Positions 1-64,000 of a DNA stretch of 64,000 nt are shown here, in pieces. Numbering within the stretch: the stretch's first letter is position 1; each line of letters begins with the position of its first letter. The notes under the pieces were generated by a model. That model saw only the letters and a list, made by a program, of their open reading frames with translations. It ran no database searches and had not been told where the DNA came from. The translations under genes were made by a program, and so were the position numbers. This DNA is from Alloscardovia macacae (GTDB lineage: Bacteria; Actinomycetota; Actinomycetes; Actinomycetales; Bifidobacteriaceae): positions 124,001-188,000 of the forward strand of contig NZ_MWWT01000001.1 in assembly GCF_002259705.1 (NCBI RefSeq), given 5' to 3'.

Positions 1-1
1 C

Positions 2-781
2 GGCGCACTGTATGCGAACCTGACGGATGGACAGCGTGAGTATGACATCGACCTCGCGCGCACGAACATCATCGGCGAACTCATGGACCTGCATTCGGGG
101 AACCTTCTTCCGAGTGAGGTAGATGAGATAGAGGTGGGGAACCGCCTCGCAGACCGCTACCACGAGCTGTGGGATGCGCTGACGGGCATGTCCTCCTTCG
201 CTCCAGATGAGATGTGGAAGATAGAGCAGCGTGTGAACCGTCTGAATGACCTCGGCTTCGACGTGGACGAGCTGGAGATGACCACCACAGATGATGGAAC
301 GCGCATTAATGTGCGCCCACGCGTGGTGGATGCGGGCTATGCCTCGAATAAGCTTCTGCGTCTGACTGGCTTAGACGTGCAGGAAAGCCAGGCTCGCCGC
401 CTGCTGAATGACATCGATGCGTACCGTACCTCCACGTGGCGTCAGGGAGATGAGCTGGAAGTGGTGGCCACAGACTGGATGCGGGAAGTCTTCGAGCCTA
501 CGGTGCGCCGCATTCCGCCAGAGTACCGTATGCAGATAGAACCGGCGCAGTTCTTCCATGAAGTGCTGAATCATCGCTGGATGATGGCGGAGAAGATAGG
601 TCATGATGTCTCTACGCCAGAGGCTGTAGATGATTACATCGAGACTGAGTTACGCGAGTATGACATGGATCCAGATGCCATCCAGTCCATTCTGGATGAG
701 GCAGACTCGGGTGTGATGGATGAATTCGGAGACTATCACGCTGAAGATGACCCAGATGCGGCCGTCTGGGCGAGCGAGTGA
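2..781 (+). CDS. DUF4032 domain protein, 3' part
   Basis: The frame is open from the window edge to the stop at 779-781, so the gene begins upstream and only its C-terminal ~259 residues are seen. The sequence (RPRVVDAGYASNKLLRLTGL, then QARRLLNDID) resembles the C-terminal DUF4032 region of actinobacterial proteins that often carry a lipopolysaccharide-kinase-like N-terminal half. That half is outside the window. The biochemical role of the family is not known to me. The tail is very acidic. The gene converges on rlmB and the two share a hairpin terminator at 801-836. Confidence 0.75.
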   Translation, partial: GALYANLTDGQREYDIDLARTNIIGELMDLHSGNLLPSEVDEIEVGNRLADRYHELWDALTGMSSFAPDEMWKIEQRVNRLNDLGFDVDELEMTTTDDGTRINVRPRVVDAGYASNKLLRLTGLDVQESQARRLLNDIDAYRTSTWRQGDELEVVATDWMREVFEPTVRRIPPEYRMQIEPAQFFHEVLNHRWMMAEKIGHDVSTPEAVDDYIETELREYDMDPDAIQSILDEADSGVMDEFGDYHAEDDPDAAVWASE

Positions 782-800
782 CACTCTTTCGGGCATACGA

Positions 801-836
801 AAAAGGGGCAGTGTGGAAAAACGCACTGCCCCTTTT
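801..836. terminator. bidirectional rho-independent terminator
   Basis: A 13-bp perfect stem (801-813 with 824-836) has a GC-rich core GGGGCAGTG, A4 on its left and T4 on its right. It therefore works as a U-tract terminator in both directions, between the convergent DUF4032 gene and rlmB. Confidence 0.85.
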
Positions 837-848
837 CTCGTGAAGTAT

Positions 849-1829
849 CTACTCGGCGCTGATGCGTGCCTTATGCACGGTATAAAGCGCTATGCCGGCT
901 GCCACGGATGCATTCAGCGACTCCACCATGGAGGTCATAGGAATGCCCACGATGGAATCACACGATTCGCGCACGAGGCGGCTAATGCCCTTACCTTCCG
1001 AGCCGAGAACCACCACGAGTGGGTCCGTCTCAAAGCCAGACTCACCCACGAGTGCATCTCCACCGCCGTCGAGGCCGATGGCGTAGTATCCACGCTCATG
1101 GAGGCTTTCTATGGCCTTCGTGAGGTTTACCACGCGAGCCACAGGCATGTGCGCTGCCGCTCCTGCGGACACCTTCCATGCGGCAGATGTAACCGATGCG
1201 CTGCGACGCTCTGGAAGGATAACGCCATTCGCTCCGAATGCTGCTGCAGAGCGAATCACTGCGCCGAGGTTCTGTGGGTCAGTGACGCCATCGAGAGCGA
1301 TGAACAGTGGGCGCGCGAGGTTTCGCGCCTTCGGCGATGCGTTCGCCAGAGCTGCTGCCTTCGCTTCTGCACGGTCTGCCAGCTGAGCAAGCGATGCATA
1401 CTGGTATGGCTGTACACGCAGCACCACACCCTGATGGTTCGAGCTGCGTGCTATGCGGTCCATCTCCAGACGGTCTGCTTCCAGCAGTGGTAGCCCCTTG
1501 AGGCCGGCGAGCTTTACTATCTCGCGAGTACGGTCATCATGCTCGAGGCGCGATGCCACGTACACGTCCTTACTTGGCACACCTACACGCAGAGCCTCGA
1601 GGACGGCATTACGGCCGATGACGATGTCATCTGCATCAGATGTGAACTTCGCCACACGGCGCTTCGCTGCCAGACGCGGGTCTGCAGCCTTCCGCTTATC
1701 TGCAGCCTTCTTCGCCGCGTATGCCTTATGATACACGCGGTCTTCAGCCTTAGGAGTAGGCCCCTTACCTGCTAACTTATTACGGTGCTTTCCACCTGAA
1801 CCCTTAGTCGGTCCCTTTTTATTCGCCAT
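849..1829 (-). CDS. rlmB: 23S rRNA (guanosine-2'-O)-methyltransferase RlmB, TrmH/SpoU family
   Basis: The 326-residue protein has a very basic N-terminal extension (about residues 1-65, rich in Lys, Arg and Ala). It is followed by the SpoU substrate-binding domain (DDIVIGRNAVLEAL) and the knotted SPOUT methyltransferase domain, with LDGVTDPQNLGAVIRSAAAF, VVVLGSEGKGISRLV and a C-terminal MTSMVESLNASVAAGI. These are the classic SpoU motifs 1-3. The family transfers a methyl group from SAM to the ribose of a guanosine in 23S rRNA, G2251 in E. coli. The long basic leader is common in actinobacterial members. The start MANKKGPTKG is the only good ATG. Confidence 0.92.
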   Translation of the reverse strand: MANKKGPTKGSGGKHRNKLAGKGPTPKAEDRVYHKAYAAKKAADKRKAADPRLAAKRRVAKFTSDADDIVIGRNAVLEALRVGVPSKDVYVASRLEHDDRTREIVKLAGLKGLPLLEADRLEMDRIARSSNHQGVVLRVQPYQYASLAQLADRAEAKAAALANASPKARNLARPLFIALDGVTDPQNLGAVIRSAAAFGANGVILPERRSASVTSAAWKVSAGAAAHMPVARVVNLTKAIESLHERGYYAIGLDGGGDALVGESGFETDPLVVVLGSEGKGISRLVRESCDSIVGIPMTSMVESLNASVAAGIALYTVHKARISAE

Positions 1830-2142
1830 GGTTCTAGTTTACGCTATACCGGGGGATGAGTGAGATGGAGGAAGAATTGACAGAAAACGACGCGCCGAAA
1901 AACTGTAGAAAACGCAAAAAGGTAGCGGAAATGTGACCGTTCACTCTTATAAGTAGCCCACAAACAAACAAAACGAACAAAAAATTCTCCCGCTCGCCTT
2001 GACATATGATGTCTGATGTCTTACGATTTATATCAGGAGATAACTCCAGCCCCATGGTTTCGAAGAAAGTTCCGAAGCACGGTAGCAGCAGAGGTTTCTG
2101 AAGAGCTATGAGGAAAACCTTTCAGTGTTGAAGGAGAATGAC
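1830..2142. other. intergenic region between rlmB and the sialic acid importer
   Basis: About 310 bases without a gene. It carries the importer promoter with an internal operator (1999-2027) and an untranslated leader of roughly 110 bases before the binding-protein start. The rlmB promoter must also lie here, but I could not place it with confidence. Confidence 0.7.
1999..2027 (+). promoter_or_regulatory. sigma-70-type promoter of the sialic acid importer with NanR operator in the spacer
   Basis: TTGACA at 1999-2004 and TACGAT at 2022-2027 are separated by 17 bases. The spacer contains a perfect tandem repeat GATGTCT-GATGTCT (2008-2021). The same heptamer recurs between nanR and the DUF4862 gene (12537-12550), which makes it the best candidate NanR operator. 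A bound repressor here would block RNA polymerase directly. Confidence 0.7.
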
Positions 2143-3732
2143 ATGAAGTTTGGGAAGTCAGTCAAGGTAGCTGCAGGTTTTGCAGCCGCTGCCCTCCTGC
2201 TCGCCGGATGCGGTTCGGGGAATAAGGCCGCAAGCACCGACGAAAAGAAGGCAGATGCCAGCCCAGCTGTCAGCACCGTCGTGCCAGACACCATAACCGC
2301 GCAGGTCGCATACGCTGGACAGAACTATAACCCACTGTCCACCTCTCAGGCCCTGCCACAGTCGGCGAACTGGAACGTCGTCGAACCACTGTACACCCGT
2401 CAGATGAATGACTTTAAGCTGGTATCCGGCCTGGCTAAGGGTGAGCCAAAGATGATCTCGGACACCGAGTACGAGATTACCCTGCGCGATGGCGCGAAGT
2501 TCTCGGATGGTACTCCTGTCACCGCGGCGGACGTAAAGTCCTCCTTCGAGCGCATGATGGCGCCAGGCAGCCTGTACCTGTCCATGCTGAACTTCATCCA
2601 GAGCGTGGAAGCAAAGAGCGATACCGTCGTCACCTTTAAGCTCGCGAAGCCATACAGCCTCTTTAAGGAGCGTCTCGCACTGGTAGGCATCGTGCCGGCA
2701 TCCATGTCTGACGAAGCTCTGCAGAAGATGCCTATCGGCTCCGGTCCTTATAAGTTCAAGGAGATTACGGACCTGAAGGTCACCTTCGAGAAGAACGATA
2801 ACTATAACGGTGAGTGGAAGGCTCTGTCGAAGAACATGGTGTGGAACGTGTCCGTGGATGACACTGCACGCGTCACCGCTATGCAGTCGGGCCAGAACGA
2901 CATCATGGAGAATGTTCCTGCAAAGGCATTCGACACGCTGAAGACCTCCGGTTCTGAGCTGCATAAGGCTCAGGGCTTTAACCAGGCATTCGTGATGTTT
3001 AACACGAAGAAGGCTCCATTCGATAAGAAGGAAGTCCGCCAGGCTGTGCTCTACGGCATCGACGTAGACACGCTCATTAAGAACCAGCTGGCCGGCCAGG
3101 CTGAAGCTGCCACGAGCTTCCTGCCGAAGAGCTTTAAGTACTACCACAAGGCGAAGAACGTCTACACCTATAACGTAGAGAAGGCGAAGAAGCTCCTCAA
3201 GGATGCTGGTGTGAATGGTGGCGTAAAGTTTACGCTCTACACCACGGACCACACCTGGATTACCGAGCTGGCTCCACAGATTAAGAATAACCTCGAAGCT
3301 CTCGGCTTCACTGTGGACATCCAGTCCATGAAGTCCTCTGCTCTGTACCCGAACATCACGGATAAAGAGAATGCAGACTACTCCATGGTTATCGCTCCTG
3401 GTGACCCATCCGTCTTCGGTAACGACCCAGATATCCTCATGAACTGGTGGTACGGAGATAACGCATGGACGAAGACCCGTACCTTCTGGAAGGGCTCGGA
3501 AGGCTACACGAAGCTCCACGAGTACATGGATAAGGCCGCTGCATCCAACGATGATAAGGTGCGCATGGAGAACTGGAACGATGCTATGGACCTCCTGTCC
3601 GAAGAAGTCCCACTGTATCCACTCTTCCACCGTCAGCTCACCACTGCAGTACGCAAGGGCGTGTTTAAGGACTATAAGGCAGGCGGCACCGTCGGTCTGT
3701 TCTTCCTGAACCAGAAGCTGGCGAAGGAATAA
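2143..3732 (+). CDS. ABC transporter solute-binding lipoprotein, family 5 (putative sialic acid/sialoside importer)
   Basis: A 529-residue extracytoplasmic binding protein. A lipoprotein signal peptide (hydrophobic run, then LLLAGCGSG with the lipobox Cys) leads into an SBP_bac_5 fold of the DppA/OppA type, with the typical DGTPVTAADVKSSFERMM and GSGPYKFKE segments. The ATG at 2143 is chosen because AAGGAG sits just upstream; the GTG at 2125 is in frame but lacks a site. It is the first gene of an importer operon in front of nanA, nagB and nagA, behind a promoter with a candidate NanR operator. Family-5 proteins mostly bind peptides but some bind oligosaccharides, so the sialic acid assignment rests on context. 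Confidence 0.85.
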   Translation: MKFGKSVKVAAGFAAAALLLAGCGSGNKAASTDEKKADASPAVSTVVPDTITAQVAYAGQNYNPLSTSQALPQSANWNVVEPLYTRQMNDFKLVSGLAKGEPKMISDTEYEITLRDGAKFSDGTPVTAADVKSSFERMMAPGSLYLSMLNFIQSVEAKSDTVVTFKLAKPYSLFKERLALVGIVPASMSDEALQKMPIGSGPYKFKEITDLKVTFEKNDNYNGEWKALSKNMVWNVSVDDTARVTAMQSGQNDIMENVPAKAFDTLKTSGSELHKAQGFNQAFVMFNTKKAPFDKKEVRQAVLYGIDVDTLIKNQLAGQAEAATSFLPKSFKYYHKAKNVYTYNVEKAKKLLKDAGVNGGVKFTLYTTDHTWITELAPQIKNNLEALGFTVDIQSMKSSALYPNITDKENADYSMVIAPGDPSVFGNDPDILMNWWYGDNAWTKTRTFWKGSEGYTKLHEYMDKAAASNDDKVRMENWNDAMDLLSEEVPLYPLFHRQLTTAVRKGVFKDYKAGGTVGLFFLNQKLAKE

Positions 3733-3792
3733 GCCACAGTAAGCTGAAGTGAGCAGGGGTAAGATTCTCTATCTTACACAGTTCACATGCTG

Positions 3793-3829
3793 AAGGTGGG
3801 GGAGGGGAACTCCTCCTTCCCCACCTTTT
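3793..3829 (+). terminator. hairpin with T-run after the binding-protein gene
   Basis: AAGGTGGGG pairs with CCCCACCTT around an imperfect GA-rich/TC-rich inner stem and ends in TTTT. It lies between the binding protein and the permease genes. This is the usual place for a partial terminator that makes binding protein more abundant than membrane subunits. Confidence 0.75.
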
Positions 3830-3917
3830 CTATTCCCTCTGGGTGGTGCTGCTCTATAGTCGAGCACGTTCCACCGTCCGCGGAGAGAAAACTAGGAGTT
3901 ACAAAGGGGTAAAACTC

Positions 3918-4874
3918 ATGACAAATCTATTACGACTATTAGGAAAGAGGCTCGCGTCGCTGCCACTGGTGGCATTCGGCGTCGTCTTCCTCGTCTTCTT
4001 CTTAATGTCCTTCTCGCGCTATGATCCAGCAGTAGCTGCGCTGGGCGAGAATGCGACGACCGAGCAGCTCGATGCATACCGTGCGGCGAATGGCCTGAAT
4101 AATCCATGGTATGTGCGCTTCTTCATCTACATCTGGAACATGCTGCATGGCGACCTCGGCACGTATGGCGTGAACCACGAGTCTGTGGCTGCGAAAATCG
4201 GCCAGGCGTTCCCTATCACCCTTCAGCTGACTTTCATCGGTCTGGTCGTGGTGGTCGTGGTGGCTGCACTGTTCGGTGTTCTGGCTGCGCTGTTCCGCGA
4301 CACGTGGGTCGATCAGGCCATCCGCGTCGTGTCCATCATCGCCATCGCGACGCCTTCCTTCTGGCTCGGCGTTCTGCTCATCTACGTTCTGCAGATTAAG
4401 CTCGGACTGCTTCCAGGCGCGGGCATCCTTCCGAACTTCTTCGACGACCCGGCTGGCTACCTCGCTCGTATGGCTATGCCTGCTTTCTCGCTCGGTCTGC
4501 CTGTAGCTGGTCAATTAATCCGCGTCATTCGTACGTCGATGGTCGAAGAGCTGGATAAGGACTACGTGCGCACTGCCATAGGTGCGGGTATCCCGAAGGC
4601 TGTAGTAGTCTCGCGTAACGTTCTGCGTAACGCACTGATTACTCCTATCACCGTTCTCGGTATGAAGATAGGTTACCTCATGGGTGGTGCCATCGTCATC
4701 GAAGTCATCTTCGCTCTTCCTGGCATGGGTACCACGCTGTTCGAGGGCATTAACGGTAATGAACCTATCCTGGTTCAGGGCGTAGTCCTCGTGGTAGCGC
4801 TTTCCTTCGTCATCATAAACATCATCGTTGATCTGCTCTACGTGCTCATCAACCCACGCATTAGGACGGTGTGA
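3918..4874 (+). CDS. ABC transporter permease, OppB/DppB type
   Basis: A 318-residue inner-membrane protein with six predicted hydrophobic segments, the first at about residues 12-30 (LVAFGVVFLVFFLMSF). The binding-protein-dependent permease signature (EELDKDYVRTAIGAGIPKAV, the EAA loop that docks on the ATPase) is at about residues 205-225. The start ATG at 3918 follows AAAGGGG. It is separated from the next permease by one base. It would form the heteromeric channel with the permease half of the 4876 gene and carry the ligand delivered by the 2143 lipoprotein. Confidence 0.9.
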   Translation: MTNLLRLLGKRLASLPLVAFGVVFLVFFLMSFSRYDPAVAALGENATTEQLDAYRAANGLNNPWYVRFFIYIWNMLHGDLGTYGVNHESVAAKIGQAFPITLQLTFIGLVVVVVVAALFGVLAALFRDTWVDQAIRVVSIIAIATPSFWLGVLLIYVLQIKLGLLPGAGILPNFFDDPAGYLARMAMPAFSLGLPVAGQLIRVIRTSMVEELDKDYVRTAIGAGIPKAVVVSRNVLRNALITPITVLGMKIGYLMGGAIVIEVIFALPGMGTTLFEGINGNEPILVQGVVLVVALSFVIINIIVDLLYVLINPRIRTV

Positions 4875-4875
4875 C

Positions 4876-7020
4876 ATGCTGTTTGGTAAGAATTCCGCTG
4901 CACACGCAGCATCTCAGCCAGGCGTGAAGCTACGCAGGTTCGCCCACCTGAAGATGGGTACGAAGCTCGCTGCACTCTTCATCGCTCTGCTTATCCTCGT
5001 GGCCATCTTCGCGCCACTGTTCTCTCCACACGATCCGCTGGAGATAACCATGAGCTACCAGGCTCCGAGCGCAGACCACCTCTTCGGTACAGATAACCTC
5101 GGTCGAGACGTGATGAGCCGCGTCTTCTATGGCGCGCGATTCTCGCTGGCCATAGGTCTGGGCGCTATAGCCTTCGCACTCGTCTTCGGTGCACTCATCG
5201 GCGCTATCGCAGCAGTATCTCGCCCATGGGTATCCGAGATTATCATGCGCATCGTGGACATCTTCATGTCCGTTCCTGGCATCGCACTGGCAGCAGTGTT
5301 CGTGACCATACTCGGACAGTCCATGTTCGGCATCATCGTGGCTATCGGTATCCTCTACGTTCCGCAGATCACCCGAGTGGTGCGCGCGAACATCATCAGT
5401 GAATACGGACAGGACTATGTGCGTGCAGTCATCGTCTCCGGTGCTCGTGCACCATGGATCCTCGTCAAGCACGTGGCGCGTAATATCGCAGCTCCAGTCA
5501 TGGTGTTCACCACCCTGTCTGTGGCAGACGCCATCGTCTTCGAAGCATCTCTGTCCTTCATTAACCTGGGCTTCCCAGAGCCTACCCCTACCTGGGGTAA
5601 TATCCTGTCTTCCGCAAAGCAGGGCGTTATCTTCGGATACTGGTGGCAGGCACTGTATCCAGGTCTGGCCATCATGATCACGGTCCTGTGCCTGAACATC
5701 CTGTCCGAAGGCATCACCGATGCCATCGTCTCTGCGCCGAGTGCCCCAGTGGTGAAGAACGCAGTAGACGCAGAGCAGGCGCGTAAGGAAGACCTGCTTC
5801 TGGCTGACCCAGTAGCTGCTTACGAAGCACAGCACGAGTCTCTCGTGAAGTCCCTCGAGCAGCTGAAGGAAGCAGAGTCGAAGCGCACAGACCGCTTCGT
5901 TCCAGTAGGCGAGCAGGCTGGTGAGCCAGTCATCGAAGTAAAGGATCTGTGCATCTCCTTCCCACGCCACGGAGACGTGAACGTGGTAGACCACGTATCC
6001 TTCTACGTCCGCCCAGGTGAGACCATGGGCCTGGTGGGTGAGTCCGGATGCGGTAAGTCCATCACCTCCCTGACCATCATGGGTCTGCTCGACAAGCGCG
6101 CGAAGATCTCCGGTGAGATTAACTTCGACGGTAAGAACCTCGTGGGCCTCGATCCGAAGGAGCATAACGCTCTGCGCGGTAATGAGATAGCTATGATCTA
6201 CCAGGATGCTCTCAGCTCTCTGAACCCATCCATGCTCATTAAGAACCAGATGGCTCAGCTGACCAAGCGCGGTGGTACCCGCACTGCAGAAGAGCTCCTC
6301 ACGCTTGTAGGTCTCGACCCGAAGCGCGTACTGGAATCCTATCCACATGAGCTCTCCGGTGGACAGCGTCAGCGCGTCCTCATCGCTATGGCACTGACGC
6401 GCGACCCGAAGCTCATCATCGCGGACGAACCGACTACGGCTCTGGATGTAACCGTACAGCGCCAGGTCATAGACCTGCTGAATGAGCTGCGCGAAAAGCT
6501 CGGCTTCGCCATGATCTTCGTGTCCCACGACCTCGCACTCGTCGCGAAGGTGGCGCATAAGATCACCGTCATGTACGCAGGTCAGGTCGTCGAGCAGGGC
6601 TCCACGCAGGAGATCCTCACGGACCCTCGTCACGAGTACACCCGTGGTCTGCTCGGTTCGGTTATCTCCATCGAAGCAGGACAGACTCCACTGCACCAGG
6701 TTCCTGGTACAGTGCCGAGCCCAAAGGACTTCCCAGAGGGAGACCGCTTCGCTCCTCGTTCCTCGCATCCATATGATGCACTGGATGAGCATCCTGTGAT
6801 GATAGAAATCCCAGATACCCACCACCGTTATGCTGTTCGCCCATCGCTTTCGAAGCTGGACGTGGATAATAACAAGGCAGGGCATCAGGGTGAGATGATT
6901 CACCTCATCGACCCAGCACTGAATAACGCATTCGACGACGGTGCAGACGTGCCAGGAGATACCTCGAACGTCATCGTCACCGACACGACTGATACCACGG
7001 AGGAGGCTAAGAATGAGTAA
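4876..7020 (+). CDS. ABC transporter permease-ATPase fusion, DppC-DppD type
   Basis: A 714-residue protein joining two usual subunits. Residues about 25-290 are an OppC/DppC-type permease with several membrane segments and the EAA-like loop (EYGQDYVRAVIVSGARAPW). A linker of about 60 residues follows (AEQARKEDLLLADPVAAYEA and after). Residues about 355-620 are an ATPase with Walker A GESGCGKS, signature LSGGQRQR, Walker [13 protein letters not shown] and the OppD-type C-terminal extension. The Asp/Thr-rich tail is unusual. The gene overlaps the next ATPase gene by 8 bases (ATGAGTAA). One fused chain plus a separate ATPase gives the standard two-permease, two-ATPase importer. Confidence 0.9.
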   Translation: MLFGKNSAAHAASQPGVKLRRFAHLKMGTKLAALFIALLILVAIFAPLFSPHDPLEITMSYQAPSADHLFGTDNLGRDVMSRVFYGARFSLAIGLGAIAFALVFGALIGAIAAVSRPWVSEIIMRIVDIFMSVPGIALAAVFVTILGQSMFGIIVAIGILYVPQITRVVRANIISEYGQDYVRAVIVSGARAPWILVKHVARNIAAPVMVFTTLSVADAIVFEASLSFINLGFPEPTPTWGNILSSAKQGVIFGYWWQALYPGLAIMITVLCLNILSEGITDAIVSAPSAPVVKNAVDAEQARKEDLLLADPVAAYEAQHESLVKSLEQLKEAESKRTDRFVPVGEQAGEPVIEVKDLCISFPRHGDVNVVDHVSFYVRPGETMGLVGESGCGKSITSLTIMGLLDKRAKISGEINFDGKNLVGLDPKEHNALRGNEIAMIYQDALSSLNPSMLIKNQMAQLTKRGGTRTAEELLTLVGLDPKRVLESYPHELSGGQRQRVLIAMALTRDPKLIIADEPTTALDVTVQRQVIDLLNELREKLGFAMIFVSHDLALVAKVAHKITVMYAGQVVEQGSTQEILTDPRHEYTRGLLGSVISIEAGQTPLHQVPGTVPSPKDFPEGDRFAPRSSHPYDALDEHPVMIEIPDTHHRYAVRPSLSKLDVDNNKAGHQGEMIHLIDPALNNAFDDGADVPGDTSNVIVTDTTDTTEEAKNE

Positions 7021-7849
7021 CTCCACTCAGACCACGTCTGCCACTCCTATCATCGAGCTGAAGGACATTAAGGTCGTCTTTAAGACTCGTACGGGAGGAC
7101 TCTTCCACCCGAATAAGATTACCGCAGTGAACGGCGTAAGCCTCACACTGATGCCAGGCCAGACCATCGGTCTGGTAGGTGAGTCTGGCTGCGGAAAGTC
7201 CACCACAGCGAACGTACTGTGCGGACTGCAGCTGGCCACCGAAGGTAAGGTCATCTTTAAGGGGCATGACGTGACGAAGCGCACGGCGGACGAACGCAAG
7301 GAGATAGGTCGCGTCGTATCCGTGGTCTTCCAGGATCCTGCCACCGCTCTGAACGCGCGTATGAAGGTCATCGACCAGCTCATCGACCCTCTCGTCGTGC
7401 ACTCTCTGGGCAGCAAGCAGGAACGCATGGACCGGGCTATGGAGCTCATCCGTATGGTGGGCCTTCCTACCTCCGCTCTGGATGCACTTCCAGGACAGCT
7501 CTCTGGTGGTCAGCGCCAGCGTGTGGCTATAGCTCGAGCTCTGAGCCTCAAGCCAGACGTCATCATCGCTGATGAGCCGACCTCTGCACTGGATGTGTCC
7601 GTTCGTGCACAGATTCTGAATCTGCTCACGAACCTGAAGAAAGAACTTGGTTTGGCCATGGTGTTCATCAGCCACGATATTCAGACGGTACGCTACGTAT
7701 CGGATGAGATAGTGGTGATGAACGGTGGGCAGATAGTAGAACGCGGTACTGCGAAGGATGTGTTCTATAACCCACAGCATCCATACACCAAGACTCTTCT
7801 GGCGGCTGCACCTTCTCTCCTGCATCCGACCGAAGAGGAATGCGCATAG
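7013..7849 (+). CDS. ABC transporter ATP-binding protein, DppF/OppF type
   Basis: A 278-residue ATPase with Walker A GESGCGKST, Q-loop VVFQDP, signature LSGGQRQR, Walker [13 protein letters not shown] and switch His in FISHD. It would pair with the ATPase half of the upstream fusion to power import. The ATG at 7013 has GGAGG at 7000-7004 and overlaps the previous stop by 8 bases, which points to translational coupling. It is shorter than many OppF proteins because the C-terminal extension is brief. Confidence 0.9.
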   Translation: MSNSTQTTSATPIIELKDIKVVFKTRTGGLFHPNKITAVNGVSLTLMPGQTIGLVGESGCGKSTTANVLCGLQLATEGKVIFKGHDVTKRTADERKEIGRVVSVVFQDPATALNARMKVIDQLIDPLVVHSLGSKQERMDRAMELIRMVGLPTSALDALPGQLSGGQRQRVAIARALSLKPDVIIADEPTSALDVSVRAQILNLLTNLKKELGLAMVFISHDIQTVRYVSDEIVVMNGGQIVERGTAKDVFYNPQHPYTKTLLAAAPSLLHPTEEECA

Positions 7850-7866
7850 GTTTACCCCTAGCAGGC

Positions 7867-7926
7867 GTATACGCTGTGCAGTGGGCAGATGTACTGAGTC
7901 GTTCGCGCTCGCTGCACAGTGTATAC
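7867..7926 (+). repeat. imperfect inverted repeat (RNA hairpin) downstream of the importer
   Basis: A 15-bp stem (7867-7881 with 7912-7926, arms GTATACGCTGTGCAG and CTGCACAGTGTATAC) has a single non-Watson-Crick pair. That pair is G-U in plus-strand RNA but a mismatch in minus-strand RNA, so structure in the nan transcript is more likely than a protein site. The loop is 30 bases and no T-run follows. Confidence 0.6.
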
Positions 7927-7942
7927 CACATATAGATGTGCG

Positions 7943-7994
7943 GCCTAGTCCTGGACTTCCTTCCACACATGCATCATATGGTGCAGGGCTAGGC
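7943..7994 (+). repeat. second imperfect hairpin in the leader of nanA
   Basis: The arms GCCTAGTCCTG (7943-7953) and CAGGGCTAGGC (7984-7994) pair over 11 positions with one U-G wobble in plus-strand RNA. A short CCTTT follows. It lies about 75 bases before nanA and may be a weak terminator or an mRNA-stability element. Confidence 0.5.
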
Positions 7995-8070
7995 TCGCCT
8001 TTCTAGTACAGAAACGAAAAACACACAGGACGCTCCTCATAGCAGAGGAGTTAGAAGAAAAGGATGTATT

Positions 8071-9039
8071 ATGGATACTCGATTCAGGGGCGTATTCCCT
8101 CCAGTAGTAACTGCTCTGACCGCTGACGGCCAGCTCGACGAAGTGTCCTTCGCGCGTAGCATTAACCGCATGATAGACGCCGGCGTACACGGCCTGTTCG
8201 TCCTCGGATCTTCGGGTGAGGTAGCATTCAGCACGGATGAGCGTCGCCGCGAGATCATCGAAGCAGCAGTGCGCATCGTAGACCACCGTGTTCCGCTGCT
8301 CGTAGGCTGCATCGATACTGAGTCGAAGCGCGTCATCGAGCATGCAAAGCAGGCTCAGGCTCTCGGCGCAGATGCCATCGTGGCTACTGCTCCGTTCTAC
8401 GCTCTGGGTGGTATGGCAGAGGTGGAGCGTCACTTCCGCCTCATCCACGAAGCAGTGGACCTTCCACTGTTCGCGTACGACATTCCAGTATGCGTGCACA
8501 CGAAGCTCCCGGCAGGGCTTCTCGTCAAGCTCGGTCTCGATGGAGTACTCACGGGTGTGAAGGACTCCTCGAATGATGATGCTGGCTTCCGCTTCCTCGC
8601 TGACGCGAATAAGAAGGCAGGTCATCCACTCGTCCTGCTCACCGGCCAGGAAGTAGTGGTGGACGGTGCATACATGGCTGGTGCAGATGGTTCTGTACCA
8701 GGCCTGGCGAATGTGGAGGCCACGGGCTACGTGCGCATGTGGAATGCGTATGAAGCAGGCGACTGGGCTACCGTGCGTAAGGAGCAGGACTTCCTCGCTG
8801 ACCTCATGCGTATCGTTCTGGTACCACAGGGTGTCCAGGGCTACGGCAGTGGTGTGGGTGCCTTTAAGACTGCTATGGCACTTCTCGGCGTCTTCGACAC
8901 GAACCAGATGCCAGAGCCAGTTCTGCCACTGAAGGGTGAGAATGTAGAGCGCGTGGCAGAAGTACTGCGCGAAGTAGGCCTCGAACCAGCTGTGAGCGTG
9001 GACGCGGTGAGCGCGAGCGCAGCAGTGCGAGAATTGTAA
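8071..9039 (+). CDS. nanA: N-acetylneuraminate lyase (DapA/NanA superfamily aldolase)
   Basis: A 322-residue class I aldolase with a TIM-barrel fold. It has the Schiff-base lysine K164 (in GVKDSS), Tyr136 (in YDIP) and the GSSGE substrate loop at 46-50, almost the same numbering as E. coli NanA. In this context it would cleave N-acetylneuraminate to pyruvate and N-acetylmannosamine, which NanK and NanE then process. Dihydrodipicolinate synthase is the alternative for the superfamily, but the neighbours argue for NanA. The protein is slightly longer than usual owing to a C-terminal Val/Ser/Ala-rich tail. The ATG at 8071 follows GAAAAGGA. Confidence 0.85.
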   Translation: MDTRFRGVFPPVVTALTADGQLDEVSFARSINRMIDAGVHGLFVLGSSGEVAFSTDERRREIIEAAVRIVDHRVPLLVGCIDTESKRVIEHAKQAQALGADAIVATAPFYALGGMAEVERHFRLIHEAVDLPLFAYDIPVCVHTKLPAGLLVKLGLDGVLTGVKDSSNDDAGFRFLADANKKAGHPLVLLTGQEVVVDGAYMAGADGSVPGLANVEATGYVRMWNAYEAGDWATVRKEQDFLADLMRIVLVPQGVQGYGSGVGAFKTAMALLGVFDTNQMPEPVLPLKGENVERVAEVLREVGLEPAVSVDAVSASAAVREL

Positions 9040-9063
9040 AAAAGACAGAAACGAGGACGAACG

Positions 9064-9852
9064 ATGGCAGAAGTACTGATCGTTAAAACTCAGGAAGAAG
9101 CCGGCGCCATCTACGCGCAGGCGGTGGGCGAGGCCATCAAGGCGAACCCGAAGCTCGTGCTCGGTCTGGCTACCGGCTCGACTCCTCACACGGCCTATCA
9201 AGCTCTCGCGAAGAAGGTAAAGGATGAGGGCATAGACGTCTCACAGGTGCGTGGATTTGCGCTCGATGAGTACGCCGGACTCGACCCAGAGCACCCAGAG
9301 TCCTACCACAGCGTCATCCGACGCGAAGTGGTGGAGCCGGTGGGACTGAACCCAGAGCTCATTAACGTGCCGAACGGCGCTCTCGAAACGCTTCCGCATG
9401 CAGGCGCAGACTATGACGCGGCTATAGAAGCGGCCGGCGGTGTGGATATTCAGATCCTCGGCATCGGCACAGACGGGCACATAGGCTTTAACGAGCCAGG
9501 AAGCTCGCTCGCGTCGCCGACGCGCATGAAGACGCTGACAGAGCAGACGCGCATCGATAACGCACGCTTCTTCGACGGGGACCTCAGTCAGGTTCCTACG
9601 CACTGCATCACACAGGGCGTGGGCACCATTATGAAGGCTCGGCATCTCATTCTTCTCGCCTTTGGTGAGGGGAAGGCAGACGCGGTGGCGGCGAGTGTGG
9701 AAGGCCCAGTGACCTCCATCTGCCCGGCATCCGCGCTGCAGATGCACCCTCATGCCACGTTCATAGTGGATGAGGCGGCGGCATCGAAGCTCCAGTACGC
9801 GCAGTACTATGCGTGGGTGGCGCAGAATAAGCCAGAATGGCAGAAGCTGTAG
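9064..9852 (+). CDS. nagB: glucosamine-6-phosphate deaminase
   Basis: A 262-residue cytoplasmic enzyme of the usual family length. LGLATGSTP is the phosphate loop, GFALDEYAGL contains the catalytic Asp68, and GIGTDGHIGFNEPGSS holds the catalytic His and Glu. It converts glucosamine-6-phosphate to fructose-6-phosphate and ammonia, the last step of the pathway encoded here. It starts 24 bases after nanA with an AACGAGGACGA ribosome site, so the two are probably one transcript. Confidence 0.95.
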   Translation: MAEVLIVKTQEEAGAIYAQAVGEAIKANPKLVLGLATGSTPHTAYQALAKKVKDEGIDVSQVRGFALDEYAGLDPEHPESYHSVIRREVVEPVGLNPELINVPNGALETLPHAGADYDAAIEAAGGVDIQILGIGTDGHIGFNEPGSSLASPTRMKTLTEQTRIDNARFFDGDLSQVPTHCITQGVGTIMKARHLILLAFGEGKADAVAASVEGPVTSICPASALQMHPHATFIVDEAAASKLQYAQYYAWVAQNKPEWQKL

Positions 9853-9928
9853 GGTGAAAACTACATGACGAAGGTTATGCATCTCAGGCTTTCCTTCCAC
9901 TGAAAAAGATGGCTCTTGCGCTCCGCGT

Positions 9929-9964
9929 GGGTCACGACGTGTTCTTATGTACACGTCGTGACCC
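9929..9964. repeat. 14-bp perfect inverted repeat
   Basis: GGGTCACGACGTGT (9929-9942) pairs with ACACGTCGTGACCC (9951-9964) across an 8-base loop. It has the shape of a terminator after nagB, but no T-run follows, so it could also be a transcript-stabilising hairpin. Confidence 0.7.
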
Positions 9965-9980
9965 GGGGCGTGGGGGCTCA

Positions 9981-10019
9981 TTCTTTAGGAACGTTCTTTA
10001 GGAACGTTCTTTAGAATCG
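9981..10019. repeat. three tandem 13-base repeats, possible operator array
   Basis: TTCTTTAGGAACG occurs at 9981-9993 and 9994-10006, with a degenerate third copy at 10007-10019 (TTCTTTAGAATCG). Each junction creates the palindrome GAACGTTC. A regulator-binding array for nagA is possible. Confidence 0.65.
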
Positions 10020-10104
10020 TTAAGAATCACTTGAGAATGAATCCATAGTGTTTCCTGGAGTGAAGCGCTCGCGAGGTGCGAGCTGGGGGTTCTCGCGCAT
10101 GCGA

Positions 10105-10120
10105 CGTTTCACGTGAAACA
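10105..10120. promoter_or_regulatory. parS-like ParB-binding site
   Basis: CGTTTCACGTGAAACA matches the widely conserved bacterial parS consensus TGTTTCACGTGAAACA at 15 of 16 positions, with the complete 14-base palindrome GTTTCACGTGAAAC. It lies 13 bases upstream of the nagA start. parS sites usually lie in the origin-proximal part of the chromosome. Confidence 0.7.
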
Positions 10121-10133
10121 TTCGGAGGTTTAT

Positions 10134-11492
10134 ATGAGTGTACTGATACAGAAAGTTCCAGATTCACTGGATGAGCGCGCGAAGATAGCCGCGCGCATCG
10201 ATGATGCCATGCGCGGTGCTGCGCAGGCGGGAATGGCACAGCCCGATTCGGCGCAGACTAATCCGGTGCAGGTCGGTACAGGCCGCATCACTATCTTCGA
10301 GCACGCCCGCGTGGTGGATGCTCTCGGCGACGAGCGCGATGCGTGGCTTATCCTGCGCGATGGCGTCATCATAGTCCGTGGAGTGGGAGATGTCCTGCTG
10401 GAAGCCATAAAAGATGAGCTTATCTCCGAGGTGGGCGTCTCTGCGCGAGACATGCGCGTGCTGGATGTAAAGGGCGCCATAGTGTGCCCAGGATACATAG
10501 ATATCCATTCGCATGGAGGCTGGGGCTCGGCCTTTGATGATGGCCCGGAGGCCATATCCATGGCGCGCGCTTTCCATATGCTGCATGGTACTACGCGTAA
10601 TGTGCTCTCCCTCATTACGAATCCGTGGGAGAATCTGCTCGAGAATGTCCGCGTGGCTGCTGGCGTGACGAAACAGCGTGAAGATGTGCTGGGTCTACAT
10701 CTGGAGGGTCCGTTCCTCGCGGTAAAGAGGAAAGGTGCGCATGATGAGCAGTGTCTGCTCGACCCTACTCCTGAGCGGGTGGAGCAGCTGCTCGACGCGG
10801 CGGATGGTACGCTTCAGCAGATCACCATAGCGCCGGAGCTACCTCATGGCATGAGCGCCATAGAGCAGTTCGCGCGTGCGGGAGTGCATCCGGCTGTGGG
10901 GCACTGTGATGCAGATTATGACCAGGCTCGTGCTGGCTTCGAGCATGGCGCAAGCATTATGACGCACATGTTTAACGCGATGAATGGCATCTCGCACCGC
11001 GCTCCGGGGCCTATTCCTGCTGCTACGCAGAATGATGGGGTGACGGTGGAGCTCATAGCCGACGGCTTCCACGTGCAGGTTCCTGTGCTGCGTTCGGCTG
11101 TTCAGATGACGCAGCATCGTCTCGCGCTCGTCACTGACGCTATGGCTGCGGCGGGCTGCCCGGATGGCGCATATCTTCTGGGGAATCTGGAAGTGAACGT
11201 CGTAGATGGTCATGCTCGGCTCGTCTCGAATGGTGCTATCGCTGGCTCCACGCTGAACCTCGAGGAGGCTGTGCAGCGCATGGTGCTTGAGGTGGGCATG
11301 AGCGTGCGCGATGCTATAGAGGCTGCTACGTTTACGCCGGCTCGAGCGCTTGGGCTGGACCGTCCGAATGCGGTGACGAGTGCACCTGTGGGCTTGCTGC
11401 GTCAGGGATTTGCTGCTGACGTGCTCGTGCTGCATCCGGCTACGCTCGAGGTGCAGGAGGTCTGGTGCGCGGGCGTGCAGATAGGCGAGTAG
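10134..11492 (+). CDS. nagA: N-acetylglucosamine-6-phosphate deacetylase
   Basis: A 452-residue amidohydrolase. PGYIDIHSHGG is the metal-binding HxH after beta-1, LGLHLEGPFL carries the metal-ligand Glu, VGHCDADYDQ and MTHMFNAM carry the metal and substrate histidines, and LVTDAMAAAG carries the catalytic Asp. It removes acetate from GlcNAc-6-P, the product of NanE. The protein is about 50-60 residues longer than typical NagA because of an extra N-terminal segment with no recognised domain. The ATG at 10134 is preferred since GGAGG precedes it; an in-frame GTG at 10113 lies inside the parS-like site. The terminator 11504-11541 is shared with nanR. Confidence 0.93.
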   Translation: MSVLIQKVPDSLDERAKIAARIDDAMRGAAQAGMAQPDSAQTNPVQVGTGRITIFEHARVVDALGDERDAWLILRDGVIIVRGVGDVLLEAIKDELISEVGVSARDMRVLDVKGAIVCPGYIDIHSHGGWGSAFDDGPEAISMARAFHMLHGTTRNVLSLITNPWENLLENVRVAAGVTKQREDVLGLHLEGPFLAVKRKGAHDEQCLLDPTPERVEQLLDAADGTLQQITIAPELPHGMSAIEQFARAGVHPAVGHCDADYDQARAGFEHGASIMTHMFNAMNGISHRAPGPIPAATQNDGVTVELIADGFHVQVPVLRSAVQMTQHRLALVTDAMAAAGCPDGAYLLGNLEVNVVDGHARLVSNGAIAGSTLNLEEAVQRMVLEVGMSVRDAIEAATFTPARALGLDRPNAVTSAPVGLLRQGFAADVLVLHPATLEVQEVWCAGVQIGE

Positions 11493-11503
11493 ATGGCTTA
11501 TGC

Positions 11504-11541
11504 GAACGGGGGCGAGAGATGCGTTACTCTCGCCCCCGTTC
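11504..11541. terminator. bidirectional hairpin between nagA and nanR
   Basis: A 15-bp perfect stem (11504-11518 with 11527-11541, core CGGGGGCGAGAG) has an 8-base loop. It separates the convergent nagA and nanR. The T-tracts on either side are weak. Confidence 0.8.
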
Positions 11542-11555
11542 TGCGTTTCCGTTTG

Positions 11556-12350
11556 TCACTGGGTCCGCGTGTGAATAATTTGTTCAATTGGCCTATAATG
11601 CGCGGCTACAGCCGAACGGTAGCCCTCCGCGTCCCCGTTCAGAGCGCTCTCGAGGATATCGCGGTGCGACTGCGCGGACTGCTCGAGGCTCACGGATATC
11701 TCCGAATTCAGAGCCGGAACGACGGCCATGTGTACGAGCCACAGGCTCTGGGTGAGCTGGCGGGCCACAGCGTTATCCACGCAGTCCATGAGCCCCTGAT
11801 GGAAGGCGATGTCCTGCTGAAGGAAAGTCTTCCCGTCGCGCGCGCAGGCGCTCATCTGCTCGATGAGCTCGCGCAGACGGTTTATATCCTCTTTGGAAAG
11901 CTGATGGACGCCCTCGATAATCTGCGGAGCCAGGCCCTGGTCGAGGATTTTTCTGAGCTCTACGATATCCGCGAGGTCTCCGTAGGCATCTGCATTCGGA
12001 ATCATAGCGCGGAAGGATAGTGCTTCGACGAGCGGGTCCAGAGACAGGGCTCCGACGAAGGTGCCCTTCCCGTGCACTACGCTTACGATGTCCAGAGCTT
12101 CGAGTTTGCGCAGGGCCTCGCGTACAGATGAGCGCGCGGACTTCAAGTACTCACAGAGGTAGGACTCTGTGGGCAGAGGATCTCCTGGCTGAAGGCGTTC
12201 CTGGATAATATACGCTTTAATGGCATCCATGGTCGTGTCTACGCGACGGCGTGAGGACATGGCGGCTTCGGTAGGCGTAGTCGTTAAGGAGTGGGTTATC
12301 TCATTCACGTTCGCTGCATCTGGCAGGTGTGCGATATCCTCGGCATTCAT
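11556..12350 (-). CDS. nanR: GntR/FadR-family (FCD) transcriptional regulator, probable NanR
   Basis: A 264-residue regulator. After a 35-residue leader, the winged-helix GntR domain is at about 40-100 (YIIQERLQPGDPLPTESYL, SSVREALRKLEAL, GKGTFVG). A helical FCD ligand domain is at about 110-255, with the Asp/His metal triad in DIAFHQ, SHRDI and AAHYRP. FCD regulators bind small carboxylic acids; in a nan locus the likely effector is Neu5Ac or a breakdown product. The start is supported by AAGGAG. Its promoter overlaps the tandem heptamer operator, so autorepression is expected. The name is given from context. Confidence 0.85.
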   Translation of the reverse strand: MNAEDIAHLPDAANVNEITHSLTTTPTEAAMSSRRRVDTTMDAIKAYIIQERLQPGDPLPTESYLCEYLKSARSSVREALRKLEALDIVSVVHGKGTFVGALSLDPLVEALSFRAMIPNADAYGDLADIVELRKILDQGLAPQIIEGVHQLSKEDINRLRELIEQMSACARDGKTFLQQDIAFHQGLMDCVDNAVARQLTQSLWLVHMAVVPALNSEISVSLEQSAQSHRDILESALNGDAEGYRSAVAAHYRPIEQIIHTRTQ

Positions 12351-12520
12351 GGCAGTCTCCTTACATTTCGGCGCAGCAGGTACATCCGTGTACGGGCAGG
12401 AGCGGGTGCTCCTGAGTACTGTGCGTGGGCTTCGATATACTGGCTCAGTAGGGTTCTGCCGGCGAGTTTTGTGGGCGCGGCACGAACGGTCTGGGCGTTC
12501 AGCATTCTGTGCTTGTTTAT

Positions 12521-12549
12521 ATTATATATAATTATCAGACATCAGACAA
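12521..12549 (-). promoter_or_regulatory. nanR promoter overlapping the operator
   Basis: Read on the minus strand, TTGTCT (12549-12544) and TATAAT (12526-12521) are spaced 17 bases. The heptamer GTTGTCT-GATGTCT forms the -35 box and the first part of the spacer, as expected for an autoregulated repressor gene. Confidence 0.7.
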
Positions 12550-12561
12550 CTGTGCTATACT
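12532..12561 (+). promoter_or_regulatory. promoter of the DUF4862-nanK-nanE operon with NanR operator
   Basis: TTATCA (12532-12537) and TATACT (12556-12561) are 18 bases apart. The tandem heptamers AGACATC-AGACAAC (12537-12550), the reverse complement of the site upstream of the importer, fill the spacer. One bound regulator would thus cover both divergent promoters. Confidence 0.65.
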
Positions 12562-12629
12562 AAAAGTGGAATGAAAGCTCATTTCTGTGTGGAAAAGTAA
12601 ATAGGCACAAAACACGAAGGAGTGTATCC

Positions 12630-13610
12630 ATGAGTGACATGAGTGAACAGACAGGGGTGAAGGCCGAAGGCGTGCGCATCCCACACATGATGGTGGCAGG
12701 CGTGTACGCCTCGCAGCCAGGGGATGCGTCGGGGCGAGAAGCATACTATGCGCTGCTGGCTGGCGAAGAGTGGATAGATGGTGCGGAAATACCATATCCT
12801 GGAGAACTCGCTGACCCGCAGACGCGTGCATGGCTCGCTGCCCACGTCCCAGCACACTGGCATGCGAATACGGTGACCATGATTCCTGGCACCATGCAGA
12901 ACATAGGGAAAAACCCAGACTTCGGCTTAGCTAGTAGCGTTCTCGAGGGGCGCCAAGCCGCGCTCGCACACCTCGATACCGCACGGGAAGCTCTCGCCGA
13001 CTTCGCCCAGCTGCGTGGTTCTCAGGACGTACGCTTCGTAGAAATCCACTCGGGCCCTAAGGGTCGTCCGGGAGCTCTGGCCAGTAAAGAAGCCATGTGC
13101 GAAAGCCTCGAGACCATCCTGAGCTGGGACTGGGGTGGAGCACAGCTCGTCATCGAGCACTGCGACAGGTATGTGGACGGTCAGACGCCAGAAAAGGGAT
13201 TCCTCAGCATCGAGGATGAGATAGACCTCGCAAAGGAACTCGGCATAGGCATAACGGTGAACTGGGGACGTAGCGTCGTCGAAGGACGCTCAGCTGAACT
13301 GGCGGATAATCATGTCCGCGCGTGTGCTGAAGCGGGAGTACTCGCAGGCCTTATGTTCTCTGGAGCTGGTCCAGAAGCTACGCAGTATGGCTACGCGTGG
13401 ATAGACGGGCACCTTCCACTGAGCGTGGATGAGCCGACCTCGTGGATGACTCCTGAGCGCGTAGCAGCAGATGTTCAGCTCGCTGGCGCTGCTGAAAGCT
13501 GGCTCGAGCACGGATATGTGGGAACGAAGGTGTGCGTGCCTGCAGATGCAGATCTCGCTACTCGCCTGAGCTATATGAAGCATATCTCCGAGGTGATTCA
13601 GCATGGCTAA
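12630..13610 (+). CDS. DUF4862 family protein in the sialic acid operon
   Basis: A 326-residue soluble protein without signal peptide or membrane segment. It resembles the DUF4862 family of actinobacteria, whose sequence suggests a TIM-barrel related to xylose-isomerase-like sugar epimerases. Candidate acidic and histidine ligand residues sit at strand ends (FVEIHSGPKG, LVIEHCDR, ITVNWGRS, LMFSGAG). It is the first gene after the NanR-controlled promoter and overlaps nanK by 8 bases, so it is made together with ManNAc kinase. The role is unknown. An isomerase or anomerase for sialic acid or ManNAc is an inference from fold and context only. Confidence 0.65.
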   Translation: MSDMSEQTGVKAEGVRIPHMMVAGVYASQPGDASGREAYYALLAGEEWIDGAEIPYPGELADPQTRAWLAAHVPAHWHANTVTMIPGTMQNIGKNPDFGLASSVLEGRQAALAHLDTAREALADFAQLRGSQDVRFVEIHSGPKGRPGALASKEAMCESLETILSWDWGGAQLVIEHCDRYVDGQTPEKGFLSIEDEIDLAKELGIGITVNWGRSVVEGRSAELADNHVRACAEAGVLAGLMFSGAGPEATQYGYAWIDGHLPLSVDEPTSWMTPERVAADVQLAGAAESWLEHGYVGTKVCVPADADLATRLSYMKHISEVIQHG

Positions 13611-14589
13611 TGCAGTAGTACCAGAAGAAACGTATCTCGCACTCGACATAGGCGGGACGAAAGTAAATAGTGGCTTCGTTACACTGAGCGAAGAGGGCTA
13701 CACGGTAACCGGCCAGGAACGTATCCCTACTATGGCTCAGCGTGGCGGACAGGATGTGCTCCTGCGCATCGTCCACCTTGTAGAACGCCAGGTGGCTCAA
13801 GCAAAGACACAAGGCATAGAGCTGAAGGGCATAGGCATAGGCAGTGCAGGAGTGGTGGATAGCGAGCATGGGCTCATCGCCACGGCTACAGACACTATGC
13901 CAGGCTGGGCTGGAGCACGCGTGGCAGAAGCCATCCACCTCGGACGTGGCCTCGCGGATATCCCTCTGTACATGGTGGGAGATGTAGGCGCACATGGTCT
14001 AGGAGAAGCGCTGCGTGGAGCGGGAGTGGGGTATGACTCCGTCCTGTCCATAGGCGTGGGAACGGGCATCGGCGGAGCCTATATCCAGCACGGTAAGCTC
14101 CTCACGGGCGAACACGGTGTGGCAGGCCATGCTGGACATATCCCGCACGGCCTCGGGAAGGGAGTGCTGTGCTCCTGCGGAACCACTGCCGGGCACATAG
14201 AGCCAGTGGCATCTGGCACGGGGCTCGCCACGCTGTATAACCTGCGTAAAGAGCAGGCTGGACAGGACAGCTTCGTGGAGAATGGTGCTGAAGTGGTGGC
14301 GCGCATGAATGAGGGGGAAGAATTCGCCCGCATGATAGTGACCACATCGGCCACCGCACTCGGCGAGTGCATAGCGGGCATGGGGAACCTCTTCGATCCA
14401 TCGGTCATCATCATCTCCGGATCCGTAGTAAAAGCAGGTCCGCAGTGGTGGGATGCGCTGCGCGCAGGATTCCTCAGCTCGGCGCTGCCACTGGTTCAGA
14501 AGACTCAGCTCGTCCAGGGCGAGCTTGGAGATGACGCGCCACTCGTGGGTGCGGCGAGTGCCATTCAGCGCCATCTGCGGGAAGCGTAA
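13603..14589 (+). CDS. nanK: ROK-family kinase, probable N-acetylmannosamine kinase
   Basis: A 328-residue sugar kinase. An ASKHA phosphate-1 motif LALDIGGTKVNSG is at the N-terminus, with GIGSAGVVD and GVGTGIGGAYI further on. The zinc region GHAGHIP...LCSCGTTAGHIE departs from the usual ROK CxCGxxGCxE: it is one residue longer and has His where the third Cys is expected. It would phosphorylate ManNAc with ATP. GlcNAc or glucose kinase are alternatives by sequence, but the position between DUF4862 and nanE supports ManNAc. The 8-base overlap with the upstream gene implies coupled translation. Confidence 0.82.
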   Translation: MANAVVPEETYLALDIGGTKVNSGFVTLSEEGYTVTGQERIPTMAQRGGQDVLLRIVHLVERQVAQAKTQGIELKGIGIGSAGVVDSEHGLIATATDTMPGWAGARVAEAIHLGRGLADIPLYMVGDVGAHGLGEALRGAGVGYDSVLSIGVGTGIGGAYIQHGKLLTGEHGVAGHAGHIPHGLGKGVLCSCGTTAGHIEPVASGTGLATLYNLRKEQAGQDSFVENGAEVVARMNEGEEFARMIVTTSATALGECIAGMGNLFDPSVIIISGSVVKAGPQWWDALRAGFLSSALPLVQKTQLVQGELGDDAPLVGAASAIQRHLREA

Positions 14590-14657
14590 GCAGAAGCGAT
14601 AGCGCTGAAAGACACGGAAAATTGACAGAAAAAATAACACAAGTCAAAGGAGACATC

Positions 14658-15335
14658 ATGGTCCATCCACTCATAGAACAGCTCAAAGGCGGACTCGTGG
14701 TCAGCTGCCAGGCGTACCCAGGCGAGCCGCTGCGCCATCCGGAGACGATGGCGCAGATGGCACAGGCCGCGGTCATCGGCGGGGCGGTGGGCATACGCTG
14801 CCAGGGACTGGCAGACATCAGCGCCATTAAGGGGCAGGTAGAAGTGCCGGTCATAGGCATCTGGAAGGACGGGCACGAGGGCGTCTTCATCACGCCTACG
14901 CTGCGGCACGCGCGCTGCTGCATGGCCGCCGGCGCGGACATCATCGCGCTCGACGCCACGCGTCGCCCGCGCCCAGACGGGCTGACGTACGCGCAGACCG
15001 TGGAAGCGCTGCACGCGGAAGGAGCGCTCGTTATGGCGGACTGCGGAAGCTTCGAAGACGCGAAGATGGCCGTGGACGCGGGCTCAGACATCATCTCCAC
15101 CACGCTGGCCGGATATACGGGCGAGCGCGAGAAGACGCACGGGCCGGACTTCGAACTGCTCGGACAGATGATCGACGCGTTCCCGGATGTGCCGGTGCTG
15201 TGTGAGGGGCGCATTCACACGCCGGACGATCTCGCGCAGGTTATGCAGATGGGCGCGTGGTGCGCGGTCGTGGGCACGGCCATCACGCATCCGACCACGA
15301 TTACGACGTGGTTTGCGGATAGGCTGCGCGGATAG
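14658..15335 (+). CDS. nanE: N-acetylmannosamine-6-phosphate 2-epimerase
   Basis: A 225-residue TIM-barrel protein of the normal NanE length. VSCQAYPGEPLRHP begins the barrel, GIRCQGLADI and IGIWKD (catalytic Lys region) follow, and LDATRRPRP, MADCGSFEDA, TTLAGYT and VLCEGRIHTPDD are all characteristic. It converts ManNAc-6-P to GlcNAc-6-P, which NagA then deacetylates. The ATG at 14658 follows AAAGGAG; the upstream TTG at 14622 lacks a site. It ends the nanK operon at the terminator 15410-15439. Confidence 0.94.
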   Translation: MVHPLIEQLKGGLVVSCQAYPGEPLRHPETMAQMAQAAVIGGAVGIRCQGLADISAIKGQVEVPVIGIWKDGHEGVFITPTLRHARCCMAAGADIIALDATRRPRPDGLTYAQTVEALHAEGALVMADCGSFEDAKMAVDAGSDIISTTLAGYTGEREKTHGPDFELLGQMIDAFPDVPVLCEGRIHTPDDLAQVMQMGAWCAVVGTAITHPTTITTWFADRLRG

Positions 15336-15409
15336 TCAGCGCGAGTAGGCTGCCGGTGAGCGTATCCGCAGCCGGCGCGCGGGTAAGGCGTAGAAGCTGA
15401 AGCTGCTGG

Positions 15410-15439
15410 GTGGGGCGGAGCGAAAACCGCCCCACTTTT
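15410..15439 (+). terminator. terminator of the nanK-nanE operon
   Basis: A 9-bp stem (GTGGGGCGG with CCGCCCCAC) at 15410-15418 and 15427-15435 is followed by TTTT. Confidence 0.85.
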
Positions 15440-15530
15440 CGCGCGGAGAGGGCGCAGAGGCGTGACGTCTGTCTGACTTCGCTGGCTTCGGCTATCGAAG
15501 GATGGGGAGAGACGAGCGTCAGGGCGAGAA

Positions 15531-15606
15531 GTTGTTTGTAAATCATCTCATTTTTTCCGGAAATAGAGCTCTGGAAGCTCTCTTAGTGAGACGATTTACA
15601 AACAAC
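15531..15606. repeat. dispersed long inverted repeat, copy 1
   Basis: The arms 15531-15550 (GTTGTTTGTAAATCATCTCA) and 15587-15606 are complementary at 19 of 20 positions and enclose 36 bases. The same arm, with paired changes, recurs at 52379-52467, 52753-52841 and 60491-60574. The single unpaired position can form G-U only in minus-strand RNA. Confidence 0.85.
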
Positions 15607-15711
15607 TCGCGTTACATCGCCTCCCGCTCTCCCCGCTCTTCCCGCGACACCTCCTCGCTCTCCCCGTACCGCACCTGTACCGACCGACCCCAGAACCGAG
15701 AGGAAGGCATC

Positions 15712-18081
15712 ATGACTGTATCCGACCGCTTCGTTTACGGCGACCTCGCCGGCCCAGAAGCGAGCCTGTGTATAGAGTTTTCAGCACGTACAGATGGCGT
15801 GCTGCTGTCCGCGCTGCCGGATGCATCCGTATCGCATGCATCGTCCGCGCCGGCTACAGAGCTCTCGCCGGCTGCGTCCGACCCCGCTGGCAGCACCGAC
15901 CCTGCTGACACCGCCCCGCTCTGGCAGCTGAGCATCGAGCATGGCTCGCTCGTTCTCCGTGCTGCAGGCCGCGTCCTCGACATGGAGGATACGTACGGCG
16001 TAGCGTTCGGCACTCCGCACACGCTCGTGCTGACGTTCGCTTCACCCGCTTTCCCCGCTTCCCCCGTTTCCGTCGACAGCGTGAGCGGCTCGGGAGTTTC
16101 GGACGCCGCCAGTTCCGCCGGCTTTGGCACGCGCGTCTACCTCGACGGCTACCAGGTGTTCTCCTGCACGGCTGATCTGCGGCCCCCGGCTGGTTCAGCG
16201 CTCGAGACTTCCGCCATGCTGACGTCGCTCACCACGCATCCGCGCGCCCTCGCCGCAGCGGACGTCTGCGCGCGTTACACGTGCCCGCTTCCGGACGTGG
16301 AGTTCAGCGCCGCGTACGTGTCTGCACCGGACGTGGCAGCTGTGCGCGCGCTCAGCTGTGGGACGCTCCACACGCGCATGCGCGTGCGCGGCCGCGGACA
16401 GAAGGGCACGGTACTCGCCGCCTCGACCGGTGGGCGCGAAGTGCTCAGCCTGAGCGTGGATGAGACCGGCTTCCTCTACCGTGTGTGCGTGCGCGGGACG
16501 TGGGAGGAGTTTCGCGCTGAGGGCTTCTGGACTGATGGCAATTTTCACGATGTCGTGGTCCGCGCTTTCCGCGGTGCCATCGACATCTACGTGGACGGTT
16601 TCCTCGCCCTGCATCAGCCAGGGCAGCATTTCTTCGCGGAGGCAGGTTCGGCGGCAGAAGACATCGACGCCATCTGGATAGGCCAGAATTCGACCGGCGA
16701 GCGTCTCTTCGGCGAAGTACGGAACGGTGGCATCTACACATATCCACTGACAGACGGGCAGATAGCTGCACTCGCGCACCGCGAGCCCCTGACCACCACA
16801 GCGCTCTTCGACTCTGGTTACGAAGGCTCGGCGAGCTACCGCATTCCCTCCCTTGTGACTACGCCCAGCGGTGTGCTCATCGCTGGAGCAGACCAGCGCC
16901 TCGTGAACTCGAATGACACTCCGAATGAGATTCACTTCGTCATTCGCCGAAGCCTCGACGGGGGCCAGACGTGGCAGCCTCTCCAGACTGTCATCGCTTA
17001 TCCGAGTGGACCGGACGGTCCGAGTGTGGACGGTCCGAGCACCATCGATTCCTGCATGGTCGTGGATACGCTCTCGAAGGAGCATCCGGGGCGCATCACC
17101 GTACTCGTGGACCATTTCCCGGGCGGAGTAGGTTTCGCGAATGCCACGAAGGAGCGTGGTACGGACGATGCTGGCCGTCTCCTCCTCGAGGACCGCGACG
17201 GCAGCCGGTACGCGCTGAACCCAGACGGCTCCGTAGACGGCCACTTGGAGTACCACGTCGCCCCAGATGGCTTCGTCACGAAAAACGGCACTCCCGCGGG
17301 GAATATCCACTGGAAGCAAGGCCTCGACCCGGCAGAAAGTCTTCTCACCCTCCGCACGAGTTTCCTCGTGGAAGTCCACTCGGATGATGACGGCGCCACA
17401 TGGTCACAGCCCAGGTACATCGACTGGATGCTGCGTGAAGACTGGATGAAATTCCTCGGTACCGGTCCGGGTTGCGGCATTCAGCTCCACCACGGCCCGC
17501 ATGCCGGACGCCTGCTCATCCCGTATTACTGCTGCGGTGAAAATCCTGTCATGAATGCCAGCGGCATGCTCATTTCGGATGACGGGGGAGAGACGTGGCG
17601 CCGCGGACAGTGCGTTTTCGAAAGTGACGTGGACATCTCGAACTTTGAGGATAATCGCTTCGTCAGCTCCGAATCCACCTGTGTGGAACTGGCTGATGGC
17701 AGCGTGCTCACCTTCTTCAGAAATCAGCATCCGTCCGGTCGCATAGGCACAGCCATCAGCCACGATGGCGGCGAGACCTGGCAGAACGCGAGTTTCGACG
17801 CCGCTGTGCCGGACATCTTCAGCCAGCCGAATGCGCTGAGCCTCGGGGACGACCGCGTGCTGTTCGCGAATGCGAGCCTCATGCGCCCGTACCGCGGCTG
17901 CGGCGTGCTGCGTCTGAGCGAGGACGGCGGCCGCACGTGGGCGCGCTCGCGCTGCGTGCAGCCGTACCATTACGTCTATCAGTGTATGGTGCTGCGCCCG
18001 GACGGCGACATAGGCCTGCTCTGGGAGCGCGAGACGGCCGGTGTCTACTATACGCGAGTTCCGCGCGGCTGGTTTGAGTAG
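15712..18081 (+). CDS. nanH: sialidase (GH33), predicted cytoplasmic
   Basis: A 789-residue exo-alpha-sialidase. Residues about 5-180 and 190-350 look like two LamG/concanavalin-like lectin modules, the first with an Ala/Ser/Pro/Asp-rich insert near 40-68. The six-bladed propeller starts near 365, with the catalytic arginine motif YRIP (Arg377) and five Asp-boxes: SLDGGQTW at 414, SDDDGATW at 557, SDDGGETW at 622, SHDGGETW at 683 and SEDGGRTW at 736. It hydrolyses terminal sialic acids from glycans. No signal peptide, membrane anchor or sorting signal is present, so it should act inside the cell on imported sialosides. The ATG at 15712 follows GAGGAAGG. The 3' end overlaps the convergent CPBP gene by 34 bases. 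Confidence 0.92.
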   Translation: MTVSDRFVYGDLAGPEASLCIEFSARTDGVLLSALPDASVSHASSAPATELSPAASDPAGSTDPADTAPLWQLSIEHGSLVLRAAGRVLDMEDTYGVAFGTPHTLVLTFASPAFPASPVSVDSVSGSGVSDAASSAGFGTRVYLDGYQVFSCTADLRPPAGSALETSAMLTSLTTHPRALAAADVCARYTCPLPDVEFSAAYVSAPDVAAVRALSCGTLHTRMRVRGRGQKGTVLAASTGGREVLSLSVDETGFLYRVCVRGTWEEFRAEGFWTDGNFHDVVVRAFRGAIDIYVDGFLALHQPGQHFFAEAGSAAEDIDAIWIGQNSTGERLFGEVRNGGIYTYPLTDGQIAALAHREPLTTTALFDSGYEGSASYRIPSLVTTPSGVLIAGADQRLVNSNDTPNEIHFVIRRSLDGGQTWQPLQTVIAYPSGPDGPSVDGPSTIDSCMVVDTLSKEHPGRITVLVDHFPGGVGFANATKERGTDDAGRLLLEDRDGSRYALNPDGSVDGHLEYHVAPDGFVTKNGTPAGNIHWKQGLDPAESLLTLRTSFLVEVHSDDDGATWSQPRYIDWMLREDWMKFLGTGPGCGIQLHHGPHAGRLLIPYYCCGENPVMNASGMLISDDGGETWRRGQCVFESDVDISNFEDNRFVSSESTCVELADGSVLTFFRNQHPSGRIGTAISHDGGETWQNASFDAAVPDIFSQPNALSLGDDRVLFANASLMRPYRGCGVLRLSEDGGRTWARSRCVQPYHYVYQCMVLRPDGDIGLLWERETAGVYYTRVPRGWFE

Positions 18082-19280
18082 CGATACTGCTGCATGGCCA
18101 ATTTCTGCGCTCGTTTCAGCTGGGCCTTATACGTGCGCGCATCCTGCCACCTACGGTAGCTCGAGCGGAGAGTATCACGCAGGCGACTCACATGGTCAGG
18201 GCCTGCAGCATCAAACCAGTGGCGCTTTTTCGCACCCCAGACGATGATAGCTGCGATGAGCAGCTGCACGGTGATGTCCACCACAGCCGTCCATACCGGC
18301 GTAGCCGCGGCTTCGCCGGACGCGTCGTAGAATCCGAATGCTTCGAAGAGCACGATGGTCACGTTATTCGCCACATGCATGCCTATCCCTGCTTCCAGTC
18401 CTCCCAGATACATGGTCAGATATCCGGTGATGAGACCGAGCGTGAAAATGGTGCTCAGTCCTACGAGATCATACATGTGCAGGGAGGTGAAGATAAGAGC
18501 CGGAAGAATTGGCACGAGGAAATGCGCCGAACGAGGAATCCACAGGCCGGCAGCCTGCAGCAGAAGTCCGCGGAAGACATACTCCTCCGTCGCGCACTGC
18601 ACGGGCACGAGCGTGACGGCCAGCAGGAGCGTGGCGAGCGAGGGCAGGCGCAGACTATACTGCGCGCCCGAGGCGATGTCCACGAGGACGGAGCCCGCGT
18701 TCAGGCCGGCGAAGAGGACGAAGGCTACGAGCGTGGACTTCAGAACGGCAGCCCAGCGCAGATGGCCGAAGACGCTGGATAAGGAGCCGAAACTCTGGCG
18801 TTTCATGATCTTCAGCGTCCACCACAAGCCGGGAAGCATGATGGCCACCGAGCCGAACTGGAAGATGATAACGGTGGCATTCGCCGGGTCGGCCGTTATA
18901 TCTGTGGCCGGACGCATGTTCAGCGTGAAGTCCAGGAAGGAGTCGATGCTCAGCTGGCCGAGCGCGCTGAAGACCACAGCCACGAGAACCGCGAGACTGA
19001 AGACGTTATAGATGACGAGGAAGATGGGCACAGTGGCCAGAGGCGTCCAGCGCGGGTTACGCGCGGTGTCGCGCAGAGTGGACGCGTAGCTCGCTCCCCT
19101 CAGCCACCCGAGCTGGTGCGTGCGTACGAGCTCCTCAGGGCGGCGGTATGTGGTGGCCGGCGGATCAGGAATGCGCGGGGCCGTGTAGGACAGCTCCGGC
19201 ATCGTGACGACGGGTATGCGCGGTCGCGGCGGCGCGGGAGTCACCGGCGCGGGCGGTGCGGGAAAATGGGCCATAGTCAT
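18048..19280 (-). CDS. CPBP family intramembrane glutamic metalloprotease
   Basis: A 410-residue membrane protein. A cytoplasmic Pro-rich leader (residues 1-75) precedes about eight membrane segments. The CPBP (CAAX protease/bacteriocin-processing) motifs are present: EEYVFRG (EExxxR), a His in FTSLHMYD and a His in GMHVANN. A basic, Gln/Arg-rich cytoplasmic tail of about 60 residues follows. Substrates cannot be predicted. The ATG at 19280 is chosen because a TAGAAT box (19293-19288) lies 7 bases upstream, which suggests a leaderless message; ATG 19274 is the alternative. Its 3' end overlaps nanH by 34 bases with no terminator between. Confidence 0.85.
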   Translation of the reverse strand: MTMAHFPAPPAPVTPAPPRPRIPVVTMPELSYTAPRIPDPPATTYRRPEELVRTHQLGWLRGASYASTLRDTARNPRWTPLATVPIFLVIYNVFSLAVLVAVVFSALGQLSIDSFLDFTLNMRPATDITADPANATVIIFQFGSVAIMLPGLWWTLKIMKRQSFGSLSSVFGHLRWAAVLKSTLVAFVLFAGLNAGSVLVDIASGAQYSLRLPSLATLLLAVTLVPVQCATEEYVFRGLLLQAAGLWIPRSAHFLVPILPALIFTSLHMYDLVGLSTIFTLGLITGYLTMYLGGLEAGIGMHVANNVTIVLFEAFGFYDASGEAAATPVWTAVVDITVQLLIAAIIVWGAKKRHWFDAAGPDHVSRLRDTLRSSYRRWQDARTYKAQLKRAQKLAMQQYRYSNQPRGTRV

Positions 19281-19430
19281 ACTGCATATTCTACGCATGC
19301 TCAGCGCGAAACGCATCACAGGATTCTCCAGAACATACGGTAGAATAAACGCATACATCAGATATCCGCACAGCACGCGAGGCGTGAAAACGCGCGTGCT
19401 GACTACTCTGCGGCGGACCAGGAGAAAGTT

Positions 19431-22400
19431 ATGACCGAGAACGTCGGTGTAACTCATGAACAGTCGCAGGGAAGTTCTGCGACGCATGCAGTGCACACTA
19501 CCTCAGCATACGGTAACCCGTTCGGGGACGCAGACCCGTCCATCAGCGAGGTCTCTACCGTAGAAAAAGCCATGAATACGAGCATCGAGCACGGACTGTC
19601 TTCCGCAGAAGCAGCCGCGCGCCTGACGAAGTTCGGCCGAAACGAGCTCGCGAGCAAGCCGAAAGACCCCGCGTGGAAGCGCTTCCTCGCGCAGTTCCAG
19701 GATCCACTCGTCTACCTGCTGCTCGTGGCCACCGTCATCTCCTTCGTGGCGTGGACCATCGAACGCAGTACGAACCCAGCAGACGCTGAACCGCTGCCGT
19801 TTGACTGCATCGTCATCGTCCTCATCCTCATCGTGAACGCGGTGCTCGGATACATTCAGGAGAATCGCGCGGAAGCAGCTGTGGAAGCACTCGCACAGAT
19901 GGCCACCCCGCAGACCACCGTGCTGCGCGACGGCCGCGTGTCCAGCATCGCCACGGCAGAAGTGGTGCCGGGAGACGTCATCATCCTCGGCGAGGGAGAC
20001 ACCATATCTGCAGACGGACGCCTCTTCGAAGCAGCGAGCCTGCGCATAGCTGAAGCCTCGCTGACGGGTGAGTCGCTGCCGGTAGCAAAGAAAGTGGCTG
20101 TGCTGGATTCGGTGAAAGCCCTCGGCGACCGCACGAACATGGTCTTTAACGGCACATCCATCACGCAGGGCACGGGACGTGCCATCGTGACCTCCACCGG
20201 TATGAACACCCAGGTGGGAAAGATAGCAGACATGCTCTCCCAGACCGAAGAAGAAGCCACTCCGCTGGAAAAGGAGATGGATAACGTCTCGCGCATTCTC
20301 GGCGTGGCCGTGGTGCTCATCGCCGTGGTGGTGCTCGCAGCACTCTGGCTGCTCGAAGGCTTCCATAGCCTCGACGACGTCATCGAGTCCCTGCTGCTGG
20401 CCGTGTCTCTCGCTGTGGCGGCCGTGCCAGAAGGCCTCGCCACCATTCTGACCGTGGTTCTGGCGCTCGGCGTGCAGCGCATGGCGAAGCATAACGCCAT
20501 CGTGAAAAAACTGTCTTCAGTGGAGACGCTGGGCTCGGCATCGGTGATTTGCTCGGATAAGACGGGTACGCTCACGCGTAATGAGATGACTGTGGAGACT
20601 GTCATCACGCCGAGTGGCGAAGTGCGCGTGACGGGCACGGGCTACGCTCCAGTGGGCATGCTCGTGAATGTGGATGGCAGCGAAGTGACAGCACAGTCGC
20701 ACCTGCGCCGCGAAGTGGAGCGTGCGCTGGCTGTGGGTGCGCTGGCGAATAACGCGCAGCTGCAGCAGAGCTCGGGCGCGGGTAAGGACGGCGCCGGAAC
20801 GTGGGAGATCGTAGGCGACCCTACGGAAGCTTCCGTCCTCGTTGCCGCACGGAAGGCACACGCGCTGGATTCGTACCAGAGCGTGGAGCGCCTGGCAGAG
20901 ATACCATTTACCTCCGAACGTAAGATGCAGACGGTCATCGTGCGAAATGCTGCAGATTCTGCTCAGCTCGTGGCCTACGCGAAGGGTGCTCCAGACGTGC
21001 TGCTCGCACACTGCTCCTTCATCGAAGTGGACGGTGTGATTCGCCCGCTGACGGATGAGGACCGTGCGAATGTGCTCGCCCAGGTAGAGCGCCTGTCCTC
21101 GCAGGCCTACCGTACTCTCGGCCAGGCGTCGCGCGCGCTGAATGTGACGAGTCTCGGTGATGTGCCAGGCATTCAGAAGGATGCGAGCGGTCACATCGAG
21201 GACATCGCTGACCAGAGTGAGCTCATCGAGCAGGATTATGTCTGGCTTGGTATGGTGGGCATCATCGACCCTCCACGCACGGAAGTGCGCGACTCCATCG
21301 CTGAGGCTCATCGTGCGGGCATTCGCACCATCATGATTACGGGTGACCATCCGCTGACTGCGGCGCGCATCGCCTCGGATCTGGGGATAATTCGCGCGGA
21401 CGGCACGAACGGTGGTGGCTCGGGCTTGGGGTCGGGCGCGGACGGCACGAGCTCGGACGGCGCGGAAACGGGCGAGCCGGTATCCGCGCGCTTCGGAAAC
21501 GCCTTGACCGGCGACCAGCTCGACGCCATGAGCGACGAGGAATTCCAGGCCGCCGTGCAGCAGGTCTCCGTGTACGCACGCGTGGCGCCAGAACATAAGA
21601 TGCGCATCGTGAACGCTCTGCAGAAGCAGGGGAACATCGTGGCTATGACGGGTGACGGTGTGAATGACGCTCCTGCGGTGAAGTCTGCAGACATCGGCGT
21701 GGCCATGGGCATCACCGGTACCGAGGTAACGAAGCAGTCCGCGAAGATGATTCTCGCGGATGATAACTTCTCCACCATCGTGGCCGCCGTGCGCGAAGGC
21801 CGCGTCATCTTCGATAACATCCGCAAATTCCTGCGCTACCTGCTCAGCTCGAACGTGGGCGAAGTCTTCACTGTCTTCTTCGGCGTGGTGCTGGCTGGCG
21901 TGCTCGGCATTAAGGATCCGTCCTCCACGGGCGTGACCGTGCCGCTCCTGGCTACACAGCTGCTGTGGATAAACCTGCTGACGGATGCCGCTCCGGCCCT
22001 CGCTATGGGCGTGGACGGCCAGACGGATGACGTTATGGGGCGCGCGCCGCGTAAGATGACCGAACGCGTTATCGATGCGGCTATGTGGGCAGACATCGCG
22101 TTCATCGGCATCGTCATGGCTGCTGTGACGCTCATCGGCATCGACCTGTATCTGCCGGGCGGCCTCGTGACCGACCCTGCTGTGCTGGGAGTTCCGCATG
22201 ACGAGGCTATAGTTCAGGCGCGAACGATGGGCTTCACCATCCTCGTTTTCGCTCAGCTTTTCAATGCTCTCGCTTCTCGTTCTGCTACGCAGTCCGCCTT
22301 CTCGGGGCTGTTCACGAACATGTGGCTGTGGGGAGCCATGGCACTATCCATCGTGCTGCAGCTCTTCGTCATCTATGTGCCAGTACTGAACTCCGCATTC

Positions 22401-22529
22401 GGTACGACGCCGCTGGATGCGCACCAGTGGCTGGAAGCTATGGGGCTGGCCGCTGCTGTGCTCGTGCTCTCTGAGCTGTATAAGCTCATAATGCGCGCAG
22501 TGCGAGGGACTAAGGTACAAGCGAAGTAA
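19431..22529 (+). CDS. P-type cation-transporting ATPase, calcium (P2A-like) type
   Basis: A 1032-residue integral membrane pump. It has the actuator loop TGES (212-215), membrane segment 4 with PEGLA, the phosphorylation site DKTGT (Asp376), an ATP-binding KGAPD, the hinge TGDGVND near 740 and ten predicted membrane helices. The N-terminal cation-ATPase domain is at about 45-110. The layout matches bacterial Ca2+-ATPases of the PacL/SERCA group; Na+ or Mn2+ are possible. A Gly/Ser/Asp-rich stretch of about 30 residues interrupts the P-domain near residue 660. The gene stands alone, with an AGGAGAAAG site before the ATG and a terminator at 22553-22588. Confidence 0.88.
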   Translation: MTENVGVTHEQSQGSSATHAVHTTSAYGNPFGDADPSISEVSTVEKAMNTSIEHGLSSAEAAARLTKFGRNELASKPKDPAWKRFLAQFQDPLVYLLLVATVISFVAWTIERSTNPADAEPLPFDCIVIVLILIVNAVLGYIQENRAEAAVEALAQMATPQTTVLRDGRVSSIATAEVVPGDVIILGEGDTISADGRLFEAASLRIAEASLTGESLPVAKKVAVLDSVKALGDRTNMVFNGTSITQGTGRAIVTSTGMNTQVGKIADMLSQTEEEATPLEKEMDNVSRILGVAVVLIAVVVLAALWLLEGFHSLDDVIESLLLAVSLAVAAVPEGLATILTVVLALGVQRMAKHNAIVKKLSSVETLGSASVICSDKTGTLTRNEMTVETVITPSGEVRVTGTGYAPVGMLVNVDGSEVTAQSHLRREVERALAVGALANNAQLQQSSGAGKDGAGTWEIVGDPTEASVLVAARKAHALDSYQSVERLAEIPFTSERKMQTVIVRNAADSAQLVAYAKGAPDVLLAHCSFIEVDGVIRPLTDEDRANVLAQVERLSSQAYRTLGQASRALNVTSLGDVPGIQKDASGHIEDIADQSELIEQDYVWLGMVGIIDPPRTEVRDSIAEAHRAGIRTIMITGDHPLTAARIASDLGIIRADGTNGGGSGLGSGADGTSSDGAETGEPVSARFGNALTGDQLDAMSDEEFQAAVQQVSVYARVAPEHKMRIVNALQKQGNIVAMTGDGVNDAPAVKSADIGVAMGITGTEVTKQSAKMILADDNFSTIVAAVREGRVIFDNIRKFLRYLLSSNVGEVFTVFFGVVLAGVLGIKDPSSTGVTVPLLATQLLWINLLTDAAPALAMGVDGQTDDVMGRAPRKMTERVIDAAMWADIAFIGIVMAAVTLIGIDLYLPGGLVTDPAVLGVPHDEAIVQARTMGFTILVFAQLFNALASRSATQSAFSGLFTNMWLWGAMALSIVLQLFVIYVPVLNSAFGTTPLDAHQWLEAMGLAAAVLVLSELYKLIMRAVRGTKVQAK

Positions 22530-22552
22530 GCATTATCGCCTCTTGCAGGGGG

Positions 22553-22588
22553 AGGGGCCGGTCCGCGAGCACGGGCTGGCCCCTTTTT
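22553..22588 (+). terminator. terminator of the cation ATPase gene
   Basis: AGGGGCC...GGCCCCT with a GC-rich inner stem is followed by TTTTT. Confidence 0.8.
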
Positions 22589-22635
22589 GTGTAGAGGAAA
22601 CCTGTAAGGAAAAACTTCCTCCACATGAGAAAAAC

Positions 22636-22701
22636 TTACGCCTAAGGTGTAGCCATTTTTCGGTCCACGATAGGTCCGAAATGGCTACATCTTAGGCGTA
22701 A
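22636..22701. repeat. long imperfect hairpin between convergent genes
   Basis: The arms 22636-22663 and 22676-22701 (TTACGCCTAAG(G/A)TGTAGC core) pair over about 25 positions with one wobble and a two-base T bulge. The stem continues outward after one mismatch. It is not the same sequence as the dispersed inverted-repeat family. Confidence 0.75.
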
Positions 22702-22731
22702 CTTTGTATGGTATGCTGTGTTCCCCGAGCG

Positions 22732-23799
22732 TTACTCCACGATGGCCTGAATGATGGCCATCTCTATCTGGTCGAAGGCTTCGCGTGCCTCCGGGATAGG
22801 CTGGAGAGGATAGTCGTGTGTCATCTTCTCGGCGATGTGCAGCTTCGTTTTCACGCCAGCCGTCGTCAGGCGCGTGGCGAAGTCTGTGGTATCCGGGAAG
22901 AAGATCTCATCCGTGCCTACGAGGAGCGTGACCTGCGAGCCAGCCCATGCACTCGCATCAGCGAAAGCAGGCGAGATGCGAGGATCGCTCATGCTCCACG
23001 AGCCAGCCCACTCGCGTGCATCGACGCGCAGCGTGTCTGGCGAAAGAACAGGGTCGCGGTCGGTGTATGCGGAAATCTCAGAATTGGCCAGAGTGCCGTC
23101 CAGCCACGGACTGATAGCTATGATGCCCTCCGGCGCCGGCACAGCCCCAGAGCCAGAACGAGATCCTGTCTCAGCCCACGACGCAGCCAGCCCCAGCGCA
23201 AGCCCCGCGCCCGCGCTGTCGCCCATGAGAATGACGCGCTCGTGCGGATTCAGTTCGCGGAATGTGGAATAGAGGGCCGTAATGTGGCGGTACGCGTCCG
23301 CGGCTGTGCCGTATGGTGCGGGATCGTAATCCGGTACGAGGATAGTCACACCATAACGCGATGCCAGCGCGCTGATAAATGCCACGTGCGCCGCGCTGAT
23401 GCCGCCCGTGTAGCAGCCGCCATGCAGGTAGAGGATAGTCGTACGAGGAGCGATGCCATCAGCTGTGGCTACTGTAGCATCGCGCGGTGCGAAACGGTAG
23501 GTGGCCATGCCGAAGGTCTCGGACTCAGCGTCGTTACCGTCGTCATACACGGACGCTATGCCGGACTTCAGGACGAGCCCGGGAAGGCCGCGGTCCGAGC
23601 GCTCGGTGCCCTTGCGCTCGTCGAGCCACGCCATCTCCTGCTGGACAGTGCGGTGAGGGGTGAGCTCGAGGTACTTGTTTACCGCGAGAGAAAGTCCAGA
23701 GCGCTGGAACTTCTCTCGCGCATACTTATCAAATGCCCACGCAGCGCCTGCTACAGCAGCGGCGCCCGCGGCGAGTTTGAGCCAGGAGGAACGAGCCAT
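22732..23799 (-). CDS. alpha/beta hydrolase, HSL-type (GDxG) esterase with N-terminal membrane anchor
   Basis: A 355-residue hydrolase. An N-terminal hydrophobic stretch (WLKLAAGAAAVAGAAWAF) may be a signal anchor. YLHGGCYTGG is the oxyanion HGG motif, GDSAGAGLAL the nucleophile elbow with the catalytic Ser, and KMTHDYPLQP carries the catalytic His. The family cleaves short-chain esters; the substrate is unknown. An AAAGGAC site precedes the ATG. It lies 35 bases downstream of the PAP2 gene on the same strand and may be cotranscribed. Confidence 0.85.
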   Translation of the reverse strand: MARSSWLKLAAGAAAVAGAAWAFDKYAREKFQRSGLSLAVNKYLELTPHRTVQQEMAWLDERKGTERSDRGLPGLVLKSGIASVYDDGNDAESETFGMATYRFAPRDATVATADGIAPRTTILYLHGGCYTGGISAAHVAFISALASRYGVTILVPDYDPAPYGTAADAYRHITALYSTFRELNPHERVILMGDSAGAGLALGLAASWAETGSRSGSGAVPAPEGIIAISPWLDGTLANSEISAYTDRDPVLSPDTLRVDAREWAGSWSMSDPRISPAFADASAWAGSQVTLLVGTDEIFFPDTTDFATRLTTAGVKTKLHIAEKMTHDYPLQPIPEAREAFDQIEMAIIQAIVE

Positions 23800-23834
23800 G
23801 GCAGTGTCCTTTCGTGACGTTTTCTGTTATGCAG

Positions 23835-24599
23835 TTAGTTTTTTGAGCGAATCGCCCCACGCCCAGAGCCGCCGCGCGCCTGCAGCTGCGCGAGCTGGCC
23901 GAAGTACACCCACGCGCAGAACGCGGTCCACGCGAAGCCGAGCGCCCAGCCTCCGAGCACGTCCGTGGTCCAGTGATGCGCCACATAAATGCGGCTCAGA
24001 CCGATGAGCAGCGGAATGACTACGGCCACGACGTTAAAGACGCGAGCCCACGCGCGCTCCACCTCGCTCTTCGCCAGTGTGCTGACGATGATGGCCAGCA
24101 TGAGCCAGAGCACAGTGTTATTCGCCGAATGGCCCGAAGGGAAGGACTGCTGGTCTTCTACATGCCCCAGCCACAGCGACGAGTCCGGACGTGGGCGCGA
24201 AACGAGGCGCTTGAAGGCTGTGACGATGATGACGTCTCCAGCCAGAGCTGCGAAGAAGATCTTCACCTGCAGCCACTTTTTCTTCCACGCGAGCAGAGCC
24301 AGTCCCACCACAGCGAGCACGAGCACGATGGTCGTCCCGCCGAAGGAGGACAGTGCAGGAGCCACCACATTCAGGAAGCCGTTACGATGGGCCACCACAG
24401 CCGAGGTAATGCCTGCATCCCAGCCACGCGTGAGGCCCGGCCATACGAGCGCGAGCAGGATGAGGAAGATGATGCCGGAGACGCCGGAGGCCCAGGCGAA
24501 AGTCTGGCGTGCGGCGCGGATGGCGAGCGCGCGGCCGGACGTCCGTGCTGAGGAGGACGTGCGCGCCGAAGAAGAAGGAGAAGTGCTGTTCATGCTCAT
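23835..24599 (-). CDS. PAP2-family membrane phosphatase
   Basis: A 254-residue protein with about six membrane helices after a Ser/Arg-rich leader. The three PAP2 motifs are complete: KRLVSRPRP (Kx6RP), PSGH, and SRIYVAHHWTTD (SRx5Hx3D). Members dephosphorylate lipid phosphates such as undecaprenyl diphosphate or phosphatidate at the outer face of the membrane. It begins 5 bases after the dcd stop, so the pair forms an operon. A second ATG two codons in is also possible. Confidence 0.9.
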   Translation of the reverse strand: MSMNSTSPSSSARTSSSARTSGRALAIRAARQTFAWASGVSGIIFLILLALVWPGLTRGWDAGITSAVVAHRNGFLNVVAPALSSFGGTTIVLVLAVVGLALLAWKKKWLQVKIFFAALAGDVIIVTAFKRLVSRPRPDSSLWLGHVEDQQSFPSGHSANNTVLWLMLAIIVSTLAKSEVERAWARVFNVVAVVIPLLIGLSRIYVAHHWTTDVLGGWALGFAWTAFCAWVYFGQLAQLQARGGSGRGAIRSKN

Positions 24600-24604
24600 A
24601 ATGC

Positions 24605-25210
24605 TTAGTTATCCTTGTCTAGATTCAGCTCACCGGACACGTCGGTACGGTAAAAATTGACATAGGAACGCGACGCCGTCGGCCCGCGCTGACCCTGATA
24701 ATGCGAGCCGTTCGCCGCGCTGCCGTACGGATGCTCGGCCGCGCTGGACAGCTGGAAGAAGCACATCTGGCCTATCTTCATGCCCGGCCAGAGTTTCACG
24801 GGAAGCGTGCTGACGTTCGAGAGTTCGAGCGTGATGTGGCCTTCGAAGCCGGGGTCGATGAATCCGGCCGTGGAATGCGTGAGGATGCCGAGGCGGCCCA
24901 GCGAGCTTTTGCCTTCGAGTCGCGCGGCGATGGACGAGCCGAGATGCACGTATTCGTACGTGGAGCCGAGGATAAACTCGCCTGGATGCAGAATCCACGG
25001 TTCGCTCGCATCCACCTCGTGCAGCTCGGTCAGGTCGCCCTGATCTTCCGCTGGGTCCACGTAGGTGTACTTATGATTATTAAACACGCGGAAGAACCGG
25101 TCGAGCCGCACGTCGATGGACGCCGGCTGTACCATATCGGGCGTCCACGGCGTCAGCGAGATCTCGCCGGCTTCCTGCGCGCGCAGAATGTCGTGATCAC
25201 TTAAAAGCAT
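24605..25210 (-). CDS. dcd: dCTP deaminase
   Basis: A 201-residue cytoplasmic enzyme. [31 protein letters not shown] and [20 protein letters not shown] (with the catalytic Glu) are the family hallmarks. It deaminates dCTP to dUTP. Actinobacterial members often also hydrolyse it to dUMP, and no separate dUTPase is seen here. The ATG at 25210 lies 6 bases after a TACACT box (25222-25217), suggesting a leaderless transcript; an in-frame ATG at 25237 would fall upstream of that promoter. Confidence 0.94.
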
Positions 25211-25342
25211 AGTTCCAGTGTACCGTGCAGACGGCACGTCAGTGGCCGGCTAGGTGTGCGTTTTGTGTGTCAATTTTCCCGCACTCGGCGCTGGCGTGGT
25301 TTCACGTCCATCTGCCCCACGCTCGCGCTACACTGAGAAAGT

Positions 25343-26149
25343 ATGAACCACACTCCACTGGAACCGGGCCGGAAAGCCATAGCGGTATCTGGCCATTATG
25401 GTGATGAGCTTCGCGTGTCCGAAGCACTGTTCTCGCGCGGTCGCGGGCTGAATAATCCTCGTCGCCCTCTGTTCGTGCTGCTGCACGGCTGGGGGTCGAA
25501 CGAAGAAGACATCGCTGAGTTCTTCGGAAACTACGTCTCTCCACACAGCGATTACGTCTCTCTGCGCGCACCGCTCACTCTGCTCGACCCGAATGACATG
25601 GACCCCTTCGACGACCCAGACTTCGCTGCATGTAGCACGGCGCCGCGCTACGTTCCAGCGCCCGTCACCGGAGCCTATACATGGTTCCACGAGGCTGTGC
25701 CGAGTGGCGAAGACCTGGACCGGGACATCTATGCGGCGGCTGTGGCCATAGATAACTGGGTAGCAGACTTTATCCCGGAAGAGCGCGAAGTGGTGCCGTT
25801 CGGCTTCTCGCAGGGCGGCGCGCTGGCCGTCCACCTCATGCGTCTGAATCCGCACCGCTATAAGGCAGCGGCCTGCCTTTCGGGCTTCCTGGCGCCGGGA
25901 ATCGTGGAAGGCTCGCATCCGGGTGATGCGACATTCCAGATGCTCTCTCCGTCTGTCTTTTATGGCTATGGTTTGAAGGATGACATGATTCCACGCTTTG
26001 AGTCGAACTCGCTGGCAGCATTCCTGGAGGAATATTCCTTCCTGAAGCTGTGCGAGTACAGGACTCTGGATCATGCGGTGAGCCTGGATGAGTGTAATGA
26101 CCTTCGCCAGTGGCTGATGGACATAGGCGCGTCCAGTGGCGTAATGTAG
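25343..26149 (+). CDS. alpha/beta hydrolase, phospholipase/carboxylesterase-like
   Basis: A 268-residue soluble hydrolase. FVLLHGWGSNEED is the oxyanion strand, GFSQGGALAV the nucleophile elbow with the catalytic Ser, and TLDHAVS near the C-terminus holds the catalytic His. It fits the phospholipase/carboxylesterase (YpfH/LysoPL) group; the substrate is unknown. TACACT at 25329-25334 lies 8 bases before the ATG with no ribosome site, so translation is probably leaderless. Confidence 0.85.
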   Translation: MNHTPLEPGRKAIAVSGHYGDELRVSEALFSRGRGLNNPRRPLFVLLHGWGSNEEDIAEFFGNYVSPHSDYVSLRAPLTLLDPNDMDPFDDPDFAACSTAPRYVPAPVTGAYTWFHEAVPSGEDLDRDIYAAAVAIDNWVADFIPEEREVVPFGFSQGGALAVHLMRLNPHRYKAAACLSGFLAPGIVEGSHPGDATFQMLSPSVFYGYGLKDDMIPRFESNSLAAFLEEYSFLKLCEYRTLDHAVSLDECNDLRQWLMDIGASSGVM

Positions 26150-26171
26150 GCGCTGATGTAGACTAAGCAGT

Positions 26172-26486
26172 ATGGTATTCGGAATCCTTTTTTGGCTCGC
26201 GGTCATCGTGGCGCTCGTGTATTTCATCATACGCTGGGCGCAGGGCGAGGCTGTGATAAATAATCAGGCGAGCGGCCTCAGCTCGTTCGAGCACGAAGAC
26301 GACGAGGAGCAGGAGAAGCCTAAGCCTGTGCCCCGCGTATCGGGCATGCCGGTGTCGTATGAGCCGCAGGATGGGATTCATGAGTTAGCTGCACAGCTGC
26401 GCGAGGATGCGGCGGCAGATTCCACCGAGGAGTCTCCCGTCTACCTCGGAGACGGGTCGTCCGTCGTACCTGTGCACGTGAAGTAG
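26172..26486 (+). CDS. small single-pass membrane protein upstream of ftsY
   Basis: A 104-residue unrecognised protein. One membrane helix at residues 2-21 (GILFWLAVIVALVYFIIRW) is followed by an acidic tail (EHEDDEEQEKPKP) and a low-complexity C-terminus. It starts 22 bases after the hydrolase gene, with TAGACT (26159-26164) 7 bases upstream of the ATG, and ends 6 bases before ftsY. Linkage to ftsY suggests a membrane-associated role, but no function can be given. Confidence 0.7.
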   Translation: MVFGILFWLAVIVALVYFIIRWAQGEAVINNQASGLSSFEHEDDEEQEKPKPVPRVSGMPVSYEPQDGIHELAAQLREDAAADSTEESPVYLGDGSSVVPVHVK

Positions 26487-26492
26487 GAGCGT

Positions 26493-27623
26493 ATGGATAT
26501 ACATGTGGTGTGGGCGCTTGTAGCAGCGCTCGTTCTCATCGTCGGCATCGCGCTGGTGGCGTGGGCTCTCGTTCAGCGAAAGAAGAGCCCGGCTCTCCCT
26601 CCAGCTCATGAGCCGCAGCTCGCGGAAGAATTGACCGTTCCGGAAGAAAAGGAGCCAGAGCGCGACGTTCCGGAAGACGGCAGCACGCGTATGCGCAGGC
26701 TGCGTTCGCGGCTCGCACACTCGGCGAACCCGTTCGGGAAAGCGCTGTTCAGCATTCTGACGCGCGATAACCTGTCCGAAGCGGACTGGGAAGAGGTGGA
26801 GGACACGCTGCTGCTCGCGGACGTGGGCGCCGAAACCTCGCAGCAGATAGTCGAGCAGCTGAGGAAGGACGCGCGCGTCGAGGATGCGCAGAACTCTCTG
26901 GCCATCCGCGAGATGCTGCGCGCACAGCTTCTGCAGGCAGTGCAGACAGACGCGCACGGCCAGGCGTATGACCGCGAGCTTGAGCTGCACGCGCAGCCGG
27001 ACGCCAGCGCCACGCACGTCATCATGATGGTGGGCGTGAACGGCTCCGGAAAGACCACGACTACGGGTAAGCTCGCCCGTCTGCTGCTCGGCGAAGGCAT
27101 GGAATCCATCGTGCTCGGTGCGGCGGATACCTTCCGCGCAGCCGCCGCAGATCAGCTCCAGACGTGGGCAGACCGCGTGGGCGTGCCGGTGGTGCGCAGT
27201 GATAAGGAAGGCGCAGACCCAGCCTCCGTGGCTTTCGAAGCGGCGGAGCGTGCTGAGGCAGATGCCGCGAACGTGCTCATCATCGACACCGCGGGACGCT
27301 TGCAGAATAAGGCAAATCTCATGGATGAGCTCGGGAAAATCCGTCGCGTGACGGAAAAGAAGCTGCCTGTGGGTGAAGTGCTTCTCGTCCTCGATGCCAC
27401 GACGGGTCAAAACGGCATGGTCCAGGCGAAAGTCTTTGCACAGGCCATCGGCATCACGGGCATCGTGCTCACGAAGCTGGACGGCTCAGCGAAGGGTGGC
27501 ATCGTCATCTCTGTACAGCGCGAGCTGGGTGTGCCAGTGAAGTTTGTGGGGCTGGGGGAAGGCCCCGATGACCTCGCACGCTTCGACGCGGAAGGATTTG
27601 TGGACGGTATCCTCGGAGACTAG
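26493..27623 (+). CDS. ftsY: signal recognition particle receptor FtsY
   Basis: A 376-residue SRP receptor. It has an N-terminal membrane helix (about residues 5-27), a short acidic A-domain (28-65), a helical N domain, and the NG GTPase with P-loop GVNGSGKTTT from residue 181, DTFRAAA, DTAGR, TKLDGSAKGG and the C-terminal VGLGEGPDDL. It docks ribosome-SRP complexes at the membrane. An N-terminal transmembrane helix is common in actinobacterial FtsY. The upstream small membrane-protein gene is 6 bases away. Confidence 0.95.
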   Translation: MDIHVVWALVAALVLIVGIALVAWALVQRKKSPALPPAHEPQLAEELTVPEEKEPERDVPEDGSTRMRRLRSRLAHSANPFGKALFSILTRDNLSEADWEEVEDTLLLADVGAETSQQIVEQLRKDARVEDAQNSLAIREMLRAQLLQAVQTDAHGQAYDRELELHAQPDASATHVIMMVGVNGSGKTTTTGKLARLLLGEGMESIVLGAADTFRAAAADQLQTWADRVGVPVVRSDKEGADPASVAFEAAERAEADAANVLIIDTAGRLQNKANLMDELGKIRRVTEKKLPVGEVLLVLDATTGQNGMVQAKVFAQAIGITGIVLTKLDGSAKGGIVISVQRELGVPVKFVGLGEGPDDLARFDAEGFVDGILGD

Positions 27624-27673
27624 CAGCCTCAGCGCTCGCGCAGGCTCTCCACGAAACACGTTCGACATGTGAC

Positions 27674-27709
27674 AAGGCATTCGTAACCTCAGCGTTACGG
27701 ATGCCTTTT
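27674..27709 (+). terminator. terminator of ftsY
   Basis: AAGGCATTCGTAAC (27674-27687) pairs with GTTACGGATGCCTT (27694-27707) with one U-G pair, and is followed by further Ts. Confidence 0.85.
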
Positions 27710-27789
27710 GTGTGCGAAATGCTCGCGGGCTACCCTCGCTGTATCAGTGGTCGAGATACCTCGATGCACGAACAGCATAGGAGGGGCAG

Positions 27790-29094
27790 ATGAGTACAGG
27801 GGACACAGCGTGGATGCTCATATCGAGTGGATTAGTTTTCCTCATGACGCCGGCCGTGGCGTTCTTTTACGGCGGCATGGTACGTGCGAAGGCGACGCTG
27901 CACATGATGATGCTGTCCATCGGCGCGGTGGCGGTGGTGGCCGTGGCCTGGGTGGCGTGGGGCTGGTCCATCGCGTATGGCGGGCATTCGGTGCTCGGGC
28001 TTTTCGCGGACCCCTTCTCCGGTGCTTTCCTCGGCGGCGTCATCCAGCTGAAGGATGGTGTGTATACGGCTGCGGGACTTTCTGCTTCGGGCTCCTATCC
28101 GGTGACGGTGGATGCGCTGTTCCAGATGACGTTCGCGGTGGTAGCGGTGGCGCTCATCAGCGGTGCGCTGGCCGAGCGTGTGAAGTTCGGCACGTGGCTC
28201 GTTTTCGCGTTTTTCTGGACGCTGCTGTGTTACGCGCCGCTCGCGCATATGGTCTGGGGTGGCGGCCTGCTGTCTGAGCATGGCTTTCTCTCTCAATTCT
28301 TCGGCGTTCCTGCGCATGACTTCGCCGGCGGGACGGTCGTTCATATCAATGCTGCCGTAGCTGCACTGGTCCTCGCGATGATGGTGGGCCGCCGCCATGG
28401 TTTCGGCACTGCCGCCTTTACTCCTCATAACGTGCCGTTCGTGCTTCTCGGAGCTTTTCTCCTGTGGTTCGGATGGTTTGGCTTTAATGGAGGGTCAGCC
28501 TTCGGAGCGAATGGCACGGCTGCTTACGCTATCCTCACCACGTGTCTGTGTGCGTGTACGGCCACACTCGGGTGGCTGGCTGTGGAAAAGGTGAAGACCG
28601 GCCATGCCACTCCTGTGGGTGCGGCTTCCGGCATGGTGGCAGGACTCGTGGGAATCACGCCGTCGGCGGATGTGGTGTCTCCACTGAGTGCCATGGTCAT
28701 AGGTCTGCTTGTGGGCGTGGTGTGTTACCTCGCCATTAGCGTGAAGTACCGGCTGGGTGTGGATGACTCGCTGGACGTAGTGGGAGTGCATGGTGTGGGT
28801 GGTGTGCTCGGCACAGTGTGCGTGGGTCTCTTTTCTGCGAGCCACGGGCTTTTTACCACGGGGGATGTGCGTCTCACACTCCTGCAGGTGGTCGTCGCGC
28901 TCGTGGCCATGGCATACTCGGCGGCTATGACGTGGGTCATAGCCATTCTCCTCGAAAAGACTCTCGGCTGGCGTGTGAGCACGTATACAGAGATGACAGG
29001 CATCGACCTCGCTCAGCATGGCGAGCGGTCCTATGATCTCACGGGAACAGCACTGCACTTCGAGACTCGTGTGCTGAAGAATCAGAAAGGATAA
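27790..29094 (+). CDS. amtB: ammonium transporter
   Basis: A 434-residue membrane channel with about eleven helices. The family signature DFAGGTVVHINAAVAALVLA contains the first pore His, and GVHGVGGVLGT the second. FFYGGMVRAK is the typical N-terminal segment. It conducts ammonium or ammonia across the membrane and is gated by a PII protein, here encoded 5 bases downstream. Low-nitrogen induction is usual for the family, but I see no recognisable nitrogen-regulator site in the 80 bases after the ftsY terminator. AGGAGGGG precedes the ATG. Confidence 0.95.
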   Translation: MSTGDTAWMLISSGLVFLMTPAVAFFYGGMVRAKATLHMMMLSIGAVAVVAVAWVAWGWSIAYGGHSVLGLFADPFSGAFLGGVIQLKDGVYTAAGLSASGSYPVTVDALFQMTFAVVAVALISGALAERVKFGTWLVFAFFWTLLCYAPLAHMVWGGGLLSEHGFLSQFFGVPAHDFAGGTVVHINAAVAALVLAMMVGRRHGFGTAAFTPHNVPFVLLGAFLLWFGWFGFNGGSAFGANGTAAYAILTTCLCACTATLGWLAVEKVKTGHATPVGAASGMVAGLVGITPSADVVSPLSAMVIGLLVGVVCYLAISVKYRLGVDDSLDVVGVHGVGGVLGTVCVGLFSASHGLFTTGDVRLTLLQVVVALVAMAYSAAMTWVIAILLEKTLGWRVSTYTEMTGIDLAQHGERSYDLTGTALHFETRVLKNQKG

Positions 29095-29099
29095 CTCTC

Positions 29100-29438
29100 A
29101 TGAAACTCATCACAGCCATACTCCAGCCAGAGACTATGGATGCGGTCATCGAGGCTCTGACCACTCTCGGCATTCATGGGCTGACCATCTCGGAAGCCCA
29201 CGGATATGGACGCCAGCGTGGGCATACGGAAGTGTTTCGTTCAGCTACGTTCACGGTGGATATCCTGCCGAAAGTGCGCTTCGAAGTGGTCTCCGAAGAT
29301 GCGCGTGTGAACGAGGTCGTGGATGCCATCTGTGCGGCTGCATACTCGGGCCAGATAGGGGATGGAAAAGTGTGGGTCACACCCGTGGAGTCCATAACAC
29401 GCGTGCGTACGCGCGAGACGGGAGCAGATGCGCTCTAA
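29100..29438 (+). CDS. glnB: nitrogen regulatory protein PII lacking T-loop tyrosines
   Basis: A 112-residue trimeric signalling protein of standard length, cotranscribed with amtB. The T-loop region GYGRQRGHTEVFRSATFTVD aligns without gaps to E. coli GlnB, but Tyr46 and Tyr51 are both Phe. The nucleotide-binding IGDGKVWV and C-terminal RVRTRE are kept. PII binds ATP/ADP and 2-oxoglutarate and blocks AmtB. Without Tyr51 it cannot be uridylylated or adenylylated there, and no glnD follows. Its stop overlaps the convergent MATE gene by 4 bases. Confidence 0.93.
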   Translation: MKLITAILQPETMDAVIEALTTLGIHGLTISEAHGYGRQRGHTEVFRSATFTVDILPKVRFEVVSEDARVNEVVDAICAAAYSGQIGDGKVWVTPVESITRVRTRETGADAL

Positions 29439-30799
29439 ACCTCTGTGCGTCTCGAGGATGCCAGGGCTGCTGCCATCCACACATCTCCATGCGCACGCAG
29501 GATGTTCCCCATGCCGCGAATGCCCATGAACACGAGGTTAAAGACGAGCCACAGAGTGACCACAGACATGAGAGGTGACGCGCCGGTAGCAGACAGGGTC
29601 CACCACGCGAGCGCGAGTGCCGCCACATGAACGCTTGCGGCCAGCACGCACGCGCGTGCGAGGTAGCTAAAGTCTCCCGCGCCGATGAGCACACCGTCGA
29701 GTGCCCAGAGCCAGCCGTGGTACGGGAAGAAGAGCGCTACGACCACCATGCTCACGGCGATGAGCTGAGCTGTGGCCGCCTGGGTGGTGAACAGTCCTGC
29801 ACCGAACCAGCCGAATGCGGCAAATCCCAGTCCCACATACGCTCCCCAGACGATTCCTGCGCGCTCTATCTCCCGCACGAGCATGCGTGCTCGGTGCATA
29901 TCTCCCGCTCCGAGCGCTACGCCCACGAGTGCCTGTCCTCCTACGCCGATGGCGTCGAGGATGTTTAGCGCGAGGTTCCAGGAAGAATTGACCGCCTGAT
30001 AGCTGGCCAGCACACTCGTGCCGAGCGCGGTAGCAGCCATCACCGTGGCTACCATGCCCACACGCACAGCTGCCGTGCGCACGAAAAGCATGACGCCGTT
30101 TTCTGCGCTCGCCAGCACGCCGTGAAGGTCTGGGCGCACGCTCACGCTGTTTCGGCGCAGCACCGGCCCGAGGTAAGCGAGCAGAATAAAACACATGACC
30201 CACTGGGCGATGGCCGTGGCCACGCCCGAGCCCATCACGCCCCAGCCGAAGCCGAAGATGAACCAGGCGTCGAGTACCACGTTCGTCAGTGCGCTCGCCA
30301 CTGCGGACCACAGCGTAATGCCTGCTTTACCGAGGCCGCGGAACATGCCGTTCGCCGCGTAGGAGATGAGGGTACCCGTAATGCCCAGGCTCGCGGTCTG
30401 CACATAGATGACTGCTGCATCGAGCACCGCACCGCGTGCACCGAGAGCCAGGCTGAGCGGCTGGGCGAGGAGAACTAAGGCTGCCGTGAGCACGATGCCG
30501 ATGATGGCCGCGAGCCACACTCCGGCGACTCCTGCCTTGAGGCCCTCGCGCGTGCGCTTCGCCCCCATGAGCTGCGAGACGCGCGACGTAGTGGAGTAGG
30601 CGAGGAAGAGGCACAGACCCACGCTGGTGAGTACGAGCGTCGAGCCCACGGACAGGCCGGCGAGCGCTATATCCGAGATGCTGCCCACGAAGGCCGTGTC
30701 TGCCATGACGTAGAGCGGCTCGGCGATGAGCTGGCCGAGCGTGGGGATGGCTATGGCCGCGAGCTGGCGGCGGACGGCTTTCGGAGAGGTAGCGGGCAT
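29435..30799 (-). CDS. MATE family multidrug/sodium antiporter
   Basis: A 454-residue protein with about twelve membrane helices. It has the DinF/NorM-like N-terminal IAIPTLGQLIAEPLYVMADT and an internal pseudo-repeat starting near residue 235. MATE proteins expel cationic drugs or metabolites in exchange for Na+ or H+. The ATG at 30799 follows AAAGAAG; the longer reading frame to 30862 lacks a ribosome site. It is monocistronic. Confidence 0.88.
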   Translation of the reverse strand: MPATSPKAVRRQLAAIAIPTLGQLIAEPLYVMADTAFVGSISDIALAGLSVGSTLVLTSVGLCLFLAYSTTSRVSQLMGAKRTREGLKAGVAGVWLAAIIGIVLTAALVLLAQPLSLALGARGAVLDAAVIYVQTASLGITGTLISYAANGMFRGLGKAGITLWSAVASALTNVVLDAWFIFGFGWGVMGSGVATAIAQWVMCFILLAYLGPVLRRNSVSVRPDLHGVLASAENGVMLFVRTAAVRVGMVATVMAATALGTSVLASYQAVNSSWNLALNILDAIGVGGQALVGVALGAGDMHRARMLVREIERAGIVWGAYVGLGFAAFGWFGAGLFTTQAATAQLIAVSMVVVALFFPYHGWLWALDGVLIGAGDFSYLARACVLAASVHVAALALAWWTLSATGASPLMSVVTLWLVFNLVFMGIRGMGNILRAHGDVWMAAALASSRRTEV

Positions 30800-30907
30800 G
30801 GGGCTTCTTTCGTTCTGGATTTTCCAATTTTCTATCCTATGGACAAGTCTCGCCGACGACACGATTTTTCACCGCTGGAGAGCTGCGTATGGGATGTATA
30901 CAGGGGC

Positions 30908-31015
30908 TTATCCACGGGTTATCCCCAAGTTATCCACCTATTTATCCCCAAATTGTGGATAAATCTGGCAGTTATACGCAGATTTGAGCGCGACACGCAT
31001 AAAAAATGTGGATAA
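30908..31015. promoter_or_regulatory. cluster of six DnaA-box-like 9-mers upstream of dnaB
   Basis: TTATCCACG (30908), TTATCCCCA (30919), TTATCCACC (30930) and TTATCCCCA (30942) lie on the plus strand, 11-12 bases apart and so on one helical face. Perfect consensus TTATCCACA follows on the minus strand at 30954-30962 and 31007-31015. DnaA binding is likely. The absence of dnaA/dnaN argues against this being the main origin. Confidence 0.7.
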
Positions 31016-31128
31016 CTCTGGTTTTGGGGAGGAGTTTTCCACTCGAACTAGGTATAGTGTGTGGATATTTTTCTGCCACTAGATAGCGGAATGGATGTTC
31101 CCTCCCGCCTCTCGACTAGAATGAGCGT

Positions 31129-32550
31129 ATGCCTGAAAACATGACTGATGATACTTTTTCGAGTGATTGGCGTTCTGAGTCTGGACAGCAGCGCTCTCAG
31201 CGCCGCCGCGATGATGACCTCTTCGGCGGCACTCCACCGTATGACGAGACGGCAGAGATGGCTGTCCTCGGTGGCATGCTGCTCAGTAATGACGTCATCG
31301 CCGAAGTCAGCGAAATCCTCGGTGCACATGATTTTTACATTCCGAAGCATCAGACCATTTTTTCGGCTATCATCGAACGTTTCGCGGCGGGCGAGCAGGT
31401 GGATGCTGTGCTCGTGGCAGATACGCTTCGCGTCAAGCAGGAGCTGGAGAAGGTAGATGGTGCAGACTACCTGGCCAGCCTTATGCATGCCGTGCCAGCA
31501 GCCATAAACGCCATCCACTACGCGGATATCGTCCATAGGGATGCCATGCTGCGCGACGTGATCCAGACGGGTATCCGCATTACTCAGATGGGCTTTGCAG
31601 CAGAATCTGCCGATGCAGAAGAAGTGGTAAATCTCGCACAGAACTCCGTCTACCAGCTCTCGGATGGCCACGTGCGTCAGGACTACCAGTCCATCGGCGA
31701 AAGTGTGAAAAGCACTCTGGACCGCATCGAGGAAATTCAGTCCGGAGCCATGGTTCCTGGCGTATATACTGGCTTCCGCGATATCGATAATGTGACGAAT
31801 GGTCTGCAGCCAGGGCAGATGATCGTGGTGGCAGGCCGCCCAGGTATGGGTAAATCCACCATAGGCATCGACTTCGCGCGCCATGCCGCTCTGCATGAGA
31901 ATATGCCGACGGCAGTGTTCTCTCTGGAAATGAGTAAATTGGAACTATCTCAGCGCATTATCTCGGCGGAAACGGGCATTCCACTGCGCGCGCTCAGGGA
32001 AGCGGAGAATATAAATGAGGACGAATGGCGAAAGCTGAACGCCTTCCAGGACCGCATCGCAGACGCGCCGCTGTATCTGGACGACTCGCCGAACATGAGC
32101 ATGATGGAAATTCGCTCGAAATGCCGGCGTCTCGCGCGCCAGGGCCTGCGTCTCGTGGTCATCGACTACCTGCAGCTGATGAGCTCAGGGAAGCGCGTGG
32201 AGTCGCGTCAGCAGGAAGTCTCCGAGTTCTCGCGCTCCTTAAAGCTCCTCGCCAAAGAGCTGGAAGTGCCGGTCGTGGCGCTCTCTCAGCTGAATCGTGG
32301 TGCAGAAGCACGCGCAGACCGCACGCCTATGATCTCGGATTTGCGCGAATCCGGCTCTATCGAGCAGGACGCGGACGTGGTCATGCTCGTGCACCGTCCG
32401 GACGCGTACGACCAGGAAGACCGTCCGGGTGAGGCAGACATCATTATGGCGAAGCACCGTAACGGACCGACGGCCACGTTCACGCTAGCCTTCCAGGGGC
32501 ACCTGTCGCGCTTTATGGATATGGCCACGGATTACAGCCAGGGAGTATAA
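31129..32550 (+). CDS. dnaB: replicative DNA helicase DnaB
   Basis: A 473-residue helicase of normal length without an intein. The N-terminal helical domain (AEMAVLGGMLLSNDVIAEVS) lies at about 38-140. The RecA-like motor has Walker A GRPGMGKST, FSLEMSK, Walker B LVVIDYLQLMS, and ALSQLNRGAE with the DRTPMISDLRESGSIEQDAD segment. It unwinds the fork as a hexamer. TAGAAT (31117-31122) sits 6 bases before the ATG, so the message appears leaderless. The DnaA-box cluster is about 110 bases upstream. Confidence 0.96.
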   Translation: MPENMTDDTFSSDWRSESGQQRSQRRRDDDLFGGTPPYDETAEMAVLGGMLLSNDVIAEVSEILGAHDFYIPKHQTIFSAIIERFAAGEQVDAVLVADTLRVKQELEKVDGADYLASLMHAVPAAINAIHYADIVHRDAMLRDVIQTGIRITQMGFAAESADAEEVVNLAQNSVYQLSDGHVRQDYQSIGESVKSTLDRIEEIQSGAMVPGVYTGFRDIDNVTNGLQPGQMIVVAGRPGMGKSTIGIDFARHAALHENMPTAVFSLEMSKLELSQRIISAETGIPLRALREAENINEDEWRKLNAFQDRIADAPLYLDDSPNMSMMEIRSKCRRLARQGLRLVVIDYLQLMSSGKRVESRQQEVSEFSRSLKLLAKELEVPVVALSQLNRGAEARADRTPMISDLRESGSIEQDADVVMLVHRPDAYDQEDRPGEADIIMAKHRNGPTATFTLAFQGHLSRFMDMATDYSQGV

Positions 32551-32570
32551 GGGGTATAAGGGGATTAGAT

Positions 32571-33872
32571 ATGCCGAAGACTTTTCTTTCGTCGCTCACA
32601 CCAGCGCTCGGTAAAGCCGTGCGCGCGGCAGCTCGCCTACGCTCTGGAGGTAAGGGTGGCACGGCGCTGCCAGGACGCGTGGTCGAGGCGATGGATGCAG
32701 ACTTTATGGCCCGCACGCTCGCGCAGCTTCCGTATGGCGTGGTCCTCGTTTCGGGTACGAACGGGAAGACGACCACCACGCGCATCGTCTCGCAGGTGCT
32801 CGAGCAGCTGGGTCTGCGCGTGTTCACGAATCCGACCGGTTCGAACTTTACGCGCGGTGTGGTCTCCGCTCTGCTTGACGCCGTAGACATGCGCGGGCGG
32901 CTGCAGGCAGATGTGGCTGTGCTCGAGCTGGATGAGGCGTATGCCGTGCATTTCGTCGAGAAGGTAAAGCCGCGGTACGCGTTACTGCTGAACGTTCTTC
33001 GAGACCAACTCGACCGTTTCGGAGAGATAGACACCACGGCGAAGATGCTCGGTGCGGTAGCGGCCGCTACCACGGGGACTGTGGTGCTGAACAGGGAAGA
33101 CCCGCGCGTGGCAGCGCTCGCTGAGCTCGCGCACTGTAATGTGGCCTATTACGGGCTTTCGGATGACCTGCTGAGTTTCTTCCCCTCGGATGATGCTATG
33201 CATGCTCAGGACGCTGTGGCAGCAAACCCATCCCATGCGCACGAGGCGAGTGTGGCGCTCACTGGACTCGACGGACATAAGGCGCGGCTGAGCTTCGCGG
33301 GAGACCCGCAGCCTTACGAGGCTGAACTGAAGCTCGAAGGCGTCTATAACGCGTTTAATGCCGCCGGCGCACTCGCCATGGTACGCGAAGTGATGGAAGC
33401 GGATGCGGGGGACCTCGTGCGTGCCGTCTCCACGGTGACCCCAGCCTTCGGGAGAGGCGAGTCCATCCGCGTGGGAGAAGACACGGTGGAGCTCATCCTC
33501 GTGAAGAATCCTATGGGATTTAGGCTGGCACTGAAGTCTTTCGCGGCTGAAGACCATGAGACCATGATCATCATTAACGATGAGTATGCCGATGGGCGCG
33601 ATATGAGCTGGCTGTGGGACGTGGACTTTAGCTCGCTACAGGGCACGGGAGTGCATACGGTGGCAGGGGTGCGTGCCACGGATATGGCTCTGCGCCTCGC
33701 TTATGACGAAGTACACGTAGGAGCGGTTCAGGAGGATGTGGCCGCAGCGGTGAAGTCCTTCGTCCGTGAGACGACAGGGCGGAATAAGCACATCTACTGC
33801 ACGTACACTGCCATGCTGGCCGCACGCTCCGCCATGGCACAGATAGCGGACGTGGAAGACGTGGGACTGTAG
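32571..33872 (+). CDS. murT: lipid II isoglutaminyl synthase, MurT subunit, without zinc ribbon
   Basis: A 433-residue Mur-ligase-like protein. SGTNGKTTTTR is the P-loop, FTNPTGSNFTRG and LELDEAYAVH follow, and the C-terminal MurT-associated domain (DUF1727: KNPMGFRLALKSF, INDEYADGRDMSWLWDVDF) is present. With GatD it amidates D-iGlu of lipid II to D-iGln. MurT proteins typically carry a four-Cys zinc ribbon inserted in the middle domain. Here the corresponding stretch (about residues 205-255) has no CxxC and the whole protein has only two Cys. It starts 20 bases after dnaB. Confidence 0.92.
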   Translation: MPKTFLSSLTPALGKAVRAAARLRSGGKGGTALPGRVVEAMDADFMARTLAQLPYGVVLVSGTNGKTTTTRIVSQVLEQLGLRVFTNPTGSNFTRGVVSALLDAVDMRGRLQADVAVLELDEAYAVHFVEKVKPRYALLLNVLRDQLDRFGEIDTTAKMLGAVAAATTGTVVLNREDPRVAALAELAHCNVAYYGLSDDLLSFFPSDDAMHAQDAVAANPSHAHEASVALTGLDGHKARLSFAGDPQPYEAELKLEGVYNAFNAAGALAMVREVMEADAGDLVRAVSTVTPAFGRGESIRVGEDTVELILVKNPMGFRLALKSFAAEDHETMIIINDEYADGRDMSWLWDVDFSSLQGTGVHTVAGVRATDMALRLAYDEVHVGAVQEDVAAAVKSFVRETTGRNKHIYCTYTAMLAARSAMAQIADVEDVGL

Positions 33873-33881
33873 GAGGAAGAA

Positions 33882-34655
33882 TTGGATAACGAAAAAAACG
33901 AGGACAGCCGCGTACTGGACATCGTCTCGCTCTACCCGAACGATATGAACATCTACGGGGACACGGGAAACGTGAAGACTATGGAGCTGCGCGCGCGGCT
34001 CTACGGCTACGAACCGCGTATTCACGCGTATAACGTGGGCGACGCATGGCCTGAACACGTGGACCTCATCCTCGGCGGCGGCGGTCAGGATAAAGGGCAG
34101 GCCGTCATCAGCGAGGACCTCTTCGCACACGCGGACATCCTGCACACGCTGGCAGAAGAAGGCGTGCCTATGCTGCTCATTTGCGGCATGTATCAGCTTT
34201 TCGGCGAGTACTTCGAGACTGTGGAGGGGCAGCGCCTGCCGGGCATTAACGTGCTGAACGTGCATACGGTGGGTCAGGATACGCGCATGATAGGAAACCT
34301 CGTGGAGACGACCGCCGAGTGTGGAGCCATCGTGGGGTATGAAAACCATTCCGGTCAGACCATCGTGAACTCGAACGAGACGCAGCCGTGGGCTGAAGTG
34401 CACGCGGAAGGCACGGGGAATAACGGCACGGATTATACGGAAGGTGCACGCAAGTATAACGTCATCGGCACGTATATGCACGGGTCGGTGCTGCCGAAGA
34501 ATCCGCAGCTGGCAGATTTCCTGCTGAAGAAGGCTGCGGAACACCGGTACGGGACATTCGAGCCGAGGAGCAGCGCGCAGCAGCTCGCACAGCTGGAAAA
34601 GCTGAACGCGCTGGCGAAAGCTGCTTTCGAAGTGGCGTCGAAGCGTCCGCGGTAG
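33882..34655 (+). CDS. gatD: lipid II isoglutaminyl synthase, GatD glutaminase subunit
   Basis: A 257-residue class I glutamine amidotransferase. The nucleophile Cys is in LLICGMYQLFG, LGGGGQDKGQ contributes to the active site, and the catalytic His is in GTYMHGSVLPKNP. It supplies ammonia to MurT for lipid II amidation. The start is TTG at 33882 with AGGAGGAA immediately upstream, 9 bases after the murT stop. No ATG fits near it. Confidence 0.93.
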   Translation: MDNEKNEDSRVLDIVSLYPNDMNIYGDTGNVKTMELRARLYGYEPRIHAYNVGDAWPEHVDLILGGGGQDKGQAVISEDLFAHADILHTLAEEGVPMLLICGMYQLFGEYFETVEGQRLPGINVLNVHTVGQDTRMIGNLVETTAECGAIVGYENHSGQTIVNSNETQPWAEVHAEGTGNNGTDYTEGARKYNVIGTYMHGSVLPKNPQLADFLLKKAAEHRYGTFEPRSSAQQLAQLEKLNALAKAAFEVASKRPR

Positions 34656-34867
34656 GAGGTGCGAGTACAGGGTATGTATACGTGAGCATGCATACCTGGA
34701 CAGTCGTCTTCGTAGTGTATCCTTGATAAGGCGAGTTTTCCGCGCGCACATGCGCACGTGGTCTCGCTGATACAGCGGAATTGATAAAAACCACGCATGC
34801 ATGGCTGAGGATAGACCGAGAGAAGGGGTACAGCGATGCCTGCTGCGCGGAGAAAAATCGAGGTAGT

Positions 34868-36067
34868 ATGACTACTCCTAAGAAAGCTGGGATAATACAG
34901 ATTATCCCAGTATTTATCGCGTTCTTCACTATGGCCTTCGTGGACCTCGTGGGAACGGCGACGAATTATGTCAAACCAGAATTTAATCTCTCGAATTCCA
35001 CGGCGAATTTGTTCACCACGATGGTGTTCTTCTGGTTCCTTATCCTGTCCATTCCTACCAGCATGCTCATGAATAAGATAGGCCGTAGAAAGACGGTCAT
35101 CGTGGCCATCTGGGTGACCGTGGCTGCCATGTTCGTGCCACTTGTGGCGTACATGGGTGCCAGCGGTGACGTGCGCTTCGCGCTCATGGTGGTCTCCTTC
35201 TGCCTGCTGGGCATGGGTAATGCGCTGATGCAGGTGTCTCTAAACCCTCTGATGGCGCTCTTCGCCACGGGTGACCGCTTGGCATCGATGCTCACCACGG
35301 GTCAGTTCGTGAAGGCCATCGCCTCGCTCATCGCTCCGTACATCGCCGCATGGCTCGCGGCTGCGTATAACGCATGGTGGGGCATTTATGCCATTTACCT
35401 CGTCATCGCTGTGGTGGGCGTGGTCGCTCTCCAGCTCGACCGCATCGACGAGCCGCCGCTGAAGGCGGAGCAGACTTCTTTCGTGGACACTGTGCGTCTG
35501 CTGAAAGATCCGACTATCCTGCTGTGCTTCCTGGCCATCGTGGCGCATGTGGGCATCGACGTGGGCGTGAATGCGCAGGCTCCGCGCATCCTTATGGAGC
35601 ATACGGCGACCGAGCTGAGCGTGGCCACCTTCGCTACCATGGTGTACTTCATCGGCCGTATGGCGGGCAGCTTCCTCGGTGGCATCGTACTGCAGCGCAT
35701 CAGCAGTAAGGCTGGGCTGCGTCTGTGTGCGCTCTTCCTCGGTACGTCTGCGGTACTGTATGTGTTCTTTACGCTTTCTTCTGTGAATCCTCCTGTCTGG
35801 GCATTCTGGACGGCCACGTTCCTGGCTGGTTTCGGTAATGTGAACGTCTTCGGCATCTCTCTGGCACGCGCACTGAATAATGTGCCGGATAAGCAGAATG
35901 AGATCTCGGGTCTCATGATTATGGGTCTCGTGGGTGGAGCCATTATCCCGCCATTCATGGGCGTGGCAGCGGATGCTTTCGGCCAGATAGGTGGCGTGGC
36001 AGTGATGTCTATCTGCGTGATTTATGTGGTGGTACTCGCTGCTCGGTATTCGCTGATAGAAGAGTAA
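34868..36067 (+). CDS. MFS sugar transporter, FucP/GluP-like, copy 1
   Basis: A 399-residue protein with twelve predicted helices. The FucP-like start (IIQIIPVFIAFFTMAFVDLV, GTATNYVKPEFNLS) and GNALMQVSLNPLMALF suggest a proton-coupled monosaccharide or amino-sugar carrier; the substrate is unknown. It is clearly paralogous to the 44722 gene over its whole length. The ATG at 34868 follows GAGGT. It precedes the first giant adhesin. A weak AGGGTCG...CGACCCTTTT hairpin (36098-36150) may end its transcript. Confidence 0.85.
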   Translation: MTTPKKAGIIQIIPVFIAFFTMAFVDLVGTATNYVKPEFNLSNSTANLFTTMVFFWFLILSIPTSMLMNKIGRRKTVIVAIWVTVAAMFVPLVAYMGASGDVRFALMVVSFCLLGMGNALMQVSLNPLMALFATGDRLASMLTTGQFVKAIASLIAPYIAAWLAAAYNAWWGIYAIYLVIAVVGVVALQLDRIDEPPLKAEQTSFVDTVRLLKDPTILLCFLAIVAHVGIDVGVNAQAPRILMEHTATELSVATFATMVYFIGRMAGSFLGGIVLQRISSKAGLRLCALFLGTSAVLYVFFTLSSVNPPVWAFWTATFLAGFGNVNVFGISLARALNNVPDKQNEISGLMIMGLVGGAIIPPFMGVAADAFGQIGGVAVMSICVIYVVVLAARYSLIEE

Positions 36068-36347
36068 TAGAAGAGTAAAAACTTTCAGCTTCTTTTCAGG
36101 GTCGTCTCAGGTTTTGTGCAGAACGAGCACAGACATGCGGCGACCCTTTTCATGTGACGAATATCACACTGGTGTGTAGGTACTGGGATTACTCTGCTGT
36201 GAGAGATAAGGCATAGTGCGAAGTGGCGAAAGGATGGATAAGCCTATAGACTTGCATGTGGAAAGAATTATAGCTTTACGCTATGTTTAGAGCGTTTTTG
36301 GATCATTTTTTCAGATGTTTTTCCAGACGCGTATAAAAAGGAAGTAC

Positions 36348-39300
36348 ATGAATTTAAGGGCTTATAGAAACCCTGCCAAGATAATGCTGGCGGCATTCGC
36401 AGCAGTCGTTCTGGCTGTAGTCATGATTATACCTGGCATTCTGCCAGGTAATGCTGCTACAGCAAAGGCAGTGACGAATGAGATATCCGGCACGCTCAGT
36501 GCGACGCCTGGAACATCGAGTGTGACGAACCAGCAGCTGACAGTGAAGACCACGACCACCGAAGCTGCTTCGGCTGGCGATTATGTGGAGTATACGTTCA
36601 CGAATGTGGCCTCCACTACTCTGGATAACCAGGATATTAAACTGGCTGACGGCACTATCATCGGTAAGCTGCGCGTTATTAGTGTGGCTGTGACCCAGGT
36701 GAATAAGCAGTCCAGCGGAAACGCGTCCCTCCAGCAGGATACGACGCTTGATTCCTGGACAGCCACAGTGAGTGCAGTGTTTAACAGTGAAATAGAGCGT
36801 TATCCGAACGGAACCACTTTCGAGTTCTCATCCAAAGGCGTCTCCATGCCGGTGGTCTGGGCGAATAAGAACTATGAGCTTCACTCCACTGTAACCACCA
36901 CGAATGGGACGGGTAGCATAGAGAACACACTCACTATCCCACTCTATCCACCTTCTACGGGTGGCCCTAGTGTGGGAGTGATCGGTACCATTACGTTCGA
37001 TTCAAACCAGAATATGACGACGGATTCGACTCTCGTGTTCGTTCCGCAGAAGGACCTGAATGCTGGAGATGAAGTAACATTAAACCTTTCAGATGCCTCG
37101 GGTATCCAGTTTATTCCTAGTAAAGTGAAGACTGCCGCTATCACGAAGACGGCGACTCGTCGGGTGACCACGCAGACCCCTGTAAATGGGAACGGTGCTT
37201 ACATTATCGAGTCTCCAAGCGCTACTTTACAGGTGACAAACGTCACCGCGAAGTCCATTACGGTGAAAATCATCAGCGGACGTATACCAGTGCTCCGTAG
37301 TTTCGATATCCCGCTGGGCGCGAATGTAGTGGATCTGACACAGAATAACTTCACGAATAATAACTCTCGCTTCCGCGTACCTGATACCACGCAGACTATA
37401 GCAGGCGAGGCCGTAGGAGAAGCAAGTGGATATTCCGTGCAGGGTGCAGCTACGAACGCGGGACCTGTAAACCTCACCACCTACCATGACGAAAAGGGGA
37501 ACGAGATTAAGTCTCGCACGGTGGGTAAGTCCCCAGGAGTAGAAATTGACGGTTACAAGTTCATCCGCTCGACGACGTCCTCCAGCGGAGACGTGGATAA
37601 CATCTACCATAAGCTTAAAACGCGCTTCGTGGACGAAAAAGGAACGGAAATCCCAGGACATCCGGAAGTAGACGGAACGCAAGATAAGCGCGATATCGAG
37701 GGCTGGACGTACATCAGCACGACCACCGAGGATAACGGTGACACCGTGCACGTCTACCATAAGACGGCCGAAAAGGAAGAAACGAAGACCGTCACCCGTA
37801 CCGTGAAGTTCATCGACGCGACCACGGGTAAGGAAATCCATGACCCTGTGACGCAGACCGTGACCATCAAGCGGACGAACGTGGTGGACTCGGTAACCGG
37901 TGACATCATCACGCCAGGCACGTGGTCTACCGCGACGTGGCCGAAGGTGGATGCGCCACAGATAGAGAACTATGACCTCGCTGTCAGCGCTCCTCGCGCG
38001 GACGAAGTAACCGTGACCTCGGATACCGAGAATGCGGAAGTGACCATTCCATACACCCAGGGTGAGGAAAACGTCACGGAACGCAAGACCGTGAAGCGCA
38101 CTATCACGTATGTGGACGCGTCTGACGAGTCGAAGCAGGTCGCGAAGACTCAAGAGCAGACCGTCACCATCGAGCGGACGAATGTGCGAAACAAGGTAAC
38201 GGGCGAGATCACGACCTATGGCGACTGGTCTACGGGTAAGTTTGACGCTGTGGACTCGCCATCGGTGGATAACTATGATGCTCCAGATACGGCGCGTGTG
38301 GATGAGCTCGCTGTGAACGGGGACTCCACGGACACGTCTGTGGTCGTGAAGTATCCTCAGGGGACCGAAGAGGTTCCTGAGCGCCGCATCATCACGCGTA
38401 CGATTAAGTATGTGGATGCGTCTGACCGCTCGAAGGAGCTGGCGAAGACTGTGGAACAGCGCGTGACGCTGACGCGTACGAATGTGCGGAATAAGGTAAC
38501 GGGCGCTGTCACGCAAGGTACCTGGACTACGGGTTCCTTTGAGGCGGTACCATCCCCAGCAGTGGAGAACTACGGTGCGCCATCCGATGCGACCATCGGT
38601 GCTATAGACGTGACTGTGGGTACTCCGAGCAGCACGCTCACCGTCACCTATCCTCAGGGAACGGAAGAGGTTCCTGAGTCGAAGACTGTGACGCGTACCA
38701 TCACGTATGTGGACGCTTCCGATGAGAAGACTGAAGTGGCGAAGAGCGTAGAGCAGAAGGCCACCATCTCCCGCACGAATGTGCGTAACAAGGTGACTGG
38801 CGCTGTGACCGAAGGCCAGTGGTCTCCCGCGCAGTGGGATGCTGTGACCTCTCCTACCGTGGAGAAGTACGCCGCTCCAGATAAGGCCAGCGTGGATGCG
38901 GTGAACATTACGGCGCGGACGGAAGACGAGAACGTCGTCGTGAAGTACCCTCAGGGTACGGAAAACGTTCCTGAGTCGAAGACCATCACGCGTACCATCA
39001 CGTACGTGGACGAAGTGGATGGTAAGGAGATAGTCACGCACGTCCAGCAGTCGGTGACGCTCACCCGCACAAATGTGCGTAACCTCGTCACCGGCGCAGT
39101 GACCGAGGGCACGTGGTCCACGGGCAGCTTCGACGCAGTGCAGTCTCCTACCGTGGAAAACTACGGTAAGCCAGACACTGCTACCGTCCCAGCACTGAAT
39201 GTGACGCCAGACATGGAAGACTCGAGTGTGGTCGTGAAGTATCCGCAGGGCACTGTGGAAGTTCCTGAGTCGAAGGACATCACACGTACGATTCGCTACG

Positions 39301-40268
39301 TGGACGAGACGGACGAGAAGACCGAGGTGGCCGACACCGTCACGCAGACCGCTACCGTCAAGCGCACGAACATCCGTAACCTCGTCACCGGCGAGGTAAA
39401 GGAAGGCACGTGGTCTACCGCGAAGTGGGATGCTGCGAAGTCTCCTGCTGTGAAGAACTACGGAGATCCTGATACCGCTTCCGTGGATGCGGCAGATGTG
39501 ACGGCTGAGACTGCTGACTCGTCTGTGGTCGTGAAGTACCCACAGGGGACGGAAGAGGTTCCTGAGTCGAAGGACATCACCCGTACCATCACGTACGTCG
39601 ATGCGGCGAACGAGAAGACTGAGGTAGCGAAGACCGTCGAACAGAAGGCGACACTGACCCGCACGAACATCCGTAACCTCGTCACTGGCGCGGTAACCGA
39701 AGGTGTATGGTCTGAGGCGAAGTTCGACTCTGTGGAGTCTCCTGAGGTGGCGAACTACCTGGCTGCAAGCCTCGCATCCGTGGATGCTCTCGACGTGACG
39801 GCTGAGACTGCTGACTCGTCTGTGGTCGTGAAGTACCCTCAGGGCACTGAAGAGGTCCCTGAGGAGAAGACCATCACCCGTACGATTCGCTATGTGGATG
39901 GTTCCGGCCGTGAGATCGCCGATGCTGTGGTCCAGAAGGTGACGCTCAAGCGCACGAATATCCGTAACCTCGTCACCGGTGCGGTGACGGAAGGCGAGTG
40001 GTCCACGGGTACTGTGGATACGCAGGTTTCGCCTGAGGTGGCCGGATACGTGGATCCTTCCCAGCTCGAGGTGTCTGCAGCTCAGATTACGGGCAGCTCG
40101 AAGGATGAGACCATCACCATCGTCTATAAGCAGACCCCGGCTGCTGTTCAGGCTGAGCAGACGCAGAAGGCTCAGCTGGCCCGCACGGGTTCGAACGTTC
40201 TGGCTTTGGCTGGAGCTGTTCTGCTCGCTGCCCTGGCAGGCTTCGGTCTGAAGAAGCTGCGTCAGTAG
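36348..40268 (+). CDS. giant cell-wall adhesin 1 with eight Mub_B2-like repeats and LARTG signal
   Basis: A 1306-residue surface protein. Residues 1-40 are a signal peptide. Residues about 45-380 are two beta-rich domains resembling MSCRAMM-type ligand-binding regions. Residues about 385-475 are two MucBP-like units (TRFVDEKGTEIPG then VHVYHK). Residues 478-1262 are eight tandem repeats of about 98-102 residues, each built as TRT(I)xYVD...RTNxRNxVTGxVTEGxWS...SPxVxNY...YPQGTEEVPE, similar to the mucus-binding Mub_B2 domain. The C-terminus has LARTG, a membrane stretch and KKLRQ. It should be anchored to peptidoglycan by a sortase and bind mucin or another host glycan. The start follows AAAAGGAAG. 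The terminator at 40311-40351 follows. Confidence 0.9.
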   Translation: MNLRAYRNPAKIMLAAFAAVVLAVVMIIPGILPGNAATAKAVTNEISGTLSATPGTSSVTNQQLTVKTTTTEAASAGDYVEYTFTNVASTTLDNQDIKLADGTIIGKLRVISVAVTQVNKQSSGNASLQQDTTLDSWTATVSAVFNSEIERYPNGTTFEFSSKGVSMPVVWANKNYELHSTVTTTNGTGSIENTLTIPLYPPSTGGPSVGVIGTITFDSNQNMTTDSTLVFVPQKDLNAGDEVTLNLSDASGIQFIPSKVKTAAITKTATRRVTTQTPVNGNGAYIIESPSATLQVTNVTAKSITVKIISGRIPVLRSFDIPLGANVVDLTQNNFTNNNSRFRVPDTTQTIAGEAVGEASGYSVQGAATNAGPVNLTTYHDEKGNEIKSRTVGKSPGVEIDGYKFIRSTTSSSGDVDNIYHKLKTRFVDEKGTEIPGHPEVDGTQDKRDIEGWTYISTTTEDNGDTVHVYHKTAEKEETKTVTRTVKFIDATTGKEIHDPVTQTVTIKRTNVVDSVTGDIITPGTWSTATWPKVDAPQIENYDLAVSAPRADEVTVTSDTENAEVTIPYTQGEENVTERKTVKRTITYVDASDESKQVAKTQEQTVTIERTNVRNKVTGEITTYGDWSTGKFDAVDSPSVDNYDAPDTARVDELAVNGDSTDTSVVVKYPQGTEEVPERRIITRTIKYVDASDRSKELAKTVEQRVTLTRTNVRNKVTGAVTQGTWTTGSFEAVPSPAVENYGAPSDATIGAIDVTVGTPSSTLTVTYPQGTEEVPESKTVTRTITYVDASDEKTEVAKSVEQKATISRTNVRNKVTGAVTEGQWSPAQWDAVTSPTVEKYAAPDKASVDAVNITARTEDENVVVKYPQGTENVPESKTITRTITYVDEVDGKEIVTHVQQSVTLTRTNVRNLVTGAVTEGTWSTGSFDAVQSPTVENYGKPDTATVPALNVTPDMEDSSVVVKYPQGTVEVPESKDITRTIRYVDETDEKTEVADTVTQTATVKRTNIRNLVTGEVKEGTWSTAKWDAAKSPAVKNYGDPDTASVDAADVTAETADSSVVVKYPQGTEEVPESKDITRTITYVDAANEKTEVAKTVEQKATLTRTNIRNLVTGAVTEGVWSEAKFDSVESPEVANYLAASLASVDALDVTAETADSSVVVKYPQGTEEVPEEKTITRTIRYVDGSGREIADAVVQKVTLKRTNIRNLVTGAVTEGEWSTGTVDTQVSPEVAGYVDPSQLEVSAAQITGSSKDETITIVYKQTPAAVQAEQTQKAQLARTGSNVLALAGAVLLAALAGFGLKKLRQ

Positions 40269-40310
40269 CTCGGTAGCTCGAGGAAGGTCAATTCTTCCTT
40301 TCCCTTCGCT

Positions 40311-40351
40311 AAAAGTGGCGGAAAGACACGGCGTGTCTTCCCGCCACTTTT
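40311..40351 (+). terminator. terminator of adhesin 1
   Basis: A 20-base stem with one mismatch (AAAAGTGGCGG outer part, GACACG inner part) is flanked by A4 and T4. Confidence 0.88.
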
Positions 40352-40457
40352 CTATTCCGCGAATGATGTATTCTAGAAATGGAAGAGAAACAGCGAAGTG
40401 TTTTTCTGCGGAAGGGTGGTTCTCCGGAACTGCGCGGGAAACGATGGGGCTAGTGAG

Positions 40458-43400
40458 ATGAAAAGTATAAAAGTACGGGGAAAAGTGGCGGCCATACTCC
40501 TGGGAGTGCTGGCTATAATGGCTGCTGTGGTAGGGATGATGCCGTCCCTCCTACAGGTGAGCTCTGCCGCGGAAGCCACAGGCGTGGCCGTGGCGAATAG
40601 TATAACGGGGTCTGTAACGGGTAAAGGAACCGCTTTTAACGTCGCAGACCAGGCATTATCGGTGACGACCACGCTGAGCGCGGATGCTCATGCGGGGGAT
40701 TACGTGGAGTATTCTTTTAGAAATGTGAGCACGGATACGCTGAATGGGACGAAGCTTTTGAATGCCTCTGGGCAGGAGATAGGAACCCTGTCCGTTTTTG
40801 GCTTGGATACTCCGGAGGTAAAGAAGCAAAACTCTCTGAATCCGGAGCTTCAGTCGGATACGGAGCTCGGTACATCGTGGGTAGCGAAGGCGCGAGCTAT
40901 CTTTAGCGGGGACGTTCCGAGTGGAACATCCTTTACCTTCTCGTCAAAAAAACGATCTCAGCCTGTAGTTTTCGCGAATACCGAGTACACGCTCGAAGCT
41001 TCGGTGACGACAGTGCATGGAGAGGGAAGCGTGGGAACTACCTTCACTATCCCTCCATTCCCTGTAGAAAAGAATCCATTAGTACGTCTAAACGGTACTA
41101 TGACGTTTACTGCTCCTACAGTAGTGCAGACGACGAATCAGCTCACGGTCGTGCCGAAGAAAGACCTTCAGGTGGGAGATGAGCTGACAGTGACGCTGTC
41201 TGAGAAGTCCGGCTTGACCTTCCTTCGTGATGAACTCATGAAGACAGGGCCTACTACGGTACAGCCACAGAATAGGAATCAAAAAGTAGCGCCGCAGAGG
41301 GTAAATGCGCAGGGCGCCTATATCATCCAGAACATCTCCGCACAGCTCGAGATAGTGAATGCTACTGATACGTCAGTAACAGTGCGCGTGATGAGCGGGA
41401 GCATCCCAGCCATGTATGGGTTTAATGTAAACCTCGGGAATAACGTCGTGGATGTAACGAGGAATAATCTGAATGCTCAGAAAGATAAATTCAGTGTATT
41501 CGAGACGAGTCAGACGGATTCAGGAGCGGATACGGGAGCGCAGAATCCTGAGTATAAAGTGGTAAATGCTCAGATAGCAGACCTCAGCAGTCTGGACATT
41601 ACGGAGTTTTACGACGAAGCTGGAAGAGAAATTCAGCCTTCTGTGTATTCGAATACGAATCCGAGCCGTGACATCGCTGGATATCACTTGATGCGTGAGA
41701 CGCCTGCCTCTCCGAATGCTGGTACACGCCTTATCTATCACCGCATGATGACGCGTTTCGTGGACCATACGAAGACGGATATTCCAGGTGCGGATCCGGT
41801 GGTGGGCACGGATGCTCCGCAGAAGGATATCGATGGATATCGCTATGTAGATAAGGAAACCGCTGCAAACGGTGATGTTCTCTACGTGTACCACAAGCTC
41901 GAGGAGCGAGAAGAAACGAAGGAAATCACGCGTACTATTACGTATCTCGATGCGACGACGAAGGGATCAGTGCATGCCCCTGAAGTACAGAAGGTAACCC
42001 TGACCCGCACGAATACGTGGGACACTGTCACGAATACTGTGGTAAAGGAAGGTGCGTGGTCTGAAGCGTCGTGGCCTGAAGTAAAGTCCCCGTCTGTGGA
42101 GAACTATAAGCCTGCGTCGAAGACTTCTGTTCCTGAAGCTCAGGTAATGGGGACTACTGCGGATACCACGGTAGAAGTGACATATGAGCAGGATACCGAG
42201 GATGTACCTGAGTCGAAGACGGTGACGCGTACCATTCATTATGTGGATGCGACGAGTGGCGAGACTGTAGCTCCAGATGAGGCTCAGCCTGCCACTATTT
42301 CGCGTACGAATGTACGAAATAAGGTGACGAACGACGTCACTGAGGGCGCATGGTCTGAAGCGTCGTGGGCGGCTGTAAAGTCTCCAGATGTAAAGAATTA
42401 TGTGAATCCAGATACCCCTACTGTCGAGGCAGTGAGCATCACTCCGGAGACACAGAATGCTGAGGTGACCGTGCGGTATCAGCAGGGTACGGAGGATGTG
42501 CCGGACTCGAAGACGGTGACGCGCACTATTCATTATGTAGATGCGACGAGTGGGGAGACTGTAGCTCCAGATGAGGTGCAGGCGGTGACTCTCACGCGTA
42601 CGAATGTGAAGAATCTCGTGACGGGCGTGGTCACTGAGGGTACATGGTCGTCTGCTAAGTTCGAGGCCGTGCAGTCTCCTTCTGTAACGAAGTATGATGC
42701 TCCAGATAAGCCGTCTGTTCCTGAGGCAGATGCTACGGAGGATAAGACTGAGACGGTCTCCTATCCACAGCATGTAGAGGATGTGCCAGAGTCGAAGACG
42801 GTGACGCGTACTATTCACTATGTAGATGCGACGAGTGGGGAGACTGTAGCACCTGATAAGGTGCAGACGGTGACACTCACCCGTACGAATAAGCATAATC
42901 TCGTCACAGATAAGGTGGCTGAGGGTGCGTGGTCGACGGGGAAGTGGGAGGCTGTCACTTCTCCAGAAGTAAAGAATTACGGTACTCCAGATACCGCATC
43001 TTTTGCAGAGATGAACGTCACAGCAGAGACTGCGAATGCAGAAGAAACCGTGCACTATCCTCAGGGTACAGTAAACATCCCAGAAGAGAAGACTATCACG
43101 CGCACTATCTCGTATGTGGATGCGACGAGGGGGGAGACTGTAGCGCCTGATAAGGTGCAGACAGTGACCCTGACACGCACGAATGTGCGAAACCTCGTCA
43201 CGAATGTTCTGACCGAGGGAGAATGGTCTACTGGAAAGTTCGACGCAGTAGCATTCCCTGCTGTAGAGAATTATGACGCACCAGATCCAGCTTCTGCGCC
43301 AGAGCTGAACGTGACCTCCACGACTGAAAACTCTGAGATAAAGGTGCAGTATAAGCAGTCTACGGAGGAAGTTCCAGAGGAGAAGACGGTCACCCGTACT

Positions 43401-44408
43401 ATTACGTATGTGGATGCTGTGGATGGAAAGGAAATCGCGCTGCGCGTGCCTCAGACTGCCACTCTGAAGCGTACGAATATTCGAAACCTCGTGACGAAGG
43501 CAGTAACGGAAGGAACGTGGTCCACAGCTAAGTGGGATGAGGTCGTGTCTCCGAAGGTAGATAACTATAAGGATCCAGACAAGGCTTCCGTTCCAGAAGC
43601 AGAAGCGACGGCTGATTCTGAGGTCACCGTGAAGTACCCACAGGGTACACAGAACATCCCAGAAGAGAAGACGGTCACGCGTACCATCTCCTTCGTGGAT
43701 GCCACTGATCCGAAGACGGCTGTAGCAAATCCAGTCATCCAGACAGCGAAGCTCACACGCACGAATGTGAAGAATCTCGTTACGGGTGCTCTCGCGGAGG
43801 GAACGTGGTCCACGGCGAAGTTCGCCGCGCTCGCAGCTCCTTCTGTAGAAAACTATGACACTCCAGAAATGACCACAGTGGAAGCTATGGATGTGACGGG
43901 AGACACTGCAGATAATACCGATGTCACAGTCTCCTACCCACAGGGTACAGAAGAAGTTCCTGAGGAAAAGACAGTGACGCGTACACTCACCTTCACGGAT
44001 GAGACGGGAAAGCAGATAGCAGATCCTCTTATTCAGACAGTGACCTTGAAGCGCGTGAACGTAAGAAATAAGGTAACGGGTGTCATTACAGAGGGCACGT
44101 GGTCTGCCGCGAAGTTCCCGGCTGCAGCTGTACCAGAAGTGGCAGGCTATACAGCTCCATCCATCTCGACTATTCCTGAAGCGGACGCTACAGGGAATGA
44201 TGCTGACGAGCCTCTGCATATCACCTATACCACAGTACGTACGCAGGTAAAGACGAAGCAGGGTGAGGCACAGCAGGCAGAGCGCAAGAATGCTCGAGCT
44301 CTCGCACGCACAGGCGCAGACCAGTCTGGTCTCTTCACTACCGCGCTCGCGCTACTCGTAGTGGGACTCGCAGGGGTAACCATGGCACGCAGGCGTCGCG
44401 CTCAGTAG
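40458..44408 (+). CDS. giant cell-wall adhesin 2 with eight Mub_B2-like repeats and LARTG signal
   Basis: A 1316-residue paralogue of adhesin 1 with the same plan. A signal peptide spans about 1-38. The N-terminal ligand-binding-like domains resemble those of adhesin 1 throughout (AGDYVEYSFRNVST, GAYIIQNISAQLEI, NNVVDVTRNNLN). MucBP-like units follow to about residue 485. Eight Mub_B2-like repeats occupy 486-1257, several opening with TRTIHYVDATSGETVAPD. The end is LARTG, a hydrophobic helix and RRRRAQ. Repeats 2-4 are more alike to each other than to those of adhesin 1, which suggests local duplication. The ribosome site before the ATG at 40458 is weak. It probably has its own promoter after the 40311 terminator. 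Confidence 0.9.
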   Translation: MKSIKVRGKVAAILLGVLAIMAAVVGMMPSLLQVSSAAEATGVAVANSITGSVTGKGTAFNVADQALSVTTTLSADAHAGDYVEYSFRNVSTDTLNGTKLLNASGQEIGTLSVFGLDTPEVKKQNSLNPELQSDTELGTSWVAKARAIFSGDVPSGTSFTFSSKKRSQPVVFANTEYTLEASVTTVHGEGSVGTTFTIPPFPVEKNPLVRLNGTMTFTAPTVVQTTNQLTVVPKKDLQVGDELTVTLSEKSGLTFLRDELMKTGPTTVQPQNRNQKVAPQRVNAQGAYIIQNISAQLEIVNATDTSVTVRVMSGSIPAMYGFNVNLGNNVVDVTRNNLNAQKDKFSVFETSQTDSGADTGAQNPEYKVVNAQIADLSSLDITEFYDEAGREIQPSVYSNTNPSRDIAGYHLMRETPASPNAGTRLIYHRMMTRFVDHTKTDIPGADPVVGTDAPQKDIDGYRYVDKETAANGDVLYVYHKLEEREETKEITRTITYLDATTKGSVHAPEVQKVTLTRTNTWDTVTNTVVKEGAWSEASWPEVKSPSVENYKPASKTSVPEAQVMGTTADTTVEVTYEQDTEDVPESKTVTRTIHYVDATSGETVAPDEAQPATISRTNVRNKVTNDVTEGAWSEASWAAVKSPDVKNYVNPDTPTVEAVSITPETQNAEVTVRYQQGTEDVPDSKTVTRTIHYVDATSGETVAPDEVQAVTLTRTNVKNLVTGVVTEGTWSSAKFEAVQSPSVTKYDAPDKPSVPEADATEDKTETVSYPQHVEDVPESKTVTRTIHYVDATSGETVAPDKVQTVTLTRTNKHNLVTDKVAEGAWSTGKWEAVTSPEVKNYGTPDTASFAEMNVTAETANAEETVHYPQGTVNIPEEKTITRTISYVDATRGETVAPDKVQTVTLTRTNVRNLVTNVLTEGEWSTGKFDAVAFPAVENYDAPDPASAPELNVTSTTENSEIKVQYKQSTEEVPEEKTVTRTITYVDAVDGKEIALRVPQTATLKRTNIRNLVTKAVTEGTWSTAKWDEVVSPKVDNYKDPDKASVPEAEATADSEVTVKYPQGTQNIPEEKTVTRTISFVDATDPKTAVANPVIQTAKLTRTNVKNLVTGALAEGTWSTAKFAALAAPSVENYDTPEMTTVEAMDVTGDTADNTDVTVSYPQGTEEVPEEKTVTRTLTFTDETGKQIADPLIQTVTLKRVNVRNKVTGVITEGTWSAAKFPAAAVPEVAGYTAPSISTIPEADATGNDADEPLHITYTTVRTQVKTKQGEAQQAERKNARALARTGADQSGLFTTALALLVVGLAGVTMARRRRAQ

Positions 44409-44721
44409 GAGGAAGTGGTAGGAGCATCCTAGCAGTCGAGAAAGGAGGGGCATTCGGGAAGAAATTCTCGGATGCCCCTTTCCTATCCCCTCCTATCCCC
44501 AGTGCGCATGTACACTCTTCCTTTCCTCGGTACTCCTTCCGCTATACTTGTATGAGTTCTCATGAGCGCAGAGAGGCTCGCATAGGCGTGTGCCTCACAT
44601 GCGTTCCTGTCTGCGTTCTGTATAGATAAGCACTGCATTTTACGCACAGCTGTGAGCCACACAGCGCCGCGAAAAAATGCCCCCAGGCGAGTAGTAAACA
44701 CTTCGAGAAAAGGCTTCGTGT
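44409..44721. other. intergenic region between adhesin 2 and the second MFS gene
   Basis: About 310 bases with the adhesin 2 terminator (44446-44483). A TATACT box at 44543-44548 could be a -10 element for the MFS gene, but no clear -35 box is seen. Nothing else is recognised. Confidence 0.55.
44446..44483 (+). terminator. terminator of adhesin 2
   Basis: AGGGGCATTCGGGAA pairs with TTCTCGGATGCCCCT with two wobble pairs, followed by TT. Confidence 0.75.
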
Positions 44722-46005
44722 ATGAGTACAGACGCGACCGGGCAGGGAGCTCAGACGACCCAGGTGGCCCAGGCGGCACCGCAGACCCCGAACACCCCGA
44801 ATGCTGCGAAGAAGATGAAAGTGGCGCAGATTATCCCCGTCTTCATCGCCTTCTTCATCATGGCCTTCGTGGATCTTGTAGGCACTGCCACGAATTATGT
44901 GAAGCCGGAATTTGGCTTGAGTGACACCGTGGCGAATCTCTTCACCACCATGGTGTTCTTCTGGTTCCTTCTCCTGTCCATTCCCACGGGCATGGTCATG
45001 AATGCCATCGGCCGCCGTCGCACGGTGATTCTGTCCATCTGGATTACCGTGGGCTCTATGATCGTGCCCGTTATCGCGTACATGGCCACGGAGGGAACGC
45101 TACGTTTCGCGCTCATCGTCGTCTCCTTCTGCTTACTCGGCATCGGTAATGCGCTCATGCAGGTGGCGCTGAACCCTCTGATGGCGCTGTTTGTGACGGG
45201 TGAGCGTCTCGCGGGAATGCTCTCCACTGGTCAGTTCGTGCGGGCCATCGCCTCGCTGCTCGCCCCGTACATCGCTGCCTGGATGCTCATGGAGTTTGGC
45301 GCGTGGTGGGGCCTGTTCGTCGTGTATCTCGTCGTCGCGGTGATCGGTGCGGTAGCGCTGGAATTGGACGTCATCGAAGAGCCGACGTATGCGTCCGACG
45401 GCCTGTCCGTGCGCCAGACCGCGCAGCTGCTGCGGCATCCGGCCGTGCTGCTGGGCTTCCTCTGCATCGTCGCGCACGTGGGCATCGACGTGGGCCTGAA
45501 TGCCCAACTCCCGCGCATCCTTCGCGAGAACACGGGCATAGAGATCAGCATAGCTACGGCGGCCACCATGGTGTACTTCATCGGCCGCATGGTGGGAAGC
45601 TTCCTCGGGGGCATCATCCTGCCGCGCATCAGCGGACGTACGGCACTGCGCATCTGCGGTGGCATTATGGTGGCCTGCGTAGCGCTCTTCCTCGTTTTCA
45701 CACTCGCTCCAGTAAATCCTCCGGTGTGGGTCTTCTGGACGGCCACGGTACTGGCTGGCGTGGGGAATGTGAACGTCTTCGGCATCGTCATGTCCCGTCT
45801 GCTCAATGACATGCCGGAGCGTCAGAATGAAGTCTCGGGGCTGATGATTACTGGTCTCATCGGCGGAGCCATCGTACCCCCACTCATGGGCGTGGCATCC
45901 GATGCGCTGGGCCAGGTGGGTGCCATCCTCGTCGTGGCTGTGGGGGTGGCGTACATCGTCTTCCTCGGCGCACGTTTCGAGCTGCTTGAGGAGTCTAAAA
46001 ACTAA
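44722..46005 (+). CDS. MFS sugar transporter, FucP/GluP-like, copy 2
   Basis: A 427-residue paralogue of the 34868 transporter. It has an extra Gln/Thr/Ala/Pro-rich leader of about 30 residues, then the same IIPVFIAFFIMAFVDLVGTA, TNYVKPEFGLS and GNALMQVALNPLMALF blocks. Twelve helices are predicted and the substrate is unknown. The leader has no counterpart in copy 1, so translation might instead begin at the internal ATG at 44815. The two copies flank the two adhesins. Confidence 0.85.
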   Translation: MSTDATGQGAQTTQVAQAAPQTPNTPNAAKKMKVAQIIPVFIAFFIMAFVDLVGTATNYVKPEFGLSDTVANLFTTMVFFWFLLLSIPTGMVMNAIGRRRTVILSIWITVGSMIVPVIAYMATEGTLRFALIVVSFCLLGIGNALMQVALNPLMALFVTGERLAGMLSTGQFVRAIASLLAPYIAAWMLMEFGAWWGLFVVYLVVAVIGAVALELDVIEEPTYASDGLSVRQTAQLLRHPAVLLGFLCIVAHVGIDVGLNAQLPRILRENTGIEISIATAATMVYFIGRMVGSFLGGIILPRISGRTALRICGGIMVACVALFLVFTLAPVNPPVWVFWTATVLAGVGNVNVFGIVMSRLLNDMPERQNEVSGLMITGLIGGAIVPPLMGVASDALGQVGAILVVAVGVAYIVFLGARFELLEESKN

Positions 46006-46212
46006 GGAATTATGCCCCGAGCAGAGAGTTATCTTAAAATGTGAGACGCATTTTCGGACGCAATACTCAAATGTTCGGACTCCATACGAATGCGCCGCCT
46101 TGGAAACGCTGAAAAGTGTCGTTTCAGTGCCGTGTCGTGGCCGTAGCCTCCTAAGTACATGTGGGGAGTATGATATTGACTTATATACTCATCCATGATA
46201 AAAGGAGGCACG

Positions 46213-47196
46213 GTGCTCAGGTATGTGGCTAAGCGCATAGCGAATTACTGTGTCATGCTGTTCGTGGCCATCACTATGACGTATTTCCTCGCGAGTGCGT
46301 TTATGGACCCACGGTCGAACTACATGTCCAGGAATCCGCGTCCACCTATGGATTCCATTAACCATGCACTGGATAATGCGAACATTAATGACCAGACTCC
46401 GGTCATCACTCGCTATGTGCGCTGGCTGACGGGCGTGGTCACGCGCTGGGATTGGGGGAAGGCTCCCGACCAGTCTTCCGTGGGGGAAGCTATCGTCTCG
46501 CGTATGGGTGCTTCGCTCCAGCTCGTGACTCTCGCCACCGTTCTGAGCATCGTCATAGGCGTATCTATCGGTGTATATACCGCTATCCGCCAGTATAAGT
46601 GGCAGGACCGCGTGCTGAACTCCATAGCCACCTTTATCTTCGTGATTCCGCCAGCAGTGCTCGCTGTGGCCGTGGTCTTCTTCGCCATAGAAGTAAATAC
46701 TGTGGCTGGCTCGCGTCTCTTCTATGTGACGGGACTGCATTCCTACCAGGGGGAGAACTTCGGCCTGTGGTTCCTCGATTTCCTCCAGCACCTCATCCTG
46801 CCGACCATTTCCATGACTCTCGGCGGAGCTGTGGGCTACCACCTCACGCAGCGCACCTATCTGCTCGATGAGATGAATGCAGACTACGTGCGCACGGCTC
46901 GCGCTAAGGGTCTGACCCTGAATCAGGCCATTCGCCGTCACGCCCTGAGGAACTCACTCATTCCTACGGCACAGTCTGTGGCGTTCTCTATCGCAGGCGT
47001 CTTCACCGGTGCCACCGTCACAGAATCTGTCTTCGCCATTAACGGCTTGGGCCGCTACTTCGTGACCACCATAGGACAGAATGACATTAATGGCACTGTG
47101 GCCATCGCCGCATTCTCCGGCGTGTGCACGCTGGTGGGTGCTCTCCTCGCGGACATCGTCGCAGCGTGGCTCGACCCTCGGATTCGATTGAACTAG
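46213..47196 (+). CDS. ABC transporter permease, OppB type (second importer)
   Basis: A 327-residue membrane protein with six helices. The EAA loop is LLDEMNADYVRTARAKGL near residue 220. GTG 46213 is chosen because AAGGAGG lies 5 bases upstream and MLRYVAKRI is the normal family start. An upstream in-frame ATG at 46195 lies 5 bases after a TATACT box and could be a leaderless alternative. It is the first gene of an importer operon. Confidence 0.88.
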   Translation: MLRYVAKRIANYCVMLFVAITMTYFLASAFMDPRSNYMSRNPRPPMDSINHALDNANINDQTPVITRYVRWLTGVVTRWDWGKAPDQSSVGEAIVSRMGASLQLVTLATVLSIVIGVSIGVYTAIRQYKWQDRVLNSIATFIFVIPPAVLAVAVVFFAIEVNTVAGSRLFYVTGLHSYQGENFGLWFLDFLQHLILPTISMTLGGAVGYHLTQRTYLLDEMNADYVRTARAKGLTLNQAIRRHALRNSLIPTAQSVAFSIAGVFTGATVTESVFAINGLGRYFVTTIGQNDINGTVAIAAFSGVCTLVGALLADIVAAWLDPRIRLN

Positions 47197-47207
47197 AGGT
47201 GAGGAAA

Positions 47208-48107
47208 TTGGCAGAACAAGAAGAAAAAACGGAATCCATCAAGCGCACCGGACGCTTCACGCTCTACGCGCGCCGCTTCATGCGCCGGCCGTCTGCGGTG
47301 GCGGGACTCGTCATCCTGCTGCTGCTCGTGCTGTGGGCCACTTTCGGCGGTATGCTCACGCACTGGAACTATGAGGATCTGGACTTCGCATCCCTCGGAG
47401 TCCCGCCGAACTCTGACCACTACTTCGGTACCACGGACGGTGGCGGAGACCTGTACGCCATGGTTGTACGCGGTCTGGGGCGGTCGCTGACCATCGCCTT
47501 CCTGAGCTCCATCCTGAGCACCTTCATCGCGGCGGTCTACGGCGTGGGCATCGCCTACTTCGAAGGGCTGACGGAGAAAGTGGGCATGTGGGTGCTCGAC
47601 ATGCTGCTCGTGGTGCCGTCCACGCTCCTCGTGGCTATCCTCGTGCGCTCGGCGGGCGGTACGTCGGGCTGGCTGTGGCTGACCATCGGCCTGACCATCT
47701 TCGGCTGGGTGGGTCTCGCGCGTGTCCTGAGGACCATCACCATGAGCATTCGTGAGCGCGACTACGTGCGTGCGGCGAAATTCATGGGTGTGCGGCCGTT
47801 TACCGTCATTCTGCGTCACCTTATTCCGAACCTCGGCTCGGTTCTCGTCATTAACACCGTTCTGGGCGTGGTGTCCACCGTGTCTGCGGAGACGACGCTG
47901 AGCTTCCTGGGCCTGGGCATTAAGGCGCCAGATACGTCGCTGGGCACCATCCTGAACGAAGGGCAGAGCGTCATCGTTACGCAGCCGTGGGTTCTGGCCA
48001 TCCCGGCAGCCGTGCTCATCATTCTGGCGTTTTCCGTTCAGATGATCGGCGATGGGCTTAGAGATGCAATTGACCCATATTCGCGCTCGGCCGGAAAAGC
48101 AGCATAA
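47208..48107 (+). CDS. ABC transporter permease, OppC type (second importer)
   Basis: A 299-residue permease with an OppC N-terminal segment (FMRRPSAVAGLVILLLLVL), a periplasmic loop HYFGTTDGGGDLYA and the EAA-type loop RERDYVRAAKFMGVRPF. It pairs with the OppB-type protein 11 bases upstream. The start is TTG 47208, behind GAGGTGAGG; GTG 47199 is possible but poorly spaced. Confidence 0.9.
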   Translation: MAEQEEKTESIKRTGRFTLYARRFMRRPSAVAGLVILLLLVLWATFGGMLTHWNYEDLDFASLGVPPNSDHYFGTTDGGGDLYAMVVRGLGRSLTIAFLSSILSTFIAAVYGVGIAYFEGLTEKVGMWVLDMLLVVPSTLLVAILVRSAGGTSGWLWLTIGLTIFGWVGLARVLRTITMSIRERDYVRAAKFMGVRPFTVILRHLIPNLGSVLVINTVLGVVSTVSAETTLSFLGLGIKAPDTSLGTILNEGQSVIVTQPWVLAIPAAVLIILAFSVQMIGDGLRDAIDPYSRSAGKAA

Positions 48108-48118
48108 GGAGGACGAGG

Positions 48119-50281
48119 ATGAACGGTTTTCGAAAAACGCATGACACCATACTGTCCGTACACGACCTGCGCGTAAACTTCGCGTCCGAAGCTGGAACCG
48201 TGCACGCGGTCCGCGGCATCAGCTTCGACCTCAAGCGTGGAACGACGCTCGGCATCGTGGGCGAGTCCGGCTCGGGTAAATCGGTCACCTCCATGGCCAT
48301 TATGGGGCTGCTGGACTCGAACGCACACGTGGAAGGACGCATAGACTTCGAGGGCGAGAACCTGCTCGAGAAGACGGATGCTCAGATGAGCGAGCTGCGC
48401 GGCAAGCGCATAGCCATGATCTTCCAGGATCCGCTCTCCGCGCTCACCCCGGTCTATACCATCGGCCAGCAGATGCGTGAAGCACTCGTGACGCATAACC
48501 CAGACATGAGCGAGGACGAGGTGCGCGCTCGCAGCGTGGAGCTGCTCACTCTCGTGGGCATCCCGAACGCCGAGCAGCGCCTGAACGCCTTCCCGCACCA
48601 TTTCTCCGGCGGTATGCGCCAGAGGGTGGTCATAGCGATGGCCATAGCGAATAATCCTGACGTCATCATAGCGGACGAGCCGACCACTGCGCTGGACGTG
48701 ACCATTCAGGCGCAGATTCTCGACGTGCTGCGCACCGCGCAGAAAGAAACGGGCGCTGCGCTCATCTTCATCACCCATGATCTCGGCGTGGTGGCATCCA
48801 TCGCGGATGACATCATCGTCATGTATGCAGGGCGGCCGGTGGAGCATGCATCTGTGGGGGAGATTTTCTCCCATCCTGTCATGCCGTACACCATGGGGCT
48901 GCTCGGCGCTGTGCCACGCCCGGACCAGGCGAAAAATGCTCGACTCGTGCCTATCCCAGGCTCGCCGACGAACCTCGTGAACCTGCCAGAAGGCTGTTCC
49001 TTCGCGGATCGCTGCCCTATGGCCGCGGATATATGCCGTGCGGGCGAGCCGCAGATGGAAGAGATAGGGGAGCTGGGCGTGGGCTCCGAGACCGCACAGG
49101 CGCATCGCGTCGCGTGCTATCGCGCGGGCGAAATCCTCGCCCAGCACATGACCTTCCGCGACGTCTATGGCATGGAAGAATCCATCCCATCCATCTTCGC
49201 GGATGTGCCGCGCGAGCAGCGTCAGATGGTGCTGAACGTGGAACACCTCACCAAGACCTTCAGCGTCAGTGGCGGCGGATTCCTGCGCAGGCGCGTGGGT
49301 ACGGTGTATGCCGTAAATGACGTGAGCCTGGATATCCGTGAAGGCGAGACTGTGGCCCTCGTGGGCGAGTCGGGCTCGGGTAAGTCCACCACGCTGCTGC
49401 AGGTTATGAATCTGGCCGCACCGGAGCAGGGGAGCATCGAGCTTTTCGGCACAGACGTGGCGGCGAAAATGAGTCGTAAAGAGCGCCAGATGCTCCACGA
49501 GAAGGTGCAGTATGTCTTCCAAGACCCTATGAGCTCGCTGGATCCACGCTTGCCTATCTATGACATTCTCGCCGAACCGCTGAAAGTGCTCGGCATGAGC
49601 AAGCAGGAGATTAACACGCGCATCGGCGAGCTCATGGAGCTCGTGGGGCTCAAGCCGGACCAGGTGGACCGCTTCCCGAACCAGTTCTCGGGCGGGCAGC
49701 GCCAGCGCATAGCCATAGCGCGTGCGCTCGCAGTAAACCCGCGTCTCATCCTGCTCGATGAGCCAGTATCCGCACTGGATGTGTCCATTCAGGCCGGTGT
49801 GCTGAATCTGCTGGAAGATTTGCAGAATAAACTCGGCGTGGCGTACCTCTTCGTCGCGCATAACCTGTCCGTAGTGCGGCATCTCGCCTCGCGTGTGGCC
49901 GTCATGTATCTGGGGCACATCGTCGAAGCGGGAGATGTGGATGAGGTCTTCGATCATCCGCAGCACCCGTACACGAAGGCACTGCTCAGCGCAGTACCGG
50001 TGCCAGACCCGGAGTATGAGCGCCAGCGTGAGCGCATCATCCTCGACGGGGACTTGCCGAGCCCTACGGAAAAGATAGAAGGCTGTGCGTTCGCCTCTCG
50101 CTGCCCGCTGTATAAGCAGCTGAGCGAGGAGCAAAAGCGTGTGTGTGATACGCAGCGTCCATCCCTCGTGGGTGGCGCTGCAGGGTCTGAGGGCGCTGTG
50201 TCTGCAGGATTTGCAGATTCTCTGTCCACAGAGCGAAACACCGACCGCATAGTAGCGTGCCACTGGACTAACGTGGCATAA
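48119..50281 (+). CDS. ABC transporter double ATPase, fused OppD-OppF type
   Basis: A 720-residue protein with two complete nucleotide-binding domains. The first (about 10-275) has [17 protein letters not shown] and [12 protein letters not shown], and its OppD-type extension carries [12 protein letters not shown]. The second (about 370-630) has [18 protein letters not shown] and [12 protein letters not shown], and ends with the extension [12 protein letters not shown]. The extension Cys residues suggest iron-sulfur or metal binding as in dipeptide ATPases. One chain energises the importer. AAGGAGGA precedes the ATG. Confidence 0.93.
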
Positions 50282-50317
50282 GAGAGAAGATTTCTCATAA
50301 TAGAACAAAGATTCTTC

Positions 50318-50378
50318 ACTCGGATGCGAGAACTGCCCGAGTGGGTGACTGCGAGCTTACGCACGTACGAGCTTACGC
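50318..50378 (+). repeat. short hairpin and direct repeat before the second binding-protein gene
   Basis: CACTCGG (50317-50323) pairs with CCGAGTG (50337-50343), and CGAGCTTACGC occurs at 50352-50362 and 50368-50378. The 190-base gap between ATPase and binding protein may adjust relative expression. No T-run is present. Confidence 0.4.
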
Positions 50379-50473
50379 GACCACGAGTCGCTATAGCTCT
50401 CTGCATCCGTGAGCGCACACGAGAGTGAGTCTTGCTGACGAAGCAGAGGAAGAATCACGAGAAAAGGAGAGAT

Positions 50474-52201
50474 ATGAGAGAGTTAGGATGGAAGAAACTC
50501 ATCTCATCCACCGCAGCTGTAACCGCGCTCGCACTGGCGCTGGCTGGATGCGGTGCAGGATCAAACGGAGCGAACCAGGCAGAGGGTGCTGAAGAGCCAG
50601 CATCCGGCTTCGAGGCGGATTATAAGGGCGCATACCCTATGCCGTCGAAGACGAAGGCCTACGATAATACGCAGGACCGCGATAACGTGAAGGACGGCGG
50701 CACGCTGAACATAGCCACCACCTACACGCCGAACTGGAACTCCATGTCTGTGGAAGGTAATACCGGCTACATGTCCATGCTGTGGAGCTGGTACATGCCA
50801 CAGGTAGCCACGCTCGACTTGAAGGGTAACCTCACGTGGAATAAGGATTACATCACGAAGGTGGAGAAGACCAGTGAGAATCCTCTGACCATTAAGTTCA
50901 CCCTGAACGACCAGGCGAAGTGGAATGACGGCACAGACTTCGACTGGACTGCTTTCGAGTCCACGTGGAAGGTCATGAACGGCCAGGATGCGAACTACTC
51001 GCCAGCGTCTACGGAAGGTTTCGAAGATATCGAGTCCGTCACTCAGGGCGCTACTGCGAAGGAAGCAGTGGTCACCTTTAAGCAGCCATTCTACCCATGG
51101 GAGAGCCTGTTTACGAGCCTGTATCCTCCACAGGCGCTGGATGCGAACACGTACACGAATGGCTGGATAGATAACCCACACCCTGAGTGGGGCGCTGGCC
51201 CATTCACCGTGCAGTCTGCGGATAAGGATTCTGTCACTTTCGTGCGGAACGAAAAGTGGTGGGGTAACAAGCCAAAGCTGGATAAGGTGGTCGTGAAGTA
51301 CATGGAGGCCACCGCAGAAGTAAACGCCTTTAAGAACGGCGAGCTCGACGCTACCGACTTCTCGAATAATAACACCCTCCAGACCGTGAAGTCCCGCAAG
51401 GACATTCAGATCCGCCTCGGCTACGATAACGCTGTGGCCGTCTATATGCTGAATGGTAAGAGCGAGCACCTGAAGGATGACGCTGTGCGTAAGGCCGTGG
51501 TCCAGGCCTTCGACCGCGAGACCATGAATAAGGTTCGTTTCCAGGGCCTGAACTGGACGCCAGAAGAGCCAGGCTCGGAAGTCTTCCCAGTCTACGAAGA
51601 AGGCTATGAGAATAATCTTCCAGAAGAGGCGAAGAAGGTAGATACGAAGGGCGCGAAGGCTACCCTCGAATCAGACGGATATAAGATGGGTTCGGACGGC
51701 TACTACGCGAAGGGCGGAAAGACTCTCGACATCCGCTACACCTACTTCAGCGACTCCGCCGTTCAGACGAATATGGCGAAGGCTTTCGCTCAGATGATGA
51801 AGGCTGCGGGCATTAAGGTAACGCTCGAAAACCGCGACGGTTCGAAGTTCTCGGATACCGTGAATAATGGCGACTACGAAGTACTTCCTATGGCCTGGCA
51901 GTCGAACTCGCCATGGGGCCAGGTGAACATTACGCAGCTGTACGGCTCGAAGTCCGAGAGCAACTACTCCTTCATCGGCAGTGATGAGGTGGATAAGCTG
52001 GCTCAGGTTCCAGGAACCATTCCAGATCAGCTCGAGGCTGTGAAGGCTGCAAATAAGGCGGAAAAGGCTGCTTTGAAGCTGTTCGGCTCCATTCCTATCA
52101 GCATCTCGCCGAAGTTTACGGCTGTGACGAAGGGTCTGGCGAACTGGGGTCCGTCCGGCTTTAAGACCACGCTGCCGGAGAACGTGGGCTGGCAGAAGTA
52201 A
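50474..52201 (+). CDS. ABC transporter solute-binding lipoprotein, family 5 (second importer)
   Basis: A 575-residue extracytoplasmic binding protein. The signal peptide ends in ALALAGCG with the lipobox Cys, followed by a short acidic linker and an SBP_bac_5 fold (LTIKFTLNDQAKWNDGTDFD, GAGPFTVQSADKDSVTFVRN, KAVVQAFDRETM). It most likely binds oligopeptides, since nothing around it suggests a sugar. The ATG at 50474 has AAGGAGAG upstream. It is last in the importer operon, unlike the first importer, where the binding protein is first. Confidence 0.9.
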   Translation: MRELGWKKLISSTAAVTALALALAGCGAGSNGANQAEGAEEPASGFEADYKGAYPMPSKTKAYDNTQDRDNVKDGGTLNIATTYTPNWNSMSVEGNTGYMSMLWSWYMPQVATLDLKGNLTWNKDYITKVEKTSENPLTIKFTLNDQAKWNDGTDFDWTAFESTWKVMNGQDANYSPASTEGFEDIESVTQGATAKEAVVTFKQPFYPWESLFTSLYPPQALDANTYTNGWIDNPHPEWGAGPFTVQSADKDSVTFVRNEKWWGNKPKLDKVVVKYMEATAEVNAFKNGELDATDFSNNNTLQTVKSRKDIQIRLGYDNAVAVYMLNGKSEHLKDDAVRKAVVQAFDRETMNKVRFQGLNWTPEEPGSEVFPVYEEGYENNLPEEAKKVDTKGAKATLESDGYKMGSDGYYAKGGKTLDIRYTYFSDSAVQTNMAKAFAQMMKAAGIKVTLENRDGSKFSDTVNNGDYEVLPMAWQSNSPWGQVNITQLYGSKSESNYSFIGSDEVDKLAQVPGTIPDQLEAVKAANKAEKAALKLFGSIPISISPKFTAVTKGLANWGPSGFKTTLPENVGWQK

Positions 52202-52232
52202 GGCTGGGTTTTCTGGCTTTTTGCTTTGGTTT

Positions 52233-52273
52233 GGGGAGCGCGCGCGGGTCGTCCGTGTACGCTCTCCTTTTTT
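52233..52273 (+). terminator. terminator of the second importer operon
   Basis: GGGGAGCG pairs with CGCTCTCC (one wobble) and is followed by T6. Confidence 0.8.
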
Positions 52274-52378
52274 GTGCGTTCGTGGGCGGGGTGCGCGGGT
52301 GTGGCGCGTGGGGCAATTTTCGCTCTGGCGGGGCGGGGGGATGAGCCCTAAAGTGACTGAAAGCAGTCGAGCACCGCG

Positions 52379-52467
52379 CGTTGTGTGTAAATCATCTCAC
52401 TTCTGCCCCCACTTTTTAGGATTTTTCCGGTCTCGAGCGTCGCGCGTGAGACGATTTACACACAACG
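52379..52467. repeat. dispersed long inverted repeat, copy 2
   Basis: The arms 52379-52399 and 52447-52467 are complementary at 20 of 21 positions around a 47-base centre. The arm differs from copy 1 at one base and the partner arm carries the matching change. The copy is part of the 52350-52471 duplicated unit. Confidence 0.88.
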
Positions 52468-52552
52468 CATCCCCTTCCCTCAGCCAGAGCATCCTGAGCG
52501 GGCCGCACGCGCACTTTCGGGCCTATTCCGACGGTCGCTTTTCTGGCTTCGT

Positions 52553-52688
52553 GCACTTTAGGGCTAATCCCGACGCGCGCCCCCGGTCGGCTGGGGTCGG
52601 AATCTGCAGATTGGCTTAAATGCTGGGTTTTCGTGGTGGGGGTCTGCGTGGGTGGCGAGGTCGGGCGTCGGGATTAGCCCTAAAGTGC
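52553..52688. repeat. inverted copies of the GATTAGCCCTAAAGTG motif
   Basis: A 23-base sequence at 52666-52688 is the exact reverse complement of 52553-52575. Related direct copies lie at 52338-52353 and 52708-52727, and a diverged inverted copy at 52511-52531. Confidence 0.8.
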
Positions 52689-52752
52689 CGAGCTACCTCG
52701 GAGAAGACGTCGGGATTAGCCCAAAAGTGACTGAAAGCAGTCGAGCACCGCG

Positions 52753-52841
52753 CGTTGTGTGTAAATCATCTCACTTCTGCACCCACTTTTTAGGATTTTT
52801 CCGGTCTCGAGCGTCGCGCGTGAGACGATTTACACACAACG
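52753..52841. repeat. dispersed long inverted repeat, copy 3
   Basis: The arms 52753-52773 and 52821-52841 are identical to those of copy 2. The 47-base centre differs from copy 2 at a single base (C to A). Flanking sequence is also shared from 52724, so this arose by recent local duplication. Confidence 0.88.
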
Positions 52842-52892
52842 CATCCTGCCTCGCCTCCCGACGCCCACCTCCCCCCCCCACACACACAAAGC

Positions 52893-52929
52893 AAAAAGCC
52901 GGGCGTCGCGCACATGCACGACACCCGGC
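52893..52929 (-). terminator. terminator of the ABC exporter operon
   Basis: On the minus strand GCCGGGTGTCGTG pairs with CGCGACGCCCGGC (small mismatches), followed by T5. Confidence 0.85.
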
Positions 52930-52980
52930 CTCGGCCTCGGTCCCCGGCCTTTCCCACCAGACCTACACTACAGACCTACA

Positions 52981-55152
52981 CTACTCGAGCTCGAACGCTC
53001 CCGTGTACAGCTGGTAGTACTGACCTTTCTGGGCTATGAGCTGCTCATGGTTTCCACGCTCTATGATGCGTCCGTGATCCATAACCATAATCACATCGGA
53101 GTTGCGTACTGTAGACAGGCGGTGCGCGATGACGAAGACCGTGCGGCCTTCCATAAGCGCATCCATACCAGCCTGAACTATTTCCTCGGTACGTGTATCG
53201 ATGGAGGAGGTAGCTTCGTCGAGGATCATCACTGGAGGATCTGCCACTGCAGCGCGGGCGATGGAGATAAGCTGACGCTGTCCCTGGGACAGGCCGCTGC
53301 CGTCTCCGGAGAGCACGGTGTCGTATCCCTGTGGAAGCATGCGGATGAAGCCGTCTGCGTTTGCCAGTTTCGCCGCGTCGATGCACTCGTCGTCTGTAGC
53401 GTCGAGCTTACCGTAGCGGATGTTATCCATGACGGTACCCGTGAAAAGGTTTACGTCCTGCAGCACTACGCCCAGGCTTCGGCGCAGGTCGGTCTTATTA
53501 ATGTCCGCGATGTCGATGCCATCGTAGAGGATCTCGCCGGAGCGGATGTCGTAGAAGCGGTTCACGAGGTTCGTGATGGTGGTCTTACCGGCACCCGTCG
53601 CGCCCACGAGAGCCACCTTCTGGCCCGGCTCTGCGTACAGCGTGATGTCGTGGAGGATTTCACGCTCTGGGTTATAGCTGAAGTCCACATTCGTGAAGCG
53701 GATGTCTCCGCGTACGAGCGAGTAGCGGTAGGCAGAGGAGCGAGAGTCGCGCGCATCCTGAGACGCGCGTGCATCCGCGCCCTGCATGGCATTACGCGAC
53801 TGTGTGCTTTCGGCTGAGATGCTGCCCACGAGTTCAGTCAGAGCTGTAGAGTGCGCGGCGTCCACTGGTCGGCTGGATACGGCTGAGCGCGAGCCGTGCG
53901 AGGCCTCGTAGACTTTCGCTACGTCTTCGCGCAGATGGACGTCTTCTGGGACCTTCCATGCCCACGTATTCGTCTGCTTGGAGGCTTCTGTGATGGTGCC
54001 GTCTGCCTTCATCGTCGCGTTCACGAGAGTGACCGTTCCGTGATCTGATTCAATTGGCTCATCCAGAAGCGTGAAGATACGCGACGCGCCGGCCAGAGCG
54101 AGCATAATCATCGTAAACTCGTTCGATATCTGGCCTATCGGGTTAATGAAGCTACGCGACAGAGTCAGGAAGGACACGAGCGTACCGATGGTCAGCGCGG
54201 ACGAGCCGTTCAGACCGAAGTTCGGGAAGGCGTTCAGGCTCGCATACGCGCCCACGAGGGCGATGATGACGTACAGCAGGTAGCCGAGGTTACCCACGAC
54301 CGGCATAGTCACGTTACCGTACGAATTCGCCACGAGAGCTGAGTGGAAGAGCTTATCGTTCTCCTCGTCGAACTGCTTCTGCGTCGCTTCTTCATGCGTA
54401 AAGACCTTAATGACCTTCTGGCCGTTAATCGCCTCTTCGATGAAACCGTTTACTTCGCCGAGCGCCTTCTGCTGCTTGACGAAGAAGCGGCCGGAAGTGG
54501 ACGTAATGAAACGGATAACGAGCACGATAAGAGCCGTATATACGAGCGTTCCCAGCGCGAACGGCACACTCAGGTAGAACATGGCTACCAGGGCGGCGAG
54601 CATGGACACGAGCGAGGAGAAGACGGCTGGCAGAGACTGCGAGATGGCCTGGCGCAGCACGTCCGTATCATTCGTGTAGAAGCTCATGATGTCACCATGC
54701 TGGTGCGTGTCGAAGAAGCGGACAGGCAGTTTCTGCATGTGCTCGAACATGGTGTCGCGGATCTTCTTCAGCGTACCCTGCTCTATCTTCACGAGGATGC
54801 GTGCATAGATGAGGTTCGAAATGACGCCCGCTGCGAAGACGAGTGCCATCATGCTGAGCATCTGTGCCAGTGGCACGAAGTCAGGGTTCACCTGGCCGAT
54901 GAGCGGCATGATGTAGTTATCGATGAGCGTCTGCACGAACAGAGCCATGCTCGCGTTCGCTATAGCGGTGATGATGATGCACACGAGGACGGCGGACAGG
55001 GCCAGTCCGTTCCCCTCAGCGAGAATCTTCAGCAGGCGCTTGAGCGTGCCTGGAGCGGCGCCTTCGCGTCCTTTATGTTCGTCACGTCCTTCGCGACCAT
55101 CACGTCCTGCGAGACCTTCGCGCTTTGTACTGGTCTTACTCGTCTTACTCAT
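52981..55152 (-). CDS. heterodimeric ABC exporter, second subunit
   Basis: A 723-residue half-transporter. A charged Arg/Gly/Asp/Glu-rich leader precedes six membrane helices (about 50-345) and a nucleotide-binding domain with Walker A GATGAGKTT, signature LSQGQRQL, Walker B VMILDEATSSID and the switch His in IAHRLSTV. An extra segment of about 100 residues lies between the membrane and ATPase domains. It would pair with the 55145-57040 product to export lipids, drugs or peptides; the substrate is unknown. The ATG at 55152 overlaps the partner's stop by 8 bases. Confidence 0.9.
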   Translation of the reverse strand: MSKTSKTSTKREGLAGRDGREGRDEHKGREGAAPGTLKRLLKILAEGNGLALSAVLVCIIITAIANASMALFVQTLIDNYIMPLIGQVNPDFVPLAQMLSMMALVFAAGVISNLIYARILVKIEQGTLKKIRDTMFEHMQKLPVRFFDTHQHGDIMSFYTNDTDVLRQAISQSLPAVFSSLVSMLAALVAMFYLSVPFALGTLVYTALIVLVIRFITSTSGRFFVKQQKALGEVNGFIEEAINGQKVIKVFTHEEATQKQFDEENDKLFHSALVANSYGNVTMPVVGNLGYLLYVIIALVGAYASLNAFPNFGLNGSSALTIGTLVSFLTLSRSFINPIGQISNEFTMIMLALAGASRIFTLLDEPIESDHGTVTLVNATMKADGTITEASKQTNTWAWKVPEDVHLREDVAKVYEASHGSRSAVSSRPVDAAHSTALTELVGSISAESTQSRNAMQGADARASQDARDSRSSAYRYSLVRGDIRFTNVDFSYNPEREILHDITLYAEPGQKVALVGATGAGKTTITNLVNRFYDIRSGEILYDGIDIADINKTDLRRSLGVVLQDVNLFTGTVMDNIRYGKLDATDDECIDAAKLANADGFIRMLPQGYDTVLSGDGSGLSQGQRQLISIARAAVADPPVMILDEATSSIDTRTEEIVQAGMDALMEGRTVFVIAHRLSTVRNSDVIMVMDHGRIIERGNHEQLIAQKGQYYQLYTGAFELE

Positions 55153-57040
55153 CGATGGCACCTCCCTTTGCCTGAGACTGGGCGATGGAGCGGTACTCCT
55201 CGCAGGTTTCCATAAGCTGCTCGTGCGTGCCATGATCCAGAATGTGGCCATTATCCATGACGATGATCTGGTCGGCATGCTCTACCGAGCTAATGCGCTG
55301 GGCTATGATGATCTTCGTAGTATCGGGGATCTCCTGCGCGAAAGCGGTACGGATGCTGGCATCCGTCTTCGTGTCCACTGCAGACGTGGAGTCATCCAGA
55401 ATGAGCACCTTCGGCTTCTTCAGCAGTGCGCGCGCTATGCACAGACGCTGCTTCTGACCGCCGGAGAAGTTCGAACCGCCCTGCTCCACGCGCGACTCAT
55501 ATCCGTCTGGGAACTGGTCGATGAACTCGTCTGCGCAGGCGAGCTTCGCTGCGTGGCGGATTTCCTCGTCCGTGGCAGTAGGGTTACCCCAGCGCAGGTT
55601 CTCCGCGATGGTTCCGCTAAAGAGGATATTCTTCTGCAGCACCATGCCCACTTCGTTACGCAGAACGTCGAGGTCATAGTTACGCACGTCGCGGCCGCCC
55701 ACACGCACGGAGCCTTCCGTGGCATCATACAGGCGTGGGATGAGCTGGACGAGCGAGGACTTCGCCGAACCCGTTCCGCCCACGATGCCCACGGTAGAGC
55801 CCGATGGGATGTCGAGGTCGATGTGCGAGAGCACATCCTTTTCCGAGCCTTCCGAGTAGCGGAAGGAGACATCCTTAAAGCGGATGGAGACATCTGCCAC
55901 TTCAGTGAGGGCGTTTTCTGGCGTGGTCACCGTGGACTCTTCGGTCAGCACTGCGGCGATACGGCTCGCCGATGCGCGAGAGATGATGATCATGATGAAC
56001 ACGAAGGAGACCATCATGAGCGCCATCATAATCTGCAGCGTGTAGGTGATCAGGGACGTGAAGTCACCCGTGGTCAGGCCGAGAGCCGCGTTATTCCCCG
56101 AGGCGACGATCTGCTGAGAAGCCATCCAGCTGAGCACGAGCATGGCCACGTAAATGGCGCCCGTGAGCACTGGGTTAAAGAAGGTCAGGCGCATTTCAGC
56201 CTTCACGAAGAAGTTATAAATGGCCTGGGAGATGTACGTAAACTTCGTATTCTCATGCTCTTCGCGGGTGAAGGACTTCACCACGCGCACGCCGTGGAGG
56301 TTCTCTTCCACATTCGAGTTCAAGCGGTCATAGATGCGGAAGACACGCACGAAGATAGGGTGCACGCTCGCGGCGATGGCTATGAGAGTGCCGCCCACCA
56401 CAGGAATAAGGATGAGGTAGACCAGCGAGATGCTCGGGCTCGTGCGGAAGGTGAAGAACCAGGCGAAGATGACCATCAGTGGGGCGCGGAAAGCCACGCG
56501 GATGAGCATCTGGAAGGAGTTCTGCACGTTCGTAATGTCTGTGGTCAGACGCGTGACGAGCGATCCGGACGAGAAACGGTCGATGTTCGTAAAGGAGAAG
56601 TTCTGCACCTTCTCGAACATGTCATGCCTGAGGTTTCGCGACAGACCTGTAGCTGCGCGCGCTGCCGTGCGTCCGGCGATGATGCCGAAAGCGAGCGAGG
56701 CGAGCGATACTGCGAGCAGAATGCCGCCCCACTTCCAGACTGCAGAGATGTCCTGCTTCGTCAGACCGTCGTCGATGAGGAAGGCCATCATGGTAGGGAT
56801 GAGCACTTCGAAGACGGCTTCGAGTCCCACGAAGATAGGCGTGGCGATGGCCGCCGCCTTATACTCGCGTAGGCTTTTAAACAGAACCAGGTAGTCGCGC
56901 GTAGAGCCGTCGCCGTCCCCGTACCCGTTATTTTCCTCGAGATGCCGCATGGCGAGCTCGGCCTGGTCGAGCGCCGCGCGTTCGCGTGCATCGAGATTTT
57001 CGCGGCTGTCCGCTGGTGTGTGAGTGTTCGAATGCGCCAT
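55145..57040 (-). CDS. heterodimeric ABC exporter, first subunit
   Basis: A 631-residue half-transporter with a hydrophilic leader, six membrane helices (about 65-350) and an ATPase domain with Walker A GGTGSAKSS, signature FSGGQKQR and Walker B LILDDSTSAVD. The switch position reads IIAQRISSV. Asp-Ser replaces Glu-Ala after Walker B, and Gln replaces the switch His. That is the usual degenerate-site pattern of heterodimeric exporters, with the partner subunit carrying the catalytic Glu. AGAGAGGAGAG precedes the ATG at 57040. Confidence 0.92.
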   Translation of the reverse strand: MAHSNTHTPADSRENLDARERAALDQAELAMRHLEENNGYGDGDGSTRDYLVLFKSLREYKAAAIATPIFVGLEAVFEVLIPTMMAFLIDDGLTKQDISAVWKWGGILLAVSLASLAFGIIAGRTAARAATGLSRNLRHDMFEKVQNFSFTNIDRFSSGSLVTRLTTDITNVQNSFQMLIRVAFRAPLMVIFAWFFTFRTSPSISLVYLILIPVVGGTLIAIAASVHPIFVRVFRIYDRLNSNVEENLHGVRVVKSFTREEHENTKFTYISQAIYNFFVKAEMRLTFFNPVLTGAIYVAMLVLSWMASQQIVASGNNAALGLTTGDFTSLITYTLQIMMALMMVSFVFIMIIISRASASRIAAVLTEESTVTTPENALTEVADVSIRFKDVSFRYSEGSEKDVLSHIDLDIPSGSTVGIVGGTGSAKSSLVQLIPRLYDATEGSVRVGGRDVRNYDLDVLRNEVGMVLQKNILFSGTIAENLRWGNPTATDEEIRHAAKLACADEFIDQFPDGYESRVEQGGSNFSGGQKQRLCIARALLKKPKVLILDDSTSAVDTKTDASIRTAFAQEIPDTTKIIIAQRISSVEHADQIIVMDNGHILDHGTHEQLMETCEEYRSIAQSQAKGGAIDE

Positions 57041-57226
57041 TTCTCTCCTCTCTGTCTCGTTTCTGAAGGCCAATTTTCCCACTACCACAGGCGTCGCTAA
57101 AGGGAGAATTGGTCATAATAAAAGATATGCCCAGTCTAGCACCGCTCAGTGGACGAACGGCGGTCTTTTCGCTGTCCAATTTTCGCGTTCTGGATATATT
57201 CGCTCCGAGAGAACGCACGGCTCTTT

Positions 57227-57232
57227 TATAAT
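57227..57232 (+). promoter_or_regulatory. TATAAT -10 box of the alcohol dehydrogenase gene
   Basis: A perfect TATAAT lies 34 bases before the ATG at 57267. No good -35 hexamer is found at the usual distance, so an activator may be needed. Confidence 0.5.
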
Positions 57233-57266
57233 GGAAACGACTTGATACAGAAAAGAGGATAATCGT

Positions 57267-58289
57267 ATGAAAGCGACATTCATGTACGGTCCAGGCGATG
57301 TACGCGTGGAAGAAGCCGAGAAGCCACGCGTCGTGGACTCGACGGACGCTGTCCTGAAGGTCATCTCCACCTGCGTGTGTGGTTCGGATCTGTGGCCATA
57401 CCGCGGTCTGGAAGGCGAGCAGAACGGCCCACGCACCATGGGCCACGAGTATGTGGGCATCGTGGAAGAAGTGGGCGCATCCGTCGAAAATGTGAAGGTG
57501 GGTGACTACGTCATCGGTAGCTTCTGCCTTTCGGATAATACCTGCCCAGTGTGTGAAGCGGGCTACCCGAGCCGCTGCATGCACGGCGGTTTCGTGGGCG
57601 CTGCACAGGCAGAATATGTGCGCATTCCGCAGGCAGACGGTACTCTCGTGGTCATGCCTGGCGAGCCTACGGAAGAGCAGCTCGCAGACCTCACTGCAGC
57701 CTCGGATGTGCTGGGAACTGGCTGGTTCGCAGCGGACGAAGCTCAGGCTGGTCCTGGAAAGACCATCGTGGTCGTGGGTGACGGTGCTGTAGGTCTGAGC
57801 GCTGTGCTGGCTGCGAAGCAGCTGGGTGCAGAGCGCATCATCGCCATGAGCCGTCACGCTGACCGTCAGGCTCTGGCGAAGGAATTCGGCGCTACGGACA
57901 TCGTAGAAGAACGCGGTGAAGCTGGCGTAGCGAAGATTAAGGAGATGACCGGCGGAGTAGGCGCAGATGGTGTCATCGAAGCCGTGGGCACGCAGGAATC
58001 CATGATGCAGGCCATCAGCGCATGCCGCCCTGGCGGATATGTGGGATACGTGGGCGTGGCTCACGGCGTTCAGCTCGACGGTGGACAGCTCTTCTTCAGC
58101 GAAGTTCACCTCATGGGTGGCCCGGCTCCAGTGCGCAAGTACCTGCCAGAGTTTGTGGACCTCATTTATAAGGGTGAGATTCATCCAGGTAAGGTCTTCA
58201 CGAAGACCGTGGACCTCGAGGACATTGCCGAGGGATACAAGGCTATGGATGAGCGTAAGGCCATTAAGGTGCGCGTGCGCATGAAGTAA
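57267..58289 (+). CDS. zinc-dependent alcohol dehydrogenase family protein
   Basis: A 340-residue medium-chain dehydrogenase. CVCGSDLWPYRG contains the catalytic-zinc Cys, GHEYVGIVEEVG the catalytic His and Glu, and a short cysteine cluster (CPVCEAGYPSRC) takes the place of the structural-zinc loop. The nucleotide fold has VVVGDGAVGLSAVLAA followed by SRHADRQ, where Arg and His suggest NADPH preference. The substrate alcohol or aldehyde is unknown. The neighbouring FMN reductase hints at a redox-stress or detoxification role, which is an inference. Confidence 0.88.
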   Translation: MKATFMYGPGDVRVEEAEKPRVVDSTDAVLKVISTCVCGSDLWPYRGLEGEQNGPRTMGHEYVGIVEEVGASVENVKVGDYVIGSFCLSDNTCPVCEAGYPSRCMHGGFVGAAQAEYVRIPQADGTLVVMPGEPTEEQLADLTAASDVLGTGWFAADEAQAGPGKTIVVVGDGAVGLSAVLAAKQLGAERIIAMSRHADRQALAKEFGATDIVEERGEAGVAKIKEMTGGVGADGVIEAVGTQESMMQAISACRPGGYVGYVGVAHGVQLDGGQLFFSEVHLMGGPAPVRKYLPEFVDLIYKGEIHPGKVFTKTVDLEDIAEGYKAMDERKAIKVRVRMK

Positions 58290-58371
58290 GTGCTGTGTGC
58301 GCATAAACGCATAACAGATCATTCTTCATCCAGCAGCCACCCGGACTGAAAACCTCCATAATACGAAAATT

Positions 58372-58407
58372 GGCCGCGCGTCCCGAAAAAACGGAAAACG
58401 CGCGGCC
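58372..58407 (-). terminator. hairpin terminator between alcohol dehydrogenase and FMN reductase genes
   Basis: GGCCGCGCGT pairs with ACGCGCGGCC around an A-rich loop. AATTTT follows on the minus strand, so it mainly serves the FMN reductase gene; it may also stop the convergent one. Confidence 0.75.
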
Positions 58408-58436
58408 GAACGATAAAAGCGAAAAGCTACGAAGCC

Positions 58437-58985
58437 TTACTCGGCGATCTTAGCGAGGAAAGCAGTAATCTGCGCTTCGATAGCCTCGTGTGCAGCCTCA
58501 TCCAGAGCCAGCTCACCGGTCATCCACTCGCCGGTCAGGCCGTGGCCGAACAGAGGAGCGTCGAGCACGTCCATGCCTATCTGGTTCGCGAGCTTCACGA
58601 CATCAGCGAACATCTCGGTGTAAGCGCCAGGAGCAGAAGCAGAGGAGAAGGTCACCTTCACGCCGTTCGACACAGCGGTCTCACGCACGTTCACCTCGAG
58701 TGGGCGGGAGAGCCAGTCGAGCAGGTTCAGAGTCAGAGGGGACGTGGTGTGGTTATACACAGGGGTGACGAACCATACGCCATCAGCAGCCTTGAATGCC
58801 TCACGAGCAGCTTCTACGGACGCTGGGGCTGGGAACTCGATGTCCTGGTTCATGAATGGAACGTCCTTGTAATCAAGGAAGGACACTTCAGCGCGGTCGC
58901 CGATCTGCTTTTCGATCTCCTTCGCGAGCTGCTCCTGGAAACCATTCTTATGCAGGGAACCGAGAACCATGAGAATCTTAGCCAT
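58437..58985 (-). CDS. NAD(P)H-dependent FMN reductase / flavodoxin-like quinone reductase
   Basis: A 182-residue flavodoxin-fold protein. The FMN phosphate loop LGSLHKNGFQEQLA is at the N-terminus, VTPVYNHTTSPLTLNLLDW is the signature of the NADPH-dependent FMN reductase (SsuE/chromate reductase-like) family, and SSASAPGAYTEM contributes to flavin binding. It would transfer electrons from NAD(P)H to flavin, quinones or metal ions. It is monocistronic with its own terminator. Confidence 0.87.
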   Translation of the reverse strand: MAKILMVLGSLHKNGFQEQLAKEIEKQIGDRAEVSFLDYKDVPFMNQDIEFPAPASVEAAREAFKAADGVWFVTPVYNHTTSPLTLNLLDWLSRPLEVNVRETAVSNGVKVTFSSASAPGAYTEMFADVVKLANQIGMDVLDAPLFGHGLTGEWMTGELALDEAAHEAIEAQITAFLAKIAE

Positions 58986-59165
58986 GATGAAACTCCTTTA
59001 TCTAGTCAGTATCGTGTACTGGGTGTGTGTCTGTGTGTATCTCGACAGGCGTAGTGCGCTGTCCTAATCTTTAGTCTTCCATGCCCTCTGCCCTAATTTC
59101 GCGGGGAATACAGTATTATCGTTCGTGGCGAAAATAAAAATTTGTCGAGAAATAAGGGAATAAAA

Positions 59166-59915
59166 ATGGCTAATTCTGAGTTACAGGGCGGTCTGGCGGA
59201 CGGCAGGGCGAACGCGGACGGGAACGCGGACGGCACGGTGAAGCAGTCGGACCGCCTGCCTGCCGCCGTCCTGTGGGACATGGACGGAACTCTCATTAAC
59301 TCCGAGCCGTACTGGGGTGAAAGCGAGGCGCAGCTTCTCGCGCGCGCGGGAAAGGTCTGGGATCCTGAGGTCGCGGGGACGCTGCAGGGGAGCTCTTTGG
59401 CTTTCGTGGCGGACTTCATGCTGAAGCAGGCGGGCGTTCCGGGCATGAGTGCGCAGGACGTTATCGATTTTATGGTCGCGTACGTGTACCGGAAGGAAGT
59501 GGAGGCGCTTCCGTGGACGAATGGCGTGTATAGTGTTCTTGAGATGCTGCGTGACGCGGGCGTTCCGCAGTACCTCGTGACGAGTTCGCCGAAGCCTATG
59601 GCGCGGAACCTCGTCGAGCAGGCGCCGGCGGGAGCTTTCGCTGGGTACGTCTGTAACGAGACGCCCGTGGAGCATAAGCCGAGCCCGCAGCCGTATCTGT
59701 ACGCGGCTTCTCAGCTGGGTGTGGACATCGCGGACTGCCTTATTTTCGAAGATTCCGTGCCGGGGCTGACCGCGGCGGGTGCGTCTGGCGCGTCCTGGGT
59801 GTCCGTGACTGGGTATTCGAGCATCGATGCGCGTGAGCTCGGCCTCGCTTCCCAATTCATCCGCGACTACACTGGCCTCACCCTCGAGGACATAGCCGGA
59901 TTCCTCGGGAAGTAG
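59166..59915 (+). CDS. HAD-superfamily hydrolase, beta-phosphoglucomutase-like
   Basis: A 249-residue enzyme. WDMDGTLINSEP is the catalytic motif I with two Asp, VTSSPKP motif II, KPSPQPY motif III with Lys, and FEDSVPGLTAAGASG motif IV. A helical cap at about 50-125 places it in the beta-PGM/phosphatase subclass; the substrate is unknown. The first 30 residues are a Gly/Asn/Asp/Ala repeat (ADGRANADGNADG) from a short GC-rich DNA repeat and are probably disordered. It lies 11 bases ahead of the next gene. Confidence 0.88.
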   Translation: MANSELQGGLADGRANADGNADGTVKQSDRLPAAVLWDMDGTLINSEPYWGESEAQLLARAGKVWDPEVAGTLQGSSLAFVADFMLKQAGVPGMSAQDVIDFMVAYVYRKEVEALPWTNGVYSVLEMLRDAGVPQYLVTSSPKPMARNLVEQAPAGAFAGYVCNETPVEHKPSPQPYLYAASQLGVDIADCLIFEDSVPGLTAAGASGASWVSVTGYSSIDARELGLASQFIRDYTGLTLEDIAGFLGK

Positions 59916-59926
59916 AGGGGATCTTC

Positions 59927-60478
59927 ATGACGTCTGCATCCGAAATAACGAGTCTCGTCGTCCCGTCCCGACCTGATGAGCTGCTCGACTTTCTCGTCCT
60001 CGCTTCTACGCATGTGCGCACGGAGCGGGATGCTGCACTGCGGCAGGCCTGGGCAGAGAAATATGCCGAAGCAGATAAACTCTCCGACATCGTCTTCGCG
60101 CATAATGTCATGGATACAGATACGCTGCGGCACGTGAATAAGGTCTACGCGCAGTGCCAGGCACGCATGCGCTACCGTGCTGATGCGCGCACATTCTGGT
60201 CTCTGACGGTTCTGGGGTGGGTGCTCCTCGCGCTCGCAGTGCTCATGCCATTGCTCGTCACTGGGGCTGGAATCGCTGCCAGCGCGGACCTCGTCGTCAG
60301 TGCCTGGGTGCTCAGGCCGCGCCAATCCGCGTGGTACCACTATGGAGTGGTCGCGCTCGGAGCTGCTGCGCTGTACATAGGACTGCTGTTTGCAGGATCC
60401 CTCGTGGGGTTGCTCGCTGCTGTGGTCATACTCGTGGTACTGCTATGGCAGGGCGTGAGGTCTGTGCGCGGGAAATAA
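59927..60478 (+). CDS. membrane protein of unknown function
   Basis: A 183-residue protein I do not recognise. Residues 1-90 are soluble, helical and charged. Residues about 92-182 contain three or four hydrophobic helices (VLGWVLLALAVLMPLLVTGA, VVALGAAALYIGLLFAG, LVGLLAAVVILVVLLW) and end in a basic RSVRGK. It shares an operon with the HAD phosphatase gene. The downstream inverted repeat 60491-60574 begins 13 bases after the stop. Confidence 0.7.
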   Translation: MTSASEITSLVVPSRPDELLDFLVLASTHVRTERDAALRQAWAEKYAEADKLSDIVFAHNVMDTDTLRHVNKVYAQCQARMRYRADARTFWSLTVLGWVLLALAVLMPLLVTGAGIAASADLVVSAWVLRPRQSAWYHYGVVALGAAALYIGLLFAGSLVGLLAAVVILVVLLWQGVRSVRGK

Positions 60479-60490
60479 TGACGTGATGTG

Positions 60491-60574
60491 GGGCGTTATG
60501 TGTAAGTCATCTCAGTTTGAGTGAGATTTTGCTCCGTTGAGCTACGAAAATGAGATGACTTACACATAACGCTC
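60491..60574. repeat. dispersed long inverted repeat, copy 4 (perfect arms)
   Basis: The arms 60494-60514 and 60551-60571 are perfectly complementary over 21 bases, and the stem extends outward to 60491/60574 with one wobble. The arm CGTTATGTGTAAGTCATCTC differs from copies 1-3 at several places, and each change is matched in the other arm. The 36-base centre is unrelated to the other copies. Confidence 0.9.
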
Positions 60575-60642
60575 TGAATACAACTGCCGTTCTGAAAAAG
60601 TAAAAGAGGTCCGCCCGGTGGAATGAATGGGCGAACCTCAAG

Positions 60643-60715
60643 TGGAGCTAGGGGGAGTCGAACCCCCGACCTTTTCGATGCGAACGAAACGCGCTACCAA
60701 CTGCGCTATAGCCCC
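60643..60715 (-). tRNA. tRNA-Ala, anticodon CGC
   Basis: The 73 bases fold into a complete cloverleaf. The acceptor GGGGCTA pairs with TAGCTCC including a G3-U70 pair, the alanine identity element. The D-stem is GCGC, the anticodon stem TTTCG/CGAAA with loop TTCGCAT, and the T-arm GGGGG-TTCGACT-CCCCC. The anticodon CGC (60682-60680) reads GCG codons, which are frequent in this window. The discriminator base is A; CCA is not encoded. Confidence 0.97.
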
Positions 60716-60774
60716 GAATGCGTTACGCGAGTTATATTATATACACGCGTAACGCCATCTATGCAAGTCGTGTC

Positions 60775-61437
60775 TTAATTTTTCTTCTTACGGTTCAGTA
60801 GTCCGCGTACGGCAGCTACCAGTGTAGGGGCGAGCGAGACGAGCAGGATGGCCACGATGACCAGCTCGAAGTGCGTCTGTACGAATGGAATCCCACCGAA
60901 GAAGTAGCCGAGCAGCGTGAACAGGGAGCTCCACACGAGTCCGCCGAAGATGCTGAACGGAGTGAAGCGCTTCCAGCTCATGCCGGAAAGTCCAGAAATA
61001 AATGGCATGAAAGTACGGATGAACGGGAAGAAGCGCCCGAGGAATACTGCCAGAGGTCCCCACTTTTCTATCATGGCTTCGGTCTTCGCGATGCGCTCAG
61101 GAGTCATAGCTTTCACTTTTCCAGACTCCACGATGCGGCGTCCGAAGAAGTGACCGATGAAGTAATTACACTGATCGCCCAGAATAGGCGCTATCCATAC
61201 GATAGGCAGCAGAATAAACAGGGACATGCCGCCGCCCACGTTATGGTCCGCCGCAAAGTAACCAGCTGCGAAGAGCAGAGAGTCTCCTGGAAGGAACGGC
61301 ATAAAGACTACGCCCGTTTCCACGAAGATGATAAGGAAGATGAACGCGTATGTAGGCGCCAGTCCCATGGCTATCCATCCGGCTATGGCCGCGCGTGGAT
61401 TCTTCAAAAGCTCGATAAAGAAATTAATGATTCCCAT
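60775..61437 (-). CDS. DedA family membrane protein
   Basis: A 220-residue protein of the SNARE-associated/VTT family with about five membrane segments. ETGVVFMPFLPGDSLLFAAG is the conserved re-entrant region (Glu and Asp), followed by LGDQCNYFIGHFFGRRI and FLGRFFPFIRTFMPFISGLSGM with the conserved Arg residues. DedA proteins take part in membrane lipid homeostasis, including recycling of undecaprenyl phosphate or phosphatidylethanolamine. ATG 61437 follows GGAGAATC; the longer frame to 61593 would run through the rsmI promoter region. Confidence 0.92.
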   Translation of the reverse strand: MGIINFFIELLKNPRAAIAGWIAMGLAPTYAFIFLIIFVETGVVFMPFLPGDSLLFAAGYFAADHNVGGGMSLFILLPIVWIAPILGDQCNYFIGHFFGRRIVESGKVKAMTPERIAKTEAMIEKWGPLAVFLGRFFPFIRTFMPFISGLSGMSWKRFTPFSIFGGLVWSSLFTLLGYFFGGIPFVQTHFELVIVAILLVSLAPTLVAAVRGLLNRKKKN

Positions 61438-61593
61438 GATTCTCCTAGGTCCTGTATGAGGGGGCCTGTAGATGAAATGTACTTTCAGTGTAAAGCACGC
61501 GGGCGAACGAGGGTAAGGAAAAGAAGAGAATGTGAACATTTTCCCCATAAACGAGCGTGCGGCTAGTAGTACGCGTGGTAGTACGCTAGACAT

Positions 61594-62499
61594 ATGACTA
61601 GTGAAGATGTGACTGCTTTTTCTGGCCGGGTCGTTCTGGCTGCCACGCCTATAGGGAATACTGAGGATGCGTCAGCGCGTCTCGTGCGTCTGCTTGAGGA
61701 GGCAGACATCGTGGCGGCGGAGGACACTCGCCGCCTCTATGACCTCGCGCGCAGGCTGGACGTGCACGTTTCCGGGCGCGTGGTAGCGTACCACGACCAT
61801 AATGAGCGTGGTAAGGCGGACCCTCTGCTCGACGAGGTCGAGTCGGGAGCTACGGTGCTGGTCGTCTCGGATGCGGGTATGCCTACTATTAATGATCCAG
61901 GCTTAGCCATAGTCCGCCGCGCCATAGAGCGTGGACTTCCTGTGACATGTGCGCCTGGCCCGTCTGCTGTGCTGGACGCGCTCGCCCTGTCTGGCCTGCC
62001 TACGGACCGCTTCTGTTATGAAGGCTTCGTGCCACGTAAGCATGCGGACCGTGTGAAGAAGCTACGTATGCTCTCGGGCGAGATGAGGACTATCGTCCTC
62101 TATGAGACGCCACATCGCATCGAAGAGACGATGCGCGACCTCGCGGAGGTTTTCGGAGAAAATCGCCTTATGGCTCTGGCTCGTGAGCTGACGAAAGACT
62201 TCGAAGAAGTACGCCGCGGAAGCATAGGGGATATCCTCGAAGGCGTGGTGAATGATCCTCCTCGTGGCGAGATAGTCCTCGTCATCGCGGGAGCATCCGA
62301 ACAGGAGGCGGTTCAAGCTGCGGGAGGGGCCGTTTTGAGTGTGGAAGAATTGGCAGAAAAAGCTCTCTCCATAGCTCGAAAAGAAGGCATGCGCATAAAG
62401 GACGCCATCACACAGGTGGTATCCGAGCATCCGCTGCCCGACGGCTCACTCGTCTCGCGCAAAGACGTCTACGCGTGCGTGCTGAGCATGAAGGAGTAA
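61594..62499 (+). CDS. rsmI: 16S rRNA (cytidine(1402)-2'-O)-methyltransferase
   Basis: A 301-residue tetrapyrrole-methylase-fold enzyme. AATPIGNTEDASARLVRLL, AAEDTRRLYDL, VSDAGMPTINDPG, CAPGPSAVLDALALSGLP and LYETPHRIEETM are the RsmI hallmarks, with a C-terminal helical domain. It methylates the ribose of C1402 in the decoding centre of 16S rRNA with SAM. A TACGCT box lies about 6 bases before the ATG, so the transcript may be leaderless. Its end lies 5 bases from the convergent small gene at 62505. Confidence 0.95.
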   Translation: MTSEDVTAFSGRVVLAATPIGNTEDASARLVRLLEEADIVAAEDTRRLYDLARRLDVHVSGRVVAYHDHNERGKADPLLDEVESGATVLVVSDAGMPTINDPGLAIVRRAIERGLPVTCAPGPSAVLDALALSGLPTDRFCYEGFVPRKHADRVKKLRMLSGEMRTIVLYETPHRIEETMRDLAEVFGENRLMALARELTKDFEEVRRGSIGDILEGVVNDPPRGEIVLVIAGASEQEAVQAAGGAVLSVEELAEKALSIARKEGMRIKDAITQVVSEHPLPDGSLVSRKDVYACVLSMKE

Positions 62500-62504
62500 G
62501 CGGT

Positions 62505-62765
62505 CTAGCCTTCTAGAGCGCTAAACAGAACATGGAATGCCTCCTTTACGCGTGGGCCACCGGCCTGGGATATATACTCGAGCAGCGCCGGACTCGCGCT
62601 TTCGTTCGCCACGAGCCAGAAGCGTAGTTCGGGGATGTGGCGCGCTATAAACCACAGGACTTTCTCGCTCGTCGCAGGATCAGTAGCCACGCGAGGCGTG
62701 AGTATAAGCGGGGGACGAGGCGGCGGACTGCCGGGGTAAAACCTAGGCAAGCGTGAGGCTGTCAT
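62505..62765 (-). CDS. small protein resembling leucine-rich-repeat-variant modules
   Basis: An 86-residue protein. After a Pro/Arg-rich leader, residues about 30-75 (DPATSEKVLWFIARHIPELR, ANESASPALLEYIS) resemble the short helical repeats of actinobacterial variant leucine-rich-repeat proteins. The function is unknown. The start at 62765 follows AAGGAG and lies 23 bases inside the end of the upstream gene, so the two are translationally linked. Confidence 0.6.
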   Translation of the reverse strand: MTASRLPRFYPGSPPPRPPLILTPRVATDPATSEKVLWFIARHIPELRFWLVANESASPALLEYISQAGGPRVKEAFHVLFSALEG

Positions 62766-63738
62766 GACTAAACTCCTTCGCTTCTGCTGTCGCCTCATCG
62801 AGCGCAGACTGGGACGCGGTGGACTCCGCTCGCGTGGCGTGAGCGAGCGTCTCTCGCTGGATAGCAGCGAAAACGCGCAGAATAAGATTCATACCTCGCG
62901 TATACCGTGGCTGACGCGTATTACTGCGCAGAAGCTCGAGACACTCATGCTCAGTAATGCGAAACTCCATAATGAGCTGGGATATGACTGCGCTGATGTG
63001 AGCGGGTGACGCGCGCGTATCCTCGCTACACGCGAGATCACAGACTGTGCGCAGAGGAGTCGTGGTGAGGAAGTGCGAAAAATCCACGAGGAATGAACTG
63101 TGGATTTGCCGCGTGGTCACGCGTACATCGCGTCCGAAGAGGATAGAGCGGTAGTGGTTATCCCGTGCTATGTCTATATGGTCCGGGAATGCTCCTCCGA
63201 GCCATATCCAGGCAGCGAGCATGCCGGATGCTATGGATCCGAAGGGGATAATCTCACGCACGACGCGTGCTCTCAGCTCTATCGTGTCATTAAAACGTGA
63301 GAGGTAGTAGGTGCCTTCTCCTAGCGGTGTGAGAATGTGTGCGAGAGCCAGATGCGTCAGACACATGGGGCCGGGGAAATCACACGCACGCACGAGTGGA
63401 CTGCGCTGTACGGGAGGCTCGAGGATATTCAGTACGTCGTCGCTCGTTACCTGATTCTGAGCGAAAGAGGCGGGTGTGGTGCTCGACTCGTCGAATTCCA
63501 CGATGCTCGTCGCATCACGTAGCCGTGCATCTTCCCTAGCCGTACGGATGTGCTGGCTTTCACTGAGGCGTGAGAGCTCGCCGAGCTGGCGGTACGTGTG
63601 CGCGCTCAGTGTGGTATTCGCAGCATGGTCTGGCTTTGGCTCTGTCTTTAGGCGGCTGGCATGTGCGTTTTCGCTTTCGAGTTCGAGAGCTGCTTGAGGC
63701 ATGGCTTCGCCCTGAGGAAGCATCAGTGATTCAGTCAT
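62743..63738 (-). CDS. AbiEi-like (type IV antitoxin-related) protein, tentative
   Basis: A 331-residue soluble protein. Residues about 125-245 (SGMLAAWIWLGGAFPDHIDI, RSILFGRDVRVTTRQIHSS, TTTPLRTVCDLAC) resemble the AbiEi-type antitoxin/DNA-binding family of actinobacteria, where a small host module is followed by a TTPxRTxxDLA element. The first 100 residues are low-complexity. No AbiEii nucleotidyltransferase toxin is next to it; the only partner is the overlapping 86-residue gene. It could be a chromosomal orphan or an unrelated conserved hypothetical. Confidence 0.5.
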   Translation of the reverse strand: MTESLMLPQGEAMPQAALELESENAHASRLKTEPKPDHAANTTLSAHTYRQLGELSRLSESQHIRTAREDARLRDATSIVEFDESSTTPASFAQNQVTSDDVLNILEPPVQRSPLVRACDFPGPMCLTHLALAHILTPLGEGTYYLSRFNDTIELRARVVREIIPFGSIASGMLAAWIWLGGAFPDHIDIARDNHYRSILFGRDVRVTTRQIHSSFLVDFSHFLTTTPLRTVCDLACSEDTRASPAHISAVISQLIMEFRITEHECLELLRSNTRQPRYTRGMNLILRVFAAIQRETLAHATRAESTASQSALDEATAEAKEFSHDSLTLA

Positions 63739-63790
63739 GCGGATACCTTATCCCACTTCGACGGAGAGGGAAAATCGAGTGAAAGAGAGC

Positions 63791-63903
63791 TGTGGATAAC
63801 CGTGTCATTGTGGATAAGATGAGCACGTATCCACATCTGCTCACAAAGGGCTGATGTGGACGGATGTGCAAGGATGTGAAAAAACGCCGAGGCTCGTGGA
63901 TAA
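63791..63903. promoter_or_regulatory. DnaA-box-like cluster upstream of metG
   Basis: TGTGGATAA (the reverse of consensus TTATCCACA) occurs at 63791-63799 and 63809-63817. Near matches are GTATCCACA at 63827-63835 and CGTGGATAA at 63895-63903. They occupy the gap between the divergent AbiEi-like gene and metG. Confidence 0.6.
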
Positions 63904-63952
63904 CTTCCATATAAAGCCCTTAATGTCGGCTCGCTTAGGGATAATCGAGAGC

Positions 63953-64000
63953 ATGAGTCATGTATTAGTAGCAGTAGCTTGGCCTTATGCCAACGGTCCA
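63953..64000 (+). CDS. metG: methionyl-tRNA synthetase, 5' end
   Basis: Only the first 16 codons are in the window: MSHVLVAVAWPYANGP. The segment WPYANGP is the start of the class I synthetase Rossmann fold of MetG, just before the HxGH motif. The enzyme charges tRNA-Met with methionine. GATAAT (63940-63945) ends 7 bases before the ATG and no ribosome site is visible, which suggests a leaderless message. Confidence 0.85.
   Translation, partial: MSHVLVAVAWPYANGP

Follow-up and report, generated by a model that had tools for sequence, protein, structure and literature searches.

What is a dense, regularly spaced group of DnaA-box-like sites doing directly upstream of dnaB, the gene for the replicative helicase? 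The group lies in the window, i.e., the whole 64,000-nucleotide stretch that was analysed (G000:C1:124001-188000), which comes from a 1.89-Mb genome in 20 contigs. The window's DnaB is 86–91% identical, in the best segment, to the DnaBs of three named Alloscardovia species, which places the host in the Bifidobacteriaceae as an Alloscardovia-like member. The genes around the site run in the order ftsY, an ammonium transporter gene, the P-II gene, a MATE transporter gene on the minus strand, the box array, dnaB, murT, and a glutamine-amidotransferase-like gene. The start codon given for the MATE gene in Table 1 is our choice, and its open frame extends to 30862.

The box array in the window

The first-pass annotation described four phased plus-strand boxes followed by two perfect minus-strand boxes, and all six were found where it had placed them. 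The steps between the plus boxes are 11, 11, and 12 bp, and the first minus box follows the fourth plus box at a further 12-bp step. Each plus box is one base off the consensus, at base 7 or base 9, so that the label DnaA-box-like is a fair one. The array extends from 221 to 114 bp upstream of the dnaB start codon.

Table 1. Box array, nearby elements, and flanking genes in the window. Slots are given relative to the first minus-strand box.
Feature	Position	Strand	Remarks
DnaA box-like TTATCCACG	30908..30916	+	slot -46
DnaA box-like TTATCCCCA	30919..30927	+	slot -35; slot conserved
DnaA box-like TTATCCACC	30930..30938	+	slot -24; slot conserved
DnaA box-like TTATCCCCA	30942..30950	+	slot -12; slot conserved
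Perfect DnaA box TTATCCACA	30954..30962	-	slot 0, anchor
Degenerate DnaA box TTATACGCA	30972..30980	+	slot +18, conserved in relatives; absent from the first-pass annotation
GACACGC element between boxes	30992..30998	+	in relatives, ACACGC occupies the slot held by TTATCC elsewhere
Perfect DnaA box TTATCCACA	31007..31015	-	second of the conserved pair; 53 bp from slot 0 (42-44 bp in relatives)
Weak box TTTTCCACT, two mismatches	31035..31043	+	aligns with a TTATCCACA box in other Alloscardovia
Box ATATCCACA, one mismatch	31060..31068	-	near the dnaB start
dnaB, replicative DNA helicase, 473 aa	31129..32550	+	Pfam DnaB_C, E 1.7e-100; DnaB N-terminal domain, E 1.6e-30
MATE-family transporter gene	29435..30799	-	divergent; flanks the array opposite dnaB; Pfam MatE, E 9.2e-29

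The array is real and well beyond chance. Within the 329 bp between the two genes, 7 boxes have at most one mismatch to TTATCCACA; dinucleotide shuffles of this region (n = 2000) held none in 1850 cases, one in 142, and two in 8. There are 36 such boxes in the whole window, with a maximum of 6 per 116 bp, as against a mean of 8.0, and never more than 2 per 116 bp, in shuffles of the window (n = 60). Across the genome, TTATNCACA occurs 124 times versus 19 for the reversed motif. Single boxes are thus common genome-wide, and it is their density that is special here. The paired pattern TTATCCNC-NNN-TTATCCNC is found at this locus alone in the genome, as two overlapping matches. The second-densest box group of the window, at 63791-63903, has 4 boxes with at most one mismatch in about 116 bp; the plus-strand gene downstream of it is presumably metG, which it resembles in its first residues.

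In the oriC of E. coli, low-affinity DnaA sites are arranged about 11–12 bp apart beside strong boxes. The spacing next to strong boxes is similar in the present array, which differs in that it is not at the origin.

Conservation and geometry in the Bifidobacteriaceae

DnaB was found in 146 of the 151 family genomes searched, and 90 dnaB-upstream regions were examined, namely the 30 best-scoring loci and 60 picked to spread over genera (two of the latter, L134 and L137, being shortened by contig ends). These regions represent the family short of its most distant members, genera g3, g4, g8, g9, g12, and g14. Paired minus boxes are present in 67 of the 90. Their spacing is 42 bp, or four helical turns, in 57 regions, 43 bp in 5, and 44 bp in 4; the 53-bp spacing of the window is an outlier to the 66 regions in this 42–44-bp range. 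The other 23 regions have no such pair immediately upstream of dnaB. For five genomes (G018, G030, G042, G024, and G046), neither paired boxes by dnaB nor, in a model search (see below), a strong array elsewhere was found.

In the 57 regions with 42-bp spacing, plus boxes with at most one mismatch occupy distinct slots: -35 (15 regions), -24 (16), -12 (31), +18 (21), +30 (10), and +60/61 (28). When close relatives were compared, the array was present in all four other genomes of the genus; the refuting outcome named in the first-pass annotation, a lack of conserved boxes in close relatives, was not seen. The rigidly conserved slots of the relatives support the earlier proposal that these are phased, and probably DnaA-binding, sites.

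A second element recurs between the minus boxes. The segment before the second minus box has ACACGC in 40 of the 67 arrays, TTATCC in 18, and neither in 9, and ACACGC is found in 0 of 67 upstream control segments. In 36 of the 67 arrays, the start of ACACGC precedes the second minus box by exactly 12 bp; the +30 slot holds a plus box in some genomes and ACACGC in others. By its motif, WhiA is a candidate factor for GACAC. Within 60 bp downstream of the arrays, the reverse complement of ACACGC was counted 25 times over all 67, as against 3 on the other strand.

Arrays away from dnaB and outside the family

The array was sought independently of dnaB with a sequence-only model built from 50 arrays, these 50 also being among the genomes scored. 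The model matches at E ≤ 0.01 in 141 of 151 family genomes, including 130 of 130 genomes of good quality. With the array counted as present if the best match reaches at least 52 bits, 128 of the 151 genomes have it, at scores of 52–97 bits, and 23 are without such a match. The other 13 best matches, none stronger than E 3.5e-8, may represent clusters of the oriC type. In the window's genome the array is the top match, at 67.8 bits, a score below that of most family arrays; the next matches are the clusters near dnaA, at 25.7 and 25.4 bits.

Positions were compared in the 124 genomes where a single contig carries both the array and dnaB; the four genomes in which the two are split between contigs are not counted. 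The array is on the dnaB strand within 1 kb upstream of dnaB in 96 of the 124, on the same strand more than 1 kb upstream (1.1–39.8 kb) in 20, and inverted in 8. Displaced and inverted arrays are still well conserved: mean model scores are 84.4 bits for near, 78.9 for displaced same-strand, and 83.7 for inverted arrays, the displaced same-strand ones thus scoring slightly below the near ones. Among 16 of the 28 displaced or inverted genomes that were examined, none (0/16) has paired boxes in the 1.1 kb upstream of dnaB, the region seen in one of them, G022, being that of the other of its two dnaB copies. In G022, two same-strand DnaB-like matches (C5:59376-60749 and 65947-67320) are separated by about 5 kb, and the array lies 2.5 kb upstream of the second.

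The genes that stand between displaced arrays and dnaB include, by Pfam, LytTR regulators, prolipoprotein diacylglyceryl transferase, and AAA-domain proteins; several have no assigned family. Many of the intervening frames share the direction of dnaB, which leaves room for many displaced arrays to influence dnaB via read-through. Read-through can be excluded in some cases, for example in G007 by distance, as the array is about 40 kb from dnaB, and in G140 by gene orientation, as an AAA-domain gene on the strand opposite to dnaB stands between the two. For five of the eight inverted arrays (G074, G090, G104, G133, and G141), the dnaB-upstream region was seen; in each, the MATE gene lies between and is co-directional with dnaB, so that the array could serve a MATE-dnaB operon. 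In the surroundings of 17 displaced arrays, a MATE gene is present in 11, and a GlnD-type domain gene adjoins the array in 2; in four (L214, L221, L225, and L227), neither of these genes was identified. The distance from array to dnaA is 2.5–16.7% of the chromosome, with a median of 9.0%, in 29 single-contig genomes whose chromosomes are assumed to be circular. Four further single-contig genomes (G083, G099, G105, and G137) and one non-circular distance, 2.17 Mb in a two-contig genome, are outside this figure.

Outside the family, the best model match in an order-level search of 297 genomes is 34 bits, and the rigid array appears to be family-specific at the sensitivity of this model. Looser putative DnaA boxes upstream of dnaB are nonetheless widespread in Actinomycetia. 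The 700 bp upstream of dnaB at 76 of 77 non-family loci (all but L058) contain 125 perfect TT[AG]TCCACA boxes (2.35 per kb), versus 4 for the reversed motif, and 68 of the 76 loci have at least one. The background of perfect boxes at these loci is 0.036 per kb between 1.5 and 5 kb upstream and 0.014 per kb downstream. Another 20 genomes of the class have, in the 800 bp upstream of dnaB, 54 boxes with at most one mismatch, 16 of them perfect (reversed control, 9); 19 of the 20 have a box of this kind. With its boxes upstream of dnaB, the array may belong among the actinobacterial dnaB-upstream DnaA sites.

These sites have a published counterpart. According to one report (PMC7738170), M. tuberculosis DnaA binds upstream of dnaB in vitro, as seen by IDAP-seq, and the homologous region of M. 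smegmatis is bound by DnaA in ChIP-seq. In the same report, a DnaA I282T mutant shows weaker binding upstream of dnaB, with dnaB under-expressed, and the binding is said to agree with that in Caulobacter. The mycobacterial site and, putatively, the present array are both DnaA sites upstream of an actinobacterial dnaB. Unlike for the family array, no rigid multi-box array and no persistence away from dnaB are described in what is available of that report. The B. longum oriC has been described as three box clusters, with TTATCCACA among seven types of box, in an account (PMC2430713) that, as far as seen, makes no mention of dnaB. Among the papers listed in searches of the open-licence literature, we found no report of the rigid family array or of its persistence after displacement.

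Possible functions of the array

The array is probably a genuine control point for DNA replication. We consider it fairly probable, from sequence comparison and from analogy, that it is a cooperative DnaA assembly site that tunes dnaB where it is adjacent and that has, in addition, a role independent of dnaB. DnaA would nucleate on the perfect minus boxes and then spread cooperatively along the weaker plus boxes 11–12 bp apart. An array upstream of dnaB would thereby modulate dnaB transcription, in line with the mycobacterial data; given its distance from the dnaB start codon, the window's array probably does so. The second role could be sequestration of DnaA, or a change of its nucleotide state, near the origin. 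That the array is kept when displaced by up to 40 kb or inverted makes a dnaB-independent role likely. What the comparisons above show directly is the sites, their spacing, conservation, and displacement; from these we infer, as probable, that DnaA binds in this organism, that it does so cooperatively, that dnaB is affected, and that there is a second role.

Known systems offer models for the second role. E. coli datA, DARS1, and DARS2 are groups of DnaA boxes that lie between genes, outside oriC, and keep their spacing (PMC5742627, PMC4585315); the array too is a conserved cluster of boxes at fixed spacing outside oriC. The DARS core has three boxes at fixed spacing; box I is opposite to boxes II and III (PMC5742627). 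Of the E. coli sites, datA and DARS2 carry IHF or Fis sites, and datA and the DARS sites have biochemical activities, stimulating ATP hydrolysis or nucleotide exchange on DnaA (PMC5742627, PMC4585315). Box clusters near oriC in B. subtilis and S. coelicolor, as cited in the same papers (PMC4585315, PMC5742627), are described as repressing untimely initiation, and they resemble the array as DnaA boxes outside oriC in Gram-positive bacteria.

Each half of this combined reading could be proposed to suffice by itself. If dnaB transcription were the sole object, array-bound DnaA would activate or repress dnaB so that helicase supply follows initiation. The boxes upstream of dnaB across Actinomycetia, the mycobacterial mutant in which weaker binding goes with lower dnaB expression (PMC7738170), and the 96 of 124 arrays within 1 kb of dnaB all favor such control, and the coupling to dnaB expression that the first-pass annotation raised is plausible on the first two of these grounds. 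As the whole explanation it is nevertheless rather unlikely: 28 of 124 arrays are displaced or inverted and still well conserved, neither the gap in G007 nor the opposite-strand gene in G140 suits it, and no examined genome with a displaced or inverted array has paired boxes at dnaB in its stead. A simple promoter model is also weakened, since the aligned arrays show no conserved promoter-like element in a view that ends about 60 bp beyond the second minus box, nor did a sigma-70-like promoter turn up in a consensus scan. The converse, that the array is purely a stand-alone regulator of DnaA, acting by titration, datA-like hydrolysis, or DARS-like reactivation, and lies beside dnaB by chance, draws on the persistence after displacement, on the array-dnaA distances, and on the B. 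subtilis and S. coelicolor precedents (PMC4585315, PMC5742627). The single Bac_DnaA-domain match in the window's own genome, which suggests that there is no obvious Hda, points the same way. Titration, likewise raised from the window alone, or another position-independent role gains support from the arrays retained away from dnaB. We regard the stand-alone reading, taken as the complete account, as unlikely, because the boxes accompany dnaB through much of the class and pure titration needs no such link.

Two further readings fare worse. Regulation of the MATE gene would explain why that gene is divergent in all 43 of the 43 array regions where it was found, and why it is in the stretch of 11 of 17 displaced arrays. 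However, 24 of 67 array regions, from six genera, have no MATE gene within 1.1–1.5 kb, and two displaced arrays adjoin the GlnD-type gene instead; MATE regulation is improbable and, on the former count, disfavored as the sole role. An additional or unusual origin, also suggested in the first-pass annotation, is barely credible in spite of the dense boxes and oriC-like spacing. A DnaA domain is encoded at C1:69318-69818, flanked by box clusters at 68589-71377 whose boxes are of the same type as those of the array, and GC skew in 6-kb bins is negative until 72 kb and mostly positive thereafter. Thus, dnaA, the larger clusters (G000:C1:68589-71377), and the sign change stand together, with the array about 85 kb downstream of dnaA. 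The array neither adjoins dnaA nor lies at the skew change, no lasting skew change is seen at it, and it was rejected as an origin.

A broader proposal can be made. Tentatively, and with more doubt than conviction, the array may be a dedicated family DnaA oligomerization locus, built on a 42-bp module and able to leave dnaB, that controls initiation independently of dnaB and, together with a site 3′ of crgA, is part of an actinobacterial DnaA control system that takes over the task of Hda-type control. There is not known to be a settled account of how DnaA is reset in Actinobacteria once replication has begun; a site in harmless bifidobacteria that is conserved, compact, and deletable would open the matter to experiment. 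The array also allows a comparison for two DnaA sites not known to have been described beyond mycobacterial binding maps.

As for the crgA site, CrgA was found in 147 of 148 genomes in a class-wide search. At the 30 best-scoring crgA loci of that search, the 600 bp on the 3′ side contain 84 boxes with at most one mismatch, 38 of them perfect, with at least one box at 29 of the 30; the 5′ side has 1 box and the reversed control 5. This crgA-side site may have a mycobacterial counterpart. Unlike the Bifidobacterium loci, the crgA match of the window's genome (G000:C1:30590-31036) has no cluster of at least three boxes nearby. In three Bifidobacteriaceae genomes, a second DnaA-box array lies beside a rhomboid gene: at L231:2424-2546, where there is no crgA match, and at L229:2307-2409 and L230:2061-2167, where it is on the 3′ side of crgA.
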